IMG/VR virus record: IMGVR_UViG_3300037882_000287
Location: 1-34,956 of that record
Length of the DNA: 34,956 nucleotides
Direction: 5' to 3' (one strand)
Origin: a virus
Part shown: positions 1 to 34,956 of the stretch, one piece after another
Layout of the letters: each line of letters begins with the position of its first letter
Numbering within the stretch: position 1 is the stretch's first letter
Made by a program: the position numbers and the translations under genes
Notes under the pieces: model-generated
Told to the model about the DNA's origin: nothing
Seen by the model: the letters and a program-made list of their open reading frames with translations, nothing else
Database searches by the model: none

Positions 1-10
1 GGAGCAAGAC

Positions 11-334
11 ATGACTGATCTCGAAATCGACCGCGCCCTCGCCCTCGCCATTGGGTGGCGGGAGGATCAGATGCGGGTTCTTGGTGGGACTCTTTGGCTC
101 AAAACTAACGACTTCCCACACATGTCGAACGGACCCCCGTTGATTCCGTGGCGCATGTTCTCCCACAAGAGCCCCGCCGTCATCTGGCCCATCGCGGAGC
201 GGTATGACTGCTTTCCGTGGCGCATGATCAGTGATTGGCAGGCTGAAACGTGTGATCCAGATTTGCATGGCACTGCCAACGCCGACACCGCCGCCAAGGC
301 CGTCGCACTGGCTGTTATCAGGAGCAAGACATGA
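11..334 (+). CDS. Small phage protein, ABA-sandwich-like
   Basis: This 107-aa protein opens with an ATG seven bases after a GGAG ribosome site. The layout (a short N-terminal helix ending in AIGW, a middle rich in Trp and Pro, and an Ala-rich C-terminal helix TAAKAVALAVIR) resembles the phage ABA-sandwich family of accessory proteins, whose function is unknown. The family call is from memory of the pattern and not from an alignment. Its GC-rich codons (gcc, cgc, ctc) differ from the AT-richer genes that follow, which suggests separate acquisition. Its start region is copied at 321-335. Confidence 0.6.
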   Translation: MTDLEIDRALALAIGWREDQMRVLGGTLWLKTNDFPHMSNGPPLIPWRMFSHKSPAVIWPIAERYDCFPWRMISDWQAETCDPDLHGTANADTAAKAVALAVIRSKT

Positions 335-335
335 C
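321..335 (+). repeat. Direct repeat of window bases 1-15
   Basis: The 15 bases ggagcaagacatgac occur exactly at 1-15 and again at 321-335. Each copy carries a ribosome-binding site and an ATG. This is the footprint of a tandem duplication of the start region of the gene at 11-334. Confidence 0.85.
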
Positions 336-399
336 CGAACGCGAAACGTTGGAGTTCGCCATCGTCCGAGCCGCCGCTGAGATTGGGAGGGGGCGATGA
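331..399 (+). pseudogene. 22-codon remnant of a duplicated ABA-sandwich-like gene
   Basis: A 22-codon frame begins with the same ribosome site and ATGAC as the gene at 11. Its first residues (MTERETLEFAIVRAAAEIG) follow the same pattern as MTDLEIDRALALAIGW of that gene. It then stops at TGA 397-399, which overlaps the next ATG (396). It looks like a duplicated copy that lost everything after the N-terminal helix. It could still be translated as a leader that couples translation to the next gene. Confidence 0.4.
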
Positions 400-605
400 G
401 GGCGCTACCCGCTGACAAGCACCAGCCACCAGTGACGCTGACCGATCCAGACATGATGTCGCAGGACATAAGCAAGCCGCTAGGCCAATGGTTTGCCAGC
501 CGCCTATCGGCACGCGAAGATGTAAGACGAGTATTTCCCAATCGAAAGGACGATCAACTAAATGGCAACAACTATGATTTCAGTTCACGTAAAAAGCAAG
601 CGTAA
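396..605 (+). CDS. Hypothetical protein, 69 aa
   Basis: The ATG at 396 overlaps the stop of the preceding short frame (ATGA) and follows GGGAGGGGGCG. The 69-aa product is hydrophilic and has no recognised motif. Its first two thirds are GC-rich like the genes before it. The last 15 codons overlap the start of the next gene at 562, so the frame may have lost its own 3' end. The 11-mer GGACGATCAAC lies within it at 548. Function unknown. Confidence 0.45.
   Translation: MRALPADKHQPPVTLTDPDMMSQDISKPLGQWFASRLSAREDVRRVFPNRKDDQLNGNNYDFSSRKKQA
548..558 (+). repeat. Dispersed 11-mer GGACGATCAAC, copy 1
   Basis: This is an exact copy of the 11-mer found seven times on the + strand. It ends three bases before the ATG at 562 and overlaps the 3' end of the 69-aa gene, where it is read as D-D-Q. 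Confidence 0.85.
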
Positions 606-1011
606 AGAAACGCGCAAGGTGTATACTTATCCTGTAAGTAATTATACCCCACCCAAAACTTATTACCCATCCCAAACACCGACCACATTCACAACAGCCG
701 TTGAGAATAGTGCAAAAGCGTTGGGTATTACTCCGGAGGAATATAATCGACGAGATTCATTAGTACGTACAATGGCGAAGGCATGTAAGCTTTCGTTCGG
801 AGATTCCTGTTTTTTCGTATCTCCCGATTTTCATTCACAGTATGGGCCCTGTTTTGTCTCTTCTAAGGCACTATGTTATGAAGATATTAAAGCTGACACA
901 TGGGTTGAAGGAAGCCCACCCAAGATACTTACCTTACGTAGTGTGCGCCTAGGTAGTACCATCCTTGCTAATGACTTCCATCTTTCTAAGGTAAATCCGC
1001 ATCATGTATAA
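562..1011 (+). CDS. Hypothetical protein, 149 aa, before the amidoligase island
   Basis: An ATG follows AAAGGA with an 11-base gap; an in-frame ATG at 577 is an alternative. The N-terminal 50 residues are basic and then rich in Tyr, Pro and Thr, probably disordered. The rest contains six cysteines and a mixed hydrophobic pattern that suggests a small folded domain. I do not recognise the family. Composition changes here from GC-rich to the AT-richer style of the main early genes. The stop overlaps the next ATG at 1004 by eight bases, so the gene is probably co-translated with the class-I amidotransferase. Confidence 0.65.
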   Translation: MATTMISVHVKSKRKETRKVYTYPVSNYTPPKTYYPSQTPTTFTTAVENSAKALGITPEEYNRRDSLVRTMAKACKLSFGDSCFFVSPDFHSQYGPCFVSSKALCYEDIKADTWVEGSPPKILTLRSVRLGSTILANDFHLSKVNPHHV

Positions 1012-1801
1012 AATTGGTTATTCTCCCGGTACAGGGACGGGTTATCCATTCCGGGGTTTGTTGGGGGGTCCAGACACCGACATTAATTTGCGAAATAATC
1101 CGGACGCACTTCAAGACTGTGCTTTTATTATACTCTGGGGTGGGTTGGATATCCATCCGAAATATTATGATGAACAAAAACACCCCACCTCAGATGCTAT
1201 TTTTGAGGGTACCCGAGACACTTTTGAGTTCAGCATAGCAACCAAAGCCATCGATCTAGGGATCCCCATTGTTGGTGTCTGTCGCGGCGCACAATGGCTG
1301 TCCATTTTGGCGGGAGGTAGTCTATATCAGAATATTCAACACCACAATGAATCATCTCATATGGTCAAATGGCGACGCAACGATGGTGTTGGTTGGTCAA
1401 ACGGGGTAGTTAATAGTGCTCACCATCAAGCCATGTGTCTTCATAGTATGCCCCCACAAGAGGTGATTCCTTTGGCGTGGAGTTCTTCTAGCCATATATG
1501 TGAGTATATGGATGGGGATAGTATTGGTTCAGATCCCACTCATGTTCTGGAAGCATGTTATTTCCCTAAAATTAAGGGGCTAGCTATCCAAGGTCATCCT
1601 GAATGGCTAGATAGCCAGCATCCATTTGTAGATATGAGTAGGGTTTGGTTTAACAACCACATACTTCCGGAGATTCAGGGGGCGACGCTACAAGAACCCC
1701 CACTTTCGACTAGCATAGCGGATACAGCGGATTTTATTGTAATGATGAAATCAACAGCTGGGCGTGTTCCGAAGAAACTAGTGGTTCTTAACAACCAGTG
1801 A
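1004..1801 (+). CDS. Class-I glutamine amidotransferase / peptidase C26-like hydrolase
   Basis: The 265-aa protein has the class-I GATase fold of the PuuD (gamma-glutamyl-GABA hydrolase) type. The nucleophile elbow GVCRGAQ carries Cys93, GHPEW supplies His198 and Glu200, and an SAHHQ motif lies near residue 140. The oxyanion strand ILWGGLDI is at residues 43-50. Members cleave gamma-glutamyl or similar amide bonds and act as stand-alone hydrolases. Next to two amidoligases it probably trims or reverses a gamma-glutamyl-type linkage, or releases ammonia; the substrate is not visible. The C-terminal 40 residues after the domain are unassigned. The ATG overlaps the preceding gene, and a weak AAGG lies upstream. 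Confidence 0.85.
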   Translation: MYKIGYSPGTGTGYPFRGLLGGPDTDINLRNNPDALQDCAFIILWGGLDIHPKYYDEQKHPTSDAIFEGTRDTFEFSIATKAIDLGIPIVGVCRGAQWLSILAGGSLYQNIQHHNESSHMVKWRRNDGVGWSNGVVNSAHHQAMCLHSMPPQEVIPLAWSSSSHICEYMDGDSIGSDPTHVLEACYFPKIKGLAIQGHPEWLDSQHPFVDMSRVWFNNHILPEIQGATLQEPPLSTSIADTADFIVMMKSTAGRVPKKLVVLNNQ

Positions 1802-1808
1802 CTTTATA

Positions 1809-1896
1809 TCCGGGATTGATGAAATTGGTAGACATATCGGACTTAAACTCCGATGCATGACATTGCGTGTGGGTTCGAGTCCCACATCCCGGACCA
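1809..1896 (+). tRNA. tRNA-Leu (anticodon UAA)
   Basis: The acceptor arms TCCGGGA (1809-1815) and TCCCGGA (1887-1893) pair fully, and CCA is encoded at 1894-1896. The anticodon arm is TCGGA-CTTAAAC-TCCGA with TAA at 1844-1846, which reads UUA codons. The T arm TGTGGG-TTCGAGT-CCCACA is intact. A long variable region with a GCA/TGC stem shows the type II tRNA expected for leucine. It lies on the early strand, seven bases before the 11-mer at 1903. Phage tRNAs of this kind usually supply a codon that is rare in the host. Confidence 0.95.
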
Positions 1897-1902
1897 ACTA
1901 CA

Positions 1903-1913
1903 GGACGATCAAC
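1903..1913 (+). repeat. Dispersed 11-mer GGACGATCAAC, copy 2
   Basis: Exact copy, and the only one outside any coding frame. It sits between the CCA end of tRNA-Leu and the ATG at 1920. A partial match (AACGATCAAG) follows at 1962. Confidence 0.85.
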
Positions 1914-1919
1914 ATCATC

Positions 1920-2102
1920 ATGAATAATGGCATAGCTAAAGTACATTGTACTTGTAATCATAACGATCAAGATAAAATGTATGGGTCACAAGTTCGCATA
2001 GCGAACGCAACCCAGAAAAATGCGGGGAGTGACAGCAAAGTAGTGGTTCGTTGTACTGTGTGCTCTAAGGAACACACTATTTCTAAAGGAGCTTTGAAGT
2101 GA
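1920..2102 (+). CDS. Small zinc-binding phage protein
   Basis: The 60-aa product has two paired ligand sets, CTCNH near the N terminus and CTVC near the C terminus, around the stretch SQVRIANATQK. Small phage proteins with this CxC...CxxC arrangement are common and probably bind one zinc ion; their role is unknown. I chose the ATG at 1920 because the longer frame would start inside the tRNA gene. No strong ribosome site precedes it, since the 11-mer GGACGATCAAC occupies that position and its GGA may serve. The stop overlaps the GTG start of the next gene. Confidence 0.75.
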   Translation: MNNGIAKVHCTCNHNDQDKMYGSQVRIANATQKNAGSDSKVVVRCTVCSKEHTISKGALK

Positions 2103-2434
2103 AAGTAATTCGTTATTTCCACATGAATACAAGAAGGTATTGGAATCCTTCAGGACTTCCTCATACTCGCAGTAAGTACGCGGGAGCGACAGTTCGGGTA
2201 GAGGGTGATACCGACGATCCGGCACAGGTTGATGTGCAGGTAACCTTCTGCTCTATCAAGGACGCTTACTGCCGCAAGACCGGGCGTGAGGAAGCATTGA
2301 AGGCCAAGACTAAGGTAGTTATGCTGCGATACCTGAGCCGTGAACTTCTTGATATTGCGAAGCAGGCCAACTACGGATTCCCAAAACAAGGGGATTGGGA
2401 TTTTGCTATGAAGTATTTTCTTCCTAAGGAGTAA
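2099..2434 (+). CDS. Conserved-looking hypothetical phage protein, 111 aa
   Basis: It starts at GTG 2099, overlapping the previous stop (GTGA) and preceded by AAAGGAG, a near-perfect ribosome site. The product is a soluble mixed alpha/beta protein. Its N-terminal half has strand-like VRVEGDTDDPAQVDVQVTF, and its C-terminal half is helical with a basic stretch (ALKAKTKV). No catalytic motif is evident. Its place just before the amidoligase genes makes a role in the island possible but unproven. Confidence 0.7.
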   Translation: MKVIRYFHMNTRRYWNPSGLPHTRSKYAGATVRVEGDTDDPAQVDVQVTFCSIKDAYCRKTGREEALKAKTKVVMLRYLSRELLDIAKQANYGFPKQGDWDFAMKYFLPKE

Positions 2435-2437
2435 TTG

Positions 2438-2722
2438 ATGAGGCCTTGGCTTGAGTTTGATGGTGTATATGGAGCTTGTGGCGTAGGAGTAATTTTTAAT
2501 TTTGGTGCCCACAAGGATTCGCTTTATAGTACCTTTGGAACCCCCACCGATCATTATGGAGGAATTGGTTATAACATCGCCGGGTTTGTAAATACAAAGA
2601 TTTGTAAAAAGGTATACGAAGATATCCAACAACACGCAGAGATTGTTTTCCAGTCCCCGGTAAAAACGAACGCTAACACGGGTCGGCATTTCTTTTTCAT
2701 TGTGTACAAACGTAAGGAGTGA
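2438..2722 (+). CDS. Hypothetical protein in amidoligase island, 94 aa
   Basis: The ATG at 2438 follows TAAGGAG by six bases and is preferred to the TTG at 2435. The small protein is rich in Gly and aromatic residues (YGACGVGVIFNFG near the start, GRHFFFIVYK near the end), which suggests a compact beta-rich fold. I do not recognise it. It is tightly packed between the 111-aa gene and the COOH-NH2 ligase, each with its own strong ribosome site, so it is probably made together with them. Confidence 0.65.
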   Translation: MRPWLEFDGVYGACGVGVIFNFGAHKDSLYSTFGTPTDHYGGIGYNIAGFVNTKICKKVYEDIQQHAEIVFQSPVKTNANTGRHFFFIVYKRKE

Positions 2723-2728
2723 GTAATA

Positions 2729-3493
2729 ATGCGTCTTGGTTCTGATCCCGAAGTCTTCCTTGTCAATCCACAAGGTAAGCATATTGCCATTAATGGTTAT
2801 ATTAACCACGGCAAGTATAACCCCCTCCAGATTGAGGGGCTCCCTTCCGGCTTTACGTTGCAGGAGGATAACGTAGCACTTGAGTATGGCATCCCACCAT
2901 GCAAGACTGCTGACGAATTCGTTGAAGCCATTCAACAGGTCATGGAAGAATCGCGCAAGTGGTTGCCTACTGACTTGGATTTCTCTAAGCTCTCCTGTAC
3001 TCTCTTTGAGGACGATCAACTACGCCATCCGCTAGCCCTTAAGTTTGGATGTGAGCCTGACTATTGTGCCTACACTGACAAGGTTAATCCTTCTCCCAAT
3101 CCTCCTGATTGGCGCATGCGTAGTGCTGGTGGTCATATCCATGTGGAGACGGATCAGAAGCCTTCTGCTGTAGGCATGGCGATGGACTTATGTTTGGCTG
3201 TTCCTGCTGTTCTCATGGACGATGGTATTGAGCGCAAGCAGATGTACGGTAAAGCCGGAGCTATTCGATATAAGCCTTATGGTTTGGAGTATCGTACATT
3301 GTCTAATTTCTGGATCTTCTCTCCGGAGACTATTCGATGGGCGTGGCATCAGACCGAGCGTGCTGTCCATCTTGTCAAGGAAGGCCTGCTTCCCAGCAAG
3401 AGTGTATTGAGCCGTGTCCGCCGCTGCATTAATACCAACGATAAGGACATGGCTTTTCGTTTGATTGATAAGTACAACTTAGAGGTAGTTTAA
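2729..3493 (+). CDS. Phage COOH-NH2 ligase (amidoligase, glutamine synthetase-like fold)
   Basis: The 254-aa protein carries the ordered motifs of the phage COOH.NH2 ligase family first defined around phage phiEco32. These are GSDPEVFL (4-11), EDNVALEYGIPP (46-57), GCEPDYCAY (107-115), RSAGGHIHVE (131-140) and GLEYRTLSNFW (185-195). In this fold the acidic and His residues of these motifs bind Mg-ATP and catalyse ATP-dependent amide formation between a carboxylate and an amine. The substrate is unknown. The length suits the family and all core motifs are present, so it should be active. A TAAGGAG site precedes the ATG. The 11-mer repeat lies inside it at 3010. Confidence 0.9.
   Translation: MRLGSDPEVFLVNPQGKHIAINGYINHGKYNPLQIEGLPSGFTLQEDNVALEYGIPPCKTADEFVEAIQQVMEESRKWLPTDLDFSKLSCTLFEDDQLRHPLALKFGCEPDYCAYTDKVNPSPNPPDWRMRSAGGHIHVETDQKPSAVGMAMDLCLAVPAVLMDDGIERKQMYGKAGAIRYKPYGLEYRTLSNFWIFSPETIRWAWHQTERAVHLVKEGLLPSKSVLSRVRRCINTNDKDMAFRLIDKYNLEVV
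3010..3020 (+). repeat. Dispersed 11-mer GGACGATCAAC, copy 3
   Basis: Exact copy within the COOH-NH2 ligase gene, read in frame as E-D-D-Q-L (residues 94-98), outside the catalytic motifs. Confidence 0.85.
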
Positions 3494-3494
3494 T

Positions 3495-4103
3495 ATGGAA
3501 TGGTTTTCTCACAATTGGCGTGATATCCATAAGTATTACAAGGATACTTATATCAAGCTGTATGAGCATTCTGGAGAAAAACTGTGGCACGTCACTAGCG
3601 TAAATGAAGATCGGGTCATGCTGATTAACCCGGAAGATGGCGAGGATGTGGTTGAGATTAAGCTTTGGGAGGACAAGCCTTTCAATGTTGAGATGATCTT
3701 GCCCCAAAAGGCTACTTTTCAAATGGGTAAAGTTGCGTTGTGTTTATCCAGAGTTCCTGCACAAATGTTTAAGCGGGGGATTTCTTCAGAGAATTGTATT
3801 ATTAACACACTAATGCCGGGAGGATGGCAGCCCAGCACACTAAGCTTCTCTCGCCTAACTGCCTATGTCCAAAAACAGGAGTATTTTAGTCCAACTGAAC
3901 TACTTCGAGGAGATGGGAAGATTAGTGTTGCTTTTGGCAGACGGTGGTCCTGTACTTGTGATGGTAATATATTTGTAGATACCAAACATTGTGGGACAAT
4001 CTTATTTAACCAAAAAACATATGACATCAATCTTGTTGTAAAAGCTGAGTTTATTCGTGCAATTGCACAGTATCCCGATATGAAAGAGTATACCTCTAAT
4101 TAA
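3495..4103 (+). CDS. Hypothetical island protein, 202 aa
   Basis: The start ATG lies one base after the preceding stop. The first 80 residues form a strand-rich domain (KLWHVTSVNEDRVMLINPEDG...). A conserved-looking segment follows, FQMGKVALCLSRVPAQMFKRGIS at about residues 75-97. The pattern FQxGxxAxxLxRxPxxxxKRGI appears to me to recur in phage proteins found beside amidoligases, but that is recollection and not a search. No catalytic motif is apparent. Its position between the two amidoligase genes suggests a substrate-binding or accessory role in the same pathway. Confidence 0.65.
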   Translation: MEWFSHNWRDIHKYYKDTYIKLYEHSGEKLWHVTSVNEDRVMLINPEDGEDVVEIKLWEDKPFNVEMILPQKATFQMGKVALCLSRVPAQMFKRGISSENCIINTLMPGGWQPSTLSFSRLTAYVQKQEYFSPTELLRGDGKISVAFGRRWSCTCDGNIFVDTKHCGTILFNQKTYDINLVVKAEFIRAIAQYPDMKEYTSN

Positions 4104-4104
4104 T

Positions 4105-4902
4105 ATGGCCGAAACTCTTGAACAAGTTTGGGCATCCTCCTTGGATGCAAGTAGTATTCCTCCAGAGCTTAACGATCAGTTTGTTTGTGGTCTAGAGCTA
4201 GAAGTAGAGGATGTGCGTGAGTTCAACGATCTAGACTTACTGAATGTGAATTCTGTAGAGGATGGGTCATTGCGTAATAGTGGCCGAGAATTTCTCCTGC
4301 CTCCAGATACCTTGGAAGGACAGATGCATAGGCTCCGGACTCTATATAACCCTAAAAACAGATTCATTATTAGGGGGCCTGATGCCTACTCTACACGTAC
4401 TAGTGTCCATGTACATGTAAACTGTCGTTGCCTTTCTAGGACATCTGTACGCAGCATTGTTCTGCTGTACAGTATCTTTGAGCCGGTGTTCTTTAGGTTT
4501 GCTGGTAGTGCTCGTGCCAACAATATCCATTGTGTCCCCCTGCACTGGACGCATCTCTCTAATTATTATGGAGGAGCCTTGGAACTATTGATTAAAAAGT
4601 GGTCTAAATACACGGCATTAAACCTCAAACCGTTGTCTAAACTAGGTACTTTGGAGTTTAGGCACCTTTATGGAACGGACGATCAACAAGTAATTGAGAC
4701 TTGGCTCCGCATGATTCGTGTTATCTGGGAGGCTGGACGTAATCTTCAGATTAAGCGTCAGTTGGTTTTGGGAACTATGACTAAACTTAAGGAAATTGAA
4801 CAACAGCTTATTACTGATGGTGTGCATAAGTATGCAAAAGAACCCATCGACTTTCGCCTAGAAGATAATCTTCTGGATTTTAAATTGCAATTTCTTCCTT
4901 AA
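4105..4902 (+). CDS. Second amidoligase (Amidoligase_2-like)
   Basis: The 265-aa protein shows the motif series of the Amidoligase_2 family: GLELEVE (29-35), DGSLRNSGREFL (53-64), SVHVHVN (100-106) and GTLEFRHLYGT (181-191). These correspond to the Glu-rich ATP/metal strands, the HxH motif and the EFR motif of the glutamine synthetase-like fold. The family is predicted to join a carboxylate to an amine using ATP. Together with the ligase at 2729 this gives two distinct amidoligases in one operon, so two different bonds or substrates are likely. It starts one base after the previous stop, with no clear ribosome site, and is probably translationally coupled. Confidence 0.88.
   Translation: MAETLEQVWASSLDASSIPPELNDQFVCGLELEVEDVREFNDLDLLNVNSVEDGSLRNSGREFLLPPDTLEGQMHRLRTLYNPKNRFIIRGPDAYSTRTSVHVHVNCRCLSRTSVRSIVLLYSIFEPVFFRFAGSARANNIHCVPLHWTHLSNYYGGALELLIKKWSKYTALNLKPLSKLGTLEFRHLYGTDDQQVIETWLRMIRVIWEAGRNLQIKRQLVLGTMTKLKEIEQQLITDGVHKYAKEPIDFRLEDNLLDFKLQFLP
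4677..4687 (+). repeat. Dispersed 11-mer GGACGATCAAC, copy 4
   Basis: Exact copy in the second amidoligase gene, read as T-D-D-Q-Q directly after the EFRHLYGT motif. Confidence 0.85.
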
Positions 4903-4907
4903 TAATT

Positions 4908-6089
4908 ATGTGTGGTATTGTTGCAGTAATTTGCAAAAAAGACGCAGGCTTTTATCAGAAAGATATAGCGGTCTTTGAGCAGTTGCTTGATGTGGGGCAT
5001 CTCCGAGGAGATGACGCCACAGGAGTAATCACTGTTCTAAAGAACACGGACTTCTATATTGATAAAGATTCTGGAACGTCTCAGTGGTTTTTGTATAGTT
5101 TTGATTCATTGGAATCACGAAAGGAAGCACTTAAGACTGGCTATGCTCTGATTGGGCATAATCGCTATGGCACAATTGGTAAGAAAGATGATGCACAAAA
5201 TGCACATCCTTTTCTTGTTGAGGATCATTTTGCCATGGTTCACAATGGCTCCCTAACCAATCATAAGACTTTGGCTGACACTACAGTAGATAGTGAGGCA
5301 CTTAGTATTGTGATTGAGAAAGCAATGAATGGTGACTCAGCGAAACCTAAGACAGAGGCTTTAGAGAGCATCTTGTCTGATGTGTATGGTGCATATGCCT
5401 GTGTGTGGTATAATCAGGCAGACCATACTATCGGATTTGTTCGTAATTCTCAACGTCCCCTCTGGTATGTAGAGACAGACGACAACTACTATCTTGCTTC
5501 TGAGGCAGGAATGCTGGCGTGGATTCTTTCACGTAATGGTATTTCTCCCAAGGAATTGCATGAGGTCAAGGTAGACCATCTCTACACGATCGATTTGGAT
5601 GAATTTAAGCATCCGATGACTGTGGAGCCCCTCACAATAAAAAAATATACGCCCTCCACGACGAGCACTGGTACTTCGGGGGAGGGCACAAACATTATCA
5701 AGACTAATCACACTCTGTCGAAGAATTATCTCAAGAGGTTCCTAAAGGAGAACAAGGGAAAGTATGTAGACTTCTACGTATATGATTACACAGAAACCAC
5801 GATTGGTGATCCCAACTGCTCGAAATACCTAATCCAAGGTCAAACAGATCTTTGGAGCTGGGAGCATTGTATTAATGTTATTGTTGATGCCAAGAAACTG
5901 GGCATTGATGATTTTGCTATACGTCTAGATGATATTTACTTTAGAGGGGACATTGAATCCTTGCAATTTAACAAGACTACTAATGAGGTAGATGTCTGGC
6001 TAGATCCCGATTCTATTACTATTGTACAACCTAAACTAACCTTGAAAAATGCGCACGCCTATAAAATTGCGAGTACAGATACTCACTAA
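4908..6089 (+). CDS. Class-II (Ntn-type) glutamine amidotransferase
   Basis: The product begins MCGIV, so Met removal would expose the catalytic Cys2 of the N-terminal-nucleophile GATase fold. Supporting motifs are GHLRGDDATG (30-39), GHNRYGTIG (83-91), NAHPF (98-102) and VHNGSLTN (111-118), typical of the GlmS/PurF/AsnB glutaminase domain. The domain would release ammonia from glutamine, presumably for a ligase in the same operon. A Thr/Ser/Gly linker (about 246-262) joins it to a C-terminal domain of about 130 residues that I do not recognise. That domain lacks a visible synthetase motif, so the acceptor is elsewhere. The last 41 bases overlap the ATP-grasp gene. Confidence 0.9.
   Translation: MCGIVAVICKKDAGFYQKDIAVFEQLLDVGHLRGDDATGVITVLKNTDFYIDKDSGTSQWFLYSFDSLESRKEALKTGYALIGHNRYGTIGKKDDAQNAHPFLVEDHFAMVHNGSLTNHKTLADTTVDSEALSIVIEKAMNGDSAKPKTEALESILSDVYGAYACVWYNQADHTIGFVRNSQRPLWYVETDDNYYLASEAGMLAWILSRNGISPKELHEVKVDHLYTIDLDEFKHPMTVEPLTIKKYTPSTTSTGTSGEGTNIIKTNHTLSKNYLKRFLKENKGKYVDFYVYDYTETTIGDPNCSKYLIQGQTDLWSWEHCINVIVDAKKLGIDDFAIRLDDIYFRGDIESLQFNKTTNEVDVWLDPDSITIVQPKLTLKNAHAYKIASTDTH
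5651..5687 (+). other. Inverted repeat in the GATase linker
   Basis: GCCCTCC (5651-5657) and GGAGGGC (5681-5687) can form a 7-bp GC stem with a 23-base loop. It lies where the encoded protein is a Thr/Ser/Gly linker. No U-tract follows, so it is not an intrinsic terminator. It may be a scar at a domain junction or an mRNA pause element. Confidence 0.35.
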
Positions 6090-6759
6090 CAAGCTAAAGA
6101 GTGGGGGGCTACGTCGTGTAGCCAAAGCCCTCCGTCCCACTCTAGGTTATCGTGTCCTGCGAACGAGGGTAGTAAAACCCCAACGCAAGCAATTTCGATA
6201 CGGAGATTTGAAGAACAAGATTGAACAGTACCAGTGGTTTGCTAACAATAACATTCCCTCTGTGGAATTCACTACCAGTCGGCTTGAAGCACAGGCTTGG
6301 TTGGAATTGGGGAATGTGGTCTTCTGTCGTACCCTAACTAGGGCCAGTGAGGGGCGGGGCATTGTGGTCGCCGAAACGGACGATCAACTTGTCCCCGCTC
6401 CGGTATATACCAAGTATACCAAGAAGAAGTTCGAATATCGTGTTCACATGTTCAAAGACACTGTGGTCCGTGTTCTAGAGAAGCGTAAGCGTTCTGGATG
6501 GGAAGGTGAACGAGACACTCGTGTACGGAATACAGCCAACGGATATGTGTTTTGTCAGGAATTGTATGCTCCTCTGCCCGAAGGCCTGATTGAATTGGCG
6601 ACCAAGGCCCGTAAAGTAACTGCTTCCGACTTTGTTGGCGTAGATTTGGGATATAATGTAAAGAAAAACCATCTTTTTGTTATCGAGGTTAATAGTGCCC
6701 CCGGCATTGAGGGCTCTTCTGTTACTGCATATACCACAGAGATTCTAAAACATGTATAA
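6049..6759 (+). CDS. ATP-grasp ligase-like protein
   Basis: The 236-aa protein is basic at its N terminus and then shows ATP-grasp hallmarks. These are a Lys/Arg-Gly loop (TRASEGRGIVVAE, 97-109), the strand KKFEYRVHMF (126-135), VGVDLGY (197-203) and the metal-binding strand VIEVNSAPGIEG (211-222). ATP-grasp enzymes activate a carboxylate as an acyl phosphate and couple it to an amine, often amino acid by amino acid. In the phage amidoligase clusters such an enzyme is predicted to build a short peptide or tag. It is shorter than most family members, so the N-terminal pre-grasp domain may be reduced. The start overlaps the GATase gene by 41 bases. Confidence 0.8.
   Translation: MRTPIKLRVQILTNKLKSGGLRRVAKALRPTLGYRVLRTRVVKPQRKQFRYGDLKNKIEQYQWFANNNIPSVEFTTSRLEAQAWLELGNVVFCRTLTRASEGRGIVVAETDDQLVPAPVYTKYTKKKFEYRVHMFKDTVVRVLEKRKRSGWEGERDTRVRNTANGYVFCQELYAPLPEGLIELATKARKVTASDFVGVDLGYNVKKNHLFVIEVNSAPGIEGSSVTAYTTEILKHV
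6378..6388 (+). repeat. Dispersed 11-mer GGACGATCAAC, copy 5
   Basis: Exact copy in the ATP-grasp gene, read as T-D-D-Q-L (residues 110-114) just after the Gly-rich loop. Confidence 0.85.
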
Positions 6760-7483
6760 GATTAATGTTAACAAGCTAGACCATCATTATTCAGAGATAA
6801 GTCAAAGCAATTCTCTTCGATATATGATGCTTAAGAGAGATTCTGAACACACCTTTAACAATACTACAAATGAGTTTAAATGTCGAGATTTCTTCAATGA
6901 CTTTGCATACTCTTTGAATACTGGAGAAGAGTTTACTAAATATGGAATGTTCTCCACCGCTGCAAAATTAGATGTAGAGGATAGGGTTTGGATGTTGCTT
7001 AAGTATACTGCATTCGGACTGAAGCATAATATTAATGCAGTCCTACTCCCTAAGCTTAAAGAAACATGGGCTGATATTGATATTAATATCCATCCGAATA
7101 TTATAGTCAATCAAAGGAAGCCTACCTGTACACTACTAATTAGTCTGAACAAGGCCTGCTTTGCTTCAACTTTCCGTATCTCGGTAATTACGCAAGTCCT
7201 GCGAAATTGTAATCGAGACACCTGTTTTGAAAATTGGGAGCAGTGTTATAACATCTCACTTCCGGGAGGTGCTTTGGAACACTGGTGTTCTATCTTGTGT
7301 GAACGGGGCACTAGTCCAGAACTACTCACTAGGTTTTACACAGGACAATTCAAACTTAAAAAAGAGCCTCTTTATAAACTAAACCATATCTATCAAAGAC
7401 ATTCTCCTGGAACAATAGAATTTATCCAAGGAGTACACGACACTGGCTGGATTGGTTGGTTCTCTAACTCAGAAGTGGTATAA
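6752..7483 (+). CDS. Hypothetical protein at end of amidoligase island, 243 aa
   Basis: The start ATG overlaps the stop of the ATP-grasp gene by eight bases, which indicates coupled translation. The protein is soluble and rich in Asn, Lys and aromatic residues. It has a cluster of cysteines at about residues 150-200 (RNCNRDTCFENWEQC and WCSILCERG) that could bind a metal or form disulfides. I recognise no family. Operon position suggests it belongs to the modification pathway, perhaps as the modified substrate or an acceptor protein; that is a guess from context. Confidence 0.65.
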   Translation: MYKINVNKLDHHYSEISQSNSLRYMMLKRDSEHTFNNTTNEFKCRDFFNDFAYSLNTGEEFTKYGMFSTAAKLDVEDRVWMLLKYTAFGLKHNINAVLLPKLKETWADIDINIHPNIIVNQRKPTCTLLISLNKACFASTFRISVITQVLRNCNRDTCFENWEQCYNISLPGGALEHWCSILCERGTSPELLTRFYTGQFKLKKEPLYKLNHIYQRHSPGTIEFIQGVHDTGWIGWFSNSEVV

Positions 7484-7488
7484 TTATT

Positions 7489-7734
7489 ATGCGCTGCTAT
7501 TGTTGTAATGCCATCCTGACCCCACAGGAAAGTGTAGCTAAGTTCGCCTCTAGTGGTAACTACACGGAGACATGTAATAAGTGCCTACGCACCATGGATT
7601 TGCCTGACGGAGCGGTTATCCGCAAGCAAGGCCCACACCACGAGCCTGACGACGACCTCGATCTAACTGTTGCAGAAGATCCCGTGTTTGATCCGCTTGA
7701 TGCAGACTACCTAGACGATTATTGGGAGAAATGA
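7489..7734 (+). CDS. Small acidic zinc-finger protein
   Basis: The 81-aa product has CYCC (residues 3-6) and CNKC (about 29-32), a likely four-cysteine zinc site. A strongly acidic tail follows (HHEPDDDLDLTVAEDPVFDPLDADYLDDYWEK). Such basic-finger plus acidic-tail proteins in phages often bind nucleic acid or host factors, but no specific function can be assigned. It lies directly before the primase, one base from its ATG, suggesting expression with the replication genes. Confidence 0.7.
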   Translation: MRCYCCNAILTPQESVAKFASSGNYTETCNKCLRTMDLPDGAVIRKQGPHHEPDDDLDLTVAEDPVFDPLDADYLDDYWEK

Positions 7735-7735
7735 G

Positions 7736-8470
7736 ATGGCTGATTTTGTGAGGCATACCAGTTGTGAATCATGTGGTTCCAGTGATGCGAAAGCTAATTA
7801 TAGTGATGGTAGTTCTTACTGCTTTTCTTGTAGCACTTATGCCGGCCCCAACGCGGGATCGTGGCAACCACCACAGGAATACTCAGATAACAAACGATTA
7901 ATCCACATCCCAGAAGATATCTCTTTTGAATACTCCGAGGAGGCGTTAAAGTGGGTGGCTAAGTATGACCTTACAGCAGCCGACTTGATTCGCCATAAAG
8001 TGTATTTCAGTAAGTGGCGTAATCAGTTGCTGTTCTTTTATGAGCGGTTTATGGGAGGAGATGTTGGTTGTCTGCTTGCACGAAACTTCAATTCTAATAC
8101 CACTAAATATCACCTAATTGGCTCACGAGAGGAGGTCATGCCTGTCTATAAGTCTGCGTTCGATTGTGATACATTGGTACTTACGGAGGATTCTATCAGT
8201 GCAATTAAAGTATCTCGGGTGTGTGATGCCATGCCCTGCTTAGGTAGTACCATTGGTCTACAGAAGATTGCTCGCATCAAGAAAATGGGGTATGAGAAGA
8301 TCAGGATTTGGCTGGACTCGGATAAAGCACTTAGCTCGTCGGGACTGGCACAAAAGTTGGCGTTCATCTGCGATGACGTAAGGACGATCAACACCGATCT
8401 TGACCCTAAATGCTACCCTCACTTTACTATTAAGGAGTTAGTTTATGGCCATGCACATATCAGCACATAA
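7736..8470 (+). CDS. DNA primase (T7 gp4 N-terminal-like)
   Basis: The 244-aa protein has a zinc-binding module with Cys10, Cys13, Cys29 and Cys32. A TOPRIM-type core follows: LTEDSISA (149-156, catalytic Glu151) and IWLDSDKA (191-198, Asp194 and Asp196). This matches the primase half of T7 gene 4 in order and size, and it would make short RNA primers for lagging-strand synthesis. Unlike T7, no helicase is fused to it; the helicase is a separate gene at 9311. The ATG is preceded by GAGAAATG. The 3' end overlaps the next gene by 26 bases, and an 11-mer repeat lies at 8382. Confidence 0.88.
   Translation: MADFVRHTSCESCGSSDAKANYSDGSSYCFSCSTYAGPNAGSWQPPQEYSDNKRLIHIPEDISFEYSEEALKWVAKYDLTAADLIRHKVYFSKWRNQLLFFYERFMGGDVGCLLARNFNSNTTKYHLIGSREEVMPVYKSAFDCDTLVLTEDSISAIKVSRVCDAMPCLGSTIGLQKIARIKKMGYEKIRIWLDSDKALSSSGLAQKLAFICDDVRTINTDLDPKCYPHFTIKELVYGHAHIST
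8382..8392 (+). repeat. Dispersed 11-mer GGACGATCAAC, copy 6
   Basis: Exact copy near the 3' end of the primase gene. Here it is read in another frame, as R-T-I-N, and not as D-D-Q. Conservation is therefore at nucleotide level. Confidence 0.85.
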
Positions 8471-8711
8471 AAATACCAAAAATCCACCCGAACAAATTAT
8501 TAATCCTATTCCACTACAACATTTCAAAAAACCTTTAATCAAGGCTATTGAAGAGTATCAACAAGACAAGATTAGGACTAAAGTATATGTTGTTACTGAA
8601 CCAGTGACTTTTGAAATTCTTGGTGTATATTGGAATAAAGCCACTGCTGACAAAGCCTTTAGAAATAAGTATGCACTCACTTCTGTAGAAGAATTTGAGG
8701 TTTTTGAATGA
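8445..8711 (+). CDS. Hypothetical protein, 88 aa
   Basis: The ATG at 8445 follows TAAGGAG with seven bases between, so it is a confident start inside the primase 3' end. The N-terminal 35 residues are polar and rich in Pro, His and Asn. The C-terminal half looks like a small alpha/beta fold (KVYVVTEPVTFEILGVYWNKATADKAFRN in two strands plus a helix). Function unknown. The stop overlaps the ATG of the GC-rich gene at 8708. Confidence 0.65.
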   Translation: MAMHISAHKNTKNPPEQIINPIPLQHFKKPLIKAIEEYQQDKIRTKVYVVTEPVTFEILGVYWNKATADKAFRNKYALTSVEEFEVFE

Positions 8712-9181
8712 AGACCAAGACAAGTGAGCTGACCGGAGCCGCCCTCGATTGGGCGGTGGCGAAGTGCGAGGGCGAGGTAACTGAGTTCGGATCGGATGGC
8801 ATCACGTTCGGCTTCAAACTGAACGGGAAGCTGAAGGTGTTTGCCCGTGGCTGGGCGCCGTCGATGAGCTGGTGCCCGTCCACCGACTGGGCGCAAAGTG
8901 GGCCGATCATTGACCGGGAGAGGATCACGGTTGTCTGTGCCGAAGGCGACTACAACCGGAGCAAGGCTGGAACACCGGACTGCTACGACACCTATTGGGT
9001 GGCGGACAAGGGCCGGCAAACATCTGACACCGTGTATGGCCCGCAGGGTGATGATTGGGGTCGCCAATTTCAGATCGAGGCCGACTGCATTACCGGCCCC
9101 ACCCCACTGATCGCTGGCATGCGCTGCTACGTGGCGTCCAAGCTGGGAGATGAGGTTGATGTTCCGGAGGAGCTTTTGTAA
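8708..9181 (+). CDS. DUF2591-like phage protein (accessory insertion)
   Basis: The 157-aa protein has the features I associate with DUF2591: an N-terminal ELTGAALDWAVAKCEG helix, a central STDWAQSGPIIDRE stretch and a C-terminal GPTPLIAGMRCYVASKLGDEVDVPEEL. The function of the family is unknown, and it is frequent in phages and prophages of high-GC proteobacteria. Here the gene is markedly GC-rich while both neighbours are AT-rich, so it looks like a recently acquired single-gene cassette. Its ATG overlaps the previous stop (ATGA). Its stop codon lies within a tandem repeat directly upstream of a promoter. Confidence 0.8.
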   Translation: MKTKTSELTGAALDWAVAKCEGEVTEFGSDGITFGFKLNGKLKVFARGWAPSMSWCPSTDWAQSGPIIDRERITVVCAEGDYNRSKAGTPDCYDTYWVADKGRQTSDTVYGPQGDDWGRQFQIEADCITGPTPLIAGMRCYVASKLGDEVDVPEELL

Positions 9182-9193
9182 CAATTGTAACAA
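9176..9193 (+). promoter_or_regulatory. Tandem 9-bp repeat, candidate operator
   Basis: TTGTAACAA occurs twice head to tail at 9176-9184 and 9185-9193. Each unit is almost a palindrome (TTGT-A-ACAA). The pair ends six bases before the -35 box of the promoter at 9199, where an activator or repressor would bind. No cognate regulator is recognised in the window. Confidence 0.5.
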
Positions 9194-9198
9194 AGGGG

Positions 9199-9228
9199 TT
9201 GACAAGCACCTACCTTTTATGGTACAAT
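9199..9228 (+). promoter_or_regulatory. Sigma70-type promoter driving the helicase operon
   Basis: A consensus -35 TTGACA (9199-9204), an 18-bp spacer and -10 TACAAT (9223-9228), preceded by TGG, lie in the gap before the helicase gene. Transcription should start near 9235. This implies use of host RNA polymerase for replication genes. The promoter at 14688 has the same layout. Confidence 0.8.
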
Positions 9229-9310
9229 ATTAGTATATACTGTATATATTTACTATAAATAAATATAATAATAACTATAGTATTAATATTATATATATAT
9301 ATTACTACAT
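9229..9310 (+). other. Very AT-rich untranslated leader, possible DNA unwinding element
   Basis: About 82 bases are almost entirely A and T, with runs such as TATATATATATATT and TAATAATAA, and no ribosome-binding purine block is visible before the ATG at 9311. It lies between the primase and helicase genes beside tandem repeats, an arrangement compatible with a replication origin. It could equally be just a promoter leader. Confidence 0.45.
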
Positions 9311-10549
9311 ATGACTCCAGAAACTACAATACTCAAACATGTTTTAACATACGATAACTGGCTTGTTAGCAAAGACTACATCTCCCTTGACTGGTTCCCT
9401 AAAGAAGTAGTCCCTGTTTACTCGGCAATTAATAACTACCACCTTGTTCATCCGAATACTAACCTTTCATCCAGTGACCTAACTAACCTTGTCTTTGCAG
9501 GAAGTATTAAAGACAAGGATTATATCTCTCTTGTAATTGATAATATTAACAAATGCGACGCGTCCGAGGTAACTACAGCACACCTATTAAACGCTCTCAG
9601 GAAAAAGCACTTGCTAAAGAAGCTTTCTTTGTCCTCCTACGAAGTAAGCGAAGGCCGGAACTCTTCCAATTCTGTAGACGAGCTTATCCAAGAGCTTGCT
9701 ACTTTCGATACCGAAGTTCTCGATGATGCTAGCAACGACGAGTTTGTTTCATCTGATTTAGAATATCTTGTTAACTCAGCCATCCAAACACCGGGATTGC
9801 GATGGCGCTTAGGCACTCTCAACAAGATGTTGGGAAGTATCCGGAAAGGCGATTTTGGGTTCATCTTTGCACGCCCGGAAACGGGCAAGACGACGTTCCT
9901 TGCAAGCGAGGTTACGTTTATGGCGGGGCAGCTTAAGGAAGAAGACGGCCCTATTCTCTGGATCAACAATGAAGAGCAAGGTAACAAAGTTATGCTCCGT
10001 TGTTATCAGGCCGGATTGGGGCTAGACCTAACCAAGCTATATCAGAATATCCCTAAACATAAGGAAGCATTTCACAAACTAACCAAAGAAAAGATTAAGC
10101 TGTTTGATAGCTCAGCCATTAATAGGCGACAGGTAGAATCTCTCTGTGAAAAACACAAACCAAGCTTGTTGATCTTTGACCAGCTCGACAAGATCGTGGG
10201 GTTTGAAAACGATCGAGAGGATCTTAAGCTAGGGGCCATTTATCAGTGGGCACGGGAGTTAGCAAAGAAGTATTGCCCAGTCATTGCTGTTTGTCAGGCC
10301 GATGGGTCTGGAGAGGGCGTCAGATGGCTCACAATGTCTAACGTAGCTAACGCCAAGACCGCTAAGCAGGCTGAGGCCGACTGGATTCTTGGTATAGGTA
10401 AGGTCAACGATGCGGGATATGACAACATTCGTTACCTACACCTATCCAAGAATAAATTAATGGGTGATGCCGACAGTGATCCTGAACAACGTCACGGTCG
10501 GCGCGAAGTAATCATTGAGCCCTTGATTGGGCGATATAGAGATATTTAA
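9311..10549 (+). CDS. Replicative DNA helicase (DnaB/T7 gp4 helicase-like)
   Basis: The 412-aa protein has an N-terminal helical region of about 150 residues and a RecA-type motor. Motifs are Walker A ARPETGKTT (187-195), WINNEE (218-222, catalytic Glu region), Walker B LLIFDQLDKI (286-295), a Gln sensor in VIAVCQADGSG and the C-terminal AEADWILGIGK and RYLHLSKNK segments. It would form a ring that unwinds DNA 5'-3' and works with the separate primase at 7736. The Walker A has Glu where Gly is more usual (PET for PGT). The ATG at 9311 lacks an obvious ribosome site in the AT-rich leader. Confidence 0.9.
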   Translation: MTPETTILKHVLTYDNWLVSKDYISLDWFPKEVVPVYSAINNYHLVHPNTNLSSSDLTNLVFAGSIKDKDYISLVIDNINKCDASEVTTAHLLNALRKKHLLKKLSLSSYEVSEGRNSSNSVDELIQELATFDTEVLDDASNDEFVSSDLEYLVNSAIQTPGLRWRLGTLNKMLGSIRKGDFGFIFARPETGKTTFLASEVTFMAGQLKEEDGPILWINNEEQGNKVMLRCYQAGLGLDLTKLYQNIPKHKEAFHKLTKEKIKLFDSSAINRRQVESLCEKHKPSLLIFDQLDKIVGFENDREDLKLGAIYQWARELAKKYCPVIAVCQADGSGEGVRWLTMSNVANAKTAKQAEADWILGIGKVNDAGYDNIRYLHLSKNKLMGDADSDPEQRHGRREVIIEPLIGRYRDI

Positions 10550-10936
10550 ATGAAACTTAATAGTAATGGTAGTATTTTTCACATGGCTAATCGTGGGGGA
10601 CTTTACTCCCCTTGCGGTAAAAAAACCAATCTATGTGAAGTCATTAGAACATTTACAATCGGCTTTTTAATGACTTTTGTCCTAGGATTTTTATTCGCAG
10701 GAATTACATTTTTAATGCTCGCTGGGCCTCTTTCTACAGTAATTCTATGGTTTACTGAGGGGCTTGTTTTCTTCGATGACATCTGGATTTTCCCCTTTGT
10801 TTTGCTGTTATCAGCATTGATTCTGGGCCTAGTCTACTTAGTCACAAAAGTAGATCGGGTTATTCCTGAGAATGTTCATGAGGTATACCGAGCTTATAAA
10901 GATAAATATTGTCCTGTCGTGGAGATTGTTGAATGA
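10550..10936 (+). CDS. Small membrane protein, 128 aa
   Basis: The ATG immediately follows the helicase stop. The N-terminal 30 residues are polar with two cysteines. Two hydrophobic blocks follow at about residues 34-67 (long enough for one or two spans) and 77-100, then a charged 28-residue tail. This predicts an inner-membrane protein with two or three spans. No family is recognised. Inside a replication operon it might anchor replication to the membrane or alter the host envelope, but nothing in the sequence decides this. The stop overlaps the next ATG. Confidence 0.65.
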   Translation: MKLNSNGSIFHMANRGGLYSPCGKKTNLCEVIRTFTIGFLMTFVLGFLFAGITFLMLAGPLSTVILWFTEGLVFFDDIWIFPFVLLLSALILGLVYLVTKVDRVIPENVHEVYRAYKDKYCPVVEIVE

Positions 10937-11142
10937 AGCTCTATGAAGTCCCCCGGAATACGTGGATTAGAGTAAACGTGCCTAACACCATGGCACCCCT
11001 AGATGCAAGAACGGCTAGGCCGCGGGAGCGTATCAAGTTTATTAACCTAGATGGAATGTATAGCTACTGCTTGGATGAGCAAGGTGGTGTAGTACATTTA
11101 CCCGTAGATATGGAAGTGGAGATTGATAATGGGATTGTTTGA
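10933..11142 (+). CDS. Hypothetical protein, 69 aa
   Basis: The start overlaps the previous stop (ATGA). The product (MKLYEVPRNTWIRVNVP...FINLDGMYSYCLDEQGGVVHLPVDMEVEI) looks like a small all-beta barrel, a type often carried as an early phage protein of unknown function. It has no catalytic motif. It overlaps the next gene by 14 bases. Confidence 0.65.
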   Translation: MKLYEVPRNTWIRVNVPNTMAPLDARTARPRERIKFINLDGMYSYCLDEQGGVVHLPVDMEVEIDNGIV

Positions 11143-11413
11143 TCGTTATGGTGATGATATCAACTGTCTTAAAGTCCAGTTTGAGGAACTACAGCGAAGA
11201 TTAAATGAATTAGAAAAGAAAACAGAGGTGTCTGTAAGACCCTTTTCATATGGCACCGGACCAACAGTACCCGTTAACTCGGCGTTAGAAAGTATCTTGA
11301 ATCATTTAGGTTTACAACTCAAGTATCAGTATCCCACTACTGCTTCTGTCACTGTAGTTAAAAATGGTGATCTAATAATGGATAAGTTTTCTCAAGGAGA
11401 AACAACAAAGTGA
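11129..11413 (+). CDS. Hypothetical coiled-coil protein, 94 aa
   Basis: I chose the ATG at 11129 over a TTG at 11123 because GTGGAG lies about ten bases upstream and the protein then begins MGLFDRYGDD. Residues 10-33 form a short heptad-patterned coiled coil (LKVQFEELQRRLNELEKK), so it may be a dimer or trimer. The remainder has no recognised motif. The stop overlaps the GTG start of the following gene. Confidence 0.6.
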   Translation: MGLFDRYGDDINCLKVQFEELQRRLNELEKKTEVSVRPFSYGTGPTVPVNSALESILNHLGLQLKYQYPTTASVTVVKNGDLIMDKFSQGETTK

Positions 11414-11808
11414 GCCCCAATCTTGATGAAGCCCTATGTAAGAAGTACCCAAAAATCTTTGTTAATCGTCATGAGAGTCCACAAAAATCCCCTATGTTTT
11501 GGGGATTTGAATGTGGAGATGGTTGGTATGACCTGATCGATCAATTGTGCCACAATCTACAATTTAACACAGATCACAACAGCCACATCAAAGACAAGTA
11601 TCCCCAAGTCGTTGCAATGCAAGTAAAAGAAAAGTTTGGTGAGCTTCGCTTCTATGTTCAGGAAGCTAGTGATGTACAGTATGCTGTGATCCATTTTGCT
11701 AGCGAGCTGTCTGGTCACATCTGTGACGTGTGTGGCAAGCCCGGTAAACGGGGAGGTAGTGGATGGATTAGAACTCGCTGTGAGGAACATGCACACACTG
11801 ACGCTTGA
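11410..11808 (+). CDS. Phage protein with C-terminal zinc site, 132 aa
   Basis: GTG 11410 overlaps the upstream stop (GTGA). The protein has FECGDGWYDLIDQLCHNLQF early, then VKEKFGELRFYV, and ends with a likely zinc site CDVCGKPGKRGGSGWIRTRCEEH. I recall this arrangement from many phage and prophage proteins of unknown role. The last 20 bases overlap the start of the DNA polymerase gene, whose ribosome site (GAGGAA) lies inside this frame. Confidence 0.75.
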   Translation: MSPNLDEALCKKYPKIFVNRHESPQKSPMFWGFECGDGWYDLIDQLCHNLQFNTDHNSHIKDKYPQVVAMQVKEKFGELRFYVQEASDVQYAVIHFASELSGHICDVCGKPGKRGGSGWIRTRCEEHAHTDA

Positions 11809-12847
11809 CACTGAAACAGACATCTATAACAATGGTAATCCCTTCGATCCACGAAACAAGCTTGTCCGTATTGGCTATCTTGAAGATAGTGGCGTAACAC
11901 AAGTAACCAATGATCTTCCTACGGTCCAGCAGAAAATCGACAAGGCATCCCTCATTGTCGGATTTAATTTCAAGTTTGACTATCATTGGCTGGGTAAATA
12001 CGGTTGCGTATTGGCAGGTAAGCGTATATGGGACTGCCAAGCGGCTGATTACATCCTTAGTCACCAGCAACACATATTTCCTAGTTTGGATGATTGCTGT
12101 GTTCGTCTTGGTCTTGGTAGCAAGCTGGATATCATTAAGTCTGATTATTGGGACCGTGGTATTACTACATCAGATGTGCCTCTATCTGTCCTAGATCCTT
12201 ATCTTAAACAAGACATTGAACTGACCCACAAGCTCTTCAAGTACCAATGGGATGCCTGTACCCCCGCTCAGCGCACACTGATCTTGCTGGATGGGGATGA
12301 CATGCACACCCTAGTGGAGATGGAACGGGAGGGTTTACTATTTAATGAGGAACTTTGTAAACAACGAGAACAAGAACTAGATGCACAAATTGAAACTGTA
12401 CTTCAGCAACTTGCTGCTATCTATCCAGAAGTACCTATTAACTTTAATTCTAATGATGATCTGTCTGCCTTTCTATATGGTGGAAGAATCACGCAGGTTC
12501 GTAAGGTACCTGACGGATTCTATAAAACTGGAATTAAGGCGGGTCAAATTAAATTCCGCAAGGAAGAAGTAGATCATACCCTCCCGGCTTTATACAAGCC
12601 TGTTCGCGGCTCCGAACTCAAGAAGGCTGGCTTCTACGCCACCAATGAGCCTACGTTACGTAAACTAGCGGGTAATAAAAAGATCGTGGGACTTGTCCTA
12701 GAACTTGCCAAGCTAGATAAAATCAACGGAACGTATTATAAAGGTATTCCCAAGATTAACAAAGAGATGAACTGGCCTGCCAAGATACTTCACAGTAACT
12801 TTAACACTACTCAAACTAGGACAGGTCGGCTCAGCAGTAATAAGCCT
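11789..12847 (+). CDS. DNA polymerase family A, N-terminal part (exon 1)
   Basis: The ATG at 11789 follows GAGGAA and gives MHTLTLDTETD. Exonuclease motifs are complete: ExoI DTE (7-9), ExoII NFKFD (60-64) and ExoIII YLKQD (138-142). This part therefore has the 3'-5' proofreading domain plus the thumb region. It ends with RTGRLSSNKP (344-353), the segment just before the palm in family-A enzymes. Unspliced reading meets TAA at 12848, exactly at the predicted 5' splice site of a group I intron. After splicing the frame continues into 13546. The polymerase active site is not encoded here but in a separate frame at 13989. Confidence 0.88.
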
Positions 12848-13545
12848 TAACGATAGGGCTTTTAAAACATCGTGAATTCAGGGGAACTCCAGACCGGAAA
12901 ATCCTGAGCCAAGCTAATACCATAATTACCATAGGAGGTACTACATGGATGAGATTAAACGTCTTTATGAAGATACCGATTTGACTATTGAAGAGATTGC
13001 CTATAAAACAGGCTACTCTGTACATGCTGTGTGGAGCATCACGACAGCATATCCAAAGGAATATCGGAATGCTCGTAAAAAGAGAAACTACTCTAAATCA
13101 AAACTTGGAGACAAGAATCCTCAATTCGGGATGACTGGTTCTAAGAATGATAAATACATTGGTGAAGTCTCTGACGGCAAGGGCTACATCATGGTTATGA
13201 AACCAGATTGGTACACTGGCCGTAAAGGGTCTAAACATGTATTCAAACACCAAGTAGTTATGTGTGAGTCTCTGGGTATCACAGAGATACCTAAAGGCTT
13301 CTGTGTTCATCACGTAGATGAAGATAAAACTAATAACAATCTTATCAATCTTGCTTTGATGACCACATCTGCACATATGCGTTTACATCAATTAGAAGGT
13401 GCAACGACTAGAGCAAAAGCTCGTAGGGTCCAAGTGGACTCGAAGCGCGATGGAGAGGTCACCCTTGGGGCCTCTCGTGATATAGTCTGATCTATATGGG
13501 AACATATAGAGTTTATATGGAAACGATATAAACGTAACAATAATG
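12848..13545 (+). ncRNA. Group I intron (subgroup IA-like) in the DNA polymerase gene
   Basis: The fold can be traced by hand. P1 pairs exon AAGCCT (12842-12847) with GGGCTT (12856-12861) and leaves the required U-G pair at the splice site. P3 is CATCGTG (12868-12874) with CGCGATG (13446-13452). P4 is TCAGG with CCTGA in the P and Q elements near 12878-12925. P7 is GACTA (13406-13410) with TAGTC (13483-13487). P8 is GAGAGG with CCTCTC (13453-13476). Two small hairpins between P7 and P3' (GAGCAAAAGCTC and GTCCAAGTGGAC) match P7.1/P7.2 of IA introns. The last base is G13545. An HNH gene lies in the P6 region. Confidence 0.9.
12945..13490 (+). CDS. Intron-encoded HNH homing endonuclease
   Basis: The 181-aa protein starts at ATG after AGGAGGT, a strong ribosome site, within the intron. 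Residues 1-45 resemble a helix-turn-helix (LTIEEIAYKTGYSVHAVWSI) for target recognition. The HNH core is at 101-148: HQVVMCESLG, then HHVDEDKTNNNLINL (His122, His123, Asp125, Asn131) and SAHMRLH. It would cut an intronless polymerase gene and so spread the intron. The last 30 or so codons run through the P7, P3 and P8 strands of the intron core, so protein and ribozyme share sequence. Confidence 0.9.
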   Translation: MDEIKRLYEDTDLTIEEIAYKTGYSVHAVWSITTAYPKEYRNARKKRNYSKSKLGDKNPQFGMTGSKNDKYIGEVSDGKGYIMVMKPDWYTGRKGSKHVFKHQVVMCESLGITEIPKGFCVHHVDEDKTNNNLINLALMTTSAHMRLHQLEGATTRAKARRVQVDSKRDGEVTLGASRDIV

Positions 13546-13611
13546 AATCAACAAAATTTCAGCGGAGATATTCTTGACATATTCGTCAGCAGATATGATT
13601 CAGCGACTTGA
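13546..13611 (+). CDS. DNA polymerase exon 2 (end of the N-terminal fragment)
   Basis: After splicing, SSNKP joins NQQNFSGDILDIFVSRYD, which is the expected family-A sequence between the thumb and palm motif A. The frame then reads S-A-T and stops at TGA 13609-13611. The palm is not reached, so the spliced product is a 374-residue N-terminal fragment. The alternative is a second intervening sequence (about 13609-13985): joining ACT 13608 to CAA 13986 would give SRYDSAT-QVIVSCD, with natural length and frame. The 3' boundary would end in A, not the G that group I introns need, so I cannot show splicing. Confidence 0.7.
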   Translation, partial: NQQNFSGDILDIFVSRYDSAT

Positions 13612-13786
13612 ATACGAATCCGATATTACTAACTTCATGTCCCGCGTAACGGAATCTGATGCAAGATCCGTGGCGTTAGATTTGTGGAAACACTACCCCC
13701 GCCAAACCCTTATGCTAACAGCATCCTTAGCGCAAACACAGCATACTAATAAACAAGTCCCTGCTCTTTTTGTTAGGAAAGTATAA
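13574..13786 (+). CDS. Hypothetical protein between polymerase fragments, 70 aa
   Basis: TTG 13574 has a well-spaced GGAG (13564-13567); an ATG at 13595 is the alternative. The frame overlaps polymerase exon 2 by 38 bases in another frame. The product is helical (LEYESDITNFMSRVTESDARSVALDLWKHYPRQTLML) with no recognised motif. Its stop TAA shares a base with the next ATG (TAATG), and the following gene overlaps the polymerase palm fragment. The chain of couplings argues that this is translated and is not dead intron sequence. Confidence 0.55.
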   Translation: MTYSSADMIQRLEYESDITNFMSRVTESDARSVALDLWKHYPRQTLMLTASLAQTQHTNKQVPALFVRKV

Positions 13787-13992
13787 TGCCGGTATCTAGT
13801 CCAACGACCACTAACTATGATTGGGTTACATATGCGCCGGTTGAGTCTTGGATGATAGTGGATTTAGACCAGGCCAGCACGGCAACAGGCATAAATGCTA
13901 TTTCGTATCAACAAGCACTAGAGAAATACAGGCGACAGCGCGATCAACTTAAGTCGGTACGTAAGCCCCCTGTTGTCCTTAATGACAAGTGA
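13786..13992 (+). CDS. Hypothetical protein between polymerase fragments, 68 aa
   Basis: The ATG overlaps the preceding stop (TAATG), and its own stop overlaps the GTG of the polymerase palm gene (GTGA). The product has a polar N-terminal half and a helical basic C-terminal half (YQQALEKYRRQRDQLKSVRKPPVV). The sequence GCGCGATCAACTT at about 13938 is a near match to the dispersed 11-mer. It is not recognised and shows no resemblance to polymerase sequence. Confidence 0.5.
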   Translation: MPVSSPTTTNYDWVTYAPVESWMIVDLDQASTATGINAISYQQALEKYRRQRDQLKSVRKPPVVLNDK

Positions 13993-14705
13993 TTGTATCT
14001 TGTGATGCGGCACAGCTAGAGTGGCGCACTGCGGTAGAGTTGAGTGGTGATTTAGTAGGTCTTGACGAGATTAGGAACAAGCTAGATACTCATTCACTTA
14101 ATCAGCAGGCTTTTGCCCTACCATCCCGTCTAATTTCCAAGATCTATCTGTTTCGTACCATCTTTCGTGGCAGTGGCTGGGCCTTTGCTAAAGATCCGGA
14201 CTTCTCTCATGTATCCAGTTCCCCCGAGTTTTGGGAGCGGATTAACGAGAAATTCTACGCAAAGTATCATCAGCTAGATTCCTGCCACAAGCAGTGGGCC
14301 GAGCTTGTTATGCGAGACAAGCCCATCATTGGCCCCTTGGGAAGGGCATGGACGATCAACATTCCCACCAATCCCCACACATGGGCCCGTGAGATTCCAT
14401 GGACAACCCTGACTAATTATCCTGTACAAGGTACTGGCGCTGACATCATGAAGATTGCCCGTATCTCGGCGTACAGGAAGATGAAGCAGCGTAAAATCCA
14501 CGCGGATTTCATAACCACCGTCCACGACTCAATTGTCGTAGACACTCCCAACGAGAATATTCCTGCCGTAGCTCAGACGTTCCACGATGCCTTTGCGGAT
14601 ATTATTCCGAACATCAAACGCCTGTTTGGCTACGAATGGAAGGTTCCCTTAACATGTGAAGTGAAAGCCGGTCCTAATTTAAAGGACTTGACAATGTACC
14701 CTTAA
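13989..14705 (+). CDS. DNA polymerase family A, C-terminal palm/fingers fragment
   Basis: This frame starts at GTG 13989, three codons before motif A (VSCDAAQLEWR, Asp6). It carries motif B (Arg47, Lys51, Phe55, Phe59 with the standard spacing) and motif C (VHDSIVVD, His179-Asp180). The whole catalytic site is therefore here, while proofreading and thumb lie in the fragment encoded at 11789-13611. Phe at the position of T7 Tyr526 should favour dNTPs over dideoxynucleotides. Upstream in this frame there is only one sense codon before a TGA. The two fragments must associate, or be joined by RNA splicing, to give a working enzyme. Confidence 0.85.
   Translation: MIVSCDAAQLEWRTAVELSGDLVGLDEIRNKLDTHSLNQQAFALPSRLISKIYLFRTIFRGSGWAFAKDPDFSHVSSSPEFWERINEKFYAKYHQLDSCHKQWAELVMRDKPIIGPLGRAWTINIPTNPHTWAREIPWTTLTNYPVQGTGADIMKIARISAYRKMKQRKIHADFITTVHDSIVVDTPNENIPAVAQTFHDAFADIIPNIKRLFGYEWKVPLTCEVKAGPNLKDLTMYP
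14350..14360 (+). repeat. Dispersed 11-mer GGACGATCAAC, copy 7
   Basis: Exact copy in the polymerase palm gene, read as W-T-I-N (residues 121-124). It is the last copy seen in the window, about 6 kb after copy 6. Confidence 0.85.
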
Positions 14706-14717
14706 GTGTGGTATACT
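14688..14717 (+). promoter_or_regulatory. Sigma70-type promoter before the ssDNA-binding gene
   Basis: TTGACA (14688-14693), an 18-bp spacer and TATACT (14712-14717), with TGG before the -10, overlap the 3' end of the polymerase gene. The start site should be near 14724. A possible leader hairpin GTATAG/CTATAC (14722-14746) follows. The spacing and TGG match the promoter at 9199. Confidence 0.75.
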
Positions 14718-14785
14718 AGAAGTATAGGGACAAGAAATCTCTATACATTTAACCTATAGGAGTAATTCAAATTAAGATTCAAATT

Positions 14786-15310
14786 TTGTCCGTTCAGTCT
14801 AGCACTCAACAAGGAGCTAAGAAGCCCTATCAGTTGCTTGACGTTGCCTTCAAGAACCTGACTTTTGGTAACAAGGTAGAAGGCAAGAAATTACTGCCCT
14901 TTGGGGCACAGGGAGATACCTTCCAGATCATTGCGTCCGCTGCTAATGGGGATGTATTTGAGATTGAGGTTGTTAAGAATGATAAGGGTTTTAATGATTG
15001 GGTTAAAGCAACCCGCATTACAGAAGGAGCAGAGGTGAGTGAAAGTGGAGAACAAGCAAGCACATCGGGAAATTCAGCGGGAGTATCGCATCCGGCAGCT
15101 CGAAGCAACTATGAGACAGCGGAGGAACGCGCAAACCGCCAAGTCCTTATTGTCCGTCAGTCTAGTCTTACTAACGCTATTAACACTCTTACTGTGGGGA
15201 CTAAGTCTGCGTTGAGTCCTAATGATGTGCTTGCTCTGGCAGATCAATATGTGAACTATGTTCTAAATAGTCCTGCTACTAGTGATGAGCTTCCTGCTGA
15301 GGTCCAATGA
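14786..15310 (+). CDS. Probable single-stranded DNA-binding protein
   Basis: The 174-aa product has an N-terminal beta-rich domain (LLDVAFKNLTFGNKVEGKKLLPFG...GDVFEIEVVKNDKGFNDWVKATRI), a Ser/Gly/Glu linker (about 80-105) and a helical C-terminal segment beginning ERANRQVLIVRQSSLTNAI. I recall this layout from phage proteins annotated as ssDNA-binding, and the polymerase/exonuclease setting fits. It has its own promoter. The start is doubtful: TTG 14786 is the first usual codon, but AGGAG at 14758-14762 is ideally placed for ATT 14771, a rare start that would add five residues. Confidence 0.7.
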   Translation: MSVQSSTQQGAKKPYQLLDVAFKNLTFGNKVEGKKLLPFGAQGDTFQIIASAANGDVFEIEVVKNDKGFNDWVKATRITEGAEVSESGEQASTSGNSAGVSHPAARSNYETAEERANRQVLIVRQSSLTNAINTLTVGTKSALSPNDVLALADQYVNYVLNSPATSDELPAEVQ

Positions 15311-15573
15311 AAATCCCCACCCAATTTGAGTTGGGTGGGATGACTTGGACAGTCAAACAAGTCCCCCACCTAAGCAACCTAGGGGAGTGCGAAAGGGATC
15401 GAGTAGAGATTAAGCTGCGTCAAAATGTTCCCCGACCAGTCAAAGAGTCAGCTTTCTTGCACGAACTGGTACACGCCATTAAATTTACTACTGGCGATGG
15501 CGGTCCCCACGATGAGAAAGAAGTCGATGCCTTTGCTAATTTACTCTATCAGTATATGGTGACTGCCCGGTGA
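15307..15573 (+). CDS. Zincin-type putative metallopeptidase
   Basis: The 88-aa protein contains LHELVHAI, the HExxH zinc site, at about residues 51-58. A downstream Glu/Asp-rich helix (HDEKEVDAFANLL) can supply the third ligand, as in ImmA/IrrE- and SprT-like minimal zincins. The length is short but typical of phage-borne single-domain forms. Host or phage targets are unknown. The start overlaps the previous stop (ATGA), and the stop overlaps the GTG of the exonuclease gene. Confidence 0.75.
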   Translation: MKIPTQFELGGMTWTVKQVPHLSNLGECERDRVEIKLRQNVPRPVKESAFLHELVHAIKFTTGDGGPHDEKEVDAFANLLYQYMVTAR

Positions 15574-16313
15574 CCGTTGCACTCATTGACGCCGACATTG
15601 TAGCTTATCGTTGCGCTGCTAGTGCTAATGAAGAACCCCTCGACATTGCACTAGAGCGCACCGATGCTCTAATTGACAGGATAGGTAATGAGACACGAGC
15701 CAGCTCATTAGAGTGCTATCTGACAGGAGATAATAATTTTAGGAAAGTGGTTAATCCGCAATACAAGGCTAATCGTAAAGATATGGTTAAGCCACGATGG
15801 CTTGAGCAAGTCCGAGAGCATCTGGTTGTGGGATGGGGAGCAGGAGTCTCTGATGGAAATGAAGCGGATGATGAACTGGGTATTAGTCAGTGTACCGGAA
15901 ATGGTGATACGATTATCTGTACAATTGACAAGGATCTATTACAGGTTCCCGGAAGGCATTACAATTTTGTTACTGGGGTTGCTCGCACAGTTAGCCCTGT
16001 AGAAGGTTTGCAAAACCTATACTTCCAAGCAATTATGGGAGATAGTTCTGACAACATTCTGGGGTATGACTTTAAAGCCCGACAGAAAGTACCTAAGTTC
16101 CTTGAGCCTAAGATTTCTGCTTTTCTGGAGCTAACCACGGAGCAGGGCTTATATGACTTTGTGGCAGACATGTATTCAGATACCTGTAGCTGGGACGATA
16201 ATTGGCGTGCCCGACTACACATGAACATGCACTGCCTATATATATGGAGAAAGGTAAATGATAAGTGGCAACCACCAAACGAAAGCGAAAACCAGCCCTT
16301 AAGTCAGGACTAG
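15570..16313 (+). CDS. 5'-3' exonuclease (FEN/T7 gp6-like)
   Basis: The acidic metal-binding residues of the family appear in order: DAD near the N terminus (Asp7, Asp9), GNEADDELG (Glu98, Asp100, Asp101), TIDKDL (Asp120, Asp122) and GDSSDN (Asp158, Asp161). The 247-aa length suits phage exonucleases that remove RNA primers and degrade host DNA. It starts at GTG 15570, overlapping the zincin stop. The last 49 bases overlap the resolvase gene. Confidence 0.88.
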   Translation: MTVALIDADIVAYRCAASANEEPLDIALERTDALIDRIGNETRASSLECYLTGDNNFRKVVNPQYKANRKDMVKPRWLEQVREHLVVGWGAGVSDGNEADDELGISQCTGNGDTIICTIDKDLLQVPGRHYNFVTGVARTVSPVEGLQNLYFQAIMGDSSDNILGYDFKARQKVPKFLEPKISAFLELTTEQGLYDFVADMYSDTCSWDDNWRARLHMNMHCLYIWRKVNDKWQPPNESENQPLSQD

Positions 16314-16642
16314 AAAAAAAGATCTGGGACTTGCTACCCAAAGATGCAGAGTATGAGCCACAGAACCTGCCCTACGTAGTAACCCATCAGTACAGGCCAG
16401 ACTTCCGTATTCGTGAGAATACCTACATCGAAGCTAAGGGACGCTTCCTTAGTGCCGACCGCGCCAAGCATCTGTATATTAAAGAGCAACATCCAGAAGT
16501 TAAGATATACTTCCTGTTCGGAAATGCAGAAAACAAACTAACAAAATCCTCCAAGACGAGCTATGCAGATTGGTGCAACAAGCATGGATTTGAATATGCG
16601 GATTTTTATAGGGAGGGTATTCCTAAGAAATGGTTTAAATGA
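16265..16642 (+). CDS. Endonuclease I-like Holliday junction resolvase
   Basis: The 125-aa protein matches T7 endonuclease I in catalytic spacing: Glu17 (SGLEKKI), Asp46 (YRPDF), then Glu56 and Lys58 (IEAKG). The ten-residue Asp-Glu distance equals that of T7 gp3 (Asp55, Glu65, Lys67). It cuts branched DNA during replication and packaging, and in T7 also host DNA. It starts at GTG 16265, inside the 3' end of the exonuclease frame, with AAAGG upstream. Confidence 0.9.
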   Translation: MATTKRKRKPALKSGLEKKIWDLLPKDAEYEPQNLPYVVTHQYRPDFRIRENTYIEAKGRFLSADRAKHLYIKEQHPEVKIYFLFGNAENKLTKSSKTSYADWCNKHGFEYADFYREGIPKKWFK

Positions 16643-16821
16643 ACATCAATGAATCCGTAGAAACCCCCCAAGGTACTTATAAGTTTGCAGGAGAACTTAC
16701 CGGGGAAGAACTACAGTATGTAGTTAAATTGGGGCTTTCGGTACTTATGTATCACAAAGCACTTCCTGTCGTCAAGAACGACATGAACCTCTCATTAGAT
16801 GGAGTTAATAGTACACAATGA
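16639..16821 (+). CDS. Small conserved-looking phage protein, 60 aa
   Basis: The start overlaps the resolvase stop (ATGA) and the stop overlaps the next ATG. The product begins NESVETPQGTYKFAGELTGEELQYVVKLGLSVLM, a beta hairpin followed by a helix. I know similar short proteins next to phage exonuclease and resolvase genes, without a known function. Confidence 0.65.
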   Translation: MNINESVETPQGTYKFAGELTGEELQYVVKLGLSVLMYHKALPVVKNDMNLSLDGVNSTQ

Positions 16822-17579
16822 GGCATTTAGTCATTCCTGACGTACAGGCCAAAGATGGAGTAAACTTTGATTATCTAGAGAAGATTGGGCATTATATTGT
16901 AGAGAAAAAGCCAGAGAAGATTATCTGTTTAGGCGACTTTGCTGACATGCCCTCTCTATCATCCTATGACGTAGGTAAGAAAGCCTTTGAGGGGCGACGC
17001 TACAAGAAAGATGTACAGGCTAGTGTAGAAGCCATGACCCGCCTTATGCTGCCTTTAGCTATGTACAACGAGAAGGCTGTGCGTAACAAAGAAAAGCAGT
17101 ATCATCCTGAGCTACATTTAACATTAGGTAACCATGAACATCGAATCAATAAAGCTGTTAATAATGATGCTAAGCTTGATGGTGTCCTTAGTGTTTTGGA
17201 TCTTAAGTTGCATGAATTTGGATGGACCACCCACAACTTTCTGGACGTGCTTATCCTTGACGGTGTTGCCTACAGTCATTACTTCGTTAGTGGTCTTCTA
17301 GGAAGGCCAGTAACTACGGCACGAGCCTGCCTCAATAAGAAGCATATGTCCTGTATTCAAGGGCACCAACAGGGCTTGCAGATTGCTACAGACTACAAAG
17401 CAGACGGTAGTCCCCTGACTTGTGTCATTGCTGGTTCGTGCTACGAGCATAATGAAGACTATATGGGACCGCAGGGTAACAAACATTGGCGTGGCTTCCT
17501 TGTCCTACATGAGGTCGAAGATGGACATTTTGATCTTATGCCTGTCTCCCTGAATTACATCAACAAAGTATATGCCTAA
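16818..17579 (+). CDS. Calcineurin-like metallophosphoesterase
   Basis: The 253-aa protein has the blocks of the family: DVQ (Asp8; Gln replaces the more usual His of DxH), GDFAD (39-43), GNHEHR near residue 105, and a later GHQQG in place of GHTH. The changed His positions suggest altered metal binding or substrate choice, although GNHE is intact. Such enzymes in phages remove phosphates from nucleic acid ends, nucleotides or proteins. It overlaps the following phosphatase-like gene by eight bases. Confidence 0.8.
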   Translation: MRHLVIPDVQAKDGVNFDYLEKIGHYIVEKKPEKIICLGDFADMPSLSSYDVGKKAFEGRRYKKDVQASVEAMTRLMLPLAMYNEKAVRNKEKQYHPELHLTLGNHEHRINKAVNNDAKLDGVLSVLDLKLHEFGWTTHNFLDVLILDGVAYSHYFVSGLLGRPVTTARACLNKKHMSCIQGHQQGLQIATDYKADGSPLTCVIAGSCYEHNEDYMGPQGNKHWRGFLVLHEVEDGHFDLMPVSLNYINKVYA

Positions 17580-17976
17580 TAAGACAGACAGCATCTTTCA
17601 GTTATCGGCTCCCTATAACAATTCATATCAGGGGCCCACTCCTCGTATCCTGTTTGTATGTTCAGCAGGATTGTTACGCAGTCCTACTGGGGCCAGCTTA
17701 TATAACATTCTTGGTTATAACACTAGGTCTTGTGGATCTGAGGATTATGCCCTGATCCCTCTTAGTGCTAACTTGATTGAGTGGGCTGAGCTTATTGTGT
17801 TTGTAAACAAGTACAACTATCTTGGAGCACAACAAACATTCAAGAATTTAATCCCAGAATGGAAGTGTCTTGTTCTAGATATTGAGGATGATTACAACTA
17901 TAATGATCCTAAACTTATTCAAGAATTTAGAAAGCATCATGACGCAATCAAACAGCGATTCCCTACATTTCAGTGA
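17572..17976 (+). CDS. Low-molecular-weight tyrosine phosphatase-like protein
   Basis: The P-loop CSAGLLRS (Cys30 to Arg36, Ser37) fits CX5RS, and it follows a beta strand (RILFVC) as in low-molecular-weight protein tyrosine phosphatases. A later acidic stretch (LDIEDDYNYNDP) can supply the general acid. The 134-aa length is slightly short for the family. The natural substrate is unknown; a host phosphoprotein or phospho-arginine is possible. It is coupled to the metallophosphoesterase upstream and to the MazG-like gene downstream (GTGA). Confidence 0.75.
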   Translation: MPNKTDSIFQLSAPYNNSYQGPTPRILFVCSAGLLRSPTGASLYNILGYNTRSCGSEDYALIPLSANLIEWAELIVFVNKYNYLGAQQTFKNLIPEWKCLVLDIEDDYNYNDPKLIQEFRKHHDAIKQRFPTFQ

Positions 17977-18293
17977 ACCTCCACACTCCCTTGATGCCGC
18001 ATATGAACGAGAAGCAATCGAACAAGGACTGGTTGCCCGACGAGACGCATGTTTCCCAGAGAACCGTCCCGAAGGGTATGTTCGGCCAGCCCCGTCCAAC
18101 GACTAATAATAATCCTGCTGTATGGGAAGAAGTAATTAAAGACATGCAGGCTAGGGATTCTTTTGGTAGGCAAAAGTATGGTACACCCCTACAAGCATTC
18201 AATGGTAGGGATGCCCTGCGGGATGCTTATGAAGAGTCCCTCGACCTGTGTGTTTACTTACGGCAGGCTCTCTACGAAAGAGATAAGGCATGA
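17973..18293 (+). CDS. MazG-like nucleotide pyrophosphohydrolase candidate
   Basis: GTG 17973 overlaps the previous stop. The first 50 residues are polar and probably flexible. The C-terminal half is a compact helical domain with WEEVIKDMQARD, RQKYGTPL and DALRDAYEESLDLCVYL, which recall the all-alpha NTP pyrophosphohydrolases found in phages. The usual EExxE metal motif is only partly evident (WEEV and EESLD), so activity is uncertain. It sits just upstream of the ribonucleotide reductase in a nucleotide-metabolism setting. Confidence 0.55.
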   Translation: MNLHTPLMPHMNEKQSNKDWLPDETHVSQRTVPKGMFGQPRPTTNNNPAVWEEVIKDMQARDSFGRQKYGTPLQAFNGRDALRDAYEESLDLCVYLRQALYERDKA

Positions 18294-18448
18294 GCGATGA
18301 TCTACAAGAATTAAAACTACTCATCACACACAATCTAGATATCCTAGAATTCCTAGACATTCTTAACATCTCTTTTGAAGAGCTAGTAGATATTTTGGAA
18401 GACCAAATTGAAGACCAATACGAAGAACTCAAACGTGCCTGTCGATAA
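18290..18448 (+). CDS. Small acidic helical phage protein, 52 aa
   Basis: The ATG overlaps the previous stop (ATGA). The product is acidic and helical: MSDDLQELKLLITH, then ILEFLDILNISFEELVDIL and EDQIEDQYEELKRACR. Short proteins with this pattern of Leu-Ile repeats and an acidic C-terminal helix are common in podovirus early regions. Function unknown. Two coupled short frames follow. Confidence 0.65.
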   Translation: MSDDLQELKLLITHNLDILEFLDILNISFEELVDILEDQIEDQYEELKRACR

Positions 18449-18605
18449 ACAGCAGTACAAAAAGAAGTATCTTCTACGTATGATTGAGGAAACAGAAGCA
18501 GAGAATGAAATTAGAAGCACAAGAAAGTCCTCCTGTCAAGAAGCCATCTCGCAAGTGTCCCAAATGCGGGAACTGGCTGACACGAAGGTATCACCACTCG
18601 ACTAG
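18435..18605 (+). CDS. Hypothetical protein, 56 aa
   Basis: It begins at GTG 18435 (MPVDKQQYKKKYLLRMIEETEAENEIR), which resembles the basic helical start of small podovirus proteins. After about residue 27 the frame loses this character and runs out of frame over the zinc-ribbon gene at 18505. The natural protein may continue into that other frame by a slip, or one of the two frames may be a by-product. No clear ribosome site is visible. Confidence 0.4.
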   Translation: MPVDKQQYKKKYLLRMIEETEAENEIRSTRKSSCQEAISQVSQMRELADTKVSPLD

Positions 18606-18702
18606 CCATCCAGATAAGAATGACAAAATCTGTACGATCTGTGATAGGGGGGATGTTAAACTGAATCCCATTGGACCCAACGCAACGATTAGGAAGTTTT
18701 AA
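18505..18702 (+). CDS. Zinc-ribbon protein, 65 aa
   Basis: The ATG at 18505 gives MKLEAQESPP, then CPKCGNWL (CxxC) and a second pair CTICDRGD, a four-cysteine zinc ribbon with a basic histidine-rich middle. A TTG at 18484 in the same frame is an alternative start. It lies immediately before the ribonucleotide reductase gene. The role could be nucleic acid binding; no family is recognised. It overlaps the 56-aa frame at 18435 in another frame. Confidence 0.6.
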   Translation: MKLEAQESPPVKKPSRKCPKCGNWLTRRYHHSTSHPDKNDKICTICDRGDVKLNPIGPNATIRKF

Positions 18703-18704
18703 TT

Positions 18705-20348
18705 TTGATTCAACAACGATTTAGGAATAGCTTTGCAGAAAACACTTTCCGAAACAAATACGCCCAAGGCCCTAGCGATACGTGGGACTGCCTTGCCGAG
18801 CGTCTGGTTGAAGATGTTTGTGGAAGTCGGGGGGGAGCCAGCCAAGCTCTTATGTCAAAAGAGGATCGGACCGATCTCACAGAGCATATTAAACAAATGC
18901 GATTCCTTCCGGGTGGAAGGTATCTCTATTACGCAGGACGACCTTATAAGGCGTACAACAATTGCTACCTTCTCCGCGCTGAAGAAGACACCCGAGAAGA
19001 ATGGAGCAACGTAACGTGGCGGGCCATGTCCTGCTTGATGACAGGAGGTGGAATTGGAATTGACTACTCAAGACTCAGACCAGCGGGCAAATCTCTTAGC
19101 AGGACTGGAGGTGTGGCTTCCGGCCCACTCCCACTCATGTATGCAATTAATGAAATTGGGAGAAATGTTATGCAAGGGGGATCAAGGCGCAGCGCAATCT
19201 ATGCTTCGCTTAATTGGCAACATGAAGACATCCCTGCATTTCTTACAGCTAAAAATTGGTCAGATCAAATCAAGCAACTGAAGGAACAGGATTTCAATTT
19301 CCCTGCTCCCTTGGACATGACCAACATCAGTGTCAACTATGATGATGCTAGTCTTATTGGGGGATTGACTAATAATCCTGTATTCATGGCGAACTGTAAA
19401 CAAGCCATGATGACGGGGGAACCCGGCTTCAGCTTTAACTTTGGTGATAAACAAAACGAGACTCTTAGAAATGCCTGTACGGAAGTCACGTCAGAAGACG
19501 ACAGCGACGTCTGTAATCTCGGTTCCATTAATCTCGGAGCCATAAAAGACATTGATGAGTTCCGAGATGTCGTTACTCTTGCATCCAAGTTCCTTGTCTG
19601 TGGTACGTTACGGGCTGACTTACCATATAGTAAAGTATACACTGTCCGAGAAAAGAACAGGAGACTTGGCCTAGGCTTAATGGGTATCCATGAATGGCTC
19701 CTACAACGCGGATATAAATACGAGGTAACAGATGAACTCCACAAATGGCTCGAAGTATACCGAGATTACAGTAAATCGGCTGCGGACGAGCACAGTGCTC
19801 GATTCTTTATCTCGCAACCTGTGGCATATCGAGCAATTGCACCGACGGGAACGATTGGAATTCTTGCAGGAACAACTACAGGAATTGAACCGCTGTTCGC
19901 TGTTGCTTACAAACGTCGTTACGTCACTGAAGGAACAAAGTGGAAGTACGAGTTCGTTGTTGACGGAACAGCCCAAGGACTGATTGAAAAGTATGGAGTA
20001 GCTCCGGATAAGATCGAGTCCGCATTAGACTTAGCAGGAGATTATGAACGAAGGATCAAGTTCCAAGCAGATATTCAAGATTACGTTGACATGTCGATAT
20101 CAAGCACAATCAATCTCCCGTCTTGGGGTTCCAAGGGAAATAGTGAGGGAGATGGGGCAAGATTTACTAACACACTTGCCGCATACGCACCCAGACTACG
20201 GGGTTTTACATGCTACCCTGATGGAAGTCGAGGAGGTCAACCCCTAACCCCCATCCCCTATGAAGAGGCTATGAAGCATAGGGGAACCGTGTTTAGCGAG
20301 CACGATATCTGTGATATTAGTGGCAAAGGCGGTAGCTGTGGCGTTTAA
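18705..20348 (+). CDS. nrdJ: Ribonucleotide reductase, probably class II (B12-dependent)
   Basis: The start is TTG 18705, nine bases after AGGAAG. Motifs of the ten-stranded barrel are present: NNCYLL (first redox cysteine), TGGGIGIDYSRLRP, QGGSRRSA, the thiyl-radical and proton-relay motif NACTE, VCNLGSINL (second redox cysteine), APTGTIGILAGTTTGIEP and a C-terminal CDISGKGGSCGV tail that can re-reduce the site. No radical-generating small subunit or glycyl-radical tail is nearby, which points to class II using adenosylcobalamin. At 547 aa it is compact. It reduces ribonucleotides to supply dNTPs for phage replication. Confidence 0.88.
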   Translation: MIQQRFRNSFAENTFRNKYAQGPSDTWDCLAERLVEDVCGSRGGASQALMSKEDRTDLTEHIKQMRFLPGGRYLYYAGRPYKAYNNCYLLRAEEDTREEWSNVTWRAMSCLMTGGGIGIDYSRLRPAGKSLSRTGGVASGPLPLMYAINEIGRNVMQGGSRRSAIYASLNWQHEDIPAFLTAKNWSDQIKQLKEQDFNFPAPLDMTNISVNYDDASLIGGLTNNPVFMANCKQAMMTGEPGFSFNFGDKQNETLRNACTEVTSEDDSDVCNLGSINLGAIKDIDEFRDVVTLASKFLVCGTLRADLPYSKVYTVREKNRRLGLGLMGIHEWLLQRGYKYEVTDELHKWLEVYRDYSKSAADEHSARFFISQPVAYRAIAPTGTIGILAGTTTGIEPLFAVAYKRRYVTEGTKWKYEFVVDGTAQGLIEKYGVAPDKIESALDLAGDYERRIKFQADIQDYVDMSISSTINLPSWGSKGNSEGDGARFTNTLAAYAPRLRGFTCYPDGSRGGQPLTPIPYEEAMKHRGTVFSEHDICDISGKGGSCGV

Positions 20349-20502
20349 CGTAAGCTTTGCACTAATCAGCGGATGTATGCTTGGGTTAGAGTTCCCAAGC
20401 ATCTCTCCCCCAGAGTCCCCAGAAGATGAGGTTCCTTCTTTCGTAGTAGTCTTTGACTTACTAATAATCAGGATGGTAGTGGCTGCTTTCAAAGAAGAGT
20501 AG
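20338..20502 (+). CDS. Small hydrophobic phage protein, 54 aa
   Basis: The frame opens inside the ribonucleotide reductase end. GTG 20338 follows AAAGGCGG by five bases; GTG 20311 and 20320 are alternatives. The product has two hydrophobic patches (AFNVSFALISGCMLGLEF and FVVVFDLLIIRMVV) separated by a Pro/Glu loop. I associate this pattern with tiny podovirus proteins of unknown role. It ends just before the terminator, so it is the last gene of the rightward transcript. Confidence 0.5.
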   Translation: MAFNVSFALISGCMLGLEFPSISPPESPEDEVPSFVVVFDLLIIRMVVAAFKEE

Positions 20503-20516
20503 TCCACAAACAATTA

Positions 20517-20551
20517 AGCCCCCTTGGCTCACGCCTCGGGGGCTTTTTTTT
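20517..20551 (+). terminator. Rho-independent terminator between convergent gene sets
   Basis: AGCCCCC (20517-20523) pairs with GGGGGCT (20538-20544), with an inner GGC/GCC pair around a TCAC loop, and eight T residues follow. On the - strand the same hairpin is followed by TTAATTGTTT, so it may also stop leftward late transcripts weakly. Confidence 0.9.
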
Positions 20552-20564
20552 GGTCTAGATTTTC

Positions 20565-20930
20565 TTACCGTGGTAGTTCCCAATGAGGGCCATCCTTAAA
20601 GGATACCCAGTCACCTCCCCACTTCACGCTAACCCCAACATCAACAGCAGCCTGCTTGATAATCTTAGCTAGCTTGTGGTACAAGGGCCAGTCCCACCTG
20701 ATTTCACTCCCAATAACAGGAGCAATATCTATGGCGTGTCCGGTCAAGTGGCGACTATTCATCGTCCTTGTAGCCCCCTTCTCAAACAACTGAGCCTGTC
20801 GTTCCTTGGTACGTAAGCCCTCGATGACAATAAAATCAAGATCCGTAATCTCGGCAGCCCTACGGACTACCTTAACCAAGTCTTCGTGGACCCCAGTAAG
20901 GTTCTTTTCAGAACGTACATTAAGAATCAT
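20565..20930 (-). CDS. Endolysin, M15 L-alanyl-D-glutamate peptidase type
   Basis: The 121-aa protein has the metal site of the M15 family: SRHLTGHAID (His61, Asp68) and GPHWEL (His116), with a short catalytic domain like the T5 endolysin. It would cleave the peptide stem of peptidoglycan at lysis. There is no signal peptide, so it depends on a holin; candidates are encoded at 30649 and 31047. The ATG follows AGGAGGT and overlaps the stop of the large virion gene, so it is the last gene of the late operon, far from the holins. Confidence 0.9.
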   Translation of the reverse strand: MILNVRSEKNLTGVHEDLVKVVRRAAEITDLDFIVIEGLRTKERQAQLFEKGATRTMNSRHLTGHAIDIAPVIGSEIRWDWPLYHKLAKIIKQAAVDVGVSVKWGGDWVSFKDGPHWELPR

Positions 20931-23900
20931 TTGACCTCCTCAAGGATCTTACGTGCCCGAGCAAAGTTAACGGCCCGGTTAATGGAATCCTTAATACCAA
21001 TAGCAGCTTTCTGTTCGGTAGTAGTAAATTCATTTTGGGCAGCCCTCTCCAAGGATTGCTGTAACGTAGATGCTGCATTAGGATCTTTACCGATGTCTAC
21101 ATAAAGCTCAACCAAAGTCTTGGCTTTCTCTTGATCCCCACGCCGAATAGCATCATAGATCTTATCCGGGAGTTCTCCAGCACGTTTCTTACCAACCTTG
21201 TCATTGTTAGAGATAGAGTACATCAAGTCTCGCGTAAGCACTTCCTTCTGGCTGCGCAGACCCTTGGCACGAATAGCTTCTTCTTCAGGAGTGCGGACGT
21301 AGCGGCCTTCCCGAGCAGCAAGATCGGTGTTCTTGAGATATACCTTTTCTCCTGTCTTGGGATTAGTCACCCATGTATGATCCTTCATGATATCGGCTTG
21401 TTCCAAGAGACCCTGTAATCCTGTTGGAACAGACAGCATCCCCGACTGGGCCCACTTGGTACTATTAGTAGGATCTAAGACGGCTTTACCTAAAGCCACA
21501 GCCTGTTCTCCAAGATTGAGAGCAGCACCACCGGGGGCACTTACCATACTCTCTACTCCGGGCATAGAAGTACGGCTAGACCAGTTTACGCCAGTAGCAT
21601 CACTGAGCTTACCATACACTCCAGCAGAGCCAATCTGCTCTAAGGCCCAGACCTTCGGATCTTTCCAGAAGGAACTCTTGTTCATGTCGTTCCACATCTC
21701 TGTAGAAACGATGTTATCCTTGACTAACTTATAGAGCTTGTCCAAGCTATCCAAGCCGGGAACTCCAGAAAGTCCAGCAAGGAGGTAGTGTGTCCCCAGC
21801 ATCATTACTAACGGTAAAGGGCTACCCTTCAAACCTTCTCGCAGAGCTAGACCATACTGGTTCCAGACACTCACAGGGTAGGTTTGTAGGACATTCAGTG
21901 CCGAGCCGACTGTGCCGCCCTTGGCGTAGACCATAGCCTGCTCACTCTGCCGATAATCCACCATTGACATGTTGGTGTACTCTTCAGCAAGCCTAAACAT
22001 CTCCGGCCACTCTGCCCGAGAGAACTTGCCACTGGAGCGCAGAAATTCCGCGTAAGACATGAATGACACGCTACGCGCAATTGTCTCAGGGACAGTCAAG
22101 GTTGTTGAAGCAGCCTTTTGAGCTTGTCCGAGTAAAGACTTAGACTGACCAACAGGAGATTCATCCACCACGCTGCGGGCAGTTACACCATTAGCTTCGG
22201 CGTACTTGACCGCCTCACCGATAAAGCTCCCAGAGGAGTCTCGGATGCTGTCAGGCATAACCAAGTCACGCACACGTCCCGGCACATAGTGAGCAGAAGC
22301 CATCAACGGACCAGCAAACAGACCGGCACTGAGTGCCGTAAGGGGGTTTCCTTTATATCCACGACCAGCCATTACGGCTAGATAGGAAGGAATACTAGTT
22401 GTCTGTAAGACGTTCACAGTTATATTACCAAGACTGCCCGCAAGCTTCTGTAAAATGAAGAAGCTCTTTGCACCACCCACAGCAGCGTTAATCCTTGCAG
22501 GACTGACACCCATGCTACGGAAAGAATCATCCAAGGCTTTAGCCAAGGCAGCCTCATTCATACCAAGAAGCTGTTTGGCATAGTTCTGGAGATACTTGAC
22601 ATTGTTGGGCTGCATCTCCCTGATCTGGGCATCCCCAGTCAGTTGAGTAAGACCCTCAACAGCCTTCTGCGTAAACGCCCACGAGTAGGCATTCTTAGTT
22701 TGCAGGAACTGCTGTTCAAAAGCACGAATAGACTCCGCTTCCCTGTTCTTCCACGGACGGTCTCCGGTAAAGCCACGAATGCCTGCCTTCTCCTCAAAGT
22801 GCTTCTTCTCACCAAAAGCGTTGTAGCCTTCAGCAATCCGTGCTTCCTCAACCATCTGACCCATAGCCTTTACAGCAGGATCATTACGTCCAAGGAAGTC
22901 AATCATCTTGGTATACGCCGACTCCAAGTCTGTCTTACGCCGACCCGAGGAGACTGTGTGGTCCATCTTGTCGTCGATAACCAGATCACGGATACCCTGC
23001 GCTTCAGCATACTTACCCAGAGCTTTAGAGTCCCTGTTCAAACCAATCTTGGTGTCTGCGGCAAGATACCAGACGAGCTTCTTCTGAGCTACGCCGTCCC
23101 TATCCCTGACAATTTCCCCGTCAGCATTCCTCACCAATTGGTAAACTGGACGGCGAAAGTCTCCCTGCCAACGCGAAGCAAGATAGGCTTCGTGAGCATC
23201 AATAGGATCAAGGCCCATGTCCTTACGGGTTTGATTGACAGCCTCAAGCTGGTTGTCTTGCATCTTACGAATCTTGTCGTAAGCAGCTAACTGGTTTCCA
23301 GACAGTTTGTTAGCAAGAATGTCGGTATCGTAACGAGTTTTAGACTTCGATTCATCCAGCATGATGTCCCACAAGTCAGCAATCTCTGTCTTGGACAAAC
23401 GACGCATCGCTGTCTCGGCAGGGATGACGTAGTTACGGACATGTAAATCAGTCAACTTAAGCGCATTTTGGCCTATCCGTGACCCAGCAAGGATGAGCGG
23501 GCTGCGCGTCTTCATGGCGGTAGAGGTACTACCGGACTGAAGAACGGAAATGAACTTACCATCCCCCTTGGGGCCTTCCTGTTTGGCTAGGTCTAGAATA
23601 GATTGGACATCAGGAGTGGGCGGGATTAATCCCTGATCGAGTAGATCTACTCCTTCATCTTTGAAGATGCGTGAGAGCTTTCCTACGATAGAGTTGGGGT
23701 CGGGGGTTTGCCAGAGATTAATAGCCCCGGCTTGGGACTTACCGGGCCCTTTCAAAGGGCTGGGTTTATAATCATATACCGATTTAACCTTACTATCATC
23801 CCACGTAACAAACGACATAGGGTGCTCAAAAGAGTTGCCCACATTCTCCCGCCGCTCAAACTGCTTGTTCTGAGTTAAATCAAAGATCTTGGAGGTCTTC

Positions 23901-25864
23901 GGAGACTCCGCAGTATTCCTGTAAAAGAACCCATCAATGCCAGCACGATTGAGGACATCCATCCAAGCACGATTAGTCTCGGAGATTCCACGAGCATTAT
24001 CTACATACCTGAACAAACCATCTATAGTGGAAGGAGTAAACCCTTTCTCATATAGAGCAGCAGACACGGCATCTTTGACGGCTTTCTTAGCGGGAGACTG
24101 ACCAGTAAGGATTTCCTTGGGACTCCAATCACCCACATCCACTTCAAGCTTTGGATAGTTGCCTTCCTTAATTACTGTGGGGTAAATCTGACCATTCAGT
24201 CGTGTATCCTTAGCAGAAAAGACAGCCTTGCTACCATATTTGTTAGGATGTTGCGTAAAGAAATGGGCAGAACCCGGAGTACCTAAATGGATTCCTTGGT
24301 CGCTAGACCGCAACGGGCCCACAATATCCCCAGTAGTACCATGCAGCAGCACCATAGGAGTACCATCTTCATTCTTAAGATAATCTCCACCCAAGGTCTT
24401 ACGCAAGCCCTCCTGCCAAGCCTTATCCATACCCAAACTATCAGTCAGGCGAGAAACAGCTTTAAGGAGGCCGCGATAACCGTCCTTCATAAACATCGGG
24501 TCAAGAGCACCACGTTGCTTACCCAGCTTACCCTTACTAGAGATAGCCCCCTTCTTGAAGTTATCAAGCAGGCCACCACTGGCAGCAGGAGCTTCCGTAG
24601 GAGGAAGACGTTCAGAAGCTTTTTCTACGTAATCCGCATACGCACGCTCAGGGTCAACTTCCTTCGGGAACGTCGTACCCGGCTCCTCTTGTAGCTTCTT
24701 TATAACCCCGTCAAACTCTTCCCGCGTAAGCAGACGACCACCGCCCTTCCCATCATCAACAAGAAGATCGGTGTAGTCACGGAACATGTTAGTCTGAGGA
24801 GCAAATAGTTCTCCCTGCTCGTTCTTAGCAAGCATCTGTTCACCAGCAAGAGATTCTCCAGCAGCTTTATCGGCAGCAGCTTGTTCAGCAAGACGTGTAT
24901 GTTGCTCAGTACCATCCATTGCTCGTACAGCAGCATTCTGATCGAAGCCTGTCTGCTGAGATACTCCGGCCTCTAGCTCACGTTGGCGTGCCTCAATAGC
25001 ATCCTGAGCAGCCCGTTGTTCTGGGGTGCTGCGCTCTGCGGTAAGATCATCAGCCATTCGGGCCAAGGGACCAGTATCGCGAGGGACTTCCGGCACAACA
25101 GGCTCACCGCCAAGATCACGCACCATTCGTGCCATCGGGTCTTCTGCAACAAGATTACCGTGCTGAGGTTCTCTCCAGAAAGCAGATTGTTGTTGTAGTT
25201 CACGCTCACGGAAAGCTTGTGCAACGGCTTCGGCGGAAGTCTTCGGAATAACTTCCGGAGTTGGCGTAGGAGTAACAGGACGGGTAGGCTGTCGCTTAGC
25301 TTCTTGTGCAGCACGAATGTCTGCTACAATAGGAGAAGTCGACTTAGCCGTAGCTTTCTCAATTGTGCCTTTAATCGCCTTTGCGCCGGGAACCAAAGGC
25401 ATGAAGTTCATAGCAGACTCAGTAACTAATTCTGCTGCAAATCGGCCTTCATTCCCACCAACATATTCACCCACATCTCCTGCTTTCTCTACAGGATATC
25501 GAGCGGCTTTTTGAACCATCTCGGAAGCAAGCTCACCCTCTTTAGTCCAAGGTTTAAACTTACCAAAACCAAAGTTGCTTTCTTGGATGCGATTCATCAC
25601 ATCCATGCCTGTATTCACATCCCCTTTAGCAATTGCCGTGCTGGCTCCCGCCAAACCACCAGCAATGTACGAAGGCATCCCTGCCAGCATTTCAGCACCG
25701 GCTTGAGCAACACCAGAAAGATTGCGGCCAAAGCCGCTCCAGATCTTTTTAAAATTAGGGTCTAACGATGGGAGTTTTAGTGGGGTTTCTTCTTTGTAGT
25801 CCGCCCACGGGCCTTCCTCTGCTCTCGCAGATGTAGATTTATAGTCTTCCCAAGGACCACTCAT
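20927..25864 (-). CDS. Large internal virion (ejection) protein with ADP-ribosyltransferase domain
   Basis: The 1645-aa protein begins with two copies of GPWxDY (3-8 and 18-23), then an amphipathic Gly/Ala-rich region and a long Pro/Gln/Glu-rich helical stretch. At about 485-705 an ADP-ribosyltransferase-like domain appears: PMVLLHGT, GIHLGTPGSAHFF and the C-terminal SFVTWDDSKVKSVYDY. This is the usual pattern of the ART-PolyVal type. The C-terminal 900 residues are helical, with hydrophobic segments near 1150-1200. It occupies the place of T7 gp16 or P22 gp16, so it is probably ejected with DNA, carrying an enzyme into the cell. No lytic transglycosylase motif was found. Confidence 0.8.
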   Translation of the reverse strand: MSGPWEDYKSTSARAEEGPWADYKEETPLKLPSLDPNFKKIWSGFGRNLSGVAQAGAEMLAGMPSYIAGGLAGASTAIAKGDVNTGMDVMNRIQESNFGFGKFKPWTKEGELASEMVQKAARYPVEKAGDVGEYVGGNEGRFAAELVTESAMNFMPLVPGAKAIKGTIEKATAKSTSPIVADIRAAQEAKRQPTRPVTPTPTPEVIPKTSAEAVAQAFRERELQQQSAFWREPQHGNLVAEDPMARMVRDLGGEPVVPEVPRDTGPLARMADDLTAERSTPEQRAAQDAIEARQRELEAGVSQQTGFDQNAAVRAMDGTEQHTRLAEQAAADKAAGESLAGEQMLAKNEQGELFAPQTNMFRDYTDLLVDDGKGGGRLLTREEFDGVIKKLQEEPGTTFPKEVDPERAYADYVEKASERLPPTEAPAASGGLLDNFKKGAISSKGKLGKQRGALDPMFMKDGYRGLLKAVSRLTDSLGMDKAWQEGLRKTLGGDYLKNEDGTPMVLLHGTTGDIVGPLRSSDQGIHLGTPGSAHFFTQHPNKYGSKAVFSAKDTRLNGQIYPTVIKEGNYPKLEVDVGDWSPKEILTGQSPAKKAVKDAVSAALYEKGFTPSTIDGLFRYVDNARGISETNRAWMDVLNRAGIDGFFYRNTAESPKTSKIFDLTQNKQFERRENVGNSFEHPMSFVTWDDSKVKSVYDYKPSPLKGPGKSQAGAINLWQTPDPNSIVGKLSRIFKDEGVDLLDQGLIPPTPDVQSILDLAKQEGPKGDGKFISVLQSGSTSTAMKTRSPLILAGSRIGQNALKLTDLHVRNYVIPAETAMRRLSKTEIADLWDIMLDESKSKTRYDTDILANKLSGNQLAAYDKIRKMQDNQLEAVNQTRKDMGLDPIDAHEAYLASRWQGDFRRPVYQLVRNADGEIVRDRDGVAQKKLVWYLAADTKIGLNRDSKALGKYAEAQGIRDLVIDDKMDHTVSSGRRKTDLESAYTKMIDFLGRNDPAVKAMGQMVEEARIAEGYNAFGEKKHFEEKAGIRGFTGDRPWKNREAESIRAFEQQFLQTKNAYSWAFTQKAVEGLTQLTGDAQIREMQPNNVKYLQNYAKQLLGMNEAALAKALDDSFRSMGVSPARINAAVGGAKSFFILQKLAGSLGNITVNVLQTTSIPSYLAVMAGRGYKGNPLTALSAGLFAGPLMASAHYVPGRVRDLVMPDSIRDSSGSFIGEAVKYAEANGVTARSVVDESPVGQSKSLLGQAQKAASTTLTVPETIARSVSFMSYAEFLRSSGKFSRAEWPEMFRLAEEYTNMSMVDYRQSEQAMVYAKGGTVGSALNVLQTYPVSVWNQYGLALREGLKGSPLPLVMMLGTHYLLAGLSGVPGLDSLDKLYKLVKDNIVSTEMWNDMNKSSFWKDPKVWALEQIGSAGVYGKLSDATGVNWSSRTSMPGVESMVSAPGGAALNLGEQAVALGKAVLDPTNSTKWAQSGMLSVPTGLQGLLEQADIMKDHTWVTNPKTGEKVYLKNTDLAAREGRYVRTPEEEAIRAKGLRSQKEVLTRDLMYSISNNDKVGKKRAGELPDKIYDAIRRGDQEKAKTLVELYVDIGKDPNAASTLQQSLERAAQNEFTTTEQKAAIGIKDSINRAVNFARARKILEEVK

Positions 25865-26883
25865 TATTTAATTTCTTTCCATGAAGTAGTAGACGCGGGA
25901 TCACCACCAAGATATTGCCATTTCTTACCCCCCTTAGAAACAACCGCACCTTGTTTAGGAGGAGTTGGTGCAGTGGGTTTAGGAGCAGGTTGTGCCCCAG
26001 TTGAACCAAGTACATTGGGAACTTGTTGCGTAGGCAATCCTGCTTGCCCTGCAACATCAATCTTGCCTGCCGCCGAGGCGTTACGCAAATCTTTAGCCGC
26101 TTGCTCATATTTGACAGCTTGCTGCTCCAAAGCAGCCTTCTTATCAGGATCTTCTTCCATCATGGCTGCTCCAGATAACATTACTGCCGCACGCTCATAA
26201 GTTAACTTACCGGAAGCCACTTGTTCTTGAATAGACAGAGAGACCTTACCGGCTCCTCGCATAGACGCCGCAGTTATCCTGGAATCCGCTCCAATTTGTG
26301 CAGCTTTGATTGTGGCAGCATTGTTTCCGGCTGCCCGCTTGTTAGATTCGGTTTGCTCGTAGCGAGTTTTCTCCATATCCTGTTCATGCTTCATCTTAAG
26401 CTCGCGTGCGCTCTTAGTCAAGGAAGCAAGATAGAGTCCTTGCTTTTGTACAGCAGGATCGTTAGAGCGGATCATCATTTCCGCTTGGGTATCCGCTTGC
26501 TTTAATTGGGTTTCGGAAGCCTTCAGGACAGCATCCAGTTGATCTTGTTCCAAACCAAACTTATGCATGGCTTCTTTACGTTGTAGGTCAAGCTCGTTAC
26601 TACGATTAGTAGTGACCTTGCCGGTGTTATCCAGAACACGGCCCTGTGTAATAACACCCTGATCCTTATTCTTAAGGACACGCTCTTCCAGCCGTGCAGG
26701 CATGTCCTGCTCAGTAAACATATTATCAAGACTAGATTTACGAGTAGCCTGCTCTTCTTGAGCCATCTTCTCTTTGTACATCTGGCGGGCGAGGCCAGCA
26801 TTTTCCTGAGCTTCCAAGTAGGCTTGGGGATTCCAAGAACCATACATGGTTTGCAGATCGCCAATGTTGGGCATGTTATCCAT
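25864..26883 (-). CDS. Internal virion / DNA ejection protein, coiled-coil, 339 aa
   Basis: The protein is dominated by charged helices from about residue 25 to 270 (KEKMAQEEQATRK, EQDQLDAVLKASETQLKQADTQAEMM, KHEQDMEKTRYEQTE). A Pro/Ala-rich segment and a short beta-like tail follow (KKWQYLGGDPASTTSW). The size, composition and location between the 423-class and 1645-aa genes match ejection proteins such as T7 gp15 or P22 gp20. It has no enzyme motif. Its stop shares one base with the ATG of the large gene (TAATG). Confidence 0.65.
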   Translation of the reverse strand: MDNMPNIGDLQTMYGSWNPQAYLEAQENAGLARQMYKEKMAQEEQATRKSSLDNMFTEQDMPARLEERVLKNKDQGVITQGRVLDNTGKVTTNRSNELDLQRKEAMHKFGLEQDQLDAVLKASETQLKQADTQAEMMIRSNDPAVQKQGLYLASLTKSARELKMKHEQDMEKTRYEQTESNKRAAGNNAATIKAAQIGADSRITAASMRGAGKVSLSIQEQVASGKLTYERAAVMLSGAAMMEEDPDKKAALEQQAVKYEQAAKDLRNASAAGKIDVAGQAGLPTQQVPNVLGSTGAQPAPKPTAPTPPKQGAVVSKGGKKWQYLGGDPASTTSWKEIK

Positions 26884-26885
26884 AA

Positions 26886-28100
26886 TTAAGGTCCATACAT
26901 CCAGTCTTCGTCAACAGACGGGGCAGAGGAACTACCCACTCCATAAACTCCTGTAGAAGGCCCACCAAAGCTATATTGCATAGCTAAGTCAGGCCCAGCG
27001 GCGTTTGGATTAATTCCCGGTGTCCGACTAAACATGTTAAACAAGCCAGAAGAACGGCCAAGGTTAGTCAGCAAACCTAAGCGTTGACCGAGGAGCTGGT
27101 CCTTTTGTTTCTGGAGAGATAGTGCATTAGATTGACCAGTGTTAGCAAGACTACCAATAGTCTGGGAAGCCTGTGCCTGCTTATCAGCTAACAGAGCCAT
27201 TAGCTGAGCCTCACGTGGACCATACTGGCTGTTACGTCCAGCAGCAGCGTCCTTGCGTGCAAGCACTTCTCTCATGTGGTTGGCGTAAGCTCCAGTGGGA
27301 GAGAACATATCAGAGAGTTTGGCAATTTCTGCTTGAACAGCGGAGTTCATTCCACTAGCTTGACTTAAACCCTTACCAGCTTGGCTGGCACCATAAAGGC
27401 CCATCCCTGCTTGGATGATTGAACCTAAGTCCATATCCATATTGAAGCCCCCACCCGTGGGACCACCTCCGGGAACTCCGGGCTGTTCCGCCATCTCACC
27501 ACCACCAGCAGAAGGAACACCCAAGCCCCCACGCACAGCGTTGTTAGCAAATTGACCGGCAAGAGTAGCTAGATCACCACTTCCTGTAGCCCTACCAACT
27601 AAGTTGGCAGCAACCGTACCAGCAGCAGGCCCCCAGTTACCCTGACCAAAACCTTGATATCCAGCATTGAGAGCTGCTCCGGGAAGACCCCCAAGTGCCC
27701 TAGAGGCAAGAGAGACTCCGCCACCCACAGTGGGATTTTGTGCAAAATTTACAATCCCTTTGCCCAGATTAAAGGCTTTACCTGCTGGAGTAAGACCAAA
27801 GCCAAACTTAAGAGCCTTCCCAAAAGGATTTTCCTCAAAGAAGGTTTCAAAAGCAGAGGGGATTTGTGTGCCTGCTCCGGAGTTAAGGAAACCCCCACTA
27901 CCAGTTTCTCCTAAACTCCACGAATTATAGGAGCTAGGCGAATATCCAAAAGAAAAATCTAAATCTGGATCTATGGAAAAGCTTTCATTATTACCAAAAA
28001 CTTGATCTGGGGTTAGTTCCCCACCCAAGGTAACACTGGTTTCTCCATCTGTTCCATAGAGATTTCCACCAAGAGTGCCCGCAAAATCAGGTACTGCCAT
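26886..28100 (-). CDS. Gly/Ala-rich internal virion / ejection protein, 404 aa
   Basis: I start it at ATG 28100, preceded by AAGGA on the - strand; the longer frame would run into the upstream gene. The first 110 residues are polar and Gly/Ser-rich. The middle is Gly/Ala-rich with amphipathic stretches (GGGVSLASRALGGLPGAALNAGYQGFG). A helical part follows (AEIAKLSDMFSPTGAYANHMREVLARKDAA, QASQTIGSLANTGQSNALSLQKQ). This composition suits a small membrane-interacting ejection protein, like T7 gp14 or P22 gp7. Function is inferred from order and composition only. Confidence 0.6.
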   Translation of the reverse strand: MAVPDFAGTLGGNLYGTDGETSVTLGGELTPDQVFGNNESFSIDPDLDFSFGYSPSSYNSWSLGETGSGGFLNSGAGTQIPSAFETFFEENPFGKALKFGFGLTPAGKAFNLGKGIVNFAQNPTVGGGVSLASRALGGLPGAALNAGYQGFGQGNWGPAAGTVAANLVGRATGSGDLATLAGQFANNAVRGGLGVPSAGGGEMAEQPGVPGGGPTGGGFNMDMDLGSIIQAGMGLYGASQAGKGLSQASGMNSAVQAEIAKLSDMFSPTGAYANHMREVLARKDAAAGRNSQYGPREAQLMALLADKQAQASQTIGSLANTGQSNALSLQKQKDQLLGQRLGLLTNLGRSSGLFNMFSRTPGINPNAAGPDLAMQYSFGGPSTGVYGVGSSSAPSVDEDWMYGP

Positions 28101-28111
28101 ATCTTGTATCC

Positions 28112-28501
28112 TTATGTCAGGGTGACACTCTTCATGGTGCCCCCGTCGTTGGTCCACAAGCGGACTGTCCCGCCAGAGGTATCTTTATAAACAGCCCATT
28201 GACCAGCAGCAATGTCTGATGTAGTGGGTAAACCAGCCTTACTGATAACCCCTGTAGCACGAGAGTGCTGCGTAGAAGTCAAGTGGTAGTATTCTCCTGA
28301 AGTACCACCTTGAAAAGACTGAAGATTGTTGTGAGCACGGTTAACAATGTCTGTGATATTACTACCAGAGAAGTTAAGAGATGACCATGAAGAGACGACA
28401 GCACCACTATTAATTAGTTGGCGTACCTTCTCAAACCAATCGTTCCAGAAAGCACTTCCCGGAGGAGAACCAATAGGAGTTGGAGGAATAAGAACAGCCA
28501 T
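28112..28501 (-). CDS. Virion-associated phage protein, 129 aa
   Basis: The product begins MAVLIPPTPIGSPPGSAFWNDWFEKVRQLIN and contains YYHLTSTQHSRAT, a sequence often seen in phage structural proteins. The C-terminal part is beta-rich (AAGQWAVYKDTSGGTVRLWTND). It lies between the P22 gp10-like gene and the ejection proteins. It is probably a minor tail or head component. No enzyme motif. Confidence 0.65.
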   Translation of the reverse strand: MAVLIPPTPIGSPPGSAFWNDWFEKVRQLINSGAVVSSWSSLNFSGSNITDIVNRAHNNLQSFQGGTSGEYYHLTSTQHSRATGVISKAGLPTTSDIAAGQWAVYKDTSGGTVRLWTNDGGTMKSVTLT

Positions 28502-28503
28502 GA

Positions 28504-29955
28504 TTACGCTTGCCCCATGTTAAGATCTAATTCAATGTTCTTGATCCGCATGGGGAAATTCTGTGTCCAAACAAGTTTAAATGCCCTACGCCTAAACCGA
28601 CCCAAGGCTGTCAGCTTGGGATGCTCAAGGCTCATGTCTACGTCACGGGCTGTGCTGTAGGTTTGGTAATCATCATCAGACCAAGACACAGCAAAAGAAG
28701 CGCTGCTGGAAGTCCTGTCCCCTTGGATAGATAGACGAGCACAAAACTTGTTATTAAACGAATCAAACCACTGATTGTCAGTGATTACTTGCATAGTGAA
28801 GTTAGTCCCATCATCCTGATAAACAGTCGGCCTAAAGTAATACATAGTTGCCGTACTAGCATTGACAACAAGATTCTGATTGCCTACGCCAGAGATTGGA
28901 ATGTTTACAGATGCTGTGATGGGGAAGTATGCCGTGTTCTTAAACGCTGTCCGCGTCCACAACTTTTCTTTAAGATCCAATTGATACGACAGGCTGCCAG
29001 TATTGATGTGATAGAAATCATGTCCACCATAGCTCAAGACAGCAGCGTTGGCTGTAGTGTATCCCTCGATGCCGCGCCGCACAGGCGGCGTACCGATAGG
29101 CTCAAGCTTAAAGTCTTCTGCCATAAACACTTCGGGAGCATTATTAGCAGTCTGTCCGATAAACAGGATCTTGTTACCCCACTTAGCAAACCCGGAAATA
29201 TATCCTGTAAACTTGAAAGGGGTGTCATTACGCTGTAGAGGGCTACCACTGGCGTTAGCAGCATCGAAGAAATACTCTATACTACCAGAGCCAAGAACAA
29301 GAATGTAGTTGTTCATGTTGGTAATACGCTGAATCTTATCAGCAGCCATTTCAGCAGTAATGAAGTCGCCGGCCGTCCATACGGTAGGATCATTCAAGTT
29401 GCTGTTATAGATATCAGCAGTCCCCGACTTAACAAGAAAGAGATAACCATCGAGAAACACTGGCTGAGGCAAATGCGGAGTAGGCATGTCGCCGTCTACA
29501 ATAACAACCTTAGTGTTGCTTGCGTCAATGGTCATCGCTGTCGTACCATCGGTAGCAACGATCTTGGTGTTGTTAGTGTTAAACAAGAACTCACAGAAGC
29601 CCACTTCTCCACTGGATGTAGAGAAAGCTGTACTGAGAGTAGTTACTAACGTCCCTGTGGACGCCGTAACAATAGAGATATCAGTTCCTGTAGCTACAAA
29701 GAGCTTGTCCTGATCCCTCCAGTAATAGATACCACGCACAGCAGCAGGGGCGGTCCAACCATACGCAACCGTGCCCTCCCTCTTAATAACGTCGTAGTCC
29801 CGCTCACCAGTTTTCTTGTTCTGGATGACTTCGTAGAAACAGTTAAGTGCGTCGTTATCTTTTGTGGCCGTAGCATCGCGTGACTCCCACTCAGCCAGCA
29901 GGGAGACATCCTTAGTTTGGTATGTGCTAGTTTGAGGGGTTTTGCTGTAAGCCAT
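28504..29955 (-). CDS. Tail hub/needle-adaptor protein, P22 gp10-like
   Basis: The 483-aa protein is almost entirely beta with repeated blade-like units (YYWRDQDKLFVATGTDISIV, DGYLFLVKSGTADIYNSNLNDPTVW, NNYILVLGSGSIEYFFDAANASG, KWGNKILFIGQTANNAPEVF). It resembles the beta-propeller-like packaged-DNA stabilisation protein gp10 of P22 and its relatives in phiEco32-type podoviruses. It would form part of the short tail tube beneath the gp4-like ring, closing the head after packaging. The gene starts three bases after the gp4-like stop. Confidence 0.78.
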   Translation of the reverse strand: MAYSKTPQTSTYQTKDVSLLAEWESRDATATKDNDALNCFYEVIQNKKTGERDYDVIKREGTVAYGWTAPAAVRGIYYWRDQDKLFVATGTDISIVTASTGTLVTTLSTAFSTSSGEVGFCEFLFNTNNTKIVATDGTTAMTIDASNTKVVIVDGDMPTPHLPQPVFLDGYLFLVKSGTADIYNSNLNDPTVWTAGDFITAEMAADKIQRITNMNNYILVLGSGSIEYFFDAANASGSPLQRNDTPFKFTGYISGFAKWGNKILFIGQTANNAPEVFMAEDFKLEPIGTPPVRRGIEGYTTANAAVLSYGGHDFYHINTGSLSYQLDLKEKLWTRTAFKNTAYFPITASVNIPISGVGNQNLVVNASTATMYYFRPTVYQDDGTNFTMQVITDNQWFDSFNNKFCARLSIQGDRTSSSASFAVSWSDDDYQTYSTARDVDMSLEHPKLTALGRFRRRAFKLVWTQNFPMRIKNIELDLNMGQA

Positions 29956-29957
29956 GC

Positions 29958-30647
29958 TTAGCGCACTCGTGGGGAGAAGTAAACAGAACCATCTTCCATC
30001 CCAAGACCAAGAGTAATAACAAGAAACTCATCAGCTTGTTTCTTAAGGGAAGCCTGATCCATTGTGGGGATTGTGTATTCAGGAGCCAAGGCAACAGCCG
30101 TGGCGTACACCAAAGCTTGATACCATTCCTGTGGGAAATCAGGGGTGTCCGTCCCTGCCGTATAGACCTCAAACTCAGCCTGATAAGTAACACGAATAGT
30201 CGTGCCGGTAATCATCGAGCTGTCTGGAGTGGGCCACACTTTAAATGCCCCGGTGCCCACTTTAGGCTGATAGGTTACATTGATAGGGACTCCCTGACTG
30301 TCAGGAGGCAGGAGATTGAAGTCATAGTCGGGCAGGATTTCCATGGGGGTTTCCTGCTCAGTAGTACCGTCTACACGAATAACCTGATAAATTTTAAGTG
30401 GTTTGGGGCTTGACAGATTATAGGAGTTGGTGCCTATAACTAAAGTGACTGTGCGCTCTTTGCGAGCCCATAAGGGCATCCCTAGGGTTTGGAAGTAAAG
30501 CGTAACAAGATTAAGGGCTTCTGCCCCAGTGCTCAGTTGAGCAGAGTTAGCAGAAACCCCTTCGGATAACACCCCAAGCTTGCGCAACGCAGCATTAATA
30601 ATCTGATCGCGTGTGTAGGTGTAAGCAGTAACTCCGCTGGAAGCCAT
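29958..30647 (-). CDS. Head-tail adaptor / head-completion protein, P22 gp4-like
   Basis: The 229-aa protein starts with TRDQIINAALRKLGVLSEG and a helix with ALNLVTLYFQTLGM. Beta-rich sequence follows and then PDFPQEWYQALVYATAVALAPEY near the C terminus, all typical of P22 gp4-like tail accessory factors. Such proteins form a ring on the portal and bind the gp10-like protein, which is the next gene. The order gp4-like then gp10-like supports both assignments. Confidence 0.78.
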   Translation of the reverse strand: MASSGVTAYTYTRDQIINAALRKLGVLSEGVSANSAQLSTGAEALNLVTLYFQTLGMPLWARKERTVTLVIGTNSYNLSSPKPLKIYQVIRVDGTTEQETPMEILPDYDFNLLPPDSQGVPINVTYQPKVGTGAFKVWPTPDSSMITGTTIRVTYQAEFEVYTAGTDTPDFPQEWYQALVYATAVALAPEYTIPTMDQASLKKQADEFLVITLGLGMEDGSVYFSPRVR

Positions 30648-30648
30648 A

Positions 30649-31050
30649 TTATTTAGTCACTTTCTTAATCTTTTCCACAGTCCGTAGACCACCTACGCCG
30701 AGCATAGCAAACAGGACATAAAGTAGTGTCTCTGTATCTACTGCCGGAGGGGCCGGGAAGTTCTGCCACGCAGCCACCCAGCTAAGCATATTGTGTCCAA
30801 TCGTGGCGTAGAACAAACCAAATCCGCTGGACCAACCAACGAAAGGCCTCCAGCCTGCCACAAAGATAGACGGGTGGGCAGCCTCTTTAGCATTAATTTC
30901 TAACTGAGCAAGGACTGTCTGCAAGTCCCCTGCTTGCGCCAGCTTCAGTAGTTCCAGCTCGGCTTCAGCTTTCTTAGCAGGATCAGGGAAAAGCCGGTCA
31001 ATGATCTTACCACCAATCTCAAAGATTGGGCCCAACAGTAGAGGATTCAT
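30649..31050 (-). CDS. Holin candidate, GTA_holin_3TM-like
   Basis: The 133-aa protein has an N-terminal amphipathic helix (IIDRLFPDPAKKAEAELELLKLAQ), the RPFVGW motif and two or three hydrophobic segments at about 62-85 and 107-125. This is the organisation of the three-span holin family known from gene transfer agents and many phages. It would open the inner membrane to release the M15 endolysin. Its start overlaps the stop of the next membrane gene. Confidence 0.72.
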   Translation of the reverse strand: MNPLLLGPIFEIGGKIIDRLFPDPAKKAEAELELLKLAQAGDLQTVLAQLEINAKEAAHPSIFVAGWRPFVGWSSGFGLFYATIGHNMLSWVAAWQNFPAPPAVDTETLLYVLFAMLGVGGLRTVEKIKKVTK

Positions 31051-31268
31051 GAATACTCCCTGTCACTTTTACGACGAAGTTGCTTCTTAACCCAACCATG
31101 CTTTTCGCAGTAGGGGCGCAGAGCCTTTTTCCAGAACCATTCTCCAATAAGAACACACGTATACAGAGAGGCCACAAGCGCAGCAAAGTCTGACCATGAG
31201 GTCACCCCCACAGCCGCCCAAGCACTAGCAATTTTTAGAGCGTCCATTTTGTCCTGTCCGTCAACCAT
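31047..31268 (-). CDS. Small class II holin candidate (T7 gp17.5-like)
   Basis: The 73-aa product has a hydrophobic segment (FAALVASLYTCVLIGEWFW) followed by a strongly basic tail (KKALRPYCEKHGWVKKQLRRKSDR). It recalls the T7 holin gp17.5, with its YTVVQIG segment and basic C terminus. ATG 31268 overlaps the previous stop; ATG 31247 (MDALKIASAW) with AGGAC upstream is an equally good start. Two adjacent holin-like genes suggest a holin/antiholin pair or one gene with another role. Confidence 0.6.
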   Translation of the reverse strand: MVDGQDKMDALKIASAWAAVGVTSWSDFAALVASLYTCVLIGEWFWKKALRPYCEKHGWVKKQLRRKSDREYS

Positions 31269-31614
31269 GGCAATGTTTCCCTCTTGGATCGAAGTAGTCT
31301 AATAGTTTAGTACACAGCCACTGGGCTACTTTATATTTGTATCCCTGCTCTTGCATGAGATACAAAGTTAATCTGTCTGTAACCAGCTCTTTACCGTTCT
31401 TAGGGAACTCCCAAAACAACAGGGAGGCTATTGTCCAGTTAGCTAGCCAATCTACAATAAATCCTAAGATAATGACAGGAAAGCCTAGAATTTTTGCGGG
31501 AAGGGTTAATTGGTTATCTAAATGGGCTCTATATAAGCCCATGACTAAAACATATAAAAGCCAGAAAAGCCACATGTATCCTACAAGAAGAAGCACAGAT
31601 AATACATATGTCAT
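31261..31614 (-). CDS. Two-span membrane protein of the lysis region, 117 aa
   Basis: I start at ATG 31614, which overlaps the fibre gene stop (ATGA). The product has a long hydrophobic stretch at residues 2-28 and a second at 42-68 (LGFPVIILGFIVDWLANWTIASLLFWEFP). A soluble basic region with KELVTDRLTLYL follows. I recall similar DWLxNxTxASxLFxExP proteins beside phage lysis genes, with no assigned function. A spanin role is unlikely, as it lacks an outer-membrane lipobox. Confidence 0.65.
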   Translation of the reverse strand: MTYVLSVLLLVGYMWLFWLLYVLVMGLYRAHLDNQLTLPAKILGFPVIILGFIVDWLANWTIASLLFWEFPKNGKELVTDRLTLYLMQEQGYKYKVAQWLCTKLLDYFDPRGKHCHG

Positions 31615-32627
31615 GCTACCCTCGTCATAGTCATCATAAAGCGCGGAGAACTTGACGTGCCGCCAGTCGTCTGCGGTCGAATCAGCGACCCAGCAGGAAG
31701 GTAGCCCGTCCAAGAGACGTTAGCGCTAGAGCTAACCCCCGGCGTATCAGCCATTTGCAAAATTTCAGTGATCGCGACGGAAGCGATGTTTGTGGATAAG
31801 GTTGTGCCGTTGAGCGTGATACCGAAGCCTTCACCACTCCCCGCCGAATGTGTGAAACTGATTGCGTACACACCGGCCACGTTGACCGTGAACAGCGCCC
31901 CAAGCGTCGCGGAGTCAGCGTAAGTAATGTCCGTGCCCTGATTCGTGCGGACGTTGGTAAATCTAGGGATGCGCGTGTTGGTGGAGCCGTAGCCGTTCTG
32001 CGTGTCCACGCGCACCATTGAGCGCGTCGTCTGTTGTGCCAAGATACTAGGCACGTAGAAAAGAACCTCCACGACGTTTGCAGAGGTTGCTCGTAAAATA
32101 AATGTATCACCACTTACACAAACAATATTGCTATTAGTTTGTGTCACAATATTAGCATTATTTGTCAATGTGAAAGCACCACCAGCAGTAACTCGCACCA
32201 GCCTACCAACCGCAATAGTAAATCCGGTAATAGCAGCAGTTCCTGTAATACGAATATCATCCGTAGCCGATGTTAATACTGTAGTAGTTGCACTAGCCAC
32301 ATCGGAACGAGTTGCCCATGTGGTTGTTTGTAGACCTGTTATTGTAGTTAGAGAAGAGGTACTAGTTATATCACTATTAGCTCCACTAGCAGCGGCCCCT
32401 AAGGTAGACCTAGCAGCAGAAGCACTAGCAGCCGTGAACACACCGTCCCCTGTTGCCGTAGCCCCAAGACTCGTCCGCATAGCAGACACAGAAGCATCAT
32501 CAAGAACTCCCGCCGCAGCAGCACTAATCGTAGTTACATTAGCTAACTTAGTATACGTAGCATCATTAACGTCATTGAGCCAAGCCGATACAATGAGGGT
32601 ACCTGAAGTAAAAGTAGTATCTGCCAT
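31611..32627 (-). CDS. Tail fibre / receptor-binding protein with C1q-like tip
   Basis: The 338-aa protein opens with an N-terminal region (TSGTLIVSAWLNDVNDATYTKLANV) typical of tail attachment. A low-complexity Ala/Ser/Thr stalk follows to about residue 175. A beta-rich head ends SSSPRFMMTMTRVA, with VAGVYAISFTHSAGSGEGFGITLNG as in C1q/TNF-like trimer tips. The head (31614-about 32090) is GC-rich while the stalk is not, so the tip seems exchanged by recombination. It probably binds the host surface. Confidence 0.7.
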   Translation of the reverse strand: MADTTFTSGTLIVSAWLNDVNDATYTKLANVTTISAAAAGVLDDASVSAMRTSLGATATGDGVFTAASASAARSTLGAAASGANSDITSTSSLTTITGLQTTTWATRSDVASATTTVLTSATDDIRITGTAAITGFTIAVGRLVRVTAGGAFTLTNNANIVTQTNSNIVCVSGDTFILRATSANVVEVLFYVPSILAQQTTRSMVRVDTQNGYGSTNTRIPRFTNVRTNQGTDITYADSATLGALFTVNVAGVYAISFTHSAGSGEGFGITLNGTTLSTNIASVAITEILQMADTPGVSSSANVSWTGYLPAGSLIRPQTTGGTSSSPRFMMTMTRVA

Positions 32628-32957
32628 TTAGGTTCCGTTCTTCAATGCCAGAAGATAGGCATATGTTAATTGTTGGTTGTCTGCTAAAGCGCAATCTGCG
32701 CTAGCTAAATCAGCATAACAGGATCTGTCCCACGGATAACACACTTCCACAAAGATATCTTCCGGTTCATCTCGGATATATGCCGGGGCGGCTTTCTCCT
32801 CTACACCACGCAAGAAATCCTGTGGATGGCGTGGTTCAAAGCAGGAATGACATACATAAAGACCCTGCCAGTCCTTGCGAACATCTTCTGCTTTAAACTT
32901 GAAGCCACATCTATCACAGAGGACGTTCCAGCTACCGTGTTTGTACCAGTTCCGCAT
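32628..32957 (-). CDS. Zinc-ribbon phage protein, 109 aa
   Basis: The N-terminal half carries CDRCGFKFKAEDVRKDWQG and then CHSCFEPRHPQDFLRG, a four-cysteine zinc site that I recall as widespread in phage structural regions. The C-terminal half has three more cysteines and no recognised motif. It lies between two putative tail genes and could be a minor virion part or a chaperone. The first fold is confident, the role unknown. Confidence 0.7.
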   Translation of the reverse strand: MRNWYKHGSWNVLCDRCGFKFKAEDVRKDWQGLYVCHSCFEPRHPQDFLRGVEEKAAPAYIRDEPEDIFVEVCYPWDRSCYADLASADCALADNQQLTYAYLLALKNGT

Positions 32958-32959
32958 AG

Positions 32960-33268
32960 TTATGTCCCTGTTCCAACCATTGTGCGCTGAGGTGGTATTG
33001 TTGCTCCACCCCCACCATTGAAAGTTATTGGGGCCGCACCACCAAAAGCAATGCCTCCGGTGTTACCTAAGATCTTACCTTTGATGAAGGGAACATCTCC
33101 AGAAAAAGAGATGCCTCCAGAGATGGAAAGGATCTTATTTTTAATAAAAGAAGCCCCACCCGAAAAGACTATACCTCCAGAGGGGGTAATTATATAGTTA
33201 TTTGGTCCGCTACCAGCACTAGGTAACGTGCTAATAGCTAACTCAGAAATGGATGAAAACCCAAGCAT
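32960..33268 (-). CDS. Repeat-containing putative tail protein, 102 aa
   Basis: The ATG at 33268 overlaps the upstream stop (TGATG). The product starts MLGFSSISELAISTLP. It then has three tandem repeats of about 20 residues built on SGGIxFSGxxxFIKxKIL (about 29-90), which suggests a repeating beta strand-turn stack. It ends in a Gly/Pro-rich tail. It may be a fibre or spike component. It is AT-richer than the neighbouring genes at 33268-34956. Confidence 0.6.
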   Translation of the reverse strand: MLGFSSISELAISTLPSAGSGPNNYIITPSGGIVFSGGASFIKNKILSISGGISFSGDVPFIKGKILGNTGGIAFGGAAPITFNGGGGATIPPQRTMVGTGT

Positions 33269-33639
33269 CAAAGCCCCTTCGCTAGCGCAAAGATCGCGTC
33301 AATCTCCGCGTCCGTCTTCCCTATCGCCTGCGTCATCCCAATCAGCATTGGGTTCGTGCGCTCAAAGTCCTGCGCCTCATCGAATGCGATTTGCAATTCA
33401 ACATCGCCCGAACCTGCCACCGCCGCCTTGATCGTTTCCAGCATCCCCACACGGTGCAGCGCCGTCAGCATCTGCCTGCGCGTTACCTTGACATCCTCTA
33501 CCACCGTCACATGATCCCCCGGCGACTCGTGGCCCTCTGCCACCACCACGCGATAGCCCGCATCAGTCAGAGGCATTTCGTCGGGGTACTCGACCACGTT
33601 AGCCACCACCCCATCCGCATCAATCCATAGTGCTCTCAT
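33268..33639 (-). CDS. Tail-associated phage protein, 123 aa
   Basis: The N-terminal half is a small beta domain (MRALWIDADGVVANVVEYPDEMPL). The C-terminal half is helical, with VTRRQMLTALHRVGML, VELQIAFDEAQDFERTNPML and TDAEIDAIFALA. The C-terminal pattern is familiar from proteins encoded next to phage tail fibres, probably assembly or attachment factors. It is GC-rich, like the two genes upstream of it. Confidence 0.65.
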   Translation of the reverse strand: MRALWIDADGVVANVVEYPDEMPLTDAGYRVVVAEGHESPGDHVTVVEDVKVTRRQMLTALHRVGMLETIKAAVAGSGDVELQIAFDEAQDFERTNPMLIGMTQAIGKTDAEIDAIFALAKGL

Positions 33640-33643
33640 GGCG

Positions 33644-34561
33644 TCACCAGCAAGTAATGATCACGATGCCATCGCCACCACGGCCACCTGTGCCGCCTGT
33701 GGTGCCGCCACCACCTCCCCCACCACCGGAGCCACGAGCACCATTGCCACCAAGACCGCCGACACCAGCATTAGATGATCCGCCGCCCATGCCAGGCCAC
33801 GACCAAAACGGCTTCTCTAGCAGGAAGCCGCTGCCGCCGTTGTTAGAACCCGCTGCCGCTCCAAACGGACGATGGTCGGATAGCCAAGCACCAGCAGCCG
33901 CCAAAAAAACACCGCCTGCGAAATCCGCACCGGTAGTCCCGCCGCCGCCAGTCCCGCCGTGTGTTCTGGCGCCAGTGCTATTTATCGACTGATTACCTGG
34001 GGAGCCACCAGCAACAGCACCCCCTGCAGTACCAACTTGTCCAGCGATCAGTTGATAGGCACCGGCTTGAGCAAGCGGCATATTGGCGATTGTGGCAAGC
34101 GTTCCTGCCACCCCAGCCGCTCCAACGGCCGCAGCAGTCCCCGTTCCGCCACCGGCCGCTGCAGCGTTTCCGCTCACTGCCAACACATTTGTAGCAGCCG
34201 TATTCGGATAGATCGCCACGTAACTAAGTACCCCGCTGCCCGCAGTACCGCCGCCTGAGCCAACCCCGGCGCCACCAGCGCCGACCTGAATGAATAGCGT
34301 CTCCGGCAGGAAGATCAGCGGTATCAGCACCGATGCATGCCCGCTCGATCCGCCACCACCACCGCCACCACGAGCAGATGCCGCCGCACCAGTAAAGCCA
34401 CCACCACCGCCACCACCACCCCCGATGACGAGGAAGTGCGCCATCGTCTTGTTCTTAGGGCGGTTCCACTGCATCCACTGAAGGTTCGTGACCGTGCTGG
34501 GCGCAGTAAAGCGCGTAACTTCAGCGTTGCCGTTTGGCTGAGGCCAGCCCTCGAAATACAT
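33644..34561 (-). CDS. Glycine-rich tail adhesin candidate
   Basis: The 305-aa protein has several glycine runs (eight or nine in a row near residues 48-57 and 65-71, and another near 280-288), Ala/Gly-rich loops between them, and the C-terminal sequence GGDGIVIITCW. Glycine-rich domains of this kind form polyglycine II helix bundles in tail-tip adhesins such as phage S16 gp38. An N-terminal beta domain (YFEGWPQPNGNAEVTRF) would attach it to the fibre. The gene is GC-rich. Its start overlaps the preceding stop (TGATG). Confidence 0.7.
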   Translation of the reverse strand: MYFEGWPQPNGNAEVTRFTAPSTVTNLQWMQWNRPKNKTMAHFLVIGGGGGGGGGFTGAAASARGGGGGGGSSGHASVLIPLIFLPETLFIQVGAGGAGVGSGGGTAGSGVLSYVAIYPNTAATNVLAVSGNAAAAGGGTGTAAAVGAAGVAGTLATIANMPLAQAGAYQLIAGQVGTAGGAVAGGSPGNQSINSTGARTHGGTGGGGTTGADFAGGVFLAAAGAWLSDHRPFGAAAGSNNGGSGFLLEKPFWSWPGMGGGSSNAGVGGLGGNGARGSGGGGGGGGTTGGTGGRGGDGIVIITCW

Positions 34562-34956
34562 CAGTAATCTCCGCCTATTGCAGTGCAGACCCAGCCAGCA
34601 GCGACTGTAGTGCCAAGGCCCACATAAAGCCGGAAGCCCGCAGGGATCATCATTTCAAGCGGATAGGTCGGCTCTGCAGTAGCTGCGGCGTTGTTTGCCG
34701 TAGTGGCCGGAAGAGACAACTGGCCGATAAACTGGTTATTGGTCGCCGTCGTGTTCGTGCTGCCATTATTGAGGTAGATGCGCAGAACTGAAGCCGCGTT
34801 CGTACCATCTGCGACACACTTGATGCCCTTGACGTAGGAACCATCCGCGCCCGCAGTGTGGATCAGTTGATGGTTCGCTGAAACGCCCGTGTAATCACCC
34901 GTCGCCGTCAGCACTTCTGCCGACATCGTGGTCCCGCCGTCGCGGCTCAGGTTGCC
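34561..34956 (-). CDS. Tail/fibre protein, cut by the window edge
   Basis: The frame is open to the end of the window. An internal ATG at 34926 exists, but the 12 upstream codons (GNLSRDGGTTM) continue in frame and read like tail-protein sequence, so the true start probably lies beyond. The visible part is beta-rich (VLRIYLNNGSTNTTATNNQFIGQL, YPLEMMIPAGFRLYVGLGT). It looks like the C-terminal domain of a virion protein, possibly the baseplate or fibre part to which the adhesin attaches. Confidence 0.6.
   Translation of the reverse strand, partial: GNLSRDGGTTMSAEVLTATGDYTGVSANHQLIHTAGADGSYVKGIKCVADGTNAASVLRIYLNNGSTNTTATNNQFIGQLSLPATTANNAAATAEPTYPLEMMIPAGFRLYVGLGTTVAAGWVCTAIGGDY

Follow-up and report, generated by a model that had tools for sequence, protein, structure and literature searches.

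A phiEco32-type amidoligase cassette in an environmental viral genome and its cassette-specific partner genes

Gene content of the island

The window, by which we mean the whole 34,956-nucleotide stretch of viral DNA analysed here, carries a compact set of genes for amide chemistry close to its start. A preliminary description of this DNA had noted five such enzymes here, and this is confirmed: they lie at 1004-6759, and all of the open reading frames are where that description had put them. The list below also includes a tRNA gene and a zinc-ribbon ORF that it had missed.

562..1011, + strand: u562, 149 aa, new family; its 3' end overlaps the GAT1 start
1004..1801, + strand: GAT1, Peptidase_C26 / class-I GATase-like, gamma-glutamyl hydrolase-like
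1810..1896, + strand: tRNA-Leu(UAA), passenger between GAT1 and L2; CCA encoded
1920..2102, + strand: zinc-ribbon ORF, 60 aa, passenger outside the core
2099..2434, + strand: u2099, passenger
2438..2722, + strand: u2435/2438, about 94 aa, sporadic passenger
2729..3493, + strand: L2, phiEco32-type COOH-NH2 ligase type 2 (PF14395)
3495..4103, + strand: X, 202 aa, cassette-specific, between the two ligases
4105..4902, + strand: AL, Amidoligase_2 (PF12224)
4908..6089, + strand: GAT2, class-II glutamine amidotransferase (Ntn, Cys2) with an uncharacterised C-terminal domain
6049..6759, + strand: AG, RimK-like ATP-grasp, nearest to alpha-L-glutamate ligases
6752..7483, + strand: u6752, 243 aa, new family; optional module 3' of AG

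L2, X, AL, GAT2, AG and u6752 are contiguous, neighbouring genes being a few bases apart or slightly overlapping, and form one operon. GAT1 is separated from L2 by the tRNA-Leu, the zinc-ribbon ORF, u2099 and u2435/2438. The cassette adjoins a replication primase of the Toprim type (7736-8470), and a primase lies within 4 kb of the island in 84 of 102 islands. Searching 10 proteins against the PADLOC models gave 0 matches, and hence no sign of an anti-phage defence system.

Elsewhere in the window, DNA polymerase A is encoded in two ORFs (11696-12850 and 13989-14705, both + strand) flanking an HNH endonuclease (12945-13490); in the region 11696-14705 nothing matched a group I intron of Rfam at the gathering score. 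The match of the large subunit of ribonucleotide reductase (18705-20348, + strand, 547 aa) to its profile is broken into three stretches and lacks the model's N-terminal part, so that the protein is possibly truncated or divergent.

Enzyme families and active sites

The Pfam assignments of the five enzymes all exceed the curated cut-offs and the PHROGs assignments are concordant. GAT1 belongs to Peptidase_C26 (E=1e-20), L2 to PF14395 (E=8e-14; phrog_3815, E=4e-68), AL to Amidoligase_2 (E=3e-5; phrog_7469, E=3e-24), GAT2 to GATase_6 (E=1e-11; phrog_4736, E=1e-56) and AG to RimK (E=8e-6, 26.1 bits against a gathering score of 21; phrog_2599, E=2e-43). Near-invariant residues were counted over 111-170 homologues per enzyme family. 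These residues, including the catalytic ones, are kept in all five enzymes of the window, which bears out the earlier statement that the key motifs are intact: C93, H198, E200 and the HHQ motif in GAT1; C2, R86, N113, G114 and D128 in GAT2; D6, E8, D47, E52, H136, H138, R180 and R189 in L2; E31, E33, E62, H102, H104, E184 and R186 in AL; and K57, E129, R131, D199, E213 and N215 in AG, where E213 and N215 make up the E-x-N metal motif. Of 104 GAT2 homologues, 43 have a CxxC...CxxC ribbon in the C-terminal domain; the window and its near relatives lack it.

GAT1 had been described as a class-I glutamine amidotransferase. Pfam, PDB and NCBIfam comparisons favour reading it as a gamma-glutamyl-hydrolase-like Peptidase_C26 enzyme. 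Its PDB relatives are Lin1909, 7d4r and PuuD, and in NCBIfam it is matched best by the models for gamma-Glu-GABA hydrolase and gamma-glutamyl-CDP-amidate hydrolase. With the PuuD/SpuA-type gamma-glutamyl hydrolases it shares the fold family and the CRGxQ, HHQ and HPE motifs. GAT1 is thus closest to PuuD-type enzymes, although it scores under the equivalog cut-offs of both models, and far so for the PuuD type (30.1 versus 266 bits). In NCBIfam, AG matches three models, MptN, the RimK family and CofF, each of them for alpha-L-glutamate ligases, and its nearest PDB relatives are likewise RimK-family ligases; the rimK_fam score is 22.1 bits against a cut-off of 143.4, and all NCBIfam matches of the cassette proteins fall similarly far under the curated cut-offs. 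For the ligases L2 and AL, no sequence relatives were found in the PDB.

A variant of a known phage cassette

The island is a phiEco32-type cassette, as had been proposed. It combines an intact PF14395 ligase with clustered PF12224, class-II GATase and RimK-like ATP-grasp genes, and it contains X. No GGCT (AIG2-like) gene is present in the window, which has C26 instead; as PA11-type members do the same, GGCT varies among cassettes and does not define the type. The type is already known from phiEco32, LUZ24, PA11 and RIO-1, and the window holds a variant of it. Published accounts list parts of the cassette in LUZ24-like phages (PMC3890496, PMC3517423). In SU10, a relative of phiEco32, the ATP-grasp, GATase-II and GGCT proteins (gp82, gp85 and gp78) were detected by mass spectrometry, so cassette proteins are indeed made (PMC4281155).

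When 50,697 phage records were searched with tblastn (E-value limits 1e-3 for L2 and AL, 1e-5 for GAT2 and AG), matches were found in 312 records for L2, 310 for AL, 327 for GAT2 and 283 for AG, with a nearly identical breakdown by host genus. Annotated carriers include LUZ24, phiEco32, TC6/PA11, RIO-1, CVT22, Privateer, phiM6 and the crAss-like phage phi14:2. Among 84,980 cellular species genomes, PF14395 had 13 matches, all on MAG contigs. An IMG/VR scan with the single L2 sequence gave no matches; scans with L2 and ATP-grasp alignments led to about 160 environmental loci, which together with the annotated phages form 140 distinct clusters. As the loci fetched were the best matches to the window, this sample is biased towards its relatives. 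About 80-90 contigs show the core order L2-X-AL-GAT2-AG, the genes being separated by close to 0 bp, and its repetition across dozens of distinct contigs places the cassette far beyond chance.

The nearest annotated relative is Manatee Spring phage ctOsX528 (MW202697), whose L2 is the top match among annotated phages (43% identical). It shares GAT1-L2-X-AL-GAT2-AG and u6752 with the window but lacks u562 and has two tandem u6752 genes. The Kuraviruses phiEco32 and SU10 share the L2-X-AL-GAT2-AG order and the enzyme families; phiEco32, however, has two upstream genes of about 320-400 aa (the Y family) and GGCT after AG, whereas in the window L2 is preceded by u562 and the C26 hydrolase and AG is followed by u6752, with neither GGCT nor Y detected. 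In LUZ24-like Pseudomonas phages (UFV-P2, tf) the five-gene core lies next to the primase, as in the window, but GGCT replaces C26, Y genes are present and the primase and helicase are fused. PA11/TC6 and other Zobellviridae have the C26 hydrolase, GAT2, L2, X, AL and AG in common with the window; in these phages GAT2 precedes L2, Y precedes C26, and u562 and u6752 are missing.

Several further arrangements were seen. Members of the Y family (about 300 aa, with a single conserved Cys that frequently stands in a C-F/H-G context) lie upstream of the cassette in the LUZ24, phiEco32 and PA11 types and never occur together with u6752 (loci including L005, L010, L011 and L016). In three contigs assigned to Parcubacteria, Geobacteraceae and Stahlbacteria MAGs (L181, L182, L183), u6752 adjoins L2, followed in two of them by C26 and GGCT; AL and AG were not detected in these stretches, which have a different arrangement and are probably phage contigs. 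Loci L063 and L076 are one contig with two L2 loci in opposite orientation and inverted copies of the zinc-ribbon ORF and u2099, possibly a palindromic assembly artefact.

Cassette-specific partners and passengers

Sampling by L2 could not give a reciprocal test of partnership, and scans of IMG/VR seeded with partner genes alone provide one. All matches fell on cassette contigs: 8 of 8 for u562, 19 of 19 for X and 18 of 18 for u6752. The X and u6752 seeds were narrower clade alignments, the full alignments being too divergent, and since all three seeds come mainly from the wider clade of the window the result speaks for that clade. We conclude that u562, X and u6752 are cassette-specific, which is a new finding. 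In addition, u562, which has no match in Pfam or NCBIfam, directly precedes GAT1 in 14 contigs (median gap -4 bp).

The proposed co-occurrence of partner genes with the ligases therefore holds for the genes at 562, 3495 and 6752 and fails for those at 2099 and 2438, which are sporadic. In other loci u2099 is usually more than 1 kb from GAT1 (median gap 1351 bp), and both it and the zinc-ribbon ORF lie at variable distances from the cassette. The zinc-ribbon family (CxC...CxxC, with the pattern QDxxYGxxxRVxxxxK) was found in 13 fetched loci. Matches to the u2435/2438 family occur in only six fetched loci, and a direct scan seeded with it returned no relative. Together with the tRNA-Leu, these genes are sporadic passengers; the tRNA was also considered as a part of the pathway, and none of 30 scanned relatives has one at the matching place.

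The proteins X and u6752

X lies between both ligases in 93 of the 106 islands that have both. It is absent from a group with other gene orders, for example GGCT AG GAT1 L2 GAT2 AL, which includes phi14:2. AlphaFold2 predicts its structure with high confidence (pLDDT 94.1, pTM 0.87). No PDB fold matched better than E=0.1, and many of the best, insignificant matches were fragments of SH3/KOW/Tudor-containing proteins. Among the viral structures of BFVD, ten proteins matched at E<=1e-3, including those of the cassette carriers CW02 and Vp_R1, and family members are found in phrog_11055 and phrog_4877, neither of which has an assigned function. The family motif is RxPx(R/K)Q(W/Y/F)xRG. Its Gln is near-invariant, but the window has Met91 at this position, so the residue is not universally essential and is unlikely to be catalytic or modified. 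X showed no similarity to the C-terminal domain of GAT2.

The preliminary description had put forward u6752, as a cysteine-rich protein, and the small protein at 2438 as candidate substrates. Neither proposal is supported, and both are unlikely. The cysteine richness of u6752 is incidental, as one of its 8 Cys is invariant; besides the start Met, the family keeps only Cys44, His229 and Gly232, and it is missing from many islands. The six-locus distribution of the 2438 family, and the lack of a close relative in the direct scan, likewise speak against that protein. The family of u6752 has no Pfam or PHROGs match, its model is of fair quality (pLDDT 81) without a significant match in the PDB fold search, and profile comparison showed no similarity to the Y family. 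The conserved residues suggest that its Cys-His pair may form an enzyme or metal site.

Possible exchange of C26 and GGCT

Among 93 X-type islands, 73 have C26 only, 10 GGCT only, 4 both and 6 neither. Co-occurrence is thus rare (Fisher p 8e-7, in a test that ignores relatedness). On the L2 tree there are only five supported independent pairs, with a sign test p of 0.25-1. Five of the six islands with neither gene start at or just before L2, so that their upstream side is outside the sequence seen; in the sixth, Privateer, GGCT and C26 are absent from the four genes beside AG. The crAss-like type mostly has both. With so few independent changes, a replacement of C26 and GGCT, both gamma-glutamyl-cleaving families, by each other is suggested but not proven.

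Possible function of the cassette

As the most likely mechanism, at about even odds, we propose that the cassette performs ATP-dependent (gamma-)glutamyl ligation onto an acceptor in the host cytoplasm, coupled to gamma-glutamyl trimming. In favour of it are the recurring core order, the conserved catalytic residues, the resemblance of GAT1 to PuuD-type hydrolases and of AG to alpha-L-glutamate ligases, the tendency of C26 and GGCT to stand in for each other, the restriction of X and u6752 to cassette loci, the nearby primase and the SU10 proteins detected by mass spectrometry. The island would then be an early phage operon dedicated to glutamyl-amide chemistry. L2 and AL, of the GCS/GS fold, and the RimK-like AG would couple glutamate, or an amino acid like it, to the acceptor at the expense of ATP; for L2 and AL, glutamate specificity is the expectation from their fold family. 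GAT2, with glutamine or gamma-glutamyl groups as its substrate, would serve as a source of ammonia or take off a gamma-glutamyl group, and the C26 enzyme may hydrolyse a gamma-glutamyl amide and so trim or deprotect the product, a step for which some other phages probably use GGCT. The probable role of X is to keep the two ligases or the acceptor together, and u6752, in which a Cys and a His are invariant, would serve as an additional but optional enzyme or adaptor. Against this mechanism, family membership does not fix the substrate: domains of the C26-like and class-II GATase kinds can serve synthases as a source of ammonia as well. A bolder version, which we consider improbable, makes X the centre of a dedicated complex of several enzymes that produces an undescribed gamma-glutamyl-modified host molecule, with u6752 as a new Cys-His enzyme family of the pathway.

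The favoured first candidate for the acceptor is a peptidoglycan precursor, which is a published guess. Stem peptides contain gamma-glutamyl links, and the host names of the matching records are mostly Gram-negative genera. The published description predicts a peptidoglycan modification cassette (PMC5498523), and the same has been proposed for RIO-1-like and phiEco32 phages (PMC5498523, PMC10580990). In this more specific form of glutamyl ligation, the ligases would add unusual amide linkages to stem-peptide precursors and thereby block infection by later phages. We regard it as possible but somewhat doubtful, as none of the cassette genes was identified as a wall-specific partner such as a Mur ligase or lipid-carrier enzyme, and the literature searched yielded no experiment.

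The kinship of AG with RimK-family ligases, and the adjacent replication genes, would also fit a modification of protein: a protein of the host or the phage, such as one belonging to the ribosome or RNA polymerase, would have glutamate or short peptides added to it by AG and the ligases. This appears unlikely, since two extra ligases and two amide hydrolases exceed the needs of a RimK-like tag and X is the sole constantly encoded candidate protein target.

ATP-grasp enzymes are described as making graspetides (PMC8939145), but a ribosomal peptide of this kind, with 2438 or 6752 as precursor, is very improbable: no conserved precursor peptide gene, nor any constant small gene, recurs among the islands compared, 6752 is optional and resembles a folded Cys-His protein, and X is itself folded. 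We give equally little credence to the idea that these genes serve nitrogen or glutamine metabolism in general and aid ammonium assimilation by the host, as speculated for phage ZRK32 (PMC10945688), because the tight, obligate gene order, the cassette-specific X and the near-absence of PF14395 from cellular genomes argue for a dedicated pathway and not for borrowed metabolism.

The cassette is present in several hundred sequenced phage records and has more than 500 environmental matches. Its carriers include much-used E. coli and Pseudomonas phages, and in the open-access literature searched we found no report of an experimentally proven product, in agreement with the preliminary description. 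X, as a nearly constant protein confined to the cassette, offers a concrete knock-out target, and the gamma-glutamyl-cleaving step, as an apparently exchangeable part, gives concrete targets for assay. Should the host wall or a protein prove to be modified, a strategy widespread among phages would come to light.
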